A stretch of 64,000 nucleotides of DNA, from positions 1 through 64,000 of the forward strand of contig QGNQ01000003.1 in the NCBI GenBank assembly GCA_003228175.2, read 5' to 3'. Origin of the DNA: Chloroflexota bacterium (GTDB lineage: Bacteria; Chloroflexota; Dehalococcoidia; Bin125). This document shows, in pieces, positions 1 through 64,000 of this stretch. Made by a program: the position numbers and the translations under genes. Position 1 is the first letter of the stretch; each line of letters begins with the position of its first letter. A model generated the notes under the pieces. It searched no databases. It was given only the letters and a program-made list of their open reading frames with translations, and had not been told where the DNA came from.

Positions 1-283
1 CGCCAGGAAGGGCGACGACGGCGGCCATGTTCTGCCGCAGGCGCTGGATGGGGACGGCGAGGATGGCGGCATCGAGGGGACCGACGGCGGCCGGGTCGTG
101 GGTGAAGTGGAGGGAGTCGGGCAGTGTGATGCCGGGCAGGAGGCGTCGATTCTCGCGCTCCGCGGCGAGGAGGGCGGACTCAGCGGGGTCGCGGCAGAGG
201 ACGACCGTCTCGGTGCCGGCGCGGTCGAGTTGCAGGGCCAGCGTGCAGCCCCAGGAGGTGGCGCCAACGACTAGGGCTCGCAT
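1..283 (-). CDS. gpsA: NAD(P)-dependent glycerol-3-phosphate dehydrogenase, N-terminal part (truncated by window edge)
   Basis: Reverse-strand translation from the ATG at 283: MRALVVGATSWGCTLALQLDRAGTETVVLCRDP... Rossmann start; directly downstream of plsY on the same strand. Confidence 0.75.
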   Translation of the reverse strand, partial: MRALVVGATSWGCTLALQLDRAGTETVVLCRDPAESALLAAERENRRLLPGITLPDSLHFTHDPAAVGPLDAAILAVPIQRLRQNMAAVVALPG

Positions 284-313
284 GTGGTGTCTCGCATGGG
301 GCGCTCCCCGTCG

Positions 314-970
314 TTAGCTGGCGGCTGGGTCGTCGTTGTGCGCCGCGGCGGGCGTTGCGTCGGCGGCCGGGCGGCCCAGGACACGCTCGGTGCCGGCGGC
401 CAGCCGGACGATGTTATCGCGATGCGCGAGGAGGACGATCAGCCAAGATGCGACGACGAAGCCATAGTAGGCGTCAGGCTCGCCGCCGTAGGCGATGAGG
501 AGGCCCTGCGCGACTGCGGAGACGGTCATGCCGAGCAGGACGGTGAGGGACATGATCCGCGTGATGCCCAGCAGGGCGGCGGCAACGGCGATCGCGACGA
601 GGGCCGCGAAGGGGGTGAGGATCAGGATCGCTCCCCAGCCGGTGGCGGCGGCGCGACCGCCGCGGAAACCCGCGAAGAGGGGGTAGATGTGCCCGATCAG
701 AGTCGCAAGGGCGGCGAGCACTTCGCCGGTGGGGCTGTCAAAGGCGAGCATGAGGATGGCGACGGGCAGCACGCCCTTGCCCACATCGAGCGAGAAGATG
801 ATCAGGGCCCAGCGCAGGCCGAGCTTGCGATAGGCGTTGGTGGTGCCAATTTTGCCGCTGCCCTCGGCGCGCAGGTCCGTTTTCGCGACGAGCCGGCCCA
901 CCCAGAGCCCGTTGGGCACGGAGCCGATCAGGTAGCCCACGACGAGGCCGGCGATCCAGGCCTCAAGCAT
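314..970 (-). CDS. plsY: Glycerol-3-phosphate acyltransferase PlsY
   Basis: GYLIGSVPNGLWVGRL..., GSGKIGTTNAYRKLG, GHIYPLFAGFRGGRAAATGWG motifs. Confidence 0.93.
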   Translation of the reverse strand: MLEAWIAGLVVGYLIGSVPNGLWVGRLVAKTDLRAEGSGKIGTTNAYRKLGLRWALIIFSLDVGKGVLPVAILMLAFDSPTGEVLAALATLIGHIYPLFAGFRGGRAAATGWGAILILTPFAALVAIAVAAALLGITRIMSLTVLLGMTVSAVAQGLLIAYGGEPDAYYGFVVASWLIVLLAHRDNIVRLAAGTERVLGRPAADATPAAAHNDDPAAS

Positions 971-978
971 GGGGAGGC

Positions 979-2424
979 TCAGCCACCGCGCGGGCCCAAG
1001 GTCTCACCACGCTTGCGAAAGTGCATGCGGATGGCGGTGCCGCCGAAGCCGAATTCGTCGCGGATGCGACGCTGCAGGTAGCGCTCGTACGAGAAGTGCA
1101 GCGCCTCGGGATAGTTGACGAAGAAGACGAACGTGGGGGGGTCGGTCTCCGCCTGGGTGGCGTAGAAGAACTTGATCGGCCGGCCTTGATGGGCGGAAGG
1201 CGGGTGGGCGATGACGGCCCGCTTGATGGCGGCGTTGAGCGGTCCGGTGGCGACGCGGAGCTGTCGCTCCGTGCGGGCCTTGAGGGCGGCGGCGAGGATC
1301 TCCGGCAGGTGCTCGCCGGTGAGCGCGGAGGTCCAGACGACGGGCGCCCAGGGGACGAAGCGGGTGCGCCAGCGCATCTGGCGTTGGCGACGGTCGAGGA
1401 CTTCAGGGTCGTTTGCGATCAGGTCGGACTTGTTGAGGATCAGGATCATGCCCTTGAAGGCGTCCAATGCCATCCCCAGGATGTGCTGATCCTGGGAGCC
1501 GATGTCTTCGCTGGCATCGAGCACGACGGCGACGACGTCCGCGCGACCGATCGCGGCGCGGGCGCGGCGGACAGAGGCCTTCTCCGGGCCTGTTTCGATC
1601 TTGCCGCGGCGGCGGATGCCGGCGGTGTCGATCAGGGTGAGGCGCTGGCCGTCGTATTCGATTGGGGTATCGACGGCGTCGCGGGTGGTGCCAGCGACAG
1701 GGCTGACGATCATGCGCTCGTCGTCCAGGAGGGCGTTGGTGATGGAGGACTTGCCCACGTTGGGCCGGCCGACGATGGCCAGGCGGCAGATGGCGTCCGC
1801 GCTGGCCTGACCGCCGGCGGGGAAATGGTCGACGACATCGTCAAGCAGCTCGGCGACGGAGAGGCCGTGATGGGCGCTGATGGGGCGGGGCTCGCCCAGG
1901 CCAAGGGCGTAGAACTCCGGGGAGCCGCCGGCGATGGTTTCATTATCAGCCTTGTTGGCGACGACGTAGACCGGCTGGGCGGCCTCGCGCAGGATCGTGG
2001 CGATGTCGCTGTCAGCGGAGGTCAGGCCGGATTGGACATCGACGACGAGACAGATGGCGTCGGCCTCGTCCAAGGCGTGCCGTACCTGGGCTGCGACCTC
2101 ATCCGCGTAGGGGCCGGTGAGCTGCTCGCCGAGCAGGCCGCCGGTATCGACGACGCGGAATCGGATGCCACGCCACTCGGTCTCGGCGTAGAGACGGTCC
2201 CGGGTGGTGCCGGGCAGATCCTGGACGATCGCGCTGCGGCGGCCGAGGACGCGGTTGAAGAGGGTGGATTTTCCGACGTTGGGACGGCCCACGAAGGCGA
2301 GCAGGGGCAGACCCACGGCCGCGTCTGCCGCGGCGGCCGCCTCGTCGGCGGCGGGGGCGGCGGGGGAGGCGCCGTCGGCGCTTTCGGGCTCTGTGATCGC
2401 ACTAGCCGGCATCGCCGCTCCCAT
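979..2424 (-). CDS. der: Ribosome biogenesis GTPase Der (EngA); start may be the ATG at 2412
   Basis: Two GTPase domains (GRPNVGKSTLFNR and GRPNVGKSSITNALL, DTGG/DTAG, NKAD/NKSD) plus C-terminal KH-like domain; Ala-rich N-terminal extension. Confidence 0.97.
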   Translation of the reverse strand: MGAAMPASAITEPESADGASPAAPAADEAAAAADAAVGLPLLAFVGRPNVGKSTLFNRVLGRRSAIVQDLPGTTRDRLYAETEWRGIRFRVVDTGGLLGEQLTGPYADEVAAQVRHALDEADAICLVVDVQSGLTSADSDIATILREAAQPVYVVANKADNETIAGGSPEFYALGLGEPRPISAHHGLSVAELLDDVVDHFPAGGQASADAICRLAIVGRPNVGKSSITNALLDDERMIVSPVAGTTRDAVDTPIEYDGQRLTLIDTAGIRRRGKIETGPEKASVRRARAAIGRADVVAVVLDASEDIGSQDQHILGMALDAFKGMILILNKSDLIANDPEVLDRRQRQMRWRTRFVPWAPVVWTSALTGEHLPEILAAALKARTERQLRVATGPLNAAIKRAVIAHPPSAHQGRPIKFFYATQAETDPPTFVFFVNYPEALHFSYERYLQRRIRDEFGFGGTAIRMHFRKRGETLGPRGG

Positions 2425-3715
2425 TCCCGTTCTGCGAGTCGTCCGGGGGCGGCTCTTCCGGCTCCGGCTCGGTTGGCTCTGGCTCCGGCGGGGCCTCGAC
2501 GAGGAGCCCCACTTCGACGGGCGTCACGGAAACGATATCGAGATCGCCGCTGAAGGCGACCTGGATCGGCGCGGTGGTAATACCGGGTGACAGACCGATC
2601 GCGTTGACGGTTACGCGGAAGGAGGCGGGATCGAGCACAGCGATGTCGGGCGCAGGGCCACGCACGCGGACTGCGACGCGCTCAGGAACGATCTGGACGC
2701 TCAAGCCGCCGCCGAGGCCCGTGACTTCAACCGGGACCTGGAACACGGCCTCCTCGGTGAGCGCTTGCAGGCCGACGGAGACGAGAACGGTGGCCCCGGG
2801 CTGGTCGAGGGCGAGCCCTTCCGGCGGAATGATCGCCGTGAGCGTCCGAATGTCGATGCTGCGGTTGCTGACGGAGACGGGCTCAGTGGTGGCGTTGCCG
2901 GCCTGCTCCAGCGCTTCGAGCGTGCCGACGACGACGACCGTGATCGGGTCGATGTTGATCGAATCGATCCGGAAGCCGGCGGCGGGTTCGCCGGTCAGGG
3001 AGGGCGCGATGGCGACGGCGCGGCGGAAGATTTGTTGCTGCACGGGCACTCGCACATCGATGGTGGGGGGTGAGATCTGGACGGCGCCCACGGATGCGCC
3101 GGTGGAGGTGCGCGCCGCTACGGAGACCGTGGCGTCGACGTCGACGGTTGCGCCGCCGATATCGACCCGGGCGACGACGGTATCGACGAGCGCGACGAGC
3201 TGCTCGATACCGCTCACGGTGACGGTCGCCTGCGCCGCCAGCGGCTCACCAACGTCAAAGCCGAGCGGGGGGGAGTTTTCCACCTCGACCGTGACCGGCA
3301 CGATCCGGGAGACGACGGACTCCAGCGTTACCAGGACGGACTGGGGTTGCACGGAGCGGACGGTCACGTCGCGGTCCCGGGAGCTGATGCTGATGGGGAT
3401 TTCGTGGGTCCCGGCGGGCAGGCCGGTGAGATCGACCGTGGCGACGAAGTCGTCGGCGCTGGCGTTGTCGACGTCATCCTGACGCCCGCCGATCTCGATC
3501 AGGGCGGGGGGGATGCGGCTGGCGGTCGCGAGCTCGCCGGGGATATTGACGGCCTGCACGGTGAGGGCGAAGCCCAGCTGCTCGATGATTGTTTCGTTTT
3601 CGGAGTCGGTGATCACGAACCAAATGACGACGGCCAAACCAAGCGCGGTCAGGAGGAGGGCGGAGTCGCGACGGAGGCGCAAGAAGAGGAGGCGGGCGCG
3701 TCGCTCTGGCGGCAC
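2402..3715 (-). CDS. cdaR: YbbR-domain protein (CdaR-like c-di-AMP cyclase regulator)
   Basis: Single N-terminal TM helix, repeated YbbR-like beta domains, P/E-rich tail; next to cdaA. Confidence 0.85.
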   Translation of the reverse strand: MPPERRARLLFLRLRRDSALLLTALGLAVVIWFVITDSENETIIEQLGFALTVQAVNIPGELATASRIPPALIEIGGRQDDVDNASADDFVATVDLTGLPAGTHEIPISISSRDRDVTVRSVQPQSVLVTLESVVSRIVPVTVEVENSPPLGFDVGEPLAAQATVTVSGIEQLVALVDTVVARVDIGGATVDVDATVSVAARTSTGASVGAVQISPPTIDVRVPVQQQIFRRAVAIAPSLTGEPAAGFRIDSINIDPITVVVVGTLEALEQAGNATTEPVSVSNRSIDIRTLTAIIPPEGLALDQPGATVLVSVGLQALTEEAVFQVPVEVTGLGGGLSVQIVPERVAVRVRGPAPDIAVLDPASFRVTVNAIGLSPGITTAPIQVAFSGDLDIVSVTPVEVGLLVEAPPEPEPTEPEPEEPPPDDSQNGNGSGDAG

Positions 3716-3716
3716 G

Positions 3717-4550
3717 TCAGAGGCTCACGGGGTAGGGGTCGCCCCGGCGGTGCCGGCCGTTGCCGCCGCCCAGCAGAGCGGCGAGGTGATTTTCCAGCCG
3801 GCGCCGATCGAGGGGCCGGAGGAGCTTGCCGTTGGCAGCGAGGGAGATCACGCCGGTCTCCTCGGAGACGACGACGGCGATGGCGTCGGTCTGCTCGGTG
3901 ACGCCGAGGGCGGCGCGATGGCGTGTGCCGAGGTGGGGGTCGATGGCCTTCTGGTTGATCGCGGTGGGGAGCATGCAGGAGGCGGCGACGACGCGGCCGG
4001 GACGCAGAACGACGGCGCCGTCGTGGAGTGGGCCGCCGGGCTGGAAGATGCCCTCGATGAGCTCCGATGTGGGAGCCGCGTCGATGCCGATGCCGGTGTC
4101 GACGACGTCCTGCAGGCCGGTCTCCCGCTCTATGACCATGATCGCGCCGACCTTGCGTGCGGCCATTGCCACGGCGGCCTCGGTGAGGACGGCAACCATG
4201 TCCTGATAGGTCTGGGGCGCTGGGTTGAACCAGGAGCGCACCCCGCCGGCGCGGCCGACGCGCTCAAGGGCGCGGCGGAACTCCGGCTGGAAGACGATCA
4301 GTACGAAGAGGACAAGGACGGCAAGCGCGTTGTTGACCAGCCAATCTAGGACAACGGAATCGAGCACACGACTGAGCACGACGATGGCGACACCGACGAA
4401 GGCGATGCCGCGCACGACGGTCATCGCGGTGGTGCCGGCGAGCAAGCGCAGGACCCAGAAGAGGACGAGGGCGATGATCCCGATCTCCAGCACGTTCTGT
4501 GCGTCGAAGCTGGAGAAGGCGTCGTTGAGGTCGTCGAGGAGACTGTCCAC
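3717..4550 (-). CDS. cdaA: Diadenylate cyclase CdaA
   Basis: N-terminal TM helices; DAC motifs GGPLHDGAVVL and GTRHRAALGVTEQTDA. Confidence 0.95.
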   Translation of the reverse strand: MDSLLDDLNDAFSSFDAQNVLEIGIIALVLFWVLRLLAGTTAMTVVRGIAFVGVAIVVLSRVLDSVVLDWLVNNALAVLVLFVLIVFQPEFRRALERVGRAGGVRSWFNPAPQTYQDMVAVLTEAAVAMAARKVGAIMVIERETGLQDVVDTGIGIDAAPTSELIEGIFQPGGPLHDGAVVLRPGRVVAASCMLPTAINQKAIDPHLGTRHRAALGVTEQTDAIAVVVSEETGVISLAANGKLLRPLDRRRLENHLAALLGGGNGRHRRGDPYPVSL

Positions 4551-4625
4551 GGGATGCCTGCTTACGGGATGCGCGCGCGGCCAGCACGCCCAATCCAGTT
4601 GGAGCGCGGTCAGTGCGCCCGAATC

Positions 4626-5624
4626 CTAGCGCACGAGATGCCAGAGCAAGGCCTGCTGGGCATGCAGCCGATTCTCGGCCTGGTCGAAGATGATCGCGTT
4701 GGGACTTTCGAAGGCGTCGTCGGTGATTTCCTCGCCGCGGTGGGCGGGGAGGTCGTGCATGAGCATGGCGTTCGGGGCGGCGGCAAGCAAGTCGGTTGTG
4801 ATTTGGAAGCCAGCGAAGGCCTCAACGCGGGCCTGTGACTCGGCCTCCTGCCCCATGCTGGTCCAGACATCGGTATAGACGATGTCGGCGGGCGGGAGCG
4901 GCTGGGCGGAGAGGTCGTGCCCGGAGACTGCGGCGACAGGGTCGGTGGTGGCGAGGACGCTACCGCCGCTGGCGTCAGCGCGTTCCCGCACCCGCGCCAA
5001 GCTCGCCTCGTCGAGGGCGTAGTCGGGCGGGGTGGCGATACGGACGTGCATGCCCTCGGTCGCGGCGCCCATGGCGAGCGATCGGATGACGTTGTTACCG
5101 TCGCCGATCCAGGCGAGCGTGCGGCCGGTCGTACCGCCGTGCTCGCGGATCGTGAGGAGGTCGGCGAGCGTCTGGCAGGGGTGTTCCCAGTCGGAGAGCG
5201 CGTTGACGACGGGGACGCTCGCGTAGCGCTGGAGTTCGTCCAGGATGTCCTGGCCGAACGTGCGGCAGACGATCGCGTCGGCGTAGCGGCTGAGTACCCG
5301 GGCGACATCTTTGACCGGCTCCCGCGTTCCCAATCCCACCTCGCCAGGCGAGAGGTAGAGGGAAGTTGCGCCGAGGCGGCGGGCGGCGATCTCGAAGGAG
5401 ACGCGGGTACGCAGCGAGGGCTTCTCGAAGACCAACACGACGGACTTGCCGTCCAGCGCGCGGCGATGATCGCCGGTGGGATCCGCTTTCTGGGCCAGGG
5501 CGGTGTCGAGTATCTGGGCGAGCTCGTGCGGGGTGAGATCGGCAATCGTGAGGAGGGAGCGACCTTGCAGGGGCGCTGGGGGCGTCTGCATGGGGGGCGT
5601 GTGCGTGGGGGGAGGGGGGGGCAT
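4626..5624 (-). CDS. argF: Ornithine carbamoyltransferase (start may be the ATG at 5591)
   Basis: FEKPSLRTRVSFE (STRT-like), HPCQTLADLLT, MHDLPAHRGEEIT motifs. Confidence 0.95.
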   Translation of the reverse strand: MPPPPPTHTPPMQTPPAPLQGRSLLTIADLTPHELAQILDTALAQKADPTGDHRRALDGKSVVLVFEKPSLRTRVSFEIAARRLGATSLYLSPGEVGLGTREPVKDVARVLSRYADAIVCRTFGQDILDELQRYASVPVVNALSDWEHPCQTLADLLTIREHGGTTGRTLAWIGDGNNVIRSLAMGAATEGMHVRIATPPDYALDEASLARVRERADASGGSVLATTDPVAAVSGHDLSAQPLPPADIVYTDVWTSMGQEAESQARVEAFAGFQITTDLLAAAPNAMLMHDLPAHRGEEITDDAFESPNAIIFDQAENRLHAQQALLWHLVR

Positions 5625-5763
5625 GTGCGGGTCCTCTCTGAGCGCCCCTTGTTGGTCGGGCAGGCATGCGCGCTGAGCGGGCCACTATAGTCCGCGCGAC
5701 CGTAGACGGCCTCCCCGGCGCGGACGCGTGGCATGCCGGCCAAGGACGGAGTGCGCTGGTGTG

Positions 5764-6162
5764 ATGCTGCCGTCTCGATTTCTGAACGGTCTGCCGGGCG
5801 TCTGGTGGCCGGCGGCGCTGGCAGGCGTGGCGCTGATCGCCGGCGTTGTGGTGCTGGCGGCGACGGCGGGGCCGGGGTCGACGTCGGTGCGGATCTTCGA
5901 GGCCGAGGCACGTCCCAGCGCGATCCCCGTTGACCCCAGCGGCGATCGCCTGGTCGATCTGAATCGGGCGTCGACGCAGGAGCTTGAGGCGCTGCCGGGG
6001 ATTGGCGAGGTTCGAGCGGGCGCGATCATCGAGGCGCGCGCGGAGGCGCCGTTCAGCTCGCTGGCAGAGGTTGCTGAGCGCGGCGTGCTGCCGCCGAACG
6101 TTCTACTGGGACTCGAAGGCTGGGCGACCGCACGGACCTCGGATGGGGCGGTGCGTCAATGA
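5764..6162 (+). CDS. comEA: ComEA-type helix-hairpin-helix DNA-binding protein
   Basis: TM helix followed by VDLNRASTQELEALPGIGEVRAGAIIEARA HhH; overlaps comEC. Confidence 0.88.
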   Translation: MLPSRFLNGLPGVWWPAALAGVALIAGVVVLAATAGPGSTSVRIFEAEARPSAIPVDPSGDRLVDLNRASTQELEALPGIGEVRAGAIIEARAEAPFSSLAEVAERGVLPPNVLLGLEGWATARTSDGAVRQ

Positions 6163-8561
6163 GAGCGCCGCTGCTGATTCTCTCGCTGGCGTTCTTCGCC
6201 GGGGTGGCGGTGGGGACGGGGTTCGCGTCGGAGGCGGGGGAGGTGGGCGCGCTGTTGGCGGTCGCGGTGGTGGCGGCGGGCGTGGCCGTAGCGACGAAGC
6301 GGACGGGGGTCATCGTCGCGATCGCGGCGGCGGGCCTGTTCGCGCTGGGGCTGGCGCGGGCCGGGGAGGGTCCGCCGGCGTTGGGGCCTGTGACGGCGTT
6401 CGCCGATCGCGAGGTGACGGTAGAGGGGGTGGTGGAGTCGGATCCGGTGTCGCGGGGATCCGACCAGGAAGTGCGCGTCGCGGTGGAGCGAGTGTCGGTC
6501 GGGGCGGAAAGCCTGGGGACGGGAGGCGATGTGCTGCTGCGCGCGGGCCCGGGCGTGAGGGTGGTCTACGGCGACCGGCTGCGCGCCTTGGTCAGTCTGC
6601 GGGCCGTCCCCCCGCAGGACGGCAGCGACTTCGAAGACTACCTGGCGGAGCGGGGGATCGCGGCGACAGGATTCGCGCGGGAGGTGATCGTGCTGGAGCA
6701 CGACGCGGCGAGCCCCGTCCGCGCGGCGCTGTCGGAGGCGCGTGCGGAGCTGGACACGGGCCTCCGGCGGGCGCTGGACGAGCCGCTATCGGGGCTGGCA
6801 CAGGGCATCGTGACGGGGCGACGGGGCGCCGTGTCCGCGTCGCTGCGGGAGGACCTGAACGCGGCGGGGCTGTCGCATCTGGTGGTGATCTCGGGCAGCA
6901 ACGTGACGATTCTGGCGACGTTGGTGGTGGCGGCGAGCGCGTGGATCGTGGGGCGGCGGCGAGCGATCTGGCTGGCGATCGGGGTGGTGGGGCTGTACAC
7001 GGTGTTCGTGGGGGCGGATGCGCCCGTGGTGCGAGCCGCGATCATGGGCACGCTGCTGCTGCTGGCGGGGGCGTCAGGCCGGCGCGGCGCGGCGGAGCCG
7101 GCGATCGCGCTGGCGGCAGCGCTGATGGTGGCGATCGAGCCGGGCACGATCGACGATCTGTCGTTTCAGTTGTCGTTCGCGGCGACGGCGGCGCTGGCCG
7201 CGATCGCGGAACCGGCGCGGCTGCGGCTGATGGCCGTCAGCGGCTTGGATGTGGCGGAACGGACGCTGGGGTCGCGGCTGCAGTCGGCGTTTCTGGAGAC
7301 GGCCATCGTGACGGCGGCGGCCGTAGCGGCGACGCTGCCGCTGATCGCGCTGCACTTCGGGCGGATTTCGCTGGTCTCGCTGCCGGCCAACCTGTTGGTG
7401 GTGCCGCTGTTCCCGCTGATCTTCCTGGGCAGTCTGCTGACGGCGCTGGGTGGCGCGATTGATGCGTCGCTTGGCGAGTGGCTGGGGTGGCTGCTGGCCT
7501 GGCTGCCGCTGTCATGGTTCGTGGAGTTGGCGCAGGCGGCGGCGGCGCTGCCGTTCGCGTCGGCAGAGATCGACGGGTTCGGGCTGGGCCACGCGCTGGC
7601 GCTGTACGTGGCGTTGGTGGGCGTGGCGATCTGGCTGCGACGAGGCGGGGCGGAGCTGCGTCGCGAGGGGAAGCCCGCGGCAGAACCGAGCAGTGGGTGG
7701 CTCGGGGCGTTGGAGTTCCCCACGGCGATGATGGCCCTGGGCCTGCTATTGGCGGCGAACGTGGTCGTGTGGTGGGCGGTGGCGGCGGATGGTCGCGACA
7801 CATTCGACACGCACGTGCTTGATGTGGGCCAGGGTGACGCGACGGTCGCGATCGCGCCGGGCGGGGAGACGCTGTTGGTGGATGGGGGAGCGGACGGTCA
7901 GCGACTGCTGGGGCAGTTGGCGGCGGCGCTGCCGTTGGGGCAACGCGAGATCGACGTCGTCGTGGCGACGCATCCGCAGGCGGACCACATCGCGGGGCTG
8001 TTCGCGGTGTTGGACCGCTACCGCGTGGGGACGCTACTGGTCTCGCCGATCCACGACGCGGCGGATCTGGGACGGCAGTTGCGTGCGGCGGCCGAGTTGC
8101 GCGGGGTGGCGGTACGCACGGCGAGCGCCGGCATGCTACTGGCGCTTGGCGCGGAGGTGTTGGTGGACGTGCTGGCGCCGGCGCCCAACATCCAAGCGGG
8201 CGCCGACCTCAACGCGGGTGGGGTGGTGCTGCGACTCCGGCACGAGGCCGTGTCGTTGCTGCTGACGGCCGACATCGGGGTGGTGGAGGAGCTGGCGCTG
8301 GCGCGGGGGCCGTGGGACTTGCGCGCATCGGCGCTGAAGGTGGGGCACCACGGCAGCGCCACGTCGACGAGCGATCTGCTGGTGCGCCGGGTGGGGGCCG
8401 GGGTGTCGGTGATCAGCGTGGGGGAGGGGAACTCGTTCGGGCATCCAGTGGCGGGGGTGCTGGAGCGCCTGTCGGGGAGCGTGGTGCTGCGGACGGACCT
8501 GGACGGCCGAGTGCGACTGCGGTCGGACGGGGAGCGGCTGCGGTTCTCAACGAGCCGATGA
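6159..8561 (+). CDS. comEC: ComEC/Rec2 competence channel with C-terminal MBL-fold domain
   Basis: LSHLVVISGSNVTIL, multiple TM helices, HVLDVGQGDATVAI...HPQADHIAG...KVGHHGSATSTS. Confidence 0.95.
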   Translation: MRAPLLILSLAFFAGVAVGTGFASEAGEVGALLAVAVVAAGVAVATKRTGVIVAIAAAGLFALGLARAGEGPPALGPVTAFADREVTVEGVVESDPVSRGSDQEVRVAVERVSVGAESLGTGGDVLLRAGPGVRVVYGDRLRALVSLRAVPPQDGSDFEDYLAERGIAATGFAREVIVLEHDAASPVRAALSEARAELDTGLRRALDEPLSGLAQGIVTGRRGAVSASLREDLNAAGLSHLVVISGSNVTILATLVVAASAWIVGRRRAIWLAIGVVGLYTVFVGADAPVVRAAIMGTLLLLAGASGRRGAAEPAIALAAALMVAIEPGTIDDLSFQLSFAATAALAAIAEPARLRLMAVSGLDVAERTLGSRLQSAFLETAIVTAAAVAATLPLIALHFGRISLVSLPANLLVVPLFPLIFLGSLLTALGGAIDASLGEWLGWLLAWLPLSWFVELAQAAAALPFASAEIDGFGLGHALALYVALVGVAIWLRRGGAELRREGKPAAEPSSGWLGALEFPTAMMALGLLLAANVVVWWAVAADGRDTFDTHVLDVGQGDATVAIAPGGETLLVDGGADGQRLLGQLAAALPLGQREIDVVVATHPQADHIAGLFAVLDRYRVGTLLVSPIHDAADLGRQLRAAAELRGVAVRTASAGMLLALGAEVLVDVLAPAPNIQAGADLNAGGVVLRLRHEAVSLLLTADIGVVEELALARGPWDLRASALKVGHHGSATSTSDLLVRRVGAGVSVISVGEGNSFGHPVAGVLERLSGSVVLRTDLDGRVRLRSDGERLRFSTSR

Positions 8562-8618
8562 GAGGCAGACGGGGGGCTGGGCCTAGCGCGGAGCAGGCTG
8601 GTCGATAGACTCCGGCCC

Positions 8619-9347
8619 ATGACACGTGTGGATGGACGCGCGCCAAACGCGCTACGACCCTTGAACGTCGAGCTGGGCGTGCAGATGAACGCGGCCGGGT
8701 CTGTGCTGATCAGCACGGGCAACACCAAAGTGATCTGCGCCGTGACGATCGAGGAACGAGTGCCGGGCTGGCTGCGCGGCAAGGGGGCGGGCTGGGTGAC
8801 GGCGGAGTACGCGATGCTGCCCGGGTCGACGGACACGCGAGCGAGACGGGAGACGGGCCGGATCGGTGGTCGTACGCACGAGATTCAGCGGCTGATCGGT
8901 CGCAGCCTGCGGGCGGTGACGCAGTTGGACTTGCTGGGGGAACGGACGTTCACGGTGGACTGCGACGTGCTGCAGGCCGACGGGGGCACCCGCACGGCGT
9001 CGATCACGGGCGGGTACATCGCACTGGCGCTGGCGATGCAGAAGCTGGTCGATGCCGGCGCCTACGGGGCGCTACCGCTGGAGTGCGCGGTGGCGGCGAC
9101 GAGTGTGGGGGTGGTGCAAGGGGAATCGCTGCTGGACCTGTGCTACACGGAGGACTCCACGGCGGAGGTGGACTTCAACGTGGTGCGGACGGGGCGGGGG
9201 GAGTACGTGGAGGTGCAGGGGACGGCGGAGGGCGGGACGTTCAGCCGGATCCAGATGGACGGGATGCTGGAGCTGGCCGACGCGGGCATCGAGGAGCTAT
9301 TCGCGCTGCAACAGGAAACGCTGGCGGCGGTCGCGCAATCGGTCTGA
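8619..9347 (+). CDS. rph: Ribonuclease PH
   Basis: [50 protein letters not shown]. Confidence 0.97.
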
Positions 9348-9372
9348 GGCCGGCTCGGGTTGGGCGGTCGGG

Positions 9373-10035
9373 CTAGACGTAGTGGCCGAGCCAACTGCCG
9401 GCCAGCAGATGGATGTGGCCCTTCTCACCGCCTGGCAGGCGTTCCTCGTTGGGGAAGTTCGCGAGCAGGCGGAAGCCGTACTGACTGGATGACCAGCCGA
9501 CGTCGACGATATCGTCGCCAAACTTGCCCATGTTGGCCCAGAGTTCTGGGGCGGGGATGTCGGCGGCGGGGTCGGCGTTGGGCAGGGCGAGGGCGGTGAG
9601 GGGCGGGTGGCCGGCGCGTTTGCGGGCGTCGAAGAAGACGGCGTTGTCGGTGCGGATGGTGGGCTCGGCGCCGTCGCGGACGGCATCGACGATGGATCGG
9701 GGCGGTTTCGCCTTGCGTTCATAGATAGGGTCGGTCTCGTCGAGGATGTGCAGGTGCCCGTGGGGTTGGCTCTGCATCCCGTAGGAGCCGAAGTTGGAGA
9801 GGATGCGAAATCCTTCCGGCGCGTGCTCCCGGCCCAGTTGCACGGCGACGTGGCCGACGGGGCCCAGGTCGGCCCATAGCTCTGACTGGGTGCGATGCTG
9901 CTTGGGCACGGCCAGCAGCATGAGGCGCGACCAGCCGAGGATGTTCTCAAAGACCATGACATCGTCGTCCTCGTAGAAGACACGCGCGGGTTCGCGGCGG
10001 GCGACGATCTCGCAGAAGGTGCAGTAGTCGGCCAT
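9373..10035 (-). CDS. Tandem HIT-domain protein (galactose-1-phosphate uridylyltransferase/HIT-like); ORF extends to 10119
   Basis: MADYCTFCEIVARREPARVFYEDDDVMVFEN; HIT-like motifs QPHGHLHIL and EKGHIHLLAG. Confidence 0.75.
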   Translation of the reverse strand: MADYCTFCEIVARREPARVFYEDDDVMVFENILGWSRLMLLAVPKQHRTQSELWADLGPVGHVAVQLGREHAPEGFRILSNFGSYGMQSQPHGHLHILDETDPIYERKAKPPRSIVDAVRDGAEPTIRTDNAVFFDARKRAGHPPLTALALPNADPAADIPAPELWANMGKFGDDIVDVGWSSSQYGFRLLANFPNEERLPGGEKGHIHLLAGSWLGHYV

Positions 10036-10170
10036 GAGGAGGCAGGGTACGGACGCGGGGAGGGGTCGATCAACGCGGGGCGGCTCGGTTCGGGTACCGG
10101 ACGAATGGCTAGGAGACAAGCGAGGGTGCGGAAGCGGAGCAGGCGATCGGCGCTGGTAGGCTGCGACGCG

Positions 10171-11499
10171 ATGGTTGACGCACTACCGTTCCGCGGACTC
10201 CGTTTCGATCCCCGGGTGACGGGGGATTGGGGCGCTTCGCTGGGCCCGCCCTACGACGTGACGACGGCGGCGCAACAGGAAGCGCTGCGATCGTCGAGCC
10301 CGTACCAGATCACGTGGGTCGAAGCGCCGGGGGAGGGTGGAGCGGTGGCGGCCGCGGAGACGCTGCAGGCGTGGCGAGACAGCGGCGCGCTGAAGCGCGA
10401 CGCGGAGCCGTCCTACCACCTGGCGCGGCACCATTTCCAGCACGGGGGCCAGACGCACAGTCGAACGACGCTGTTCGCGGCGCTGCGGCTGGCCCCGTGG
10501 GGGGAGTCGCACCCGGGGGGCGGCTGCACGAAGCCGCATGAATGGACGATGCCGGGTCCAAAGCGGGAGCGCACCGCGCTGCGCGCACGGACACGGGCAG
10601 ACATCTCACCGCTGATGGTGTTCGCGCCGGACGCGTCCAGGGCATTGGCGGCAGCTCTGGCCCGCCTGGAGTCGGCGTCGCCCGCCGCGCAGGGCACCGA
10701 CGCCGCCGGTGAGTCGCACGAACTGGTCGTGGTGGACGGGGAGCGAGACGTACACACGATTCGCGATGCGCTGGCGCGGGAGACGCTGTACATCGCAGAC
10801 GGGCACCATCGCTACGAATCGGCGCTGGCGCATCGGGATGAGCGCGCGCGACGGGCGGGAATCACGTGGTCGGGCGACGAGCCGGAGAACTATGTGCTGG
10901 TGGGCATCGTGCGGGCGGAAGACCCGGGGCTGATCGTGGGCGCGACGCACCGGCTGCTGCAGCGGCCGCCACCGGCGGACGCGGTGGCGCGGCTACAGGC
11001 GGCGTTCGACGTGCAGGTTGTGGGGCCGGGCGGCGACGTGGCGGCGCTGGTGTCGCGAATGGAATCGGTCCCGGCGGGCACCGTCGCGATCGGGGTCCAC
11101 GGCCTGACGGGGAACGACTTGCTGCTGGTCGCGACGGACGAGACGCGTCGGGCGCTACCCGCGGAGGTGCCGGAGTCGTGGGGCGGCTTGGGACCGGCCG
11201 TGCTGCAATTCGGCGTGCTCGCGCCGGTGTTCGGCGTCGATGAGGAGGCGCTGCGCGCGGGCGAGGCAGTGTCGTACGCGCACGATGCGGCGACGGCCTA
11301 CGCGTCGGTGGAGTCGGGCGCGGTGGAATCTGGGGAGGGATCAGTGGCGTTCCTGCTGCAATCGCCAACGCTGGCACAGATCTTTCATGCGGCGGACGCG
11401 GGCGATCGGATGCCGCAGAAGAGCACATACTTCGTGCCAAAGCTGCCGACCGGGGTCGTGGTCTACGCATTCGATGCGGGGGATGACGAGTCGTTCTGA
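10171..11499 (+). CDS. DUF1015 family protein
   Basis: FRGLRFDP...PPYDVTTAAQQEAL..., YIADGHHRYESALAHRDE, MPQKSTYFVPKLPTGVVVYAFD. Confidence 0.88.
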   Translation: MVDALPFRGLRFDPRVTGDWGASLGPPYDVTTAAQQEALRSSSPYQITWVEAPGEGGAVAAAETLQAWRDSGALKRDAEPSYHLARHHFQHGGQTHSRTTLFAALRLAPWGESHPGGGCTKPHEWTMPGPKRERTALRARTRADISPLMVFAPDASRALAAALARLESASPAAQGTDAAGESHELVVVDGERDVHTIRDALARETLYIADGHHRYESALAHRDERARRAGITWSGDEPENYVLVGIVRAEDPGLIVGATHRLLQRPPPADAVARLQAAFDVQVVGPGGDVAALVSRMESVPAGTVAIGVHGLTGNDLLLVATDETRRALPAEVPESWGGLGPAVLQFGVLAPVFGVDEEALRAGEAVSYAHDAATAYASVESGAVESGEGSVAFLLQSPTLAQIFHAADAGDRMPQKSTYFVPKLPTGVVVYAFDAGDDESF

Positions 11500-11600
11500 G
11501 TGGGGGAGCGTCCGACTGCAAGGGCTGAGCAGGCCTGGGTGAGGCCAGGCTCGTTTCCGACTCCGCTAGACTCACCGCCTTCGAAGGGAGAGGAGCCAGC

Positions 11601-12509
11601 ATGTCGAAGCATCTCGAGGGCAAGGTCGCCCTGGTTACGGGCGGGGCGGGGGGCATGGGCTCGCAGATCTGCAAGGTCTTCGCGGAGCAGGGCGCCCAGG
11701 TGGTGGTCTGCGACATCGAACGCGATGTGGAGGGACGCGCGGACGGCGAGGTCTCGCAGGTGGAGGCGGTGGTAGCGGATATCCGGGCGGCCGGGGGCGA
11801 GGCCGTGGGCCTGGCGGGCGACATCGCCGACATGGATACGGCCGAGCGTGCCGTGCAGACCGCGCTCGACACGTACGGCGACTTGGACATCCTGGTCTGC
11901 GCGCACGGCATCCTGCGCGAGCGCATGATCTTCAACATGTCGGAGGAGAATTGGGACGACCTGGTCCGGATTCACCTGAAGGGCTGTTTCGCGCCGACGA
12001 AGTTCGCCGCGATTCACTGGCGGACGAATCGTGATAAGGGCGGGCGACGGATCATCTACTTCACGTCGTCGGCGGGTGTGACGGGCATCGCGGGCCAGCC
12101 GAATTACTCGGCGGCGCACGCGGGCAAGATCGGGCTGATGCTGTCGAACGCGGAGGCGCTGGAGCGCTACGGCGCGACCAGTAACTGCATCTCGCCGGAA
12201 GCGTCGACGAGGATGACGGACCGTGGGACTGGACTCTCGATGGCCGGCAGCGATGCGGCCCTGGGGACGTCCAGCGACCCCAAGAACGTGACGCCGATCA
12301 TCGTGCTGCTGGCGTCGGACGAGGGGGAAGCGATCAGCGGACGGGTGCTGGGCGCATCGGGTAACAAAATCACCATCTGGGACAACCCGGAATGGGAGAG
12401 CACGATCTTTTCGACGGAGCCGTACTGGAACATCGACGAGCTCTTCGAGGTGATGCCGGCGACGCTGGTGGCACAAGGTGTGGGACCGCCGCCGCGAGTG
12501 CACCCGTAG
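11601..12509 (+). CDS. SDR family oxidoreductase (tandem copy 1)
   Basis: VTGGAGGMGSQI cofactor loop; FTSSAGVTGIAGQPNYSAAHAGKIGLM. Confidence 0.9.
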   Translation: MSKHLEGKVALVTGGAGGMGSQICKVFAEQGAQVVVCDIERDVEGRADGEVSQVEAVVADIRAAGGEAVGLAGDIADMDTAERAVQTALDTYGDLDILVCAHGILRERMIFNMSEENWDDLVRIHLKGCFAPTKFAAIHWRTNRDKGGRRIIYFTSSAGVTGIAGQPNYSAAHAGKIGLMLSNAEALERYGATSNCISPEASTRMTDRGTGLSMAGSDAALGTSSDPKNVTPIIVLLASDEGEAISGRVLGASGNKITIWDNPEWESTIFSTEPYWNIDELFEVMPATLVAQGVGPPPRVHP

Positions 12510-12582
12510 GGCATGGGCTTCGCATCAGAGAATCGTGCGCGTCGGCCGCGGATCGGCCGGGGCGTCGCTGAGGAGGACTGAC

Positions 12583-13518
12583 ATGGCAACCCATCTGGAT
12601 GGCCGGATCGCGATCGTCACCGGGGGCGCGGGCGGGATCGGCTCGCAGATCGCGAAGGTGTTCGGGGAGCAGGGCGCGCGGGTGGTGGTGGCCGACACCG
12701 GCTTCGATGTGGAGGGGCGCGCGGGGATGGACGCCAGCAAGGTGCAGGCGGTGGTGGACGAGATCGTGGCGGCGGGCGGGGAGGCGGTCCCGTTCGTGGG
12801 TGATGTGGCGGACATGGATACGGCCGAACGCTTGGTCAAGCTGGCGCTGGACACGTACGGCGATCTGGATGTGCTGGTCTGCGCGCACGGGATTCTGCGT
12901 GAGCGGATGATCTTCAACATGACGGAAGATGAGTGGGACGAGCTGATCCGGGTCCATCTCAAGGGCTGCTTCGCGCCGACCAAGTTCGCCTCGATTCACT
13001 GGCGGGCGAACCGCGAGAAGGGCGACCGTCGGATCATTTACTTCACTTCTGATGCGGGCTTGCGCGGGGCGGCCGGGCAGCCCAACTACTCGGCGGCCCA
13101 TGCCGCCAAGCTGGGGCTGATGCGGAGCAACGTGCAGGCGCTCGATCGGTATGGCGTGACGACGAACTGCATCGCGCCGGCGGCCGCGACGCGAATGACC
13201 GACCGGGGCCTGGCCGCGGCGGCCGGCACGGCGGCGACCAGCGATGCCGCTGTGGGGACGGCGCGCGACCCAAAGAATGTGGTGCCGATCGTCGTGTGGC
13301 TGGCGTCGCTGGAGGGCGGACAGGCGAACGGCCGGGTGTTCGGGGCGGAGGGGCATCGGATTTCGCTGTTCCGCGAGCACAACCGGGAACGCTACCTGCA
13401 CTACACGGAGCCGCTGATCGACATCGACGAGTTGTTCGCGCTGTGGCCGAAGACGCTCGCGGTGCGCAGCTTCCCGAACAACCAATACCGGATGGGGGCA
13501 AAGCCGCCGGCGCGGTAA
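12583..13518 (+). CDS. SDR family oxidoreductase (tandem copy 2)
   Basis: VTGGAGGIGSQI; FTSDAGLRGAAGQPNYSAAHAAKLGLM; closely similar to copy 1 throughout. Confidence 0.9.
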   Translation: MATHLDGRIAIVTGGAGGIGSQIAKVFGEQGARVVVADTGFDVEGRAGMDASKVQAVVDEIVAAGGEAVPFVGDVADMDTAERLVKLALDTYGDLDVLVCAHGILRERMIFNMTEDEWDELIRVHLKGCFAPTKFASIHWRANREKGDRRIIYFTSDAGLRGAAGQPNYSAAHAAKLGLMRSNVQALDRYGVTTNCIAPAAATRMTDRGLAAAAGTAATSDAAVGTARDPKNVVPIVVWLASLEGGQANGRVFGAEGHRISLFREHNRERYLHYTEPLIDIDELFALWPKTLAVRSFPNNQYRMGAKPPAR

Positions 13519-13625
13519 GGGCTGCCGCAGCGTGCGGCGAGCGGGCGTCCATCGGCACGCCCGGGGGCGAGAGAGGGCGTCCCTGGACAGGCTGCGGATG
13601 AGCGGAGACGGGGGGCTGGGCGTCG

Positions 13626-13862
13626 TTAGGCCGGGGCGGGATGGGGGATGGCGCGGAGCAGATCGGCGACGCGCTCCGCCTCGGGAACGCCAGTCAGGTC
13701 GATGCCCTGACTGACGACGATGAACTCGACGCCGAGAACTTCACCATCGGTTCCGTAGTACACGATCGTGTGAGGGCCGGCTTCGCGCCCGCCGCGATGC
13801 GTCCCTTTGCGAAGGCTGATGTAGATCGCGTCGGCTTCATCGTCGTATCGGAGATCGGGCAT
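13626..13862 (-). CDS. DUF2283 domain protein
   Basis: MPDLRYDDEADAIYISL...EVLGVEFIVVSQGI. Confidence 0.85.
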   Translation of the reverse strand: MPDLRYDDEADAIYISLRKGTHRGGREAGPHTIVYYGTDGEVLGVEFIVVSQGIDLTGVPEAERVADLLRAIPHPAPA

Positions 13863-13871
13863 AGGCTCAGT

Positions 13872-14096
13872 CTAATGATCCCGAAGCGGGTAGGCGGTCA
13901 CCACCAAGGTGACCGTTGGTATGCGCGTGGTGACCACAACGCAAATATCGCGCCCCTCGATCGCGCGTATGTACTTCTCGACCCATGCGTCACGGATCCG
14001 CCTGTCCGGCGCCTCGAGCACGCGGTCGATGTCGGTCCGGCGAATGCCCTCTTGCTCGATACGCTCCCAAGCATGGTCCGTCAGACGTACGTCCAT
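13872..14096 (-). CDS. DUF4258-like small protein
   Basis: VRLTDHAWERIEQEGIRRTDIDRVLEAPD...VVVTTRIPTVTLVVTAYP. Confidence 0.75.
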   Translation of the reverse strand: MDVRLTDHAWERIEQEGIRRTDIDRVLEAPDRRIRDAWVEKYIRAIEGRDICVVVTTRIPTVTLVVTAYPLRDH

Positions 14097-14108
14097 CGCT
14101 CTCGGCGT

Positions 14109-15734
14109 CTAGATCTCGGCCTGCTTGACGTCGCCGATGCCCGGGATGGCGGCCAGGGCGGCGAGTTCAGCGGGGCCCAGATGGCGGTCGACGGTCAGGA
14201 CCATGATGGCGATACCGGCGCCGTCGGAGGCCGGGAGCGCGGGCGGGCGACCGACATCCATGCCGCTGATGTTGACGCCCATCTCACCCAAGGCGTTGCC
14301 GACCGCGCCGATACGGCCGGGGCGGTCTTCGTTGTGCAGGATCAGCATGTGGGTATGTCCGTCGTGGAAGAAGTCGCCGGCGACATCCACACGGAAGCCG
14401 TCGATCTCAACGATGTGCGGGTCTCCGTGTGCGAGCGCGCCCGAGACGCATGACGTGCCGGCTTCGGTTTGCAGTCGCACGGTGATCAGATTGGCGTAGA
14501 GGCCCGCATCGGGGGTCTTTTCCTCGACAAGGCGGAGGCCGCGCTGCTCGATGATCTTGTTGACGGAGACAAGATTGACGTGCTCCTCGCTGATCGGAGC
14601 GAGGAGTCCGGCGACAGCGGCGGCCTTCAGCGCGGTGACGTCATGGTCGGCGATGCCGCCCCGATATTCGATACGCAACGACTGCCAGCGCCCCGTCGCG
14701 ATCTGTGTGACGAGGCGGCCCGCGGCCTCGGCGACGTTCAGGAAGGGGCCCAGCGCCTCCATGGTCTCGGGGTCCACGAAGGGGGCGTTGACGGCGGCGG
14801 TCGCGGGACGACCGTGGAGCACTTGCAACACATCGACGGCCACGTCGACGGCGACACGCTCCTGGGCCTCCTGGGTGGAGGCGCCGAGGTGCGGCGTGAC
14901 GACGACGTTGGGGTGCCGGGTGAGCGGATTGCCGGTGGCGGGCTCGGCGCTGAAGACATCCAGGGCGGCGCCGGCGAGCTGCCCACTGTCGAGCGCGGCG
15001 ATCAAGGCCGCTTCGTCGACGAGGCCGCCGCGGGCGGTGTTGATCAGTCGGGCGCCGGGTCGCATGGCGGCGAACTCGTCGGGACCCAGGAGTGGCGGCG
15101 CGCCCGGCGCGAGCGTCGTGTGGAGCGTGATGAAGTCGGCGCGGGCGAGGAGCTCGTCGAAGCTGACGAGCTCCACGCCCAGCAGGCGCGCGCGCTCGTC
15201 GGGCACGAAGGGGTCGTAGGCGAGGACGGCCATCTCTAGGCCGAGCAGGCGGCGCGCGACGGCCCCACCCACCTGGCCGAGACCGACCACGCCCGCAACC
15301 TTGCCGCGCAGCTCGACACCGAGATAGTCGGCGCGCTTCCATGCGCCGCCGCGCAGACTGGCGTCGGCCGCGGCGATGTGGCGACTGAGGGCTAAGAAGT
15401 GCGCGATGGCCAGTTCGGCGGCGGAGACGGTGTTCCCGGTGGGCGCGTTGACGACGACGATGCCACGGTCGGTGGCCGCCTCGACATCGATGTTGTCGAC
15501 GCCAACGCCGGCGCGGCCGATGACCCGCAGTCGGTCCGCCGCCTCGATCACGCGCCCGGGGACTTGTGTAGAGCTGCGCACGAGCAGGGCGTCGTACTGC
15601 GGGATGGCGGCGATGAGATCGTCCTCGGAGAGTCCGGTGCGCACATCGACGCGAACATCAGCGTCCTGCCGCAGCCGATCGACTCCCTCGTCGGCGATCG
15701 AGTCGGCGACGAGGATGCGGAGTGATTCGGGCAC
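14109..15734 (-). CDS. serA: D-3-phosphoglycerate dehydrogenase
   Basis: Full-length: catalytic domain, VVGLGQVGGAVARRL, ASB and ACT domains (MLILHNEDRPGRIGAVGNALGEMGVNIS). Confidence 0.96.
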   Translation of the reverse strand: MPESLRILVADSIADEGVDRLRQDADVRVDVRTGLSEDDLIAAIPQYDALLVRSSTQVPGRVIEAADRLRVIGRAGVGVDNIDVEAATDRGIVVVNAPTGNTVSAAELAIAHFLALSRHIAAADASLRGGAWKRADYLGVELRGKVAGVVGLGQVGGAVARRLLGLEMAVLAYDPFVPDERARLLGVELVSFDELLARADFITLHTTLAPGAPPLLGPDEFAAMRPGARLINTARGGLVDEAALIAALDSGQLAGAALDVFSAEPATGNPLTRHPNVVVTPHLGASTQEAQERVAVDVAVDVLQVLHGRPATAAVNAPFVDPETMEALGPFLNVAEAAGRLVTQIATGRWQSLRIEYRGGIADHDVTALKAAAVAGLLAPISEEHVNLVSVNKIIEQRGLRLVEEKTPDAGLYANLITVRLQTEAGTSCVSGALAHGDPHIVEIDGFRVDVAGDFFHDGHTHMLILHNEDRPGRIGAVGNALGEMGVNISGMDVGRPPALPASDGAGIAIMVLTVDRHLGPAELAALAAIPGIGDVKQAEI

Positions 15735-15769
15735 GATGCGGGGCCCTTCTTTGTGGAGGACGTGGGACG

Positions 15770-16876
15770 CTAGGCGGAGGCTCCGGCGGGGATCCGGTAG
15801 CCAAGGTCAACGAGCGTCTTGCGCAGGGCGTCGACGGCGTCGTCGAGTTCCTGCTGCTCGAACCAGCCAAGGTGGCCGAAGCGGAAGATCTGTCCGGCGA
15901 GCTTACCCTGGCCGCCGGCGATGACGGTGTCATAGTCGGTCCGCATCTTGGCGGTGAGGGCCTTGCCGTCGACGCCGGTCGGGACCTTGACGGCGGTGAC
16001 GGTGTTGGAGGCGTAGCGCTCGTCGGCGAAAAGCTCTAGGCCGAGTTTCCTCATCTGGCCGCGGATGTTCGCGGCGGCGGCGGCGTGACGATCGAAGATG
16101 GCGCCCGGGCCCTCATCCGCCATGCGCTTGAGGGAGACATCAAGACCGAACATGACGGGCAGCGCCGGGGTCCAGGGGGGCTGACCCTTATCGGCGAAGT
16201 CCTTGTGCTTGCCGAAGTCCAGGTAGAAGCGGGGCATCTTGGCGCGCTTGAAAGCTTCCCAGCCGCGCGGTCCCACGGCAGCCATGGCGAGACCGGGCGG
16301 CACCTCCCAGCCCTTCTGGGAGCCGGTGACGATGACGTCGATGCCCCAGTTGTCGGTCTCGATGGGGACGCAGCCCATGCTGGAGACGGCGTCGACGAGG
16401 AGCAGGGCCTTGCTCTCCGCCCTGACGACCTGGGCGATCGCGCGGAGCGGATTCTCGACACCGGTGGAGGTCTCGTTGTGGGTGACGAGCACGGCTTGGT
16501 AGTCGCCGCCGCGGAGGGCGTCGCGCACGGCGTCGGGCTCGGCCGCGCCGCCCCACTCGATGTTCAGTCGCTCGACCTCGGCGCCGTAGGTCTCGGCGAT
16601 GGCGCCGAAGCGGTCGCCGAAGGAGCCGATGCTGATGGCCAGCACCTTGTCGCCGGGCGACAACGTGTTGACGATGGCAGCTTCCAGGACGCCGGTGCCG
16701 CTACAGGTGTAGATCAGGATGTCGGACTCGGTGCGGAAGAAGGGGCGCAGCCCTTCCGTGACGCGTTCCAGGAGCGCCGCGAACTCTGGCCCGCGATGGT
16801 TGATCATCTGGGTGGAAAGCGCCGCGCGGACGTCGTCTGGGATGGGGGTGGGGCCGGGAATGCGAAGATTGGCCAC
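15770..16876 (-). CDS. Class V aminotransferase (alanine-glyoxylate / serine-pyruvate type), GTG start
   Basis: ANLRIPGPTPIPDDVRAA, VDAVSSMGCVPIETDNWGIDVIVTGSQKGWEVPPGLA. Confidence 0.9.
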   Translation of the reverse strand: MANLRIPGPTPIPDDVRAALSTQMINHRGPEFAALLERVTEGLRPFFRTESDILIYTCSGTGVLEAAIVNTLSPGDKVLAISIGSFGDRFGAIAETYGAEVERLNIEWGGAAEPDAVRDALRGGDYQAVLVTHNETSTGVENPLRAIAQVVRAESKALLLVDAVSSMGCVPIETDNWGIDVIVTGSQKGWEVPPGLAMAAVGPRGWEAFKRAKMPRFYLDFGKHKDFADKGQPPWTPALPVMFGLDVSLKRMADEGPGAIFDRHAAAAANIRGQMRKLGLELFADERYASNTVTAVKVPTGVDGKALTAKMRTDYDTVIAGGQGKLAGQIFRFGHLGWFEQQELDDAVDALRKTLVDLGYRIPAGASA

Positions 16877-17021
16877 CGGGTCGCTCCTTGGCAAGGGGAG
16901 TTGGGCGCGTCGCCGGCTGGGCGGGGCCCATCTCTGGGGGTGATTAACCGGATCATATGAGCGACGATCTGGCCGGGGCAATCAAGCGCGAGTGTTACGA
17001 TCGTCGCAACGGCGGTGGTAT

Positions 17022-18416
17022 ATGACGAATCCGTACCGTGGTTTACCCAGCGTGGACCGAGTGCTGCAGCACGACGCCGTGACGGCGTTACGCGCGCGCT
17101 TTCCGGAGGCGTTGGTCACGGCGCAGGCCCGGGCTGCGCTGGAGTCCGCGCGCGCACTGATTGGGTCGGATGCCGGGACGGCCGAATCCGCTGCGACCCG
17201 TGATGGGGCCGCTGACGCGGCGATCAGCGTGGACGGCATCGCTGCGTCGGTGGTGGCGCGCGTCGAGGAAACGGCTCGGGCATCGTTGCGGCCGGTGATC
17301 AACGCCAGCGGCGTGATCCTGCACACGAACCTGGGCCGGGCGCCGCTGCCCGAATCCGCGATAGAGGCGATGGCGGAGGTCGGACGCGGCTATTCCAACC
17401 TGGAGTTCGATTTGGCGGCAGGCGAGCGCGGCTCACGACTGAGCCACTTGGACCGACTGTTGCAGGCGACGACGGGGGCCGAGGCCGGTCTCGTGATCAA
17501 CAACAACGCCTCGGCGCTGATGTTCGTGCTGACGGCGTTCGCGTTGGAGCGGGAGGTGATCATCAGTCGGGGGCAGGCGGTGGAGATCGGAGGCGGCTTC
17601 CGCATCCCGGATGTCTGCCGACAGAGCGGCGCGCGGCTGGTGGAGGTAGGGACGACGAATCGGACACGGGCCAGCGACTACGGCAATGCGGTCAGTGAAG
17701 ACACGGCGGCGCTGATGCGGGTGCACGCCAGCAACTTCAAGATCGTGGGGTTCACGGAGGAGCCCAGCCTGCGCGAGCTGCGCAGCGTAGCCAGCGAGCA
17801 CGGGATCCTCTTCCTGGACGACATCGGCAGCGGCTGCCTGCTGGATACGACCCGTTACGGGCTTGCGCCGGAGCCGACGCCGCAGGAGAGCCTGGCGGCC
17901 GGGGCCGACCTGGTGCTGTTCTCAGGGGACAAACTGCTTGGCGGTCCGCAGGCGGGGATCATCGTGGGGCGCGCGGCGTTGATCGATCAACTGAGGCGAC
18001 ACCCACTGGCGCGCGCCTTGCGAAGCGACAAGGCGACGACGGCGGCGCTGGCGGCGACGCTGCGCCACTATTTGCTGGGGGAGGCGGAGTCAGAGATTCC
18101 TGTCTGGCGGATGATCAGCGCTTCGGCCGAGCGAATGCGCGAACGCGCCGAGGCGTGGCGAGGAGCGCTGGACGCGGGCCAGGTGGAGGCGTCGGAGTCG
18201 ATGATCGGCGGGGGATCGCTGCCGGGCGAGGGCCTGCCGACGTTCGTGCTGGCGATCGCGCAGCCGGAGCCGCACCGGCTGGCGGCGGCGTTGCGGCGCG
18301 CGGAGACGCCGGTCGTGGGGCGTGTGGAGCGGGAGTCGGTGCTGCTCGATCCGCGCACGGTGGCGGAATCGGAAGAAGCCGCGTTCCTCGCGACTGTGCG
18401 ATCGGCGCTGGGCTAG
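17022..18416 (+). CDS. selA: L-seryl-tRNA(Sec) selenium transferase SelA
   Basis: NPYRGLPSVDRVL..., INASGVILHTNLGRAPLP, YSNLEFDLAAGERGSR, VNNNASALM-like, LVLFSGDKLLGGPQAGIIVG. Confidence 0.96.
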   Translation: MTNPYRGLPSVDRVLQHDAVTALRARFPEALVTAQARAALESARALIGSDAGTAESAATRDGAADAAISVDGIAASVVARVEETARASLRPVINASGVILHTNLGRAPLPESAIEAMAEVGRGYSNLEFDLAAGERGSRLSHLDRLLQATTGAEAGLVINNNASALMFVLTAFALEREVIISRGQAVEIGGGFRIPDVCRQSGARLVEVGTTNRTRASDYGNAVSEDTAALMRVHASNFKIVGFTEEPSLRELRSVASEHGILFLDDIGSGCLLDTTRYGLAPEPTPQESLAAGADLVLFSGDKLLGGPQAGIIVGRAALIDQLRRHPLARALRSDKATTAALAATLRHYLLGEAESEIPVWRMISASAERMRERAEAWRGALDAGQVEASESMIGGGSLPGEGLPTFVLAIAQPEPHRLAAALRRAETPVVGRVERESVLLDPRTVAESEEAAFLATVRSALG

Positions 18417-18425
18417 GAGTCCGCA

Positions 18426-20816
18426 CTGGACCCGAAAACACTCAGCTACCTGGAATACCCAAAGATCGTCGCACGGCTGCGCGGGTTCTGTGCGTCGCGC
18501 GGGGGCCAGCGCCTGGCGTCGGAGCTGTTGCCCAGCAGCGACGTGGAAGAGGTACGACGCCGGCAGCGTCTGACGGCGGAGGCGGTGGCGCTGCGGACGC
18601 TGAAGCCGCAGTTCGGCCTGGGGGCGATCGGCGACGTGGAGCCGGCCGTGGAAGGCGCGGCGCGCGGCGCGATCCTGCCGGCGACGGATCTGCTGCTGGT
18701 GGCGGGCTTCCTAGGGCGTGCACAGGCGGTCCGCAACCATCTGCTGCCGATGGCGCGGGAGCTGCCGGGTCTGTCGCACATGGGGCAGCGGATCGGCGAG
18801 TTCGGGGGCCTGATCAAGGCGATCGAGGCGGCGGTCGCGCCGTCGGGCGAGATTCGTGAGGACGCCAGTCCGGATCTGCCGCGCCTGCGCCGGGAGACGC
18901 GGGAGAAGCACGATCGGCTGGTGGCCCGGATGGAGGGGATTTTGCAGCGGGCGATCGCCCAAGGGATCGCGCAAGACTCGATCATCACGGAGCGCGACGG
19001 TCGTTATGTGATCCCGATCAAGGCGGAGTCCCGCAGTCACATACGCAGCGTGGTGCACGACGTGTCGTCCAGTGGAGCGACGGTCTTCGTGGAGCCGCTG
19101 GTCGTGGTGGAGATGGGCAATGCCTGGCGCGAGGCACGGCTGGCCGAGGAGCGCGAGATCCAACGCATCCTGCGACGCCTGAGCGAAGCGATTGGGGCGG
19201 AGGGCGGGACGATCGAGGCGTCGCTGGGGGCGATCGCCGAGATCGATGTCGTGGTGGCACGGGCGGCGCTGGGGGTGGAGATGGGCGCGGCCTTGCCGGC
19301 GGCGGGCGACAGGGAGATCGGTTGGGTGGTGGAGGCGCCGTCGGAGTTGCGCCTGCAGACGGCGCGGCACCCGCTGCTGACGGGGGAGGTCGTGCCGATC
19401 TCGCTGATGCTGGGCGGCGAACATCCGGGAGTGTTGGTGACGGGTCCGAACACGGGCGGCAAGACGGTGGCGCTGAAGACGGCGGGGTTGCTGGCGCTGA
19501 TGGCGCAAGCGGGGATGGCGATTCCGGGCGAGCCGGGCTGTCGCTTCCCGGTCTACGCGGGGGTCTACGCGGACATCGGGGACGAGCAGAGCATTGAGCA
19601 GTCGCTGTCGACGTTTTCGTCGCACATGACCAACATCATCCGCATCCTGAGCGAGGCGGACGCGCACAGCCTGGTGCTGCTGGACGAGCTGGGCGCGGGC
19701 ACCGACCCGACCGAGGGGGCGGCGCTGGGGCGGGCGATCCTGTCGCATCTGCTGACCGGCGATGTCAGCGTGATGGCGACGACGCACCACAGCGAGTTGA
19801 AGCTATTCGCGCACCAGGAGGCGGCGGTGCAGAACGCCTCTGTGGACTTCGACCCGGAGACGCTTGCGCCCACCTATCGGCTGCGGCTGGGGCTGCCGGG
19901 CCGCAGCAACGCAATCGCGATCGCGCGCCGGCTGGGCATGCCGGAGTCGGTGCTGGCCAACGCGGAGGCGGGCGTGGGCCAGGACGACGCGAGCGTGGAG
20001 GGGCTGCTGGCGGACTTGCAACGCGAGCACGCCGCGGCCAGCGATGCGCGCGCGGCGGAGGAGTTCGCGCGTGGTGAGGCGGAGGAGATTCGCCACGGGC
20101 TAGCGCAGAGTCGTGACGAGCTGGAAGCGAAGCGTGAGGGCATGATCGCGCGGACCGAGCTGGAGATGGAGACGGAGCTGGCGGGGTTGCGTCGGGCGAC
20201 GCGCGCGGCGGAGAAGCAGCTGTTAAAGGGGCGGCGCGACGACATTGAGCGAGCGCGGCGGGAGGGGGAGGAGGCGGAGGCGCACCTGGTCAACGTGCGG
20301 CAGAAGCGGAGCGAGACGCGACGGCGGCGGGCGCGGCGGGCGCAGGAAGCGCCGCTGGACCCGTCGGCCATCCGGGCGGGCGACAAGGTGTTCCTGGCGG
20401 GGATCGAGCAGGCGGGGGAGGCGCTGGGGCTGGTGGGCGAGGACGGTACGCTGGAGGTGCAGCTGGGAGCGCTGCGCAGCCGTGTGCCGGTCGATCAGGT
20501 GGAGCGGACGATGCGGGACGGGTCGCCGGTGCCGAGCGCCGCGATCCACTACGACCTGGCCCCAGTGGACGTGGAGAGCCGGTTGGAGGTGCGCGGGCAA
20601 ACGCTGGATGAGGCGATTCCGGCGGTGGAGTCGTTCCTGGACCAGGCGTACCGCGCGGGATTGCAGCGGCTGGAGTTGGTGCATGGCAAGGGCACGGGCA
20701 CGCTGCGCCAGGCGGTCCGCGAGCTGCTGCGGTTACACCCGCTGGTGTCGTCGTACGAGGGGGCGGAGCGGCGTGAGGGCGGCGAGGGTGTGACGATCGT
20801 GCGGATGGCGGTGTAG
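18426..20816 (+). CDS. mutS2: Endonuclease MutS2, apparently CTG-initiated
   Basis: LDPKTLSYLEYPKIVARLRGF N-terminus conserved in MutS2 but lies upstream of the first TTG (18528); GPNTGGKTVALKT Walker A; C-terminal Smr domain (LELVHGKGTGTLRQAVRELL). Confidence 0.93.
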   Translation: MDPKTLSYLEYPKIVARLRGFCASRGGQRLASELLPSSDVEEVRRRQRLTAEAVALRTLKPQFGLGAIGDVEPAVEGAARGAILPATDLLLVAGFLGRAQAVRNHLLPMARELPGLSHMGQRIGEFGGLIKAIEAAVAPSGEIREDASPDLPRLRRETREKHDRLVARMEGILQRAIAQGIAQDSIITERDGRYVIPIKAESRSHIRSVVHDVSSSGATVFVEPLVVVEMGNAWREARLAEEREIQRILRRLSEAIGAEGGTIEASLGAIAEIDVVVARAALGVEMGAALPAAGDREIGWVVEAPSELRLQTARHPLLTGEVVPISLMLGGEHPGVLVTGPNTGGKTVALKTAGLLALMAQAGMAIPGEPGCRFPVYAGVYADIGDEQSIEQSLSTFSSHMTNIIRILSEADAHSLVLLDELGAGTDPTEGAALGRAILSHLLTGDVSVMATTHHSELKLFAHQEAAVQNASVDFDPETLAPTYRLRLGLPGRSNAIAIARRLGMPESVLANAEAGVGQDDASVEGLLADLQREHAAASDARAAEEFARGEAEEIRHGLAQSRDELEAKREGMIARTELEMETELAGLRRATRAAEKQLLKGRRDDIERARREGEEAEAHLVNVRQKRSETRRRRARRAQEAPLDPSAIRAGDKVFLAGIEQAGEALGLVGEDGTLEVQLGALRSRVPVDQVERTMRDGSPVPSAAIHYDLAPVDVESRLEVRGQTLDEAIPAVESFLDQAYRAGLQRLELVHGKGTGTLRQAVRELLRLHPLVSSYEGAERREGGEGVTIVRMAV

Positions 20817-20827
20817 GTGGTGTCGAG

Positions 20828-21448
20828 ATGATGCGTCGGATCGCCCAGGCGATCGATCCACGAGATGCGGGCGCGGTGCGCCGGCGGTCGATCCTGGAGA
20901 TCGCGGCGCGCGATTTTCTGTCGCAGCTGCCGTCGAAGAAGGGCAGCAAGGGGGGCAGCGGCTACAACGGCTGGGAGCTGTCCAACATGTGCCAGGCGAT
21001 GTTCTGGGGGATGCTGCTGATCTCGCAGCGACGCGAGCGCTACGCGATGCGGCTGATCGGCCAGGTGCAGCGCGACCTGCACGCGGTGTCGCCGTACCTC
21101 GCGGAGAAGAAGTCGGCGCAGGAGATCCTGGACGCGGTGCCGGGGGTGGATGCGGATTCGCTGGTGGGATTCGCGGACGTGGTGATCACGCAATTCCGGC
21201 CGCCGAAGTCGACGGGGGCGCCGCTGGTGCCTCGCCCGGAGGCGATTGAGCTGCTGAAGGCGGCGGGGTTGCGCGGAGCGATGGTGGGGGAGCTGCGGCC
21301 GGAGGCGGTGCGGGCGTCGTGGCTGGAGGCGCATCCCAGCGGGGAGAAGGACGAGGAGTCGCAGTGGAAGGTCGCGCAGGGGCGGGCGGAGATGCTGCTC
21401 CGGCGCTGGCAGGCGAAGCGGAAGTCGAAGGGGCGGCGGCTGCTATAG
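20828..21448 (+). CDS. Hypothetical protein
   Basis: Intact 206-aa ORF between mutS2 and rarA with consistent codon use; no family recognised. Confidence 0.7.
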   Translation: MMRRIAQAIDPRDAGAVRRRSILEIAARDFLSQLPSKKGSKGGSGYNGWELSNMCQAMFWGMLLISQRRERYAMRLIGQVQRDLHAVSPYLAEKKSAQEILDAVPGVDADSLVGFADVVITQFRPPKSTGAPLVPRPEAIELLKAAGLRGAMVGELRPEAVRASWLEAHPSGEKDEESQWKVAQGRAEMLLRRWQAKRKSKGRRLL

Positions 21449-21483
21449 GGGTTGCTTCGCCGCGCCGGCCCTATGCTGCGGCC

Positions 21484-23007
21484 ATGCCGAGACGACGCCC
21501 CGCCGGGGCTGCACAATTGGGCGGGCCGACGCTATTCGAGACGCCCGCCGCGCTGGACGCGGTGGATCCGCGGGCGCCGCTGGCGGCGCGGATGCGGCCG
21601 CGCAACCTGGACGAGTTCGCCGGCCAGGAGCACTTGATCGGCGAGGGACGCCCGCTGCGACGGGCGATCGAGCGGGACGCGATGCCGTCGGCGATCTTTT
21701 GGGGCCCGCCGGGGGTGGGCAAGACGACGCTGGCCCGGATCGTGGCGCGGGCGACGCAGGCGGTCTTCGTGCAACTGTCGGCGGTGTCGAGTGGGGTGGC
21801 GGACTTGCGCAGTGCGATGTCCGACGCGCAGGTGCGCGGCCGTGACGGCGGGCCGCGGACGATCCTGTTCATCGATGAGATACATCGCTTCAACAAGGCG
21901 CAGCAGGACGCGGTACTGCCCTACGTGGAGGACGGCACGATCACGCTGATCGGGGCGACGACGGAGAATCCGTCGTTCGAGGTGATCGCGCCGCTGCTTT
22001 CGCGGTCGCGAGTGTTCACACTGGAGCCGCTTGCGCCGGAGGCGCTGGCGTCGTTGCTGCGGCGGGCGCTGAGCGACGAGGAGCGCGGGCTGGCCCGGTT
22101 CAGCGTGGGGGTGGAGGAGGAGGCGCTGCGAGCGCTGGTCGATCTGAGCGGCGGCGACGCACGATCGGCGCTGAACACGTTGGAGCTGGCGGTCAAGGAT
22201 GTGGCGTCGGAGGGGCGGCTGGAGGCGCGGGAGGTGGCGGTGGCGGACGTGGAGTCGATCGTCGAACGACGGCTGCGGCACGACAAGTCGGGCGACGCGC
22301 ATTACGACACGATCTCGGCCTTCATCAAGTCGCTGCGCGGGTCGGACCCGGACGCGGCGGTGTACTGGCTGGCGCGATTACTGGAGGCGGGCGAGGACCC
22401 GCTCTTCATCGTGCGGCGGATGGTGATTCTGGCGGCCGAGGACGTGGGCCTGGCGGATCCACAGGCGCTAGCGGTGGCAGTGTCGGCGCAGCAGGCGGTG
22501 CACTTCGTGGGGATGCCGGAGGGCTACCTGATCCTGGCCGAAGCGGCGCTCTATCTGGCGCTGGCGCCGAAGAGCAACTCCGCGATGACTGCCTATCAAG
22601 CAGCGATGGCGGACGTGCAGGCGCAGGGGCAGCTACCGGTGCCGCTACACCTGCGCAACGCGGTGACGGGGCTGATGAAGTCGCTGGGCTACGGCGCGGG
22701 CTACGAGAACGCCCACGATCACGAGGGCAATGTGGCGGCGGAGCAGGTCCATCTGCCGGAGGCGCTGACGGGTCATCGGTACTACCGGGCGGGGACGAAG
22801 GGGGAGGAGGCGTCGCCTTCGAGTTCACTCCGGTCAGGCGAGCAAGAAGGGCGCCATCGTGCGCCAGACGCGCCGCAGCTGCGTGCCTCGGAGGGGCGGG
22901 AGCGCCCAGCGCCCCGGGAGCGGCAGCGACCAGCGCCACCCGAGCGGCAGCGCCCAGCGCCCCCGGAGCGGCCGGGGGCGACGGAGCGGGATGTGCGTCG
23001 TGACTGA
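21484..23007 (+). CDS. rarA: Replication-associated recombination protein RarA (MgsA)
   Basis: LAARMRPRNLDEFAGQEHLIG, WGPPGVGKTTLARI, DEIHRFNKAQQDAVLPYVEDG, GATTENPSFEV. Confidence 0.95.
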   Translation: MPRRRPAGAAQLGGPTLFETPAALDAVDPRAPLAARMRPRNLDEFAGQEHLIGEGRPLRRAIERDAMPSAIFWGPPGVGKTTLARIVARATQAVFVQLSAVSSGVADLRSAMSDAQVRGRDGGPRTILFIDEIHRFNKAQQDAVLPYVEDGTITLIGATTENPSFEVIAPLLSRSRVFTLEPLAPEALASLLRRALSDEERGLARFSVGVEEEALRALVDLSGGDARSALNTLELAVKDVASEGRLEAREVAVADVESIVERRLRHDKSGDAHYDTISAFIKSLRGSDPDAAVYWLARLLEAGEDPLFIVRRMVILAAEDVGLADPQALAVAVSAQQAVHFVGMPEGYLILAEAALYLALAPKSNSAMTAYQAAMADVQAQGQLPVPLHLRNAVTGLMKSLGYGAGYENAHDHEGNVAAEQVHLPEALTGHRYYRAGTKGEEASPSSSLRSGEQEGRHRAPDAPQLRASEGRERPAPRERQRPAPPERQRPAPPERPGATERDVRRD

Positions 23008-23368
23008 GCCCCCCAGCCTGCGGCCGCGGGAGTCGTTCCCGGGGGTGTCGCGGGAGGCAGTGGATGCGATCGGAGCGCTGTTCGGTGTCGGGGCGGAGCG
23101 GGAGCCGTACGAGCCTGTGCCGGGCGAGGCGGTCTACGCGCTGCGCTACCGCAGCGAGACGGGGACGCTGCGGCTGCTGCTGTGGCCATCGCTGGGGCGA
23201 GTCGATGTGCAATGCGGGCCGCACGCCTGGGTGGCGAAGGGGGTGGTGGAGACGGAGGTGATCGCCGGGCTGGAGGTGATCTTCCGCTTTGGGGATGTCG
23301 GGGACGCCGAGCCGGAGGGGACGCTGTTCGTCGCGCTCAAGGGCGATGTGATGATGGTGGGGGGCTGA
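22991..23368 (+). CDS. Hypothetical protein overlapping the 3' end of rarA
   Basis: 125-aa ORF, ATG at 22991, no recognised family. Confidence 0.6.
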   Translation: MCVVTEPPSLRPRESFPGVSREAVDAIGALFGVGAEREPYEPVPGEAVYALRYRSETGTLRLLLWPSLGRVDVQCGPHAWVAKGVVETEVIAGLEVIFRFGDVGDAEPEGTLFVALKGDVMMVGG

Positions 23369-23381
23369 GAGCGGTCGCTGG

Positions 23382-23963
23382 TCAGTGTTGGTAGCCGAGC
23401 TGGAGGGCGACTTCTTCCAGGAGGCGGCGCAACATGAGGCCGGTTGCGCCCCAGATCACGTGGTGGCGCCAGAGGTAGTCGCGCATCTCGAACGTCTCGC
23501 CGTCGCGCTCGTAACGGCGGACGGCGTGATTGGCCGGGTCCAGCAGGTGGGTCAGGGGCACTTCCAGGACCTCCGCGACTTCGACTTCGCTGACCCGGAA
23601 GGGGTAAGGAGCACGGTCCAGCAGGCCGAGGAAGGGGGTGACGTGGAAGTTCGTGATCGTGACGTGGTGGCTGACCTCGCCCAGGATTTGGACGTGGTTG
23701 GGCTCGATGCCGGTCTCCTCCCAGGCCTCGCGCAGGGCGGTGCGACGCAGGTTCTCGTCGTCGGGCTCCCAGATGCCGCCGGGGAATGAGATCTCGCCTT
23801 TGTGATGCTCGACGAGCTGGCTACGCACGGTGAAGATGATGTGCGGCTCGTCGTAGGGCAGGACGGGGATGAGGACGGCGGCGGGGGGGTTGTCACCGGG
23901 GTCGAGGCGATGGGGCTGGTGGGCGTCGATCGCGGCGTGGAGCGCAGGCCAGAGTTCGGGCAT
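23382..23963 (-). CDS. NUDIX hydrolase (CoA pyrophosphatase/NudL-like)
   Basis: ISFPGGIWEPDDENLRRTALREAWEETGIEPNHVQILG. Confidence 0.9.
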   Translation of the reverse strand: MPELWPALHAAIDAHQPHRLDPGDNPPAAVLIPVLPYDEPHIIFTVRSQLVEHHKGEISFPGGIWEPDDENLRRTALREAWEETGIEPNHVQILGEVSHHVTITNFHVTPFLGLLDRAPYPFRVSEVEVAEVLEVPLTHLLDPANHAVRRYERDGETFEMRDYLWRHHVIWGATGLMLRRLLEEVALQLGYQH

Positions 23964-24029
23964 GCGCCGAAGGTACCAGGAGCAGGCCCGTGCCCGGGGG
24001 TGCGCGAGTGCGCGCGGGCGGAGGGGTGG

Positions 24030-24102
24030 TGGGCCCGCCAGGATTCGAACCTGAGACCGAGCGGTTATGAGCCGCCTGCTCTGACCTCTGAGCTACAGGC
24101 CC
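24030..24102 (-). tRNA. tRNA with CAT anticodon (elongator Met or Ile2)
   Basis: RC GGGCCTG-TA-GCTCAGAGGTCAGAGC-A-GGCGG-CTCATAA-CCGCT...TCAGG-TTCGAAT-CCTGG-CGGGCCC-A folds as a cloverleaf. Confidence 0.92.
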
Positions 24103-24279
24103 CGCGTATCCCCGTCGCATGACGCCTCCGCATGGTAGGACGCGGCGTCGGCCGCGCGGGTTGGCCGGTCGATTGGCCTGGCCAGGGGTGCCTCCGGGAG
24201 ACAGCCTAGGGACCGATGATTCAGTGGGCGCAGGCGGCGGCGAACGGATCGACGCGCACGGGCCCCGTGGGAGACGCCG

Positions 24280-25080
24280 ATGGACGACCGTGACTACGCG
24301 ATGATGATCCGCAAGATCGACGAGCTGTTCGATCTGGATCTGCGCAGCTACAAGGAAGGGCAGATGCGCTGGCGGCTGTCGACGTTTGTCTCACGCAGCG
24401 GCTGCGAGAGTACGGCGGCGTTCGTGGGGCGATTGTCGCGTGACGCGACGCTGGTCGACGACCTGCGCACGATGTTGACGATCAATGTGACGGAGTTCTT
24501 TCGCGACGCGGCGCAGTGGCGCACGCTGCGGGAGTCGGTGCTGCCGGATCTGCTGCAACGGACGAGCACGCCCAAGGTCTGGAGCGCGGGCTGTTCGCAC
24601 GGCGGCGAGCCGTACAGCCTGGCGATGCTGCTGGCGGAGGCGGGGGTGCGGCGGGCGTCGATCGTGGCGACGGACCTGGACCGGCGGATCCTGTCGCACG
24701 CGAAGGCGGGAGGCCCCTACGGACCAAAGGATGTCGTATCGGTGCCGCCGGAGATCCGCGCCAGCGCCTTCGAGGAGCGCGACGACGGCCTGTACGTGGG
24801 CGCGGCGGTTCGCAAGCAGGTGCAGTTCCGGGAGCTCAACCTGCTGCGCGATCGCTTCCCGACAGGGGTCGACCTGGTGGTGTGTCGGAACGTAATCATC
24901 TATTTCACGGATGACGTGAAAACGGACCTGATGCGACGTTTCCACGAGGCGCTAACGCCAGGCGGGGTGCTGTTTATTGGCGCAACGGAGTCCATGCTCA
25001 ATGCGGAGGATCTGGGATTCAGCCGCCTCGCGTCGAGCTTCTACACACGACCGAACCCGGACATGGCGCGAGCGGCCTAG
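24280..25080 (+). CDS. cheR: CheR-type protein-glutamate O-methyltransferase
   Basis: LTINVTEFFRDAAQW, WSAGCSHGGEPYSLAM, DLVVCRNVIIYFTDDVK. Confidence 0.9.
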   Translation: MDDRDYAMMIRKIDELFDLDLRSYKEGQMRWRLSTFVSRSGCESTAAFVGRLSRDATLVDDLRTMLTINVTEFFRDAAQWRTLRESVLPDLLQRTSTPKVWSAGCSHGGEPYSLAMLLAEAGVRRASIVATDLDRRILSHAKAGGPYGPKDVVSVPPEIRASAFEERDDGLYVGAAVRKQVQFRELNLLRDRFPTGVDLVVCRNVIIYFTDDVKTDLMRRFHEALTPGGVLFIGATESMLNAEDLGFSRLASSFYTRPNPDMARAA

Positions 25081-25195
25081 CGCCGGGTCGGAGGGACGCG
25101 GGCCTCCTGGCCAGTGCGGCGCGGCCCAGACACCGTAGCCGGAGCGTATCGCGGGTGATTCCCTCCGCAGGGGTGCGCCCGGCTAGCCTGTGGGC

Positions 25196-25816
25196 ATGCA
25201 ATCGCGTTCCATTCCCACGTTCCGGCGAATCGGCGGATGGCGTGCCTCGCTGGCGCTGTTGCTGATCGCGGCGCTGGCGTTGGCGGCCTGTAACGACGAG
25301 GCGCCGGTGGTGGTGCGGGCGCCGGACGGGGCTGTCGCGTCGGAATCGACGCTGCCGGCGGCGACGCCCATCCCGGATGACATCGACGATGGGCTGGAGC
25401 TGCCGGACGACAGCGATCCGATCTCGTTCGACTACGTGCAGCTGGTGATGGTGACGGCGGGCGGGGAGCTGGCGATCGGGGCGCTGGTGGCGGACACGAT
25501 CCGGCGTCGGACGCGGGGGCTGATGTTTCGCGAGGAGCTGCCGGATTACACGGGCATGATCTTCGCGTTCCCGGTTGAGACACGATCGCCGTTCTGGAAC
25601 CAGGATTCGCCGATGGACCTGGAGATCGCGTTCCTGGACGCGGAGGGTGTGGTGCAGGAGATTCTGCTCTTGCGCGGGAATGATCCTACGCTGGTGACGC
25701 CGGAGACGCGGTATCTGTTCGCGGTCGAGATGCCGGCCGGGTGGTGGTTGGAGAACGGCGCCGCGGTGGGGACGCGTTTCGTGATTCCGGCAGGGGTGGT
25801 GGGGTTGGCGGAGTAG
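25196..25816 (+). CDS. DUF192 lipoprotein
   Basis: Signal/lipobox LALAACN; RTRGLMFREELPDYTGMIFAFP...FWNQDSPMDLEIAFLDAEG. Confidence 0.85.
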   Translation: MQSRSIPTFRRIGGWRASLALLLIAALALAACNDEAPVVVRAPDGAVASESTLPAATPIPDDIDDGLELPDDSDPISFDYVQLVMVTAGGELAIGALVADTIRRRTRGLMFREELPDYTGMIFAFPVETRSPFWNQDSPMDLEIAFLDAEGVVQEILLLRGNDPTLVTPETRYLFAVEMPAGWWLENGAAVGTRFVIPAGVVGLAE

Positions 25817-26001
25817 CGTGCGTTGGCAGCGGGAATCCGTTGCTGTGTGGGTGCTGTTCTCTGCGCGTTCGAGCGGCGGCCCGCTTGGTCCACCAATGCA
25901 GGTAGTATCCAGGGACGTGAGCGCGAGGGCGCCGCGACACCCAGTCCGGCGCGGCGAATGCTGAGGCGCCGGCCTTGGGCCGGATTCGGAGGGACGATCT
26001 G

Positions 26002-26100
26002 ATGAAGAAGATGCTGCGTATTGGTGTGTTGCTCGCTGCGGTGGCTGGGTTCGGCAAGATGATCATGGGCCGGAAGAACCGAGACGAAGAAGAAGCCTAG
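26002..26100 (+). CDS. 32-aa putative membrane-anchored microprotein
   Basis: ATG at 26002: MKKMLRIGVLLAAVAGFGKMIMGRKNRDEEEA*; absent from the ORF track because of size. Confidence 0.5.
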   Translation: MKKMLRIGVLLAAVAGFGKMIMGRKNRDEEEA

Positions 26101-26185
26101 GGATCGATCACGCCGCCCGGCGTCGGAATCGGTTCGATCGCACGACCGTGACCGCGCTCGCCGGAGCGCAGCGGGGAGGGGCGTC

Positions 26186-27844
26186 ATGGACTCCGCCCAG
26201 CCTGAGGCGACGCCTTACGATGTCGTCATCGTTGGTGGGGGTATCTGCGGCGCCGCGGCGGCCCTGGCGCTCACTCAAGGCGGCTATCGCATCCTGCTGC
26301 TAGAGCAGGCCGACTTCGCGTCGGGATCGACGGCGGCGTCGACGCGACTGGTGCAGGGCGGCTTGCAGCATCTGGAGTCGGTGCAGGCGCGCCGGCTGCA
26401 CGAGTCGCTGCACGCACGCGAGCGGCTGCTGCGTAGCCGGTCGCATCTGGTGCGTCCGCAACCGTTCCTGCTGCCGGTCTACCGCGACGACGGTCGGACG
26501 CCGGCATTCGTGCGGGCAGGGCTGGCGCTCTATGACCTGCTGACGCCTCGCAAGGTGGGGCCCTGGAGTCGTGGGTTCCCGGCCCGGGCGGTGCGGCGGA
26601 TGGAGCCATCGCTGGCGACGGACGGGCTGCGCGCGACGTATCGGATCCACGACGGCGTGGTGGATCTGCCCGAGCGCCTCTGCCTGGAGTATCTCCGCGA
26701 GGCCCGCGAAGGCGGCGCCGACTTGCGGAACTACACGTCTGTGGACTTCATTCTGGGCAGTGACGGGGGCAGCCGGGCGGGGGGGGTGGACTACCACGAT
26801 GTGCTGAGCGGCCAGCGACACACGGCGCATGCACGTCTGGTGCTGAACGCGGCGGGGCCCTGGGTGGACGACGTCCTGCAAACAACCGGCCGGGCGATGC
26901 GTCCGCGGCTTCGTTCGATTCAGGGAACGCACGTGGTGCTGGACCTGGCGGGGCGCGGACCTACGCACGGACTGCTGGCGCGGCGCGGACAGGGGCAGTC
27001 GCCGGTGGTGGTGGTGCCCTGGCTGGGAATGCACATCGTGGGGGTAGCGGAATCGATACCGCCGCGGACCGGCACTCAACAGACGCAGCCGAGCAGTCAT
27101 GAGATCGATGGCCTGCTGGACGCGGCCGATCGACTATTGCCGGGCGTGGGGATGAATCGATCGCACGCGGTGTATGCGTACTCAGGCCTGCAACCGTGGG
27201 GAGATCCGGCGGAGCCGGGCAGTCGATCGGGGCGGGTGATCGATCACGGCCAGGATGGAATGCCGGGCCTGCTCTCGATCGTGGGCGGCACGTTGACGAA
27301 CGCGGCAGCGACGGCGGACCGGGCGGTGAAGGCCGTGCGGGCGTCGATCGGCGGGGCGCCCCGGCGCAGTGGCCCGCGGGCGCTGCCGCCACGGGCGCCC
27401 GCGAACGTGTCCTTCTTGCCACCGGAGACGATGGCGCATCTGCGCGGTCGCTACGGCCCACGCTCGCCGGAGGTCGCGTCGTACGCGGGCCTGGATGCGG
27501 CGCTGGCGGAGCCCATCAGCCCCTACCACCCGGACATCGGTGCGCAGGTCGTCTACGCGCTGGAACACGAGCAGGCGCGGACCGTGGGAGATGTGCTGTT
27601 GCGCCGGACACCGGTGGGCCGAACGGGCGACCTGGGCCGGCTGGCGGCGGATCGGGTGGCAGGGATCATGCAGGAGCGGCTGGGCTGGTCGCAGGCGGAG
27701 CGCGCGCAGGCGGTGCGAGACTACGACCTGGAGCTGCATCGGACGCTGACGGTTCTTCGTGACTGGGATGGGCGTCCTGTGCGGGATGGGGCGTCAGCCG
27801 ACGAGTCCAGCGCGGAGGCCGCAACGGACGAGCGCCCCGCCTAG
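26186..27844 (+). CDS. glpD: FAD-dependent glycerol-3-phosphate dehydrogenase
   Basis: DVVIVGGGICGAAAALALTQGG, GSTAASTRLVQGGLQHLES, LLSIVGGTLTNAAATAD. Confidence 0.9.
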   Translation: MDSAQPEATPYDVVIVGGGICGAAAALALTQGGYRILLLEQADFASGSTAASTRLVQGGLQHLESVQARRLHESLHARERLLRSRSHLVRPQPFLLPVYRDDGRTPAFVRAGLALYDLLTPRKVGPWSRGFPARAVRRMEPSLATDGLRATYRIHDGVVDLPERLCLEYLREAREGGADLRNYTSVDFILGSDGGSRAGGVDYHDVLSGQRHTAHARLVLNAAGPWVDDVLQTTGRAMRPRLRSIQGTHVVLDLAGRGPTHGLLARRGQGQSPVVVVPWLGMHIVGVAESIPPRTGTQQTQPSSHEIDGLLDAADRLLPGVGMNRSHAVYAYSGLQPWGDPAEPGSRSGRVIDHGQDGMPGLLSIVGGTLTNAAATADRAVKAVRASIGGAPRRSGPRALPPRAPANVSFLPPETMAHLRGRYGPRSPEVASYAGLDAALAEPISPYHPDIGAQVVYALEHEQARTVGDVLLRRTPVGRTGDLGRLAADRVAGIMQERLGWSQAERAQAVRDYDLELHRTLTVLRDWDGRPVRDGASADESSAEAATDERPA

Positions 27845-27878
27845 CACTCCGGCTCGACCGCGACCGGAAGGACCGCGT

Positions 27879-28499
27879 ATGTCCTGGCTCTTCGCGCAGT
27901 GGTATGGCCTGATCACGAGGCGGGAGTCGCCCGCGATGCGGGAGACGCGGGCGCAGCTCGTGCAGGGGCTGCGCGGCGCGATTCTGGAGGTTGGCGTGGG
28001 GAGTGGCCGCAACCTGCCGCTCTACGACGCTGCCGCGCACGTCACCGCGGTGGACTACAACCGGCACATGTTGCCGAAAGCGGCGGCGCGGATCGGGGAT
28101 GCGCAGGCGGGCGTCGATTTGCCTGTCGCCAGCGTTGAGGCGTTGCCGTTTGCGGATGACCACTTCGACCACAGTGTGGCGGGGCTGGTGTTCTGCAGCG
28201 TTGGCGACCCCGCGCAGGGGCTGCGGGAGCTTGTGCGCGTGACGCGGCCCGGCGGCGAGATTCGGCTGTGGGAGCATGTCGCCGCAGCGCCGGGCTGGAC
28301 CCGGCGAGCGCAGCAGACATTGAATCCGTTCTGGAGTCGTCTGGGCGACGGCTGCCGTCTGGACCGCGATACGGTGGGGCTGGTTGAGGCCGTGGGCCTC
28401 GTGATCGACGAGGTGCTGCCCGTGCGGGGGCTACCGCGCTTGCTGCCCGCGCGGTTGATCTGCGCCCGGGCGCCGCGAGGCGATGCGGATCGGGCCTGA
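27879..28499 (+). CDS. Class I SAM-dependent methyltransferase
   Basis: ILEVGVGSGRNLPLY...ALPFADDHFDHSVAGLVFCSV. Confidence 0.88.
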   Translation: MSWLFAQWYGLITRRESPAMRETRAQLVQGLRGAILEVGVGSGRNLPLYDAAAHVTAVDYNRHMLPKAAARIGDAQAGVDLPVASVEALPFADDHFDHSVAGLVFCSVGDPAQGLRELVRVTRPGGEIRLWEHVAAAPGWTRRAQQTLNPFWSRLGDGCRLDRDTVGLVEAVGLVIDEVLPVRGLPRLLPARLICARAPRGDADRA

Positions 28500-28529
28500 G
28501 GCCAGGCGACCCCTCGCCGATGATCGTTC

Positions 28530-29288
28530 ATGCGGAACTCGTTCCTGCAGCGTCTGCTGCATGTACGCCGATTCGTGTGGGACCGCCGCCCACACCTCAT
28601 CTGGCTGCTCGTCGCCGGCGTGATCGCCGTCGACCTGCCGTCGGGGGCGCTGCATGCGCCGCTGACGATCGCGGCGGTGTTCCTGGCGGCCGGGTGGTCC
28701 CATGCGTTCCAGCGGCGACGGATGAATCATTCCTTGCGCTGGGCCCGGATCGAAATTGGGAAGCTGCGCAATCGGTCCGACACGTTCGAGCGGGCCGCGA
28801 CGATCGATCCGGTGACGGGGCTGGCCAACCGACAGGCGTTCTACTCGAAGCTGTCGGAGACACTCGCGAAGCCGTTGCATGGGGTTGAGGCCCCGGCGCT
28901 GCTGCTCATCGACCTGGACCGCTTCAAGGTAATCAACGACACGTACGGACACGCGGCGGGCGACGCAGTGCTGATGCACATGGCGCGGGTGCTGCAAGAG
29001 GAAACACGACCAGCGGATCTGGTGGGGCGGCTGGGTGGGGACGAGTTCGGGGTGCTGCTGCATCGGACGACGGCGGATGCGTTGCCGCGGATGCTGCAAC
29101 GCATCCAGCGGGCGGCGGGCGCGCGTCCGCTGCACACGATGCGGAACGGCGTTGAGATCTTCGGCTCGCTGAGCGTTGGCGGGGTGATGCTCTGGGAGTA
29201 CCCCGACATTGACGCGGCGCTGATGGCGGCTGATCGCGGCCTCTACGCGGACAAGGAACGCCTGGGCGCAAACCCACGATCCGCGTAG
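28530..29288 (+). CDS. GGDEF diguanylate cyclase, two N-terminal TM helices
   Basis: DPVTGLANRQAFYSKL, LIDLDRFKVINDTYGHAAGD, RLGGDEFGVLL. Confidence 0.92.
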   Translation: MRNSFLQRLLHVRRFVWDRRPHLIWLLVAGVIAVDLPSGALHAPLTIAAVFLAAGWSHAFQRRRMNHSLRWARIEIGKLRNRSDTFERAATIDPVTGLANRQAFYSKLSETLAKPLHGVEAPALLLIDLDRFKVINDTYGHAAGDAVLMHMARVLQEETRPADLVGRLGGDEFGVLLHRTTADALPRMLQRIQRAAGARPLHTMRNGVEIFGSLSVGGVMLWEYPDIDAALMAADRGLYADKERLGANPRSA

Positions 29289-29292
29289 GGAG

Positions 29293-31956
29293 CTAGGCCC
29301 GGCTCGGGCGAGCCGTGACCTTCAGCGGACGCGGCGCGGCGAGCGGGATGAGCGGCGGCGGCGCACTCCGATCGACGCGCAGCCGCTGCAAGCGCAGGGA
29401 GTTGGCCATCACGCTGAGGCTGGAGAGGGTCATGGCGAAGCCCGCGACAATCGGCTCCAGGAAGCCGCGGTCGCCGAAGAGCCACTCGAGCCCCCCCGGC
29501 ACGGGACCAATGACCTGGAAGACCTGGTAGAAGAGCCCTGCCGCTACGGGGATCAGCAGCAGGTTGTATCCGAAGGCCCAGATCAGGTTCTGATGAATCG
29601 TGCGCAAGGTCGCGCGACTGACGGTGAGCGCCTGCGCAACACCGCGTGGGTCGTCACGCATGAGGGTCACGCCGGCGGCTTCGATGGCGACATCCGTGCC
29701 GCCGCCCATGGCGATGCCCACGTCCGCTTGCGCGAGCGCCGGGGCGTCGTTGATGCCGTCGCCGACCATGGCGACGACGTGCCCCTGCGCCTGCAGCCCC
29801 GAGACGACAGCCGCCTTCTCGTGCGGTTGGACCTCTGCGATGGCTTCGTCCAGGCCGAGCGTCGCGCCGACCGCTCGCGCGGCCCGATGATCATCGCCGC
29901 TCAGCAGCACCGTGCGAAGCCCGGCATCCTGCAGACGCCGCACGGCCTCCGCGGCGGCGGGCTTGATCGTGTCGGCGAGGGCGAGGACGGCGACGACTTC
30001 CCCGTCGACGGCGACGTAGACAGGTGTCGCGCCTTGGGAGGCGAAACGCTCCACGTGGGGCGCGGCCCCGGCGAGATCGATACCAGCCGTTGCCATGAGG
30101 CGCGCGTTGCCGACCTGCACAAGGGCCCCGTCGACAGTGGCGTGAGCGCCCTGTCCAACGACGGCCTGGAATCCGCCAGCCTGGGGAAGGCGAAGAGCGG
30201 CAGCGCGGGCGGCGTCCGTGACGGCTCGCGCCAGGGGATGTTCGGAGTCGCGCTCGACGGCGGCGGCGGCGGTGAGGACGGCGTCACGCGTCTGCCCCGA
30301 GAGCAGGGCGACATCGGTCAGGGCGGGGGCGCCGCGCGTAAGGGTGCCGGTTTTGTCGAAGATCACGGTATCGACGGCGGCGAGACGCTCGATGGATTCG
30401 GCGGAGCGGAAGAGCACGCCGAGTTCGGCCGCACGACCGCTACCCGCCATGATCGCCGTGGGGGTGGCGAGGCCGAGCGCGCAAGGGCAGGCGATGACGA
30501 GCACGGCGATGGCGTTGAGTGTCGCCAGGGTGAGGGAAGGCGAGGGTCCCAGCGCGAACCAGAGCCCGAAGGAGGCAGTCGCGATCAGCAGGACGGCCGG
30601 CACGAAGACGGATGCGATGCGGTCGGCGAGGGCCTGGACAGGGGCCTTGGACGCCTGCGCCGACTCGACGAGGGCGATGATCCGGGCCAGCACGGTGTCC
30701 GCGCCCACCTGGGTGGCGCGGATGCGCAGGGATCCGCCGCCGTTGATCGTTGCGCCGAATACGGGCTCGCCGGGCGCCTTGTCGACGGGCATGCTCTCGC
30801 CGGTCAGCATTGACTCATCGACGGTGGTGCGGCCATCGACCAACGTGCCATCGACGGGGATCTGCTCGCCGGGCAGGACTCGCATGACGTCACCGACGGC
30901 AAGCTCGGAGACCAGCAGCTCGACCTCCTCACCGTCGCGGAGCACACGGGCGGTCTTGGGTCGCAGGTCCAGCAGACGCCGGATCGCGGCCGAGGTGCGT
31001 CCTTTGGCGCGCGCTTCCAGATAGCGGCCCAGAGAGACGAAGCCAATGATGATCAGGGCCGTCTCATAGAAGGTCTCGCGCTCCAGGCTGGCGTCCCGGA
31101 AGGGGCCTGGGGCGAACGTCGCGACGATGCTGTAGGTCATCGCGGCGGAGGTACCGAGCGCAATGAGGACGTTCATGTCGGCGCCGCCATGGCGAACCAC
31201 GGTGAGGGCGGCGCGGATGATGCGACGGCCGCTGAAGGCGAAGACCGGCATGGCGACGACGAAGAGCGTGAGAAAGAGGGCGTCCTTGTCGAAGTTGAGG
31301 TCCGCCCAGCGATTGATCTGCAGGGCGATGAACGCCGCCCAACCGAGGGCGAGCGCGGCGGCGGCATCGATCAGCAGGCTGCGACGTTCGGCCGCTTTGC
31401 GGCGCTCCTCGGCCTCTCCGGCATCCAGCGCCGTGTCGGTGTCGGAGAGGATCACTTCGTAGCCGACGGCGGCGACGGCGACAGCGAGCTTTTGCGGTGA
31501 GACGGCGCCGCTGACGAATCGCACGGTGGCGCGTTCGGTCGCGAGGTTGACCGTGGCCGACTCGACGCCATCCAGGCGCGTGAGCGCCCCCTCAACTTTG
31601 GCGACGCAGGAAGCGCAGTGCATGCCGGCGAGCGCGAGCGTGACCTCATCGACTGGGACGTTGTAGCCGGCCTGTGCGACGGCGGCCGTGAGTTCGGCCT
31701 GGTCTGGAGACGCGCCGGAGAAGCGCACGGTCGCGCGCTCCGTGGCGAGGTTGACGGCGGCCGAGTCGACGCCGGGGACCGCGGCCAGGGCCTTCTCCAC
31801 ACGGCCGACGCAAGCCGCGCAGTGCATGCCCGCGATCGGCAGATCCAGCGTGCAAGCGTCGCCCCGCTCGGACGCGGCACCCGGGTCAGGCTCCGGGGCG
31901 AAGCTCTCCGGCGGCGGTGATGTATCAAGCATGGGGAACAAGGTGGTGTCGGGCAC
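29293..31956 (-). CDS. copA: Copper-translocating P-type ATPase with two HMA domains
   Basis: Two GMHCAxC HMA motifs, CPC (VIACPCALG), [27 protein letters not shown]. Confidence 0.96.
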
Positions 31957-31959
31957 CAG

Positions 31960-32412
31960 CTACTCGCTCTCGCCGGTCGCGGGCAGGGCCGCGGCCAGGG
32001 CCCGCTCGTGCAGGCCGCGCTCAATCACGGGGCAGTGGTAGTGGCCGGTGCTGCGCTCGCTCTGGAGGCGCGCGCCAGTCTCGGCGATTGTTCGGTCGAG
32101 GACATCGCGCAGAGCGACAGCCTCGGTGATCCAGCCGTCGATTTGATCGCGCTTGCTGCGCAGCAGTTGGAAAACGTGGTCGCAGTTGACCGCGTCGCCA
32201 TCGGAGGCCTGGAGGATGTCGGCGATCTCCGAGAGCGAAAACCCGAGCGTCTTGGCCTTCGCGACGAAGTCGAGCCGGTCCCGGTCGGCGCCGCCGTAAC
32301 GACGGTAGCCCGACGCTTCTCGGGCGGGCGCGGGCAGCAGGCCCGTGCTCTCGTAGTAGCGGATCGTCTTGGCGGGAATCCCGCTCCGCTTCGCGAGCTC
32401 GCCAATACGCAT
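31960..32412 (-). CDS. cueR: MerR-family regulator, CueR-like
   Basis: MRIGELAKRSGIPAKTIRYYESTGLLPAPARE; immediately upstream of copA. Confidence 0.88.
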   Translation of the reverse strand: MRIGELAKRSGIPAKTIRYYESTGLLPAPAREASGYRRYGGADRDRLDFVAKAKTLGFSLSEIADILQASDGDAVNCDHVFQLLRSKRDQIDGWITEAVALRDVLDRTIAETGARLQSERSTGHYHCPVIERGLHERALAAALPATGESE

Positions 32413-32436
32413 CGATCTGCCTCCATCCGTGCTCCT

Positions 32437-32468
32437 ACCGTAAACCCTCCCCTCGGCAGGAAGGTCAA
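32437..32468 (-). promoter_or_regulatory. MerR/CueR-type promoter of cueR-copA
   Basis: RC TTGACC-TTCCTGCCGAGGGGAGGGTT-TACGGT: 20-bp spacer containing an ACCTTCC...GGGAGGGT dyad. Confidence 0.75.
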
Positions 32469-32510
32469 ACCGGGCCCAGGCCTGAGGAGGCGCTCGATAC
32501 ACTTGCGCCC

Positions 32511-33764
32511 ATGCCACGCGTGCTGCTCCTGATCCCCAGCGCCAGCTATCGGGCGCACGACTTCCTGGCGGCGGCGGGGCGGTTGGGGCTGGATGTTGCC
32601 GTGGCGTCGGACGTGGGCCAGCCGCTGAACGCCTTCCCGGAGCGATCGCTGACGGCCGATTTCAGCGACGTGGAGGCCGGGGCCGCCACGATCGCGCGCT
32701 ACGCGGACAGCTATCCGGTCGACGCGATCGTGCCGGTGGACGATGGCGGAACAGCGCTGGCGGCACGTGCATCGGAGCTGTTGCGGCTGCCCGCGAACGC
32801 GCCCACGGCGGTGGGCGCGACTCGCAACAAGGCGGAACTGCGTCAACTGCTGGCGGAGGCGGGGCTGCCCTCGCCGGCGTTTCGGGTGTGCGCGTTCAAT
32901 GAGGACGCAGCGGCGGTTGCGACGGAGCTCTCGTTCCCGGTGGTGGTCAAGCCGCTGGCCCTGGCGGGCAGCCGGGGCGTGATGCGGGCGGACGATGCAG
33001 GCGCGTTCGTGGCGGTCGTCGAGCGGCTGCGGCGGATGCTGGAACAGCCGGCCACCGCGGCCGCCTGCGGGGCGACCGCCGACCGCTATCTGGTGGAGGG
33101 CTACCTGCCGGGAGACGAAGTCGCGCTGGAGGGGCTGCTGTTGGACGGGTCGTTGCAGGTGCTGGCGCTATTCGACAAGCCCGATCGCCTGGAGGGGCCG
33201 TTCTTCGAGGAAACGATCTACGTGACCCCTTCGCGACTGACGGCCGAGCGGCAGGCGGAGATTCGCGAGGTGTCGGCGCGGGCGGCATTGGCGTTGGGGC
33301 TGACGCGGGGACCGCTGCACGTGGAGTTGCGCCTGAATGACGCGGGCGCGTTCCCGATCGACATCGCCTCGCGGACGATCGGCGGACACTGCGCGCGATG
33401 TTTGCGATTCGACGTCGGCGAGGGGGCCGGCGCGGCAGCGTCGCTGGAAGAAATCGTGCTGCGACAGGCGGTCGGGCTGTCGCTGGAGCGGCTGGAGCGA
33501 GAGACGCCGGCGAGCGGTGTGATGATGATCCCGACGCCCGGCGCGGGGCGGCTGCATGCCGTGCACGGTCTGGAGGAGGCACGAGGGGTGCCGCTGGTGT
33601 CCGAGGTGACGATCGCGACGCCACTGGGGCACTTGTTCGTGCCGTTGCCGGAGGGCGGCGCCTACCCGGGGTTCATCTTCGCGCGGGCGGAAACGCCGGA
33701 GGCGGTGGTGGGGGCGCTGCGCGCGTCGCACGCCCGGCTGCGCTTCGAGCTGGAGCCCGTGTAA
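32511..33764 (+). CDS. ATP-grasp domain protein
   Basis: LSFPVVVKPLALAGSRGVM, YLVEGYLPGDEVALEGLLLDG, HVELRLNDAGAFPIDIASRTIGG. Confidence 0.85.
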   Translation: MPRVLLLIPSASYRAHDFLAAAGRLGLDVAVASDVGQPLNAFPERSLTADFSDVEAGAATIARYADSYPVDAIVPVDDGGTALAARASELLRLPANAPTAVGATRNKAELRQLLAEAGLPSPAFRVCAFNEDAAAVATELSFPVVVKPLALAGSRGVMRADDAGAFVAVVERLRRMLEQPATAAACGATADRYLVEGYLPGDEVALEGLLLDGSLQVLALFDKPDRLEGPFFEETIYVTPSRLTAERQAEIREVSARAALALGLTRGPLHVELRLNDAGAFPIDIASRTIGGHCARCLRFDVGEGAGAAASLEEIVLRQAVGLSLERLERETPASGVMMIPTPGAGRLHAVHGLEEARGVPLVSEVTIATPLGHLFVPLPEGGAYPGFIFARAETPEAVVGALRASHARLRFELEPV

Positions 33765-33817
33765 GCGCGCTAGCTCTTGTCGGGCGCCGGTCGATGATCG
33801 CGGTAGGGAGTCGCGCG

Positions 33818-34285
33818 ATGCCTGCCAACGATTCGAACCCGCACGCATACGATGCCGGCACGCCGGTGCAGGCGGTGATGAGCCGGGACGTGTTGTCTGT
33901 CGACGCGGACACCACGCTGGGTGCGGCACGGGAGCAGATGCGCCTGGCCGGCGTGCACCACTTGCTGGTCTACGACCGCAGCCGACTGGTGGCGGTGATC
34001 TCCGACCGGGATTTGCTGGCGCATCTGAGCCCGCGTCTGGGCACGATGGCCGAGCAGCGGGACGACACGAGCACCCTGCTGCGTCGGGTGTTCCAGGCCG
34101 CGAGCTACCAGCCGGTCACGATCCCCTGCGGGGCGACGATCGCCGCGGCCGCCGCGATCTTGCTGCGGCACACGATCTCATGCGCGCCGGTCACGGACGC
34201 GCTGGGAGAAGTAGTCGGCGTGTTGACGTCGCGAGACCTGCTGGGGGCGCTCAGCCGCATGGCGCCCGAGCGTCGCGCGAGCTAG
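33818..34285 (+). CDS. Tandem CBS-domain protein
   Basis: VMSRDVLSVDADTTLGAAREQMRLAGVHHLLVYD...VISDRDLLAHLS; second CBS ISCAPVTDALGEVVGVLTSRDLLGAL. Confidence 0.88.
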   Translation: MPANDSNPHAYDAGTPVQAVMSRDVLSVDADTTLGAAREQMRLAGVHHLLVYDRSRLVAVISDRDLLAHLSPRLGTMAEQRDDTSTLLRRVFQAASYQPVTIPCGATIAAAAAILLRHTISCAPVTDALGEVVGVLTSRDLLGALSRMAPERRAS

Positions 34286-34292
34286 CGAGCCG

Positions 34293-35072
34293 CTAGTCGG
34301 ACGCCTGCGCCGCCAGCAGACGCGACTCAAAGGCGCGAGCGATGTCCGGCAGGGCCTCGCTGAGCACGCTGGAGTTGGCCTGTATGAGCTGCAGGGTGCC
34401 CAGCACGCGGCCGCGCGGGATCTGGTGCATTTGCAACTCGAACTCGAAGGGCAGACCAGAGATCTCGATGCTGATGAGCACGCCGAAGGCGACGCTGTCG
34501 GCGAGGAGGGCCTCGGCGTCAACGAGCTCGACGCTGGTCAGCGAGATCGAGGGGCCGTCCGGGTCCGCGCCGCCGAGCGAGCTCTCCATGGCGTCGGCGA
34601 AGCACTGCTCCAGCACGGTGGACTGCGTCAGCAGCTCCTGTGCGGCCAGGCGGCCGGCGCTGACGTCGAGGTCGCCTTCGTAAACCTCCACCTCGGAGCC
34701 AACCTGAAGGAACTCCAGGCCCCCACTCTGCTGGAAGTCGCGCTCGCGCTCGACGAGGGAATCGTTGTCGTCGCCCTCGCTGAAGGCCTCTGCCAGGGCG
34801 CGCAGGTCTCGGCATGACTCGGAGGCGAGGAAGTCGGAGTCGTCGTCGTCGTCGGAGCTGCTGCCGGAGTCGGTGTCTTCTTCGACCTCCCAGTCGCCAT
34901 CGGGCAGATCGGCGAGTTGGAGCAGGCCGGCGGCGGCGATCGTCTCGGCGTCGGCGAGGCTCTCGGCGGCGGAGGGCCCGTCGTCGCCACCGCAAGCGGC
35001 GAGGGCGAGGGCGCCGAGGAGGAGGAGGGGGAGGAGCAGGAGGGATCGAGATTTCAGGAGGGTGGGTGGCAT
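34293..35072 (-). CDS. Hypothetical lipoprotein
   Basis: Signal/lipobox LLLGALALAACGGDDG; D/S-rich segment. Confidence 0.75.
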   Translation of the reverse strand: MPPTLLKSRSLLLLPLLLLGALALAACGGDDGPSAAESLADAETIAAAGLLQLADLPDGDWEVEEDTDSGSSSDDDDDSDFLASESCRDLRALAEAFSEGDDNDSLVERERDFQQSGGLEFLQVGSEVEVYEGDLDVSAGRLAAQELLTQSTVLEQCFADAMESSLGGADPDGPSISLTSVELVDAEALLADSVAFGVLISIEISGLPFEFELQMHQIPRGRVLGTLQLIQANSSVLSEALPDIARAFESRLLAAQASD

Positions 35073-35156
35073 GGTCGGACCTTCCGGGTGCGGTCGAAGT
35101 GTTTCACGGGCAGGGGTTAGGCGGGAGAGGAGGGACCGACCACGGATCGCCAGTGC

Positions 35157-36107
35157 TCAGAAGACGATCACGCAGCGACCACGGGTGCCGCCGGCTTCGA
35201 GGCGGGCATGCGCGTCCGACGCCTTGGTAGGCGGGTAGGTGGCGGCGACACGGAGGGCGATGCGGCCGTCCTCGGTGAGGCGGCGGAGTTCGTCCAGCAG
35301 GTCGGCGCGATGGTCGTAGGTGGTGACCATGGTTCGATGGAAGGCGATCTCGCGCTCGCCGGTGCCGCGCCAGCCACGCACGGAGACGAATGCGCCGCCG
35401 TCGCGGAGGGCGCCAACGGCGAGTTCGTTCTGGACGGCGCCGTCGGCGAGGGCATCGACGCCGTCGGGCGCGACCTTGCGGATCTGGGCCGCGATATCGT
35501 CGCCGCGTGGCACGACGATATCGGCCCCGAGGTCGCGGACGAGGGCTTCATCGGCGGGAGAGGCGTCGGCGATGACGCGCACGCCAGCGACCTTGGCGAG
35601 TTGCACGACGTAGCCGCCGTAGCAGCCGGCGGCGCCGGTCACGGCGATGGTCTGGCCCGGCTGCAGGGTGAGCTGGTCGAGCGAGAGCCTGGCCGTGAGG
35701 CCGTTCATGGGCAGTGCGGACGCTTCCGGGTGGGTCGCGCCGGCGGGCGCGCGCGCGACGGAGTCCGCGGCGAGGACGATGCTCTGTCGGTATGCGCCAT
35801 GGCTGCCGCTGGGGACGACCATGGCCATGACGGGATCCCCGATGGCGAGATCGGTCGTCGTGCCGGGGCCGATCTCGTCGATGACGCCGGCCGCGTCCAT
35901 GCCGGGGATATAGGGCGGCGGGTCCTTGCGCAGCGTCTCCGCGCGGTCGCCGTTGCGAACGAACGTGTCGGTTGGGTTGACGGCGGCGGCGTGGACCCGC
36001 AGTCGGACCTCGCCGGTCGCGGCGTGGACCTCCGGCAAGTCGACGACTTGCAGCGCTTCGGGGCCGCCGAACTCGATCACGCCTACGCCTTGTGTGGCAC
36101 CTTGCAT
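35157..36107 (-). CDS. Zinc-free MDR / quinone oxidoreductase-like alcohol dehydrogenase (ORF extends to 36167)
   Basis: MQGATQGVGVIEFGGPEALQVVDLPE, VTGAAGCYGGYVVQLAK. Confidence 0.9.
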   Translation of the reverse strand: MQGATQGVGVIEFGGPEALQVVDLPEVHAATGEVRLRVHAAAVNPTDTFVRNGDRAETLRKDPPPYIPGMDAAGVIDEIGPGTTTDLAIGDPVMAMVVPSGSHGAYRQSIVLAADSVARAPAGATHPEASALPMNGLTARLSLDQLTLQPGQTIAVTGAAGCYGGYVVQLAKVAGVRVIADASPADEALVRDLGADIVVPRGDDIAAQIRKVAPDGVDALADGAVQNELAVGALRDGGAFVSVRGWRGTGEREIAFHRTMVTTYDHRADLLDELRRLTEDGRIALRVAATYPPTKASDAHARLEAGGTRGRCVIVF

Positions 36108-36203
36108 GGGATCCTGCTTCCTTTTCGCCGGGGGGGGGCCGGCCCGATTGATCGTCGCTGCCGACAAGTGTGATTGATCGGAGGCGGACTCGCACGCCCG
36201 GGC

Positions 36204-36305
36204 TCAGCTCGTAGCGGGGATCGTGTCGTCTCCGCCGACGCAGGCAGCGAGGGCGACCGCGCCGATCAGGAAGACACCGAAGATCAGGAGGAGCCGTCGG
36301 GGCAT
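36204..36305 (-). CDS. 33-aa putative lipoprotein
   Basis: RC ORF MPRRLLLIFGVFLIGAVALAACVGGDDTIPATS* with LAAC lipobox; absent from the ORF track. Confidence 0.5.
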   Translation of the reverse strand: MPRRLLLIFGVFLIGAVALAACVGGDDTIPATS

Positions 36306-36360
36306 GTGATTCTCGGGAGCCCCTGGAGGAAGGATCGCAGGGGGACGGTTGATACGACGC

Positions 36361-37464
36361 TCAGTCATCGTCTGATCGGGGAACGATCTCGATTCCAGGC
36401 GGGGCGATGTCCGCGCGCTGCCTGATCGCTTTCTCCGCCCTTGCCTTCAGCTCTTCAACTGATACGTGCTCGCGCGGAACCCCCGCAGCATCAAGTTCAC
36501 CCAAAAGGTCCTGGATGATCAGACTGGCTAGCCCTGGAGCCGTCGCAGTCACGATTTCGCGCGGGTGGTTGAGGCCAAACGGATAAATTCCTCGTCGAAT
36601 TAGATCTTCAATCTCGTCAGGTGAAACGGTCTCGGACCGAATGTCTTGTTCCACGGCCGCTCCGAAGGGCGTACGGGGGCGCCGCTGTCGCGGAGCATCA
36701 GGCTCGACAACTCTCTCAAGCTCGCGGATCACTGCAACATGGCCGTTGAAGAGGTTCGTGACGTCGTCATAGTACGAAAGCGCATGAACAAGGAGGTACG
36801 ACATAGCCTCGTACTGGCCGCGCCGCGGAGTGAGCTCGGCGAATAGTGTCGCCCACCAGTCGCCCATCGGCGTATTGCTGTCGACCGGGAATGCACGCAT
36901 ATCGGACAGAAGGAGCGAGAGCGTTTCGTGGAGATGACTGGGACGGGTCGATCCATCGGGCGCAACGTCGAGGAAAGCGCCGCTTCCGACCGCATCCGAC
37001 AATGCCCCGATCTGAAGGCGGTCCCCAGTGACGTGGCGCATCAACCCCATAATAATCAGATCGCGTTGGGCCTGAGAGACAGGAATCTGACTCGTGGGAT
37101 CCGCTTTAGGATCCAACTGCAGGGATTCCCGTACCTCGGAGAGCATTGTGTGACGCGCGTGAGCGGAGTCATGGTATCGAGACACCATGTGGCTTAAGTT
37201 CGCCGTGAACTCACTGACAAGACGGCGGCGTCTCCGCGCCTCCGCTTCGGCACGCTCCCGCGAGCGACGTAGGTATTCGACCAGCCCGACTGTGACGTAC
37301 GTGCCGAGGACGACACCGAACGCTTCGGTTGCGATATTCACGGAGGCATCATCACTCGGCCCGAGAAACGCGAGCAGGAGGAAGCCCGCAACGAGCACAG
37401 CAGCACCTGCTGTCCATAACTGGAACGTAGTGCTAGCGAGGACCGCTAGGAGGGAGTGCTTCAC
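36361..37464 (-). CDS. Orphan two-TM membrane protein with long cytoplasmic domain
   Basis: Intact 367-aa ORF, two N-terminal TM segments followed by a charged segment; codon usage visibly less GC-biased than its neighbours. Confidence 0.7.
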   Translation of the reverse strand: MKHSLLAVLASTTFQLWTAGAAVLVAGFLLLAFLGPSDDASVNIATEAFGVVLGTYVTVGLVEYLRRSRERAEAEARRRRRLVSEFTANLSHMVSRYHDSAHARHTMLSEVRESLQLDPKADPTSQIPVSQAQRDLIIMGLMRHVTGDRLQIGALSDAVGSGAFLDVAPDGSTRPSHLHETLSLLLSDMRAFPVDSNTPMGDWWATLFAELTPRRGQYEAMSYLLVHALSYYDDVTNLFNGHVAVIRELERVVEPDAPRQRRPRTPFGAAVEQDIRSETVSPDEIEDLIRRGIYPFGLNHPREIVTATAPGLASLIIQDLLGELDAAGVPREHVSVEELKARAEKAIRQRADIAPPGIEIVPRSDDD

Positions 37465-37474
37465 CTCACACCAA

Positions 37475-38902
37475 CTACGACATGTTCAGAGGAGCCAACT
37501 GCTCCTCGGTGGGCTCCGCTCAACAGAACCAGGCTTCGGAGAGGCCGGGGACCCAGCCCGCGGGCGGCGACTCAGGTCGTGGCAAGGGCAGGCCGGCCGC
37601 CAGGGCGGCGTCGGAGCGGATGCGGGTGAAGACGCGGGCGTTGTCGGTGGGCTCGTCGTGCTTGCAGGAGACGCGAGCGACGAATTCGGCGAGCTTGGCC
37701 TGCAAGGCGTCGACGGCGGGGTCTGGGTTGCGCCAGGTGTGCGTGAGACCGTCGGGGTCGAAGCCGGTCAGGTGGCCGTCGGTTTGCGCTTGGGCGATGA
37801 GCGGGGAGCCGGGGGGGAGCAGCAGCCGCAGCCCATATTGCACGGGGGGCACGCTCTGGATGAGGTCGTGGCGGGCGATGAAGTCCAGGATGGCGTTGAA
37901 GTCATTGAGGGTGGTCCAGGGCGTGAAGGGCAGCCAGGTGGGGCGAAGGGGGAGTCCGGCGTCGCGGGTGAGGGTGAGGGCGCGCTCCATGTCGGCGGCG
38001 GTGTGGCCTTTGTCGAGGCGCTGGAGCAGGGCGTTGTCGACCGACTCGAAGGCGCTGGTCACCCAGGCGACGCCGAGGCCGGGGAGGGCGCCCGCCTCCT
38101 CTTCATGCTCCAGCAGGTGCTCGACTTTAATCGTGACGTCCAAGCTGAGGCCGGGGTGACGCCGCGCGAGGATGCGCAGCAGCGACATGGCGTGGGGCAC
38201 GGCGTTGAAGAAGTCCGGGTCGCCGAAGGTGATGTGGCGCGCGCCCAGCGCGAGTTGGGCGTCGATGTCGGCGAGGACGATTTCGGGCGGGACGAGGCGC
38301 AGGCGACCGGCGTACGTGGGCGTCAGGGGGCAGTGTGTGCAGCGGTGCGCGCAGCCGCGCGTTGCTTCGACGTAGCCGGCGAGTCGTTCTTGGGGGGCGC
38401 CGTCGGGCAGGACGATGGTGGCGCGGGCGTATTCATCGAGCGAGGGCAGGCCGCTGCGATCGGGCAGGGGCATCGCCTCTCGGGGGAAGAGCGGCTGCGG
38501 GCCGGCGCCTGCGACCGCCAGTGGAGTGCGCGTCTTGATGGCGTCCGCCGTCGCGACCAGGGGGCCTTCGTACTCGCCGCCGATGACCGCGCTGACGGGG
38601 GAGTCGTCGGGCAGGTGCGCCGCCAGCTGTGAGGCGTAGAGGCCGTAGAGCACGATCGGCGCTTCGAAGTTCTGCTCGCGCAGTTGCGCGGCGAGTCGCA
38701 GGGCGAGTCGCGAGGCGGTGTGCATGGGCACGGAGATGGCGAGGAGGTCGATGTCGGCGAAATGGGAAGCCGCGGCGGGCTGGACGGCGAGATCGAGCGT
38801 GCGCACGTCGTGGCCGGCGTCGCGCAGCGCGGCGGCGGGAGAGGCGAGACCGAGCGGCTGATGGCCTTGCTCGTAGGCGGAGACGAGGAGAACACGGGTC
38901 AC
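37475..38902 (-). CDS. B12-binding-like radical SAM selenoprotein (CUAEP/CCAEP-tail family); Sec at TGA 37520-37522
   Basis: N-terminal B12-binding-like region, ATRGCAHRCTHCPLTP (CxxxCxxC), C-terminus WFC-TGA-GCG-GAG-CCC = WFCUAEP then TEEQLAPLNMS and TAG at 37475-37477. Confidence 0.9.
37489..37507 (-). promoter_or_regulatory. Candidate bacterial SECIS hairpin
   Basis: GAGGAGC-AGTTG-GCTCCTC, perfect 7-bp stem; loop begins 20 nt after the UGA. Confidence 0.75.
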
Positions 38903-39000
38903 GGCCCCAGCGTAGACGCCAGGGGACGGCGGGGCGGGTAGTATGTGGCGGCTTTGGGAGCGGGTGAACGGATCCAGGCCAGGGAGCCGGGGGGTGGACT

Positions 39001-41187
39001 ATGCGACGCATCTTCACGATTCCAGTGCTGGCTGTGCTGGTGGGGCTGTTCGGGCTGCTGGGGCAGGGGGACTCGCGGCTGGTGGCGAGCAACGCCCCCG
39101 GCGGGGTGGGGGTCGCGCAGGTGCCCGATCAAGCGCCGCAGACGCGCGAGGTGATCCTGCTGGACGGCTGAAATCTGGTGGGCTGGACCGGCGGCGACGT
39201 CGCGACGAGCGTTGTGACGAACGCGCTAGGGGGCGTGTTCCGCAGCATCCACGCCTTCGGCGGAGAGACACAAGCGTTCGAGACGGTCACGGCGACGGGG
39301 CCGGCGTTCCTGAACAACCTGTCGCAGGTGGACGGCGGGGATGGCCTCTGGCTCTTCTCCCACGGCGACACGTTCTGGGAGCAACCGGTGATCACGGGGG
39401 CACGATCCGTGGCGCTGTCGGCGGGCTTCAATCTGGTCACGTGGACGGGCCTGCACGGGATGCCGATCGCGGACGCACTGGCGTCGCTGGGCGAGGCGGT
39501 GGAGAGCGCGTTCACCTATGAGGAGCTGTCGGACACGTTCCTCAGCTTCGGCCCGGCGCTGCCGCCGGCCTTGAACACGCTGGCGGCGCTGGCCTACGGG
39601 GAGGCGCTGTGGCTCCGGGTCAGTGAGGCGCGGACGTGGGAGCAGCCCGCGCCGCCGGCGGGCAGTGTGGCAGTGAGCGCGGACGGACTGGCCTCGGTGA
39701 CGGTGCCGGTGGGGCAGTCCGCCGACCTCGTTGTGCGGGCGATTCCCGCGGAGGAGTGGCCGGCGGAGATCAACGGACAGCCGGTCATCGCGGGGTACAC
39801 GGTTGCCCCGGCCGCGCTCGAGCTCGCGAGCGGACTACGCACGTCCAACGGCCCGTTCACGTCCGAATCGGGCTTCTGGGAGTTCGAGGTGACGCCGGAC
39901 GGTGATCCGGCCCCGATTGTCACCCTGACACCAACCGGGTTCACGGTTTCCCCACCCCCCCGCCAGTTCTATGACGGCACGGCGGACGGCGATTTCGTCC
40001 GGACGCCTATTGAATACGGCGTCTCCGAGGCCAACCGCGTGAGTTATCGCCGGCCGTTCACATTCGCTGATCTGTCACAGGAGGAAGTTCTGATCTTCCT
40101 GACAGACGCTCCAGCCGTGCAGGGGCTGTTCGAGTTCAACCATGAAACGGGCCATGCGACCTTTTCGGACAGCCCGTTCGGACCATTCAGGTTCACGTAC
40201 GGTCCAAATGATTCGCGCCAGACGAACTTCGATGTGCAGCCCGGCGCCGACGTCCCGATCGCGCCGCCGAATGGCTTCTGCGCGAACGAAGCAGCACGCG
40301 GAAGCCTGGAATATCTCTTCGATACCTCCTGGGGTGACCACACCTTGAAGTTCGAAGTGACGGACGCGGAGCTGTGCCCCGGCGGCAGCGGCGATCCCGG
40401 TGGTGGGACCTGCATGCCCGACGTACTCATCCTCGATTCGCTCTTCGATCTGATCGATGACCAGCTGAACCCCGGGATTCTGGGATTCGACGGCCCGTTC
40501 CTCGAAGAGTTCGGTGACCGGGTAGATCAGACGCGCATCGTGGGCAGCTCGTGCCCGCTCACCGAACAGCAAATCGAGGACTGGATCGCGCCCCTCATTC
40601 CGGCGTCGCCGAGCGCAGATGGCGTCTTCGCTCCCGGCGGAGACGCCCCGCTCGGCCAGCCGTTCGATGTCTTCAACGACGATCTTGGCCTGCTGGATCA
40701 CCTTCACGTCGCGCAGGCCGACGCGACGCCATACGTCATCGTGGCCATGGAGCTCGTCGATGCGGTCCCCCTCGCCAGCGAGGACCTCTTCTTCGTCTAC
40801 GCGGCCGTCTTCGATCGGGACGGCAACCCCACCAACAACTTCGTACCGCTACCGCAGTTCCCCGGGGACTACTTCCTGGGCACGGACCTCTGGTACGAGG
40901 CGAAGTACAGCCCGATCAGCGGCGAGTGGGCGCTGTCGCGTCGGATCGTGATCGGTGGCGCCCCTCGCTTCTTCCCCACCGACGCCCTGGTCCTGATCGC
41001 CGGCAACGTCATCTACTTCGTCATCCCCCAGGACGAGTTCACTGTCGGCAGCGGGGAGGATCTGCCGTTCCGCATGACCGCCTTCACTTACGACAAGACC
41101 GACCCGTTCGGCTTCGGGGCCGGCCTGGCGGCAGGCGACACGACGCCCTTCGTGCTGGATCCGCTGGCGTTGCTGCCGCTGCCGTAG
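39001..41187 (+). pseudogene. Secreted protein with GWNLVGWTG-type N-terminal module, interrupted by in-frame TGA at 39169-39171
   Basis: MRRIFTIPVLAVLVGLFGLLGQGDSRLVASN...EVILLDG*NLVGWTGGDV; the 39178-41187 ORF continues in the same frame. Confidence 0.65.
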
Positions 41188-41221
41188 GGCGGGTGGGGAC
41201 GAGAGTGGGCGAGAGGGGCCG

Positions 41222-41836
41222 CTACTTGCTGGCGGCGCCTTCCTTCTGGGGCTGGTAGTAGGGGTTGGTGCCGGCGGCGTGGTCCGTGGTATCGACGACT
41301 TCGACGATCTCGGGGATGTGTTCCTTCACCGCCACTTCGATGCCCTGCTTGAGGGTCACGTTGGCCATGCCGCAACCGGCGCAGCCCCCGCCCATCTCGA
41401 TATAGGCCTTGTCCCCCTCCACGGCGAGCAGCGTGACAACGCCGCCGTGTGAGGCGATGCCGGGGTTGACGTACTCGTCGAAGAGGATCTGGACGCGCTC
41501 TTCCAGCGGGTTGTCCCAGACGGAGTTGGGGTTATCGAACTCCAGGCCGCTGGCCTCAGGCCCTTTGTATTCGTAATGGATGGCGACGCCGTTGAGCTTG
41601 TCGGCGTTCTCGCGCTCGACGAAGACGTGGAAGCCGTTGGCGTCGACGGTGGTGTCGTCCGGCTCCGCGCCCTGCTCGACAAGGGTGATGACGTGGTCGA
41701 ATCCCTGACCGCCGCGACCGACAATCTTGAGTCGCAGGCCAACGACCGTCTCGGGATAACCCGCGATCGCGGCGCTGAGCGCGGAGACCGCGGCCTCTGA
41801 GAAGGCAAGTTTGATCTCGCCGGTGGCGTCTGTCAT
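41222..41836 (-). CDS. nfuA: Fe-S biogenesis protein NfuA (HesB-like + NifU-like domains)
   Basis: N-terminal A-type-like domain; GGGCAGCGMANVTLKQGIEVAVKEHIPEI NifU CxxC. Confidence 0.88.
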   Translation of the reverse strand: MTDATGEIKLAFSEAAVSALSAAIAGYPETVVGLRLKIVGRGGQGFDHVITLVEQGAEPDDTTVDANGFHVFVERENADKLNGVAIHYEYKGPEASGLEFDNPNSVWDNPLEERVQILFDEYVNPGIASHGGVVTLLAVEGDKAYIEMGGGCAGCGMANVTLKQGIEVAVKEHIPEIVEVVDTTDHAAGTNPYYQPQKEGAASK

Positions 41837-41983
41837 GCCGCAGCCTCCTTCGTGTGATCCGTGATCGCATCGTAGCGCAGGCGTCGTGTGTGGAGGGCGG
41901 GCGTGATCCTGGGCACGGGCGGCGGTCGTCTGCGCCCGTATGCTGGCCGCGATAGGCGTGGCGGACTGGAGGAGGAGGGGCGG

Positions 41984-43435
41984 ATGCGCAAGCCCGACTA
42001 CGACATCGTGGTGATCGGTGGGGGCCCGGCGGGGTTGGCGATCGGTCGCTTCGCACCCAAGCTGGGAGCGCGTGTGGCGATCGTCGAGGAGGGGCGGCTG
42101 GGCGGCGACTGCACATGGTCGGGCTGCGTGCCCAGCAAAGCGTTGATCGCGAGCGCGCGGGCCGCGTCGGCGGGGCGCAACCGGGCCGCGCTGGGTCTGC
42201 CGCCGTTGCCGCCGCCGGAGCGAGTGGAGATTGGGCCGGTGCTGACGCGCATCAAGGCGCTGCAGGAGCAGATCTACGAAGAGTCGGACCGGCCCGACTT
42301 GCTACCGGGTGTCGATGTGATCTCGGGGCGGGGACGCTTCGTATCGGCGGACGCGATCGAGGTGGACGGGCGCCGGATCACGGCGGCGACGGTCGTGATC
42401 GCGACGGGGGCGGGGCCCGTGGTGCCGCCGATTCCGGGACTGGCGGAGTCCGGCTATCTGACGAACCACAGCATCTGGGAGATCGCGCGACTGCCGGATC
42501 GGCTGACAGTGATCGGGGGCGGGCCGATTGGCCTGGAGCTGGGGCAGGCGTTCCAGCGGCTCGGGTCGCAGGTGACAGTGGTGGAGATGGCGCCGCAGAT
42601 CCTGCCGCGGGCGGAGGCGGACGTCGCGCAGGCGCTGAGCGTGGAGTTGGAAGCCGAGGGGATGATCATCCACACGCGCACGGCGGCGACGGAGGTGCAG
42701 TGCGAGGGCGATCAGCATCGGCTCATGCTGCGCGGACCGGAGGGGGAGTTGACGGCGGAGGGCGACGCGTTGCTCGTGGCGGTCGGTCAGCGACCGAACG
42801 CGTCGGATCTGGGGCTGGAGGCGGCGGGGGTGCGGACGACGGACGGGGGCGGGGTCCGGGTCGACGCACAGTTGCGGACCTCGAACAAGCGCGTGTACGC
42901 CTGCGGCGATGTGATCGGCGGCTATCAATTCACGCACACGGCCGCGTACGAGGCGAGCGTCGTGATGCACAACGCGCTGTTCCCCCTGCGCAAGCAGCGG
43001 GCCGACTACTCCACGACGCCCTGGGTGGTGTTCACGGATCCGGAGGTCGCCGGAGTGGGGCTGACCGAGGCGGAGGCGCGGGCCAAGCACGGGGACGGGG
43101 TGCACACCTATGAACGGTCGTTCCGGGAGCTGGACCGAGCGCTGCTGGATGGTCGGTGCCCGGGGTTCTTGCGCATCGTGACGGTGGGGCGGCGGCGCAA
43201 GATCGTGGGGGCGCAGATCGTGGGACCGTCGGCGGGCGAGCTGATTCAGGAGCAGGTGCTCGCGATCTCGCAGGGCATGAACGCGATGGAACTGGCGATG
43301 ACGCACCACGCCTACCCCACGCTGAACGAGGCGTCGCGTTGGGCGGCGGTGGCGGCGGTGGACGACATGCTGCGTTCGCGATCGGTGCAGCGGGTGGTGG
43401 GGATCGCGCGGGCGCTGAACAAGCGGCCTTGGTGA
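41984..43435 (+). CDS. FAD-dependent pyridine nucleotide-disulfide oxidoreductase (mercuric reductase / dihydrolipoamide dehydrogenase-like)
   Basis: DIVVIGGGPAGLAIG, GGDCTWSGCVPSKALI redox cysteines, VYACGDVIGGYQFTH, C-terminal dimerisation domain. Confidence 0.92.
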   Translation: MRKPDYDIVVIGGGPAGLAIGRFAPKLGARVAIVEEGRLGGDCTWSGCVPSKALIASARAASAGRNRAALGLPPLPPPERVEIGPVLTRIKALQEQIYEESDRPDLLPGVDVISGRGRFVSADAIEVDGRRITAATVVIATGAGPVVPPIPGLAESGYLTNHSIWEIARLPDRLTVIGGGPIGLELGQAFQRLGSQVTVVEMAPQILPRAEADVAQALSVELEAEGMIIHTRTAATEVQCEGDQHRLMLRGPEGELTAEGDALLVAVGQRPNASDLGLEAAGVRTTDGGGVRVDAQLRTSNKRVYACGDVIGGYQFTHTAAYEASVVMHNALFPLRKQRADYSTTPWVVFTDPEVAGVGLTEAEARAKHGDGVHTYERSFRELDRALLDGRCPGFLRIVTVGRRRKIVGAQIVGPSAGELIQEQVLAISQGMNAMELAMTHHAYPTLNEASRWAAVAAVDDMLRSRSVQRVVGIARALNKRPW

Positions 43436-43545
43436 CCGGGGTGCAGGATCGACGGGAGCGATCTGTGAGGGCTTCCGGGTCGTAGTTGGTAGAGTGCGAC
43501 CAGCCGCGAATGTGTGCGTTGTACGTCACGTCGCGGCCAGCGGGG

Positions 43546-43860
43546 ATGCGGGGGTGTGGAGTGCGGATCAACTTTTCGGAGGAGGCGCTGACGCTGGCCC
43601 AGGAGCGGGGCGGCGTGATGGCGATCGACTACATCCCGCCGATCGGTTGAGGGGGCTCCCCGGAGGTGTCGGTCGACACCTATCTCAAGGGCAAGAACAC
43701 CAGCCAGTACATGCGGGTGGAGCAGGACGGGCTGCAGATTCTGGTCGCGGGGGGGCTGCAGCGCTTCGCGGAGCGGATTGAGCTGGACGCGAAGAAGTTT
43801 CTCTTCTGGCGCTCGTTTGACGTGTGGGTGGAAGCGAAACACGCGCACGGCCCCACTTGA
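43546..43860 (+). CDS. Small HesB-like / CC/Se-motif-like selenoprotein candidate; Sec at TGA 43648-43650
   Basis: MRGCGVRINFSEEALTLAQERGGVMAIDYIPPIG-U-GGSPEVSVDTYLKGKNTSQYMRVEQDGLQILVAGGLQRFAERIELDAKKFLFWRSFDVWVEAKHAHGPT*. Confidence 0.85.
43664..43681 (+). promoter_or_regulatory. Candidate bacterial SECIS hairpin
   Basis: A-GGTGTC-GGTC-GACACC-T: perfect 6-7 bp stem with GGUC loop beginning 21 nt after the UGA; loop sequence as in the E. coli fdhF SECIS. Confidence 0.82.
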
Positions 43861-43986
43861 GCGCACTAGGTTGTGACCCGCCGTGCGCGGGTCTGTTGGC
43901 AGCGGAGCGAGGCTGGACGCATCACCCCGCTGCCGGCCCCCTCTATCGCAGCTCTCGCGACCAGGGGAGGTGATGAGGGAGGGTGG

Positions 43987-44058
43987 AGCGGGGGACGGGA
44001 TTCGAACCCGCGGCCTCCTGCTTGGAAGGCAGGAGCTCTACCACTGAGCTACCCCCGC
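43987..44058 (-). tRNA. tRNA-Gly (TCC)
   Basis: RC GCGGGGG-TA-GCTCAGTGGTAGAGC-TCCTGC-CTTCCAA-GCAGGA...GGTTCGAATCC...CCCCCGC-T cloverleaf. Confidence 0.95.
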
Positions 44059-44143
44059 TCGCGGGCCCAGCCTACCAAGGCCATCGGCTAGTATGCCGCC
44101 GAGATCGCCGGCCCGGTCCGGCGTCGCAAGGCAGGAGGCGCGC

Positions 44144-45283
44144 ATGCAGGTCACGGGCTTCAAGACGATGGTGGTGGAGGCGGAGGAGCCGTACATCGGC
44201 GGGCGGTATTTCCTCTTCCTAGAGCTGCACACGGACGAGGGCATCACCGGCCTGGGCGAGCGCATTGCCGGGTACTAGTACTCCGGCGAGCCCGGCGCGC
44301 TGAAGGCGCACATCAGCCTGCTGGAGGAGCTGGCGGAGACGTTCGTGGTCGGTCAGGACCCGCGCAACATTGAGCGGATCTGGGACCAGATGTACGGGTC
44401 GCGCCACGACCTGCGCCATCCCAGCCTGTACGCGACGCCGGCGATCAGCGCGATCGATATGGCGCTCTGGGACATCGCGGGGAAGGCGGCGGGGCAGCCG
44501 ATCTACAACCTGCTCGGCGGGCAATACTGGGAGAAGCTGCGCGCCTACGCCTACATGCCCAGCGAGGGCCTGGACACGCATCCGGAGAAGGCGGGCGACG
44601 TGGCCGCCCAGCTACTGGCGGAGGGAAACTCGGCCTGCAAGATTGACCCGTTCATGCCGATCCAACCGGTGCGCGACATTCCCCTGTGGGAGATGGAGCA
44701 CGCCGGCAAGATCTTCGAGAGCATCCGCAAGACGGTGGGCAACAAGATTGAGGTGGGGATTGGCACGCACGGCCAACTGACGACCTATAGCGCGATTCGG
44801 GTGGCCAACTACTTGGAGCCGTATCACCCGTTCTGGTTCGAGGAGCCGGTGATGCCGGAGAACATTGAGGAGATGGCGCGGGTAGCGGCGCACACGAGCA
44901 TCCCCATCGCGACGGGGGAGCGCCTGGTCACGAAGTACGAGTTCGCGCGGCTGCTGGAGAAGCAGGCGGCGCAGATTCTGCAGCTCGACGTGGGGCAATG
45001 CGGCGGCATCACGGAGGCCAAGAAGATCGCGGGCATGGCCGAGGCGCACTATGCCGTGATCGCGCCGCACATGTACTGCGGACCGGTGGCGGCGGCGGCG
45101 GCGATCCAGATCAGCACCTGCTCACCGAACTTCATGATCCTGGAGGCGAACCAGGGCCCGCTGCACAAGACGATCTTCAAGCAGCCGCTGATCTTCGAGA
45201 ACGGCTTCATCGTTCCGCCAACGGGACCGGGGCTGGGCGTGGAGTTCGACGAGGACGTGCTGCAGGCGCACTTAGTGAGCTAG
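44144..45283 (+). pseudogene. Enolase-superfamily (mandelate racemase/muconate lactonizing-like) dehydratase, interrupted by in-frame TAG at 44276-44278
   Basis: MQVTGFKTMVVEAEEPYIGGRYFLFLELHTDEGITGLGERIAGY*YSGEPGALKAH...AISAIDMALWDIAGKAAGQP...FWFEEPVMPEN...; same frame on both sides of the stop. Confidence 0.75.
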
Positions 45284-45328
45284 CGGGCGGCGTTGGCCCG
45301 CGGCGGGGCGGCGACGGGGTGGCGGCGG

Positions 45329-45871
45329 CTAAATGCCGTCGCGGTAGGTGACGAAGTCAGACCCGACACGGTTGTAGGCGCGCTCCAGGGCCAGGTCGGC
45401 CTGCTCCAACAGGCGGCCGGCGGGGATGTGTGGCGGCGAGGTCACCGCGAGGCCCGCTTTGATCACCGGGAGGAAGCTGTGGCCAGCCGCGACGAGCGGG
45501 ACGTGACCGGACTCCAGCATGCGCGAGACGGCGATTTGGGCGCCGATCATGTTCGAGGTGTCTTCCAGGATGATCGCGAGCTGTGTCGCGTCGAAGACGG
45601 CAACGGTGTCGCTGATGCGCAGGGGCTCCGTGACGCGGGCCGCGAGTTCGGCGCGGAGTGTGGGATCAGACTGGAGGAGCGAGGCCGCCTCCGGCGGGGC
45701 AGCGAACTCCATGAGGACGACGGCGAAGACCTCAGAGCGACGTTCGGCGCGGGCGCGGGCGTGGCGCAAGCGGTCCTCGAAGATCGCACGGCGGGGCAAC
45801 CCGGTGGTGTCATCGTGTAGGAAGCGCCGAATGTCGACCGGTGGCTCGGAGGGGTTGCGCTCGCTGACCAT
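45329..45871 (-). CDS. Degenerate GGDEF-like domain protein
   Basis: HDDTTGLPRRAIFEDRLRHARARAERR...VFDATQLAIILED at the GGDEF position; ADLALERAYNRVGSDFVTY tail. Confidence 0.7.
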   Translation of the reverse strand: MVSERNPSEPPVDIRRFLHDDTTGLPRRAIFEDRLRHARARAERRSEVFAVVLMEFAAPPEAASLLQSDPTLRAELAARVTEPLRISDTVAVFDATQLAIILEDTSNMIGAQIAVSRMLESGHVPLVAAGHSFLPVIKAGLAVTSPPHIPAGRLLEQADLALERAYNRVGSDFVTYRDGI

Positions 45872-46109
45872 GCTTGCTCGCTTTCGATCGGCGGCGCGCC
45901 GTGCGACATCCGGGCGGCCGCCCCATCTTGCCTCGATCATCGGCGGCCCTAGGCACGTCCCGCAGGGGGCCGGCGCGACGTCGTTCTCGCGGTCGCGGAG
46001 GCGCGGGCGCGACGGGCTTCTGGGGGAAACCCCTACGGAAGCAGCGATCCGGTCCGATGATCACGCTACCTGGTGCGCCATCGATCGCCGGGCAGCGAGG
46101 GAGCACGCG

Positions 46110-46319
46110 ATGCCGAATCATGACTTTCTCCCGATGTCGGACCGGCTGGCGGTGACCGCCGCCAGCGAGAACGAGACGGCCGTCATCGCGCGCGAGCTGC
46201 GCGCCGTGGCGGCGACGCTGCCAGATGCGGCGGCGATGACGCTGCCGCGCAAGCGTGTCTGGGATCGACTGTCGGCCGAGATGAAGAGTGGCGAGAGTCG
46301 CGCCCGGGGCGCGGCCTAG
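46110..46319 (+). CDS. Hypothetical 69-aa protein
   Basis: MPNHDFLPMSDRLAVTAASENETAVIARELRAVAATLPDAAAMTLPRKRVWDRLSAEMKSGESRARGAA; directly upstream of the sigma-like gene. Confidence 0.6.
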   Translation: MPNHDFLPMSDRLAVTAASENETAVIARELRAVAATLPDAAAMTLPRKRVWDRLSAEMKSGESRARGAA

Positions 46320-46345
46320 TGGGCGCGGCGCTGGGGTAGGTCACG

Positions 46346-46852
46346 ATGGCGCTGCAAGATCCGGCCGCCTTCCGCCAGTTCTTCGATCGCACGTTCGATC
46401 CGGCCTACCGCTTCGCCTATGCGCTGAGCGGTGATGCGGAAATCGCGGAGATGGCGATCGCGTCGCTGTATGCGGACGGTTGGCTGAGCTGGCGGCGGAT
46501 GCCGAAGTCGGACGACGAAGTGCGTGAGCTGCTGGACGACCTGTTCGCCCAGGGGTACGAGGCGTTCCAGCAACGAAATCGGCTGGTGAGCAACGCGGAC
46601 GAGATCGCGCGGGTGATGGCGGGAACGATTCAGCAGCGCTGGCAGCAGACATCGAACGACTTCCGCTCTGGCCAGCGTACGGTGCCGACGGGAACCCGAC
46701 CCAAGCTCCTGGGCAACGCGGAGCCGCGGTCGGACCCGGACGACCCGGGGGAGCTCGACGAGGCCGCTGTGGCGCCGACCGCGGTCGGTCCGGCGGGCGG
46801 CACGGAGGGCGGTCCGGGCGAGATGGCGAACTGGCGGCGGGTGCGCTGGTAG
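46346..46852 (+). CDS. Sigma-70 region-2-like protein lacking a recognisable region 4
   Basis: FRQFFDRTFDPAYRFAYALSGDAEIAEMAIASLYADGWLSWRRM. Confidence 0.55.
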   Translation: MALQDPAAFRQFFDRTFDPAYRFAYALSGDAEIAEMAIASLYADGWLSWRRMPKSDDEVRELLDDLFAQGYEAFQQRNRLVSNADEIARVMAGTIQQRWQQTSNDFRSGQRTVPTGTRPKLLGNAEPRSDPDDPGELDEAAVAPTAVGPAGGTEGGPGEMANWRRVRW

Positions 46853-47183
46853 CGCGGCGGGCAGCTTTGCGTGAACGCCGCGGTAGCCGGTCGTATCGGC
46901 GGCGGGTGCGCGCCAATCGCACTACGGGCCGATCGCACTACGGGATTGACGAAGACGTTGGCTTCCGCGCCGGCCGAAGCGTCGAAAGAGCGCAACGACG
47001 GGCGGTCCGGACGCGCTCGCTCGCCCGATCCCTTCCCAGGATTTAATACATAATGCCTTCGCTTAGGGGAAATCCCTTACTACGATCAGAGCAGGTCGCA
47101 ATTCCACAACGCGCCCGCGCGGGTCCCTGATGGTTCGCGACTGCGAGATCGGGCCGTGGGAGCGTTCGGCGAAGGGATAGGCC

Positions 47184-47924
47184 GTGGCGATCCGCGTGCT
47201 CATCGTGGACGACAACGCGGCGCTGCGAGGCGCCGTGCGCGCGCTGCTGGGCGGGACTGAGGGCTTCGAGGTGGTGGGGGAGGACGACGACGGCCCGGCG
47301 GGGGTCAGCCGGGCGATCAGCCTGCGGCCCGACGTCGTGCTGATGGATGTGGACTTGCCCACGCAGAATGGGATCGAAGCGGCGCGGGAGATCGGCAATC
47401 ACTTGCCGACCTCCCGAACGTTGCTGTTCACCGGCGGCACGCTGGAAGAGGGTGATTGCCGACGGGCCGGCGCGGTGGGAGTGCTGCCGAAGACGGCCCG
47501 TAGCGATGAACTGATCGCGGCGATTCGTCGTGCGGTGGCGCCGTCGGCGGCCGCGGGCACCGCGAGCGCCGATATTCCGAGGCTGACGCTGGCGTCGACC
47601 CGACCCGCGGGCGAGGTTGTGGAGGCCGCCGCTGCGGAGAGCCTGGCTGCGACGGCCACCAAGCCCGCAGCCAGACGGGGCACGTCGGTGCGGGCGCTGT
47701 CCGGCGTGGTGGTGGAGCTGAGCGACCTCGTAGTCGGTGCGTCGGCGCTGATCGCGGATCTCGCGGAGGACGGCGCCCCGCCGAACCCGAAGGCGCTGCG
47801 ACAGTTGCCGGCGCTCTTGCAGTCGGTCGCGAGGGCGGAGCAACGCCTGGCGCACGCGCTCCTGGATGAGGCGGCGCTACTGGACGCGACCGACGACGCG
47901 CCCAACGAGCCGCCGCCCGACTAA
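47184..47924 (+). CDS. Response regulator (receiver domain with non-DNA-binding C-terminal extension)
   Basis: IRVLIVDDNAALRGAVRALL, DVVLMDVDLPTQNGIEAAR, VGVLPKTARSDELIAAIR; no HTH recognised. Confidence 0.85.
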   Translation: MAIRVLIVDDNAALRGAVRALLGGTEGFEVVGEDDDGPAGVSRAISLRPDVVLMDVDLPTQNGIEAAREIGNHLPTSRTLLFTGGTLEEGDCRRAGAVGVLPKTARSDELIAAIRRAVAPSAAAGTASADIPRLTLASTRPAGEVVEAAAAESLAATATKPAARRGTSVRALSGVVVELSDLVVGASALIADLAEDGAPPNPKALRQLPALLQSVARAEQRLAHALLDEAALLDATDDAPNEPPPD

Positions 47925-47933
47925 CTGCCGGGA

Positions 47934-48488
47934 CTAGACACCGTTCGGTGCGTCAGAGCTGTCGTCCATGGCAGGCTCGCTCGCTGTGGACTCGTCGGGA
48001 GTTGCCTGGGTAGGGGTTGCCTCGCTGGGGGCCGCTTCGTCCTTACGGAACGTGACGAGGAACTTGTCGGGCTTGAGGACGCGGTCCGCGGCCTGCTTGG
48101 CGACGGCGACCGTGAGCCCGTCGGGCAGGCGACGCTTCTCCGGGACCGTGGCGGTGGTCTCAACGCGCCAGCCATGCTCGGAGGCGGCCTGGATCCCCAG
48201 ACGCATGCTCTCCTGGTCCGGGTACCCGGCCGTGTGGACGGGACCGGATTCGTCACGGAACCAGGTCTCGCGGGCTTCTTGCTTGGCCTTGCGCTCGTCG
48301 AGCTTGGCGTCGACGACGGCGCGACCGCGCCGGGCCTGCTGCTGAACGGCGGGCTTGGCTTTGTCGACGGCGTCCCGCAAGGCCGGTTCGGCTTTCTGCC
48401 GGACCTCCTCAACTTTGACGGCGGCCTGATGCACGCCTTCGCGAGCGGTGTCCTCGGCGTGCTTGAGGCGTTCCTGCCAGGTGGGCAT
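47934..48488 (-). CDS. Hypothetical protein with coiled N-terminus and low-complexity acidic tail
   Basis: Intact 184-aa ORF; SEATPTQATPDESTASEPAMDDSS tail. Confidence 0.65.
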   Translation of the reverse strand: MPTWQERLKHAEDTAREGVHQAAVKVEEVRQKAEPALRDAVDKAKPAVQQQARRGRAVVDAKLDERKAKQEARETWFRDESGPVHTAGYPDQESMRLGIQAASEHGWRVETTATVPEKRRLPDGLTVAVAKQAADRVLKPDKFLVTFRKDEAAPSEATPTQATPDESTASEPAMDDSSDAPNGV

Positions 48489-48517
48489 GGTGGTGGCCTC
48501 CAGTGGTGAAACGAGCG

Positions 48518-49507
48518 TTAGTTGATCTGCACCAGCGTACGCCCTCGGACGCCACCTTGGAGGATCGAGGCGGCAGCGGCGGCGACGCCGTCCAGATCGG
48601 TGTGGACGGCGATGGAGTCGAGCAGGGCGTTGGGCTTCCAGTCGCTGCCGAGATGCCGCCAGATCTGGGTACGCAGATCCATGGGGCAGTAGACCGACTC
48701 GATGCCGGCCAGGGAGGCGCCGCGCAGGATGAAGGGCATGACCGTGGTGCTGAGGCCGGCGCCCCCGGTGAGACCGGAGAGGGCGCTGACGCCATCGCGC
48801 TTGAGCGTGCGCAGAATGTAGGCCGTGGTCGTGCCACCGACGGGGTCGACGGCGCCGGCCCAGCGTTCCTTCTCGATCGGGCGCTTGTTTTCCTCGCTGA
48901 CCTCCTCGCGGGTCAAGATCTCGCTGGCGCCGAGCGCGCGCAGGTAGTCGTGCTCGTCGGCCTTGCCGGTGCTGGCGGCAACGGTGTAGCCGAGCTGGGC
49001 AAGCATGGCGACGGCGGTGCTGCCGACACCACCCGTTGCGCCGGTGACCAGAACGGGGCCGGAGTCGGGCGTCACGCCGCCGTGCTGCAGAGCCTGCACG
49101 GAGAGGCCGGCGGTGAACCCGGCGGTACCCAGCGCCATGGTCTCTTCGAGGCTGAGGCCGTCCGGCAGGGGGACGATCCAGTCGCCGGGCACGCGCGCGA
49201 GCTCGGCGAAGCCGCCGAAGTGCCCGATCCCCAGGTCGTAGCCGGTGACAAGCACCGGCTGGCCGGCCTGGAAGTGAGCGTCGTTGGACTCACGCACGGT
49301 GCCGGCCAGGTCGATGCCGGGAACCATGGGGTAGCTGGTCACCACGCGGCCCTTGGGAAGGGTGGCCAAGCCATCTTTGTAATTCACGCTGGACCACTGC
49401 ACGGTGATCGTGACGTCGCCCTGCGGGAGGTCTGTCTCCTCCAGCGATTGGACGCCCGCGCTGAAATTGTCGTCCTGCAGGTCAACAACGAACGCGCGGA
49501 AGCTCAT
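48518..49507 (-). CDS. YhdH/AcuI-type quinone oxidoreductase (acrylyl-CoA reductase-like)
   Basis: SSVNYKDGLATLPKGRVVTSYPMVPGIDLAGTV, VLVTGATGGVGSTAVAMLAQLGYTV. Confidence 0.92.
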   Translation of the reverse strand: MSFRAFVVDLQDDNFSAGVQSLEETDLPQGDVTITVQWSSVNYKDGLATLPKGRVVTSYPMVPGIDLAGTVRESNDAHFQAGQPVLVTGYDLGIGHFGGFAELARVPGDWIVPLPDGLSLEETMALGTAGFTAGLSVQALQHGGVTPDSGPVLVTGATGGVGSTAVAMLAQLGYTVAASTGKADEHDYLRALGASEILTREEVSEENKRPIEKERWAGAVDPVGGTTTAYILRTLKRDGVSALSGLTGGAGLSTTVMPFILRGASLAGIESVYCPMDLRTQIWRHLGSDWKPNALLDSIAVHTDLDGVAAAAASILQGGVRGRTLVQIN

Positions 49508-49552
49508 GTCGTATCTCCTTTGGCGAAGGTCCTGGCGATTGGAGGGGCTCGG

Positions 49553-50422
49553 TCAGCGAGCTGGGGCCTCGCCGCGTTCGAGCGCGTCGAACAGGATCGG
49601 CTGCACGTTGACCCCGTGCGGTTGCAGGTCGACGAGCGTGAAGCCCTTGAGCAGCCCGGGCGCCCCGGAGTAGAAGGCGGTGGTGCCGGGCGGCCCCGTC
49701 TGGCCGTGTCGGTCCAGGTGGCCCAGGGCGACGTAGTGCGCTTCCAGGTCGGCGAGGTGCTCTTCCTCGATGCGGTAACCGAAGGAGAGCCGCCCGTCGA
49801 AGCCCACGGCGGAGCCGTGCGCCATGGCGATGCGCCAGAAGGGGCGCTCCGTGTCGCCCCGCCAGGCCGGCGAGGCGTCGGCGGGGGAGAAGTCGTCATA
49901 GCTGGCGTGCGCTTGGCCCCAGATCTGCACCCCGATGTCGTCCAAGCTGAAGAGTGTCCCGTCCGGGCTATCGAAGATGTGAACGTTGTCTGCGAAGTGA
50001 TGCGCGAAGCGCTGATACATGGAGCCGGACATGAACGGATCGTGGTTGCCGGGCAAGATCACGACGGGCTTTTCGGTGGCGCTGATAATCTCGGCGGTCG
50101 CCTGGACGAGGGGCTCTTTGACGCGGTTGTTGTCGAAGAAGTCGCCGGCGATCACAACAAGGTCGGCATCCAAGTCGGTGGCCGCGTTCACGATCGTCTC
50201 CATGAAGACGAGCGCCTCTTCGCGACCGGACTCGTCGAGGGCGAAGCCCGTGCCCACGTGCACGTCGGAGGTATGGATCATGCGCACGCTGTGCGAGTGC
50301 GCCGAGGCCGGGAGGCGCTCGGAGGCGTCGGACACCTGGAGCCCAGCGTCCGTCGGCTGGGAGCCGGTGCTGGCGGACGGTGTGCCGACTCCGTTGGCAA
50401 GGGGATCTGGCATCGCACCCAA
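49553..50422 (-). CDS. Metallophosphoesterase
   Basis: MIHTSDVHVGTGF, DLVVIAGDFFDNN, VILPGNHDPF, HGSAVGF, ALGHLDRH. Confidence 0.9.
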   Translation of the reverse strand: MGAMPDPLANGVGTPSASTGSQPTDAGLQVSDASERLPASAHSHSVRMIHTSDVHVGTGFALDESGREEALVFMETIVNAATDLDADLVVIAGDFFDNNRVKEPLVQATAEIISATEKPVVILPGNHDPFMSGSMYQRFAHHFADNVHIFDSPDGTLFSLDDIGVQIWGQAHASYDDFSPADASPAWRGDTERPFWRIAMAHGSAVGFDGRLSFGYRIEEEHLADLEAHYVALGHLDRHGQTGPPGTTAFYSGAPGLLKGFTLVDLQPHGVNVQPILFDALERGEAPAR

Positions 50423-50635
50423 CTTCGCATGTCGCGTCGAACGGCGTGACGCGGTGGATCACTGGTTGGCGCGTCGATCAGAGTGACGCGCAGATCAATC
50501 ATCGCGCGTCCACGGGCAACGCAGCACAATCGATAATGGCGTTCAGCCTAGCGGAGGCGTCGGTGAGGCGCTCTCCGCTCCCTGGCAACGGAGGAACAGG
50601 CCTGATTTCTTCGAGGCCCGTAAGATAGAGGGGAA

Positions 50636-52174
50636 ATGACCACTAACGCCTCTCCCCGCATCGCCTCAGAATCCCCCTCCGTCGAGAGCCGCAGCGACGG
50701 GTCGTCGCACGCGGACGATTTCGAGACGGTGATCGGCCTGGAGGTGCACTCGCAGCTCAAGACCGAGAGCAAGATGTTCTGCCGCTGCCCGGCGAATTAC
50801 GCGGACGCGCCCCCCAACACCCACGTCTGCCCCATCTGCCAAGGCATGCCGGGCATGCTGCCGGTGATCAATGAGACGGCAGTGGAATGGACGATCCGGG
50901 CGGCGCTGGCGCTGCATATGGAGATTCCCGAGGTCTCCAAGTTCGACCGCAAGAACTACCACTACCCGGACCTGATGAAGGGCTACCAGATCAGCCAGTT
51001 CGAAGAGCCGCTGAGTCAGAACGGCTATCTGGACGTGATCGTCGAAGGGGAGTCGCGGCGGATCGGTGTGACCCGCATCCATCTGGAGGAGGACACGGCG
51101 CGGCTGATGCATCGGGAGGACGAGGCGGGCGAGGGCTACTCCCTGCTGGACCTGAACCGCTGCGGGGTGCCGCTGATGGAGTGCGTCTCTGAGCCGGACA
51201 TGCGCAGCCCGGAGGAGGCGCGCGCCTACTTGGTGGCGCTGCGCCAGATCTATCGCTACTTGGACGTCTCGACGGCGGACATGGAGAAGGGCTCCTTCCG
51301 CTGCGACGCGAACGTCTCGTTGCGGCCCTGGGGCCAAGAGGCCTTCGGGACCAAGGTTGAGATCAAGAACATGAACTCGTTCCGGGCCGTCTACAAGGCG
51401 CTGCAGTACGAGCAGCGCCGGCAGGCGGAGGCGATTCGCAACGGCGAGCCGATCCGGCAGGAGACGCGCGGCTGGGTAGACGATCGCGAGATCACGGTCT
51501 CGCAGCGCTCCAAGGAGGAGTCGGACGACTATCGCTACTTCCCGGACCCCGATCTGCCGCCGCTGCGGACCGGTCGCGAGCGGGTGGAGGCGATCCGGGC
51601 GGCGCTGCCCGAGCTCCCGTTCGCGCGCTTCCAACGCTTCCAGTCGCAGTACGGGCTGGGAGAGTTCGAAGCGAACCTGCTCACGGAAGATCGGGCCAAG
51701 GCCGACTATTACGAGGCGGCGGTGGAGGCGGTGGCGGAGGCGCGGTCCGAGAAGACGCAGAAGGCCGTCGCGAACTGGGTCGTGGGCGAGATGGCACGAT
51801 TGATGCACGAAGCGGGGCACGATCTCGGCGCGGTCAAGATCCGGCCCGCACAGATCGCGGCGCTGGTGACGCTGATCGCGGGCGGGACGATCAGTAACAC
51901 CCTGGCCAAGGACGTGTTCGAGTCGATGTACGCCAGCGGCGCCGACCCGAAGGCGATCGTGGAGGCGTCCGGGCAGACGCAGATCAGCGACAGCGACGAG
52001 CTGGCGGGGGTGGTGCAGGGGGTGATCGATGCGCAACCAGCGGCGGTGGCGGACTATCGGGCAGGCAAGCAGGAAGCGCTGAAGTTCCTCATGGGGCAGG
52101 TCATGCGGGCCACCCGTGGTCGCGCGAACCCGACCGTGGTGACCGAGATCCTGCGGCGCTCGCTGGACGCCTGA
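50636..52174 (+). CDS. gatB: Asp/Glu-tRNA(Asn/Gln) amidotransferase subunit B
   Basis: ETVIGLEVHSQLKTESKMFCRC, YHYPDLMKGYQISQ, C-terminal YqeY-like domain. Confidence 0.97.
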   Translation: MTTNASPRIASESPSVESRSDGSSHADDFETVIGLEVHSQLKTESKMFCRCPANYADAPPNTHVCPICQGMPGMLPVINETAVEWTIRAALALHMEIPEVSKFDRKNYHYPDLMKGYQISQFEEPLSQNGYLDVIVEGESRRIGVTRIHLEEDTARLMHREDEAGEGYSLLDLNRCGVPLMECVSEPDMRSPEEARAYLVALRQIYRYLDVSTADMEKGSFRCDANVSLRPWGQEAFGTKVEIKNMNSFRAVYKALQYEQRRQAEAIRNGEPIRQETRGWVDDREITVSQRSKEESDDYRYFPDPDLPPLRTGRERVEAIRAALPELPFARFQRFQSQYGLGEFEANLLTEDRAKADYYEAAVEAVAEARSEKTQKAVANWVVGEMARLMHEAGHDLGAVKIRPAQIAALVTLIAGGTISNTLAKDVFESMYASGADPKAIVEASGQTQISDSDELAGVVQGVIDAQPAAVADYRAGKQEALKFLMGQVMRATRGRANPTVVTEILRRSLDA

Positions 52175-52373
52175 CCGCGGTCGCGGGATGCGCGGTACGG
52201 AGCCGTAACGCGCAATGCGCTGCGGGCGTCTACGGAGTGCGGTGCCCACTGCAATGGAACTGAGCAGGCCCGTCCACCGTCGTGCGAGTGGAACGCGAGG
52301 GAGTGGACCGGGGGATCTAGGGAGCGGTGATCGGTGTGGTCGTAGCGTCGTCCCAGCCCTATAGTGCCGACCA

Positions 52374-53735
52374 ATGAGATGGGTCCGCGATCCGGACACG
52401 CGCAAGTGGCTTCTGCCCGGGATGGGTGTGAAGCGCTGGTTCTTCCTGCTCTTTCTGGGTATGGCGTTCCTGGGGCTCGGCGTATCGTTCTTGGCGCGCG
52501 AGGCTTACCTGACGCTTGAGCTGCCCGACGCGTTCTACTACCTGACGCTGCAATTCATCCCGCAGTTGCTCCGCGGCGGTCTCTTCATGGGCGTTGCCGT
52601 CCTCTTCGTAGTGATCGGCGTGTGGAAGTTCAACGCGGGCCTGCTGGCGGCGATGCGCACCCCGGCCCGTAGCAACGCCAGCGGCGAGCCGGAGAGCCTG
52701 GTCAATCTGGTCTACCGCCACCGCTTCGCCGGGCGGGGACCGCGCATCGTGACGATCGGCGGCGGCACCGGGCTATCGGTCTTGCTGCGCGGGCTCAAGG
52801 AGTACACGGACAACCTCACGGCCGTCGTCACGGTGGCGGACGACGGGGGCTCGTCGGGGCGGCTCCGGGCAGACATGGGCGTGATTCCGCCCGGCGACGT
52901 GCGCAACTGCATCGCCGCGGTGGCGGACGCGGAGCCGCTGATGACGCGGCTCTTCCAGTACCGCTTCCCAGCGGAGTCGGGCGAGGGCCTGTCCGGGCAC
53001 TCGTTCGGGAACCTGTTCATCGTGGCGATGTCCGAAGTGACTGGGTCGATGGAGCAGGCGATCCATGAGACCGGCCGCGTGCTCAACGTGCGGGGGCAGA
53101 TCTTGCCTTCCACCCTGGAGGACGTGAATCTCGTGGCGCGCACGACGGACGGGCGCACGATCCGGGGCGAATCCGCGATCACGGCCGCGCACACCGAGAT
53201 TGAGACCGTGGGACTGGAGCCCCAACGGCCGGGGGCGCACCCGGACGCGGTCAACGCGGTGCGCAACGCGGACCTCATCGTGGTGGGGCCCGGCAGCCTC
53301 TACACCAGCGTGCTGCCAAACCTGCTGGTCCCGGAGCTGCGCATCGCCTTCCAAGAGTCGCAGGCGATGCGGATCTTCGTGAGCAACGTGGCGACCCAAC
53401 ACGGCGAAACGGACAATTACTCCGTGCAGGACCACGTGGCGAGTATTGAGTCGCACCTCGGCGGGGCGCCGTTCGAGTTTATCGTCGCGAATAACAACGT
53501 CAGCGCGCGGCTCCCGGAGCGCTGGCAGTCCGAGCCGGTGCGCGCGGGCGGGGCGGAGATCGGGGGGCAGGTGATCCTGGCCGATGTGATCGATGAACGC
53601 AACCGTTACCGCCACGACGCGACGAAGCTAGCCGATGCGATCCTCACGATTTACCATGAGCGCGGCGAAGCGGCCCCCCGCTCCGCTCGTGGAACGGGCG
53701 CCGAGGACGTGGAGCGCATGCTCAGCGGCTCCTAA
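52374..53735 (+). CDS. yvcK: YvcK/CofD-like gluconeogenesis factor with N-terminal TM region
   Basis: IVTIGGGTGLSVLLRGLKEYTDNLTAVVTVADDGGSSGRLR, GDVRNCI. Confidence 0.94.
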   Translation: MRWVRDPDTRKWLLPGMGVKRWFFLLFLGMAFLGLGVSFLAREAYLTLELPDAFYYLTLQFIPQLLRGGLFMGVAVLFVVIGVWKFNAGLLAAMRTPARSNASGEPESLVNLVYRHRFAGRGPRIVTIGGGTGLSVLLRGLKEYTDNLTAVVTVADDGGSSGRLRADMGVIPPGDVRNCIAAVADAEPLMTRLFQYRFPAESGEGLSGHSFGNLFIVAMSEVTGSMEQAIHETGRVLNVRGQILPSTLEDVNLVARTTDGRTIRGESAITAAHTEIETVGLEPQRPGAHPDAVNAVRNADLIVVGPGSLYTSVLPNLLVPELRIAFQESQAMRIFVSNVATQHGETDNYSVQDHVASIESHLGGAPFEFIVANNNVSARLPERWQSEPVRAGGAEIGGQVILADVIDERNRYRHDATKLADAILTIYHERGEAAPRSARGTGAEDVERMLSGS

Positions 53736-53781
53736 TCCGGCATCGAGCGGCAATCCGGCGTAGGGCCGGTCGAAGGATCTG

Positions 53782-54006
53782 ATGAACGCCAGCGATATCA
53801 TCAACGTCTTTCAGATCTTGGTCGCGCTGATTCTCATCGCGGCCGTGCTGATGCAGGCCAAGGGCGCCGGCATGGGTAACATCTTCGGCGGCACCGGCGG
53901 CGAATCGTTCCGCACGCGGCGCGGGGTGGAGCGCGTGCTGTTCCGCGCCACGATCGGGCTGATCGTGGTCTTCGTGGGGCTATCGATCGCGGCGATTCGC
54001 GTTTAG
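53782..54006 (+). CDS. secG: Preprotein translocase subunit SecG
   Basis: FQILVALILIAAVLMQAKGAGMGNIFGGTGGESFRTRRGVER. Confidence 0.92.
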   Translation: MNASDIINVFQILVALILIAAVLMQAKGAGMGNIFGGTGGESFRTRRGVERVLFRATIGLIVVFVGLSIAAIRV

Positions 54007-54019
54007 CTGCAGCGCCCCG

Positions 54020-54859
54020 ATGCCTGGCGCCGTGTCCGGCATTGTCACACTCACCACGGACTTTGGCCTGGACGACGGCTACGTCGCGCAGCTGCATGGG
54101 ACCCTGCTAAACGTCAGTCCGACGCTGCGGATCGTCGATCTGAGTCACGCTGTGCCGCACTCCGATGTCGCCGGCGCCCTGACGACCAGCCTGTTCCTCA
54201 CGGAGAGCGTCTGGCCGCGCTTCCCGGCTGGGACGGTGCATGTGGTCGTCGTCGACCCGGGAGTGGGGAGTGCGCGCAGCCTGGTGGCAATCGAGACGCC
54301 GGGCGCGTGGCTGGTTGGCCCCGACACGGGCGTGCTCAGCAGTGGCCTGCCCGACGCCATCCGCCCGGTCAACGGGATCGCGCGGGCCACCCTTCCCTTC
54401 GGGCACCGGGCCCGCGACATCCAGTCCACTCCGCTCGCAGGCGATACGGTCTCGCGAACGTTTCATGGGCGCGACCTGATCGCCCCCGTCGCTGGCGCCC
54501 TCGCTTTGGGCGGGGCGCTGGAATCGACCGGGCCGTCCGTACGGGACGTTGCCGTGGCGGCGACGCTGGCCAGTCCGATTCTGGAGGGCGCCGGGACAGG
54601 CCGGATCCTGCACGTGGATCGATTCGGCAACGCGATCACGAGCTTCCGTGCAGCGGCGGCGGGGGAGTCGTTCGAGATCGTGGTTGCGGGACAGGTGGTC
54701 TCTGGTCCCGCGTCGAGCTATGCGAGCGCTGGGGCCGAGATCGTGGCGCTGCCGTCATCGAACGGATACCTGGAGATCGCGCTGGCGAATGGGAGTGCGG
54801 CGGCGGCGTTGGGCCTTGAGCGCGGCACGCCGGTGGTGCTGCGACGCGGGGCAGCCTGA
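54020..54859 (+). CDS. SAM hydroxide adenosyltransferase (DUF62, SAM chlorinase/fluorinase family)
   Basis: VTLTTDFGLDDGYVAQLHG, VVVVDPGVGS, TFHGRDLIAPVAGALA, HVDRFGNAIT. Confidence 0.93.
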   Translation: MPGAVSGIVTLTTDFGLDDGYVAQLHGTLLNVSPTLRIVDLSHAVPHSDVAGALTTSLFLTESVWPRFPAGTVHVVVVDPGVGSARSLVAIETPGAWLVGPDTGVLSSGLPDAIRPVNGIARATLPFGHRARDIQSTPLAGDTVSRTFHGRDLIAPVAGALALGGALESTGPSVRDVAVAATLASPILEGAGTGRILHVDRFGNAITSFRAAAAGESFEIVVAGQVVSGPASSYASAGAEIVALPSSNGYLEIALANGSAAAALGLERGTPVVLRRGAA

Positions 54860-54872
54860 GTATGCTCGCCAC

Positions 54873-55865
54873 ATGACGAGTCCCCGCGTCGCGTTTTTCG
54901 GGTCGCCCGACTTCGCCGTGCCCACGCTGCAGGCGCTCACCCACAGCGCCTACCGGCCGGTGGTGGTGGTGACGCAGCCGGACCGTCCGGCAGGACGCGG
55001 GCGGGCGCTGCGACCGCCGCCGGTCAAGGTCGTCGCGGAGGCGGCGGGGATCGACGTGCTCCAGCCGGCCCGTCTACGCGCGCCTGCGGCCACGTCGGCG
55101 CTGGCGGCGTACGCGCCCGATCTGCAGGTGATCGTGGCGTACGGCCAGATCCTGCGCCCCGACGTGCTGTCGCTGCCGCGCTTCGGCACGCTGAATGTGC
55201 ACGCCTCGCTGTTGCCGCGCTGGCGCGGGGCGTCGCCGGTCACGGCGGCGATCCTGGCCGGCGACGCGGAGACCGGAGCCACGATCATGTGCGTCGACGA
55301 AGGGGAGGACACCGGCGATATTCTGAGTTCGCGCGTAGAACCGATCCGTCCCCAGGACGACGCGGGCCACCTGAGTGAACGACTCGCCGCACTGGGCGCG
55401 GCGCTGCTGCTGGAGACGATCCCGCGCTGGCTGTCGGGCGAGATCACGCCCCAGCCACAGGACGATGCCCTGGCGACGCGGGCGCGGCGGCTGGAGAAGG
55501 CGCAGGGGCGCATCGACTGGACGGAGCCGGCCGCGAAGATCAGCCGTCAGGTGCGCGCCTTCTCGCCCTGGCCCGGTGCGACGACGGATCTGCACGGGGC
55601 GGGTCTGCGGATCTGGCGGGCGAGCTCGTCCGAATTGGAACTGGGCGAAGTGGAGCTGGGCGAGTTGGGCTTGGACGAGGCGGCGGCGGCGCCCGTAAAG
55701 CCGGGGACGGTGCTGGCGGTGGGAACGACGATCGATGTCGCGACGGGGGACGGGCGATTGCGTATCGAACGGCTGCAACGGGCCGGGAAGCAAGCCCTCG
55801 ACGCTCGCGCGTTCAGTAACGGAGAGCCCGATCTGGTTGGGCGAATGCTGGGAGCGTCGGCATGA
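54873..55865 (+). CDS. fmt: Methionyl-tRNA formyltransferase
   Basis: RVAFFGSPDFAVPTLQAL, NVHASLLPRWRGASPVTAAILAGDAETG. Confidence 0.96.
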   Translation: MTSPRVAFFGSPDFAVPTLQALTHSAYRPVVVVTQPDRPAGRGRALRPPPVKVVAEAAGIDVLQPARLRAPAATSALAAYAPDLQVIVAYGQILRPDVLSLPRFGTLNVHASLLPRWRGASPVTAAILAGDAETGATIMCVDEGEDTGDILSSRVEPIRPQDDAGHLSERLAALGAALLLETIPRWLSGEITPQPQDDALATRARRLEKAQGRIDWTEPAAKISRQVRAFSPWPGATTDLHGAGLRIWRASSSELELGEVELGELGLDEAAAAPVKPGTVLAVGTTIDVATGDGRLRIERLQRAGKQALDARAFSNGEPDLVGRMLGASA

Positions 55866-57013
55866 GCACAGACACCACACGGCCACCGTCGTTGCTGGAC
55901 CTGGACGACCACGCACTTGAGCAGAACGTGGCGGAGCTGGGGTCGCCGTCCTATCGCGCGGGGCAGATTCGCCGGGCAGTGTACCGCCGATTCGCGCTCG
56001 ATTTCGCGGAGATGACCGATCTGCCACAGGCGCTGCGGACCCAGCTGTCGCAGCGCCTGCGCGTGGGACCGGCGGCGGTCGTGGGCCAGCAAACGAGCGG
56101 CGACGGCAGCACGACCAAGCTGCTCTTGCGCCTGGACGACGGCGAACTGATCGAGACAGTGCTGATGCGCTACGACCCGTTCGGCAAGCGCCGCCCTCGC
56201 CAGACGGTGTGCGTCTCCACGCAGGCGGGCTGCGCGATGGGCTGCACGTTCTGCGCGACCGGGGCGCAGGGGTTCCGGCGGCAGTTGTCGGCGGGGGAGA
56301 TCCTGTTACAGGTGCTGACGATTGCGCGGATCGCGGCGGGGGAGGCTGTCGCCGACAGCGACAGCCTTGCAGACGAGAGCGCGGCGGCGGCCGACGGCTC
56401 GGCGGGGCCGAGCGGGCTAACGAACGTGGTCTTCATGGGGATGGGCGAGCCGCTGGCCAACTACGAGGCGACGTCGGCAGCGCTAACACGCCTCAGCGAC
56501 CCGGAGGCGTTCGCGATGAGTCCGCGTCGCATCACGGTGTCCACCGTGGGGCTCGTGCCGGGAATGCGTCGCCTGGCCGCCGACCACCCTCAGGTCAATC
56601 TGGCGATCAGCCTGCATGCCTCCGACGAGGCGCTGCGGAACGCGCTGGTACCGGTGCCGTCGGCGTCGCTGGCGGCGATCGTGGCGACAGCGCGGGAGCA
56701 CGTGAGGCGGACCGGCCGGCGGGTGTCGCTGGAGTATGTGCTGCTGGCGGGGATCAACGACGCCCCGTCGCAGGCGAGCGACCTGGCGCGGCTCCTGCGG
56801 GGGCTGAACGGCCACGTGAATCTGATCCCGATCAACCCGTCGCCCGGCGTGGTGGGTGCGCGGCCCAGCCGGTCGGCGGTGCTGCAGTTCCAAGCGGCGC
56901 TGGAGACGGGGGGCATCTCCACGACGGTACGGGTGGAGAAGGGGCGCGACATCGCGGCAGCCTGCGGGCAGCTGCGTGGCGACCGGGCGCCGGCTGCGAA
57001 GGCGGGGAGTTGA
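55862..57013 (+). CDS. rlmN: 23S rRNA (adenine2503-C2)-methyltransferase RlmN
   Basis: VSTQAGCAMGCTFCATGAQGFRRQL, VFMGMGEPLANY, ITVSTVGLVPGMRRLA. Confidence 0.97.
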   Translation: MSTDTTRPPSLLDLDDHALEQNVAELGSPSYRAGQIRRAVYRRFALDFAEMTDLPQALRTQLSQRLRVGPAAVVGQQTSGDGSTTKLLLRLDDGELIETVLMRYDPFGKRRPRQTVCVSTQAGCAMGCTFCATGAQGFRRQLSAGEILLQVLTIARIAAGEAVADSDSLADESAAAADGSAGPSGLTNVVFMGMGEPLANYEATSAALTRLSDPEAFAMSPRRITVSTVGLVPGMRRLAADHPQVNLAISLHASDEALRNALVPVPSASLAAIVATAREHVRRTGRRVSLEYVLLAGINDAPSQASDLARLLRGLNGHVNLIPINPSPGVVGARPSRSAVLQFQAALETGGISTTVRVEKGRDIAAACGQLRGDRAPAAKAGS

Positions 57014-57019
57014 GGCGGG

Positions 57020-57709
57020 CTAGGAGTCGCTGCCGTCCGAGGCTGCGCCGTCGGCCGATGCGGCCTCGCCGTCCTCGCCCTCGCCGGGTTCGCCTTCGGC
57101 GCCCTCTTCGTCGTCCGCTGCCTTGACCTCGTCCTCCTCGGGCAATCGGGGCGCAACGATGGTCGCGAGCTGGGCGGTGGGATCGGTGAGGGCGCGAACG
57201 CCCTCCGGAAGGTCCAAGTCCGAGACGTGGATGCTCTGACCGAAGTTCGCCAGGATGGAGACATCGATCGTCAAGTCCGAGGGCATGTCGGCGGGCAGCG
57301 CTTCGAGCATGACGGAGTCGAGTGCGTGGATCAGGACGCCGCCCAGGGCCAGGGCTTCAGCCTGCTCCGCGCCCACGAGGTGCACCGTGGCCGTGGAGTG
57401 AATCAAGCGGGTCATGTCGATGTGGTAGAAATCGACATGCTGGACCTCCCGGCTGACCGGGTGGCGGCGGACGGAGCGCAGGACGATCGGGCGCGTCTCG
57501 GACTCGCCCGCGATCTGCGTGGTGACGACGGCGTTGCGGTCGACGGAGCGGAAAATGCGCCGGAGCTCCACGAGCGGCGCCTGAACGGCAACGGACTCGA
57601 GCCCACGGCCGTAGACGTTGCCCGGCACGATGCCCTCGCGGCGCAGCCGCGCGACCTTCTTGCCGATCAGCGCGCGAGGCTCCAGTTGCAGCGTCAGTTC
57701 GTCGGCCAT
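57020..57709 (-). CDS. rplY: 50S ribosomal protein L25 (general stress protein Ctc)
   Basis: RALIGKKVARLRREGIVPGNVYGRGLES, acidic C-terminal tail. Confidence 0.94.
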   Translation of the reverse strand: MADELTLQLEPRALIGKKVARLRREGIVPGNVYGRGLESVAVQAPLVELRRIFRSVDRNAVVTTQIAGESETRPIVLRSVRRHPVSREVQHVDFYHIDMTRLIHSTATVHLVGAEQAEALALGGVLIHALDSVMLEALPADMPSDLTIDVSILANFGQSIHVSDLDLPEGVRALTDPTAQLATIVAPRLPEEDEVKAADDEEGAEGEPGEGEDGEAASADGAASDGSDS

Positions 57710-57874
57710 GGTCTGTGTCTCCGCGGGGCGTACGCCGCACGCCATGGGGGCGCGGGCCGGTGATGTTCTGGAAAGCCAGGAATCGACCGTACCGGCGGGT
57801 TTCCTTGGGGGTCAAGCGGTCGCATTACCGACGGGGACCAACGAGCGCGGACTGGCGTATGATTCGCGACGATC

Positions 57875-58759
57875 GTGACAGGCGAGGGCATGACACACGC
57901 TGGGCCACCAACGCACGCGCTGACCGCTACGCAGGCCGAGAAGCTGGACACCCTGCGCCGGGTCGTCTCCGGCTATGAGCGGGTGGTGGTAGCGCTGAGC
58001 GGGGGCGTCGACAGTGCGCTGGTGGCGGCCGTGGCGGCGGAGCGACTGGGGGCTGGGGCGCTGGCTGTGACGGCGCAATCGCCGTCGCTACCGGCGGCGG
58101 AGCTCCAGGCGGCGGACGATCTGTCGGCCAGGATTGGGATTCAGCATCGGGTGGTGCGGACGGATGAGATGGCGCGGCCAGCATACGTCGCGAATCAAGG
58201 GGACCGCTGCTACCACTGCAAGACGGAGCTGTATTCGCACCTGACACCGATCGCGGCGGAACTCGGGGCAGTGGTCTGCAACGGCACGAATCTGGACGAC
58301 TTGGGCGACTACCGGCCCGGGCTGCGCGCCGCGCGCGAGCGCGAGATCCGCAGTCCGTTGGTGGAGGCGGGCTGCGGCAAGGCGGACGTACGGGCGCTGG
58401 CCCGCCATCTCGGCCTGCCCGTGTGGGATAAACCCGCCGCCGCCTGTTTGGCCAGCCGCGTGCCGGTGGGGACGCCTGTCTCGGTGCCGGTGCTGGGCGA
58501 GATTGAGGCGGCGGAGGCGTTGCTGCACTCGCTGGGCGTGTCGCACGTGCGCGTACGCCATCACGGTGAGATCGCCCGTATCGAGACGGACGCTGCGGGC
58601 ATCGAAATCGTTGCGCGGGAGCGGGAGACCGTCGAGCGGCGCTTGCGCGCGCTCGGGTTTCGCTTCGTCACGCTGGATTTGGGAGGCTACCGCAGCGGCA
58701 GCCTGAATCCCATCGCGACCCACCCCTCCGGCGCGGCCCAACCAATCGAGGAATCATGA
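57875..58759 (+). CDS. larE: ATP-dependent sacrificial sulfur transferase LarE
   Basis: VVVALSGGVDSALVAAVA PP-loop, GDRCYHCKTELYSHL, NGTNLDDLGDYRPGLRAARE, KPAAACLASRV. Confidence 0.92.
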   Translation: MTGEGMTHAGPPTHALTATQAEKLDTLRRVVSGYERVVVALSGGVDSALVAAVAAERLGAGALAVTAQSPSLPAAELQAADDLSARIGIQHRVVRTDEMARPAYVANQGDRCYHCKTELYSHLTPIAAELGAVVCNGTNLDDLGDYRPGLRAAREREIRSPLVEAGCGKADVRALARHLGLPVWDKPAAACLASRVPVGTPVSVPVLGEIEAAEALLHSLGVSHVRVRHHGEIARIETDAAGIEIVARERETVERRLRALGFRFVTLDLGGYRSGSLNPIATHPSGAAQPIEES

Positions 58760-59100
58760 GTGTGCTCGACCAGTTCCGGCTCGATGGGCAGGTCGCGCTG
58801 ATCACGGGGGGCGGGCGCGGCCTGGGCCAGGCGATCGCCGACGCGTACGCGGCGGTGGGGGCGGAGACGGTGATTGTGGGGCGGACGGAATCGGAGCTGC
58901 GCTCGACCGCCCGCCTGATCGAGCGGCACGGCCATCGCTGCATCCCGATCGTCGCTGACATCACCCGGCCGCAAGAGCCGGCGCAGGTCTTGCAGCCGGC
59001 GCTCGATCGCTGCAACCAAGTCGACATCCTGGTCAACGGCGCGACGTTCACCCTGGACGGTGGCGGCTATCTGCCGCGCGCGCTGGAAGCCGCGCCTTAG
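58756..59100 (+). pseudogene. Internally deleted SDR (N-terminal Rossmann half fused to C-terminal tail)
   Basis: LITGGGRGLGQAIADAY...VDILVNGATFTLDGGGYLPRALEAAP*: only 114 aa; no Ser/Tyr/Lys catalytic segment. Confidence 0.8.
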
Positions 59101-59103
59101 CGC

Positions 59104-61122
59104 ATGGCGAGGCGGCAAACCCGGACGCGTGCGCCGGCCGGGCGACGGCTGCTGGGCGTGGACGTGGGCGGCACGTTCACGGACTTCCTCTACTGGGACG
59201 GTGTGGCGCTACAGCTGCACAAGCGGCTCTCGACGCCGGACGACCCGGGCCGGGCGATCCTGGAGGGGCTGGCGGAGCAGGGTTGGCGGCCGGGCGAGGT
59301 CGTACACGGCTCGACAGTCTCGACGAACAGGCTGCTGACCCGCAGTGGGGCGCGCTGCGCGCTGATCACGACGCGGGGCTTTCGCGACACGTTGCTGATC
59401 GGCCGGCAGGCGCGTCCTGAGCTGTACGCGCTGCATCCGGTGCGTCCTGATCCGCTGATCCCGGACGCGCGGCGGTTCGAGGTGGACGAGCGCGTGGCCG
59501 CCGACGGCAGCGTGCTGCGGGCGCTGGATGAGGCAGAGGTCAGCGCCGCGCTGGATCGGGTTGAGCGCAGCGGCGCAACGGCCCTCGCGATCTGCTTGCT
59601 GTTCTCTTTCGTGAATCCCACGCATGAGCAACGCATCGCGTCGCTGGCGCGCGAGCGCGGACTCGCGGTCTCGGTGTCGCACGAGGTGCTGCCCGAACAC
59701 CGGGAGTACGAGCGGATGAGCACGACCGTCGCGAACGCATACGTCGCGCCAGCGATGACGCGGTATCTGTCGGGGCTGGAAGCGGGCCTGCGCGCGACGG
59801 ACGCCACAACCCGCCTTCGCGTGATGCGCTCGAATGGGGGCAGCATGGGCGCCGCGGAGGCCGGCCGCGACGCGGTGCGCACGGTGCTGTCTGGGCCAGC
59901 GGGCGGAGTCGTGGGGGCGCGGGCGGCCGCGGAAGCATCGGGCATCGGGCAGGTGATCAGCTTCGATATGGGCGGCACGTCGACCGATGTCAGCCTCTGC
60001 CCCGGCCGGCTGTTGGAGCGATCGGACCTGCAGGTCGGTGGCTTGCCGATCCGGACCCCAGCCGTCGACGTGCACACGATGGGCGCGGGCGGTGGATCGA
60101 TCGCAACACTGGACGCGGGCGGCGCCCTGCGGGTCGGCCCCGAGAGCGCCGGCGCCGATCCTGGGCCCGCGGCATACGGTCGCGGCAATGCGCCCACCTT
60201 GACCGACGCCCACGTCGTCCTGGGGCGGTTGCGGCCGGACCGCTTCCTGGGCGGCACGATGCGCTTGGATGTCGACGCTGCCGAGCGGGCGGTAGCAACG
60301 CTGGCCGGGACGTTCCAAGGCTCGCTGCGACGAACCGCGCAGGCGATCATCGAGGTGGGGAACGCGAACATGGCCCGCGCGCTGCGCGTGATCTCGGTGG
60401 AACGCGGCTTCGATCCGGCCGATTTCACGCTGGTTGCCTTCGGCGGCGCGGGGCCCCTGCACGCCTGCGATCTGGCGGTGGAGCTGGGAATCCCAACGGT
60501 GCTCATCCCGGCGACCCCCGGCGTGCTCTCCGCCGCGGGGATGCTGCGCGCACCGGTCGTGAAGGACGCGGAGCAGGGGATGGTGCTGCGCGTGGAGCCC
60601 GACGCGCCGGGCCGCGACGCGACGCTGGAGTCGACGTTCAAGCGGCTGGAGGAGGAGGCGCGGGCGGGGATGCGGCAGGACGGCTACGCGCGCAGCCGCA
60701 TCGAACGGTCCGCCGATCTGCGCTACGCCGGGCAATCCCACGAGCTGACGGTGCCGCTGCGTTCGACATCGCGGGCGGCGATCCGTGGGGCGCTCGCGAA
60801 ATCCCACACGGCGCGCTTTGGCTACGCGTACCCGGATCGACCGCTGGAGGTGGTCGTGGCGCGGGTCAAGGCGATCGCCCCGGGCGCGTCGTATGCCGGA
60901 TCGATCGCGACCGCGTTGCAGGGGGATATCGCAGGGGAGCAGCGCGCAACGGTCGTGTGGGAGCGGCCGCGTCGCACGCAGGTGCTGGATCGGGCCGGTC
61001 TCAAGGGGCCAATCGCCGGGCCGGCGATCCTGACGCAGCTGGATAGCACGATTCTGGTGCCACCCGGCTGGCGGGCGAGGCCGCACGACTCCGGCAATCT
61101 GATCATCCGCCAGGAGGCGTGA
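59104..61122 (+). CDS. hyuA: Hydantoinase/oxoprolinase subunit A family
   Basis: LLGVDVGGTFTDFLYWDG, HGSTVSTNRLLTRSGA, SFDMGGTSTDVSLC, GGAGPLHACDLA. Confidence 0.95.
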   Translation: MARRQTRTRAPAGRRLLGVDVGGTFTDFLYWDGVALQLHKRLSTPDDPGRAILEGLAEQGWRPGEVVHGSTVSTNRLLTRSGARCALITTRGFRDTLLIGRQARPELYALHPVRPDPLIPDARRFEVDERVAADGSVLRALDEAEVSAALDRVERSGATALAICLLFSFVNPTHEQRIASLARERGLAVSVSHEVLPEHREYERMSTTVANAYVAPAMTRYLSGLEAGLRATDATTRLRVMRSNGGSMGAAEAGRDAVRTVLSGPAGGVVGARAAAEASGIGQVISFDMGGTSTDVSLCPGRLLERSDLQVGGLPIRTPAVDVHTMGAGGGSIATLDAGGALRVGPESAGADPGPAAYGRGNAPTLTDAHVVLGRLRPDRFLGGTMRLDVDAAERAVATLAGTFQGSLRRTAQAIIEVGNANMARALRVISVERGFDPADFTLVAFGGAGPLHACDLAVELGIPTVLIPATPGVLSAAGMLRAPVVKDAEQGMVLRVEPDAPGRDATLESTFKRLEEEARAGMRQDGYARSRIERSADLRYAGQSHELTVPLRSTSRAAIRGALAKSHTARFGYAYPDRPLEVVVARVKAIAPGASYAGSIATALQGDIAGEQRATVVWERPRRTQVLDRAGLKGPIAGPAILTQLDSTILVPPGWRARPHDSGNLIIRQEA

Positions 61123-61162
61123 TGGGCCGTCGAGCGAGAGCTGATGTCGCAGAGGAGAACGC

Positions 61163-61633
61163 ATGACGGCTTTCATCACATTGCAAGGAGCGGAGGCAAC
61201 GCCTGAAGCGGCGGCGGCGGTCGCGCAGCGGCTGACGGGGCCATGTGTCGTGCTGCCGTTCGACGCGTTGCGCCGGGACTGGATCGCGAAGCCCGGCGCC
61301 GACGACGCCACCGTCGCCGCGCAACAATTGAAGCTGCTGGGCGCGGGCTATGTGAAGGCGGGGTACCACGTCGTGGTGCATGGGGAGGCGTTGGCGGAGG
61401 GGCAGGCAGGCAACGACGTGCTGCGGCTGATGCGGATGGTGCCGGGCGTGTACGCGCTGTCGGTCGCGGTTGGCTTGGGAACCGATGGCTTGGGAGCGGA
61501 TGGGTTGGAAGCAGGGCGAGAGGTCGACTTGCGGTTGCCGGCCGGGCAGTCCCTGTCCGAGATCGCGCAGGCGGTCTGGGAGGCCCTGCCGGTCGATGCT
61601 GTTGGGCCCGATCGGCGGGTGTCCGATGCCTAG
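61163..61633 (+). CDS. Hypothetical protein inserted between hyuA and hyuB
   Basis: 156-aa ORF whose stop overlaps the hyuB start; no recognised family. Confidence 0.7.
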   Translation: MTAFITLQGAEATPEAAAAVAQRLTGPCVVLPFDALRRDWIAKPGADDATVAAQQLKLLGAGYVKAGYHVVVHGEALAEGQAGNDVLRLMRMVPGVYALSVAVGLGTDGLGADGLEAGREVDLRLPAGQSLSEIAQAVWEALPVDAVGPDRRVSDA

Positions 61634-63239
61634 CCGGCAGGCCAGCATCGATCCGGCGCGACTGGCGGTCTTCGAGTCGCTGGCGACGTCGATCGCGGAG
61701 GAGATGGGCGCGACCCTGCGGCACGCGGCGCTCTCCCCGAACATCAAGGAGCGCGCCGATTACAGCTGCGCCGTGTTCGATGCGGAGGGGCAGCTGCTGG
61801 CGCAGGCAGCGCACATTCCGGTGCACTTGGGCGCGATGCCGGCCTCCGTCTCGGCGGTGGCGGGGCTCGCGCCATGGGCGCCGGGGGACATCGCGATCTT
61901 GAACGATCCTTTCCTGGGCGGTACGCATCTGCCCGACGTGACGATGGTCTCGCCGGTCTTCCGGACGAGCGGGCGTCGGCGGCGATTGGTGGGCTTCGTC
62001 GCGAGCCGGGCGCATCAGGCGGACATTGGCGGCATGGCGCCGGGGTCCATGCCGGTCGCGCAGGAGCTGGTGCAGGAAGGCTTCATCATCCCGCCGGTGC
62101 GGCTGTACCGGGCGGGGGCGCTGGTCCCGGAGACGTTGACGTTGTTCCTGCGCAACGTGCGGACGCCGGAAGAACGTCAGGGCGACGTGGACGCGCAGGT
62201 GGCGGCACAGCGGGTGGGCGAGCGGCGACTGGCGGCGCTCGCCGATCGGTTCGGGGCTGGAGGATCGGGACGGACGGGGTTTCAGGCGGCGGCAACGGCG
62301 CTCTTGGACTCGGGGGAGCGGGCCGCGCTGGCCGGCATGGCGACGATCCCCGCTGGTACGTACCGCTTCGAGGACTTCCTGGACGACGACGGCACGAGCG
62401 ATGAGCCCGTCCCGATCCGCCTGCGGTTGACGACCAGCGCGCGGGGTTGGGAGCTGGACTTCACCGGGTCAGCGGGGCAGCGGCCCGCGTCGATCAACGC
62501 GGTGGCGGCGGTGACACGGTCGGCGAGCTACTACGTGCTGCGTTGCCTGCTGCCGCTCGGCGCACCGACGAACGCTGGGCTGTTCCGGCCGCTGCGCTTC
62601 ATCCTGCCGGAGCGCTCGGTGGTCAATGCGGCGCCGCCGGTGGCCGTCGCGGCGGGCAACGTGGAGACGAGCCAGCGCATCGTCGACGTGGTCTGGGGGG
62701 CGATCATGCAGGCGCTGCCGGGGCGCATTCCGGCCGCGTCGGCGGGGACGATGAATAACCTGGCGGCCGGTGGGACTGATCCGCGGACTGGATCGGCCTG
62801 GGCCTACTACGAGACCAGCGGCGGTGGGCTGGGGGGAGGCCCGGACGGTCCCGGTCTGTCGGCGGTGCAAAGCCACATGACGAACACGTTGAACACGCCG
62901 GCGGAGGCGCTGGAGCTCGCCTACCCGATGCGCGTGCTGGAGAACAGCGTGCGACGCCGGAGCGGCGGGCGGGGCAGGCATCGGGGTGGGGACGGTCTGG
63001 TGCGTCGGACAGAGTTCCTCGCCGCGTCGACGGTGACACTGATCACGGACCGCCGCAGACTGGGGCCCTGGGGGGCCGCCGGCGGCGAGGCGGGGAAGCC
63101 CGGTCGAAACCGGCTGGAACGCGCGACCGGGACGCGACGGACCCTGCCGGGCAAAACGACGATCCGCGTCGGGGCGGGGGATGTGATTCGGGTGGAGACG
63201 CCGGGCGGCGGCGGCTGGGGGGTGGCGGGGTCGGGCTGA
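61626..63239 (+). CDS. hyuB: Hydantoinase B/oxoprolinase family
   Basis: GATLRHAALSPNIKERADYSCAVFDAEGQLLAQAAHIPVHLG, NDPFLGGTHLPDVTMVSPVF, RVETPGGGGWG. Confidence 0.95.
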   Translation: MPSRQASIDPARLAVFESLATSIAEEMGATLRHAALSPNIKERADYSCAVFDAEGQLLAQAAHIPVHLGAMPASVSAVAGLAPWAPGDIAILNDPFLGGTHLPDVTMVSPVFRTSGRRRRLVGFVASRAHQADIGGMAPGSMPVAQELVQEGFIIPPVRLYRAGALVPETLTLFLRNVRTPEERQGDVDAQVAAQRVGERRLAALADRFGAGGSGRTGFQAAATALLDSGERAALAGMATIPAGTYRFEDFLDDDGTSDEPVPIRLRLTTSARGWELDFTGSAGQRPASINAVAAVTRSASYYVLRCLLPLGAPTNAGLFRPLRFILPERSVVNAAPPVAVAAGNVETSQRIVDVVWGAIMQALPGRIPAASAGTMNNLAAGGTDPRTGSAWAYYETSGGGLGGGPDGPGLSAVQSHMTNTLNTPAEALELAYPMRVLENSVRRRSGGRGRHRGGDGLVRRTEFLAASTVTLITDRRRLGPWGAAGGEAGKPGRNRLERATGTRRTLPGKTTIRVGAGDVIRVETPGGGGWGVAGSG

Positions 63240-63336
63240 GCGGTCTTGATGGGCAAGGGCGGTTGGGCAAGAGATGGGCGCTGCCCCAATCCTTTTGATG
63301 GCCCCCGTTCGTTAGACTGATTAGAGGAGTTCGCTG

Positions 63337-63753
63337 ATGGCCGACCGCCTGGAACGCGACGTCGAAGACGTGCTCGAGAAGATCGAGGATTTCGAGTGGC
63401 ACCGCCGCCAGCGTCGGGCGCCCAGTCGTGCCCGGCGCGCGTGGAGCGGCTTCTGGCAGCAAACGAGCGACCGATTGGGATCGCTGTTCGTCCGCTTCTC
63501 GTCCGGACATCTGATGCTGGCCGGATTCCTGCTCCTGGTCGCGGGCCTCGTCTTGCGCGCGCGCGGGCTGGGCACCTGGTTCGTGCTGGCGGGCATCATT
63601 CTCTTCCTGATCGGGCTGGCCTGGAACATGCGCGCTCCGCGCTCCGGGCCGACACCCGATGGTCGCGGGGGCTTCTGGCGCGACCGCTACATCCACTACG
63701 ACGAATCACAACCGGGCGGGGTGCGCGGTTGGTTCAAACGGTGGCGACGCTAA
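63337..63753 (+). CDS. Small two-TM membrane protein
   Basis: 138-aa ORF; HLMLAGFLLLVAGLVLRARGLGTWFVLAGIILFLIGLAW. Confidence 0.7.
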   Translation: MADRLERDVEDVLEKIEDFEWHRRQRRAPSRARRAWSGFWQQTSDRLGSLFVRFSSGHLMLAGFLLLVAGLVLRARGLGTWFVLAGIILFLIGLAWNMRAPRSGPTPDGRGGFWRDRYIHYDESQPGGVRGWFKRWRR

Positions 63754-64000
63754 TTCTGTCCTCCTTCGTTCTTCGATCCGCACCCGTCGCAGGGCTGGGC
63801 CTGGCGCTCGTCGCGCTGGTTCTGGCCGCGTGCGGCGGATCCGATGCGGCATCCCCCGCCGTCGCCGGCTCGCCCGCGACGGCTGAGTCGAGCGAGGAGG
63901 CGATCGTCGAGCAGGCGGCTGCGCCTCCGGAGGAGTCGGCCGCCGGCCAAGCGGCGCCCGCCGCGAGCGACGCGGCGCAGGCTGGCGAACAAGCTGGCGA
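63741..64000 (+). CDS. Lipoprotein, N-terminal part (truncated by window edge)
   Basis: GTG at 63741: VATLILSSFVLRSAPVAGLGLALVALVLAACGGSDAASPAVAGSPATAESSEEA...; LAAC lipobox, A/E-rich linker. Confidence 0.65.
   Translation, partial: MATLILSSFVLRSAPVAGLGLALVALVLAACGGSDAASPAVAGSPATAESSEEAIVEQAAAPPEESAAGQAAPAASDAAQAGEQAG

Follow-up and report, generated by a model that had tools for sequence, protein, structure and literature searches.

A 114-aa open reading frame at 58756-59100 of the window (the whole 64,000-nt stretch of DNA analysed), running from ATG to TAG on the forward strand, carries the two ends of a classical SDR joined in frame. It very probably arose when a full-length SDR gene lost its catalytic core through an internal in-frame deletion, since the ends that were kept are homologous to both SDR ends and, in a sister genus, the syntenic SDR reads on beyond the junction. 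The initial annotation had proposed the same event, a normal SDR N-terminus running into an SDR C-terminal tail with the core deleted, and the analysis bears it out.

Anatomy of the shortened SDR frame

Residues 1-94 of the remnant constitute a normal classical-SDR N-terminus, and the SDR C-terminal end GATFTLDGGGYLPRALEAAP follows (59038-59097, forward strand). The N-terminal part (58756-59037, forward strand) is a half-Rossmann (TGGGRGLG ... VDILVN). Remnant residues 12-98 match positions 1-87 of the 195 in Pfam adh_short (PF00106), with nothing beyond (68.5 bits against a cut-off of 26.6; E 6.9e-19). NCBIfam SDR models are covered over only the first ~95 of ~250 positions, with scores far under their cut-offs. 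Like a classical SDR (Pfam adh_short PF00106 / adh_short_C2 PF13561), the remnant has the cofactor-binding motif TGxxxGxG, here TGGGRGLG, the first four strands and the C-terminal end G..[IVLF]..DGG. Unlike a classical SDR, it lacks the NNAG continuation after strand 4, in place of which VNGAT is found at the junction, as well as the catalytic Ser, YxxxK and the region between, and it measures 114 aa against ~260 aa.

The tail was ranked with a profile built from the C-termini of 28 relatives. When all six frames of the window were translated, giving 108,175 stop-free 12-mers, VNGATFTLDGGG was the best SDR C-terminus match, scoring 21.5 bits against 13.7 for the runner-up, and none of 20,000 shuffled tails reached its score. 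TFTLDGGG alone, with the ambiguous first residues dropped, was still ranked first among the window 12-mers. The tail is just ~20 residues long, which would leave some room for an SDR N-terminal fragment having run by chance into unrelated DNA that resembles an SDR end; against the first rank of the tail and the outcome of the shuffling, such a fusion is extremely unlikely. Thus, the tail is taken to be an SDR C-terminal end.

Of nine relatives measured, eight have 145-146 residues separating the positions that are joined in the remnant, so about 435 nt, the Ser/Tyr/Lys core included, are missing from it; the ninth, a more distant paralogue, has 156. The initial annotation was right about the loss of the Ser-Tyr-Lys core, and its estimate of 120-140 residues for the missing part was slightly too small. 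Full-length SDR relatives are 265-273 aa long, as compared to the 114 aa of the remnant. The deleted core was not found elsewhere in the window's genome, where only ordinary paralogues (33-37% identity) were seen. The window also contains two adjacent SDR-like genes, at 11610-11897 and 12592-12879, with open frames of 326 and 354 aa.

From alignment and codon comparison with relatives, the breakpoint falls within about 59032-59043 (forward strand), its exact position being ambiguous within GTCAACGGCGCG. An AAC codon is found on either side of the join in most relatives (left V-N-N-A, right M-N-G), and the left site of the parent could have read VNA or VNG. The shared codons make a short-homology (microhomology) deletion, as suggested in the initial annotation, plausible.

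Content of the rplY-hyuA interval in related genomes

The genome of the window (G000) was compared with one of the same genus (G001), one of a sister genus (G002) and other genomes of the family (remaining G-numbers). In a tree of fmt, rplY, rlmN and hyuA, G000 and G001 grouped with a support of 1.00 and G002 joined next with 0.73 (0.35 with two genes); support for G002 as the sister genus is moderate. The left anchor of the interval is rplY, encoding ribosomal protein bL25 (57020-57745, reverse strand; NCBIfam TIGR00731, 108.8 bits, cut-off 73.1), which holds a conserved position in all relatives examined. The right anchor is an intact gene for a hyuA-like hydantoinase/oxoprolinase subunit (59104-61122, forward strand; PF01968 and PF05378), syntenic with and 79% identical to that of G001.

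Between these anchors (57745-59104; L130, L162-L169), the family genomes inspected have nothing, larE, larE with a nitroreductase-like frame, an SDR, or larE with the SDR remnant. This varying content marks the interval as a dispensable slot. The last arrangement is that of the window. The slot is empty in G004, G005, G007, G010, G012 and G016, with 111-225 nt from the rplY match to the hyuA match. G003 carries larE and the nitroreductase-like frame, the latter judged by eye from its translation and not against a family model. In G001, larE adjoins hyuA directly, and hyuA likely has a GTG start 3 nt past the larE stop; the absence of an SDR between the two genes indicates that it is dispensable in a close relative.

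In G002, an SDR lies directly beside rplY. It is the best match of the remnant by far (55-56% identical, E 4e-30) and reads through the junction (NAAA) into the Ser motif INLTSAGG. Its contig ends at residue 162, so that this syntenic homologue is at least 162 aa long and the evidence for the longer form extends to that point. The alignment to the SDRs of relatives recommended in the initial annotation thus has both ends of the remnant aligning, with the G002 SDR in synteny. After G002, SDR matches in the family, class and phylum genomes are at most 49% identical, and the other close matches, among those listed, all belong to open frames that are 243 aa or longer. A search of the family genomes, 393 class genomes and 400 phylum genomes for a closer full-length parent yielded the contig-end-cut G002 SDR as the only syntenic one, and no second short form was found in any of these genomes; the analysis covered a single genome of the species. 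No locus with LarE beside such an SDR and HyuA was found in a LarE-based scan of genome contigs, and a search of the literature turned up nothing specific.

Probable history of the remnant

Most simply, the SDR was already present before the two genera diverged, was later truncated in the lineage of the window and was lost from G001; the less simple alternative, to which some probability attaches, is that the lineages gained it separately. The ancestor shared by the genus and its sister genus would have had a full-length classical SDR (~259 aa) flanked by rplY and hyuA. A ~435-nt deletion in the window's lineage, probably between short matching stretches coding V/M-N-(N/G), would have taken out the stretch that bears the catalytic Ser, Tyr and Lys without disturbing the frame. 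Bacterial pseudogenes can arise by internal short-homology deletions. The remnant resembles these in that a dispensable gene has a clean internal deletion with a plausible short matching sequence at its ends, and differs from them in that the frame is kept, so that an ORF remains, which annotation may list as a gene.

The initial annotation described a tight operon with a 4-nt larE overlap, and the packing agrees with this on both sides. The ATG at 58756 sits inside the 3′ end of larE (57875-58759, forward strand), with a 4-nt overlap (ATGA), and the TAG is separated by 3 nt from the hyuA ATG at 59104. larE, the remnant and hyuA would be read as one closely packed string, in which an out-of-frame or stop-bearing deletion could lower hyuAB expression. 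The frame was possibly kept because, with such packing, polarity on hyuAB was avoided. Selection on the frame may have acted; by chance alone, one in three deletions retains the frame.

An SDR without its catalytic residues and half the fold is no working SDR, and the remnant cannot work as one because it lacks both. Its product, devoid of the active site and the second Rossmann half, would most likely be a non-enzymatic, unstable peptide. The remnant is probably a dead gene in a dispensable slot, a case of routine gene decay. Its composition is coding-like, with a third-position GC of 0.90 in the N-part, and the frame is free of stops, so there is no sign of further decay. Codon composition did not discriminate between decay and function, and a single-sequence structure prediction of low confidence (pLDDT 61.9, pTM 0.50) was uninformative on function either way.

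The open frame with its native start and stop, the coding-like composition and the tight packing against both neighbours would also suit a short protein whose half-Rossmann is still active somehow, for example in nucleotide binding or as a larE-hyuA translational coupler. Such a function is unlikely when no second short form occurs in any genome searched and the congener G001 manages without it. Retention of the 114-aa half-Rossmann protein as a non-catalytic product, for instance a small peptide that binds a cofactor or acts as a coupler within the larE-hyuAB string, is likewise hardly probable. An assembly or consensus artefact, with ~435 nt of a real full-length SDR dropped by the assembler, could be imagined in a genome fragmented into 76 contigs and 84.7% complete. 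The gene is located mid-contig on a 139 kb contig, and G001 is likewise without a full-length SDR here. Elsewhere in the genome, exact matches to the junction region reach 17 bp at best, below usual assembly k-mers, and no local repeat spans the junction, so a short-read assembler collapse is unlikely; the artefact as a whole is quite improbable.

An internal deletion is the best reading. For annotation, the case is mostly a caution against counting a 114-aa ORF among the dehydrogenases on the strength of a match to SDR models. The finding is ordinary and opens no long-standing question; it illustrates, on a small scale, an operon passenger at different stages (longer, internally deleted, absent) among close relatives.

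Genes flanking the remnant

larE, for an ATP-dependent sacrificial sulfur transferase, is intact in the window (TIGR00268, 315.7 bits, cut-off 150), and the closest named match of its product is in a Chloroflexi MAG (58% identity). The gene was found in only three of 20 family genomes (G000, G001 and G003). LarC (PF01969), the Lar nickel-insertion partner, is present in G001 and G003 and was not found in the 84.7%-complete G000, so the window's larE may be without its partner, or LarC may be absent from the assembly. Between hyuA and hyuB lies an ORF of 156 aa (61163-61633) with no Pfam match; conserved counterparts occupy the equivalent position in G001 (58%) and G003 (41%).
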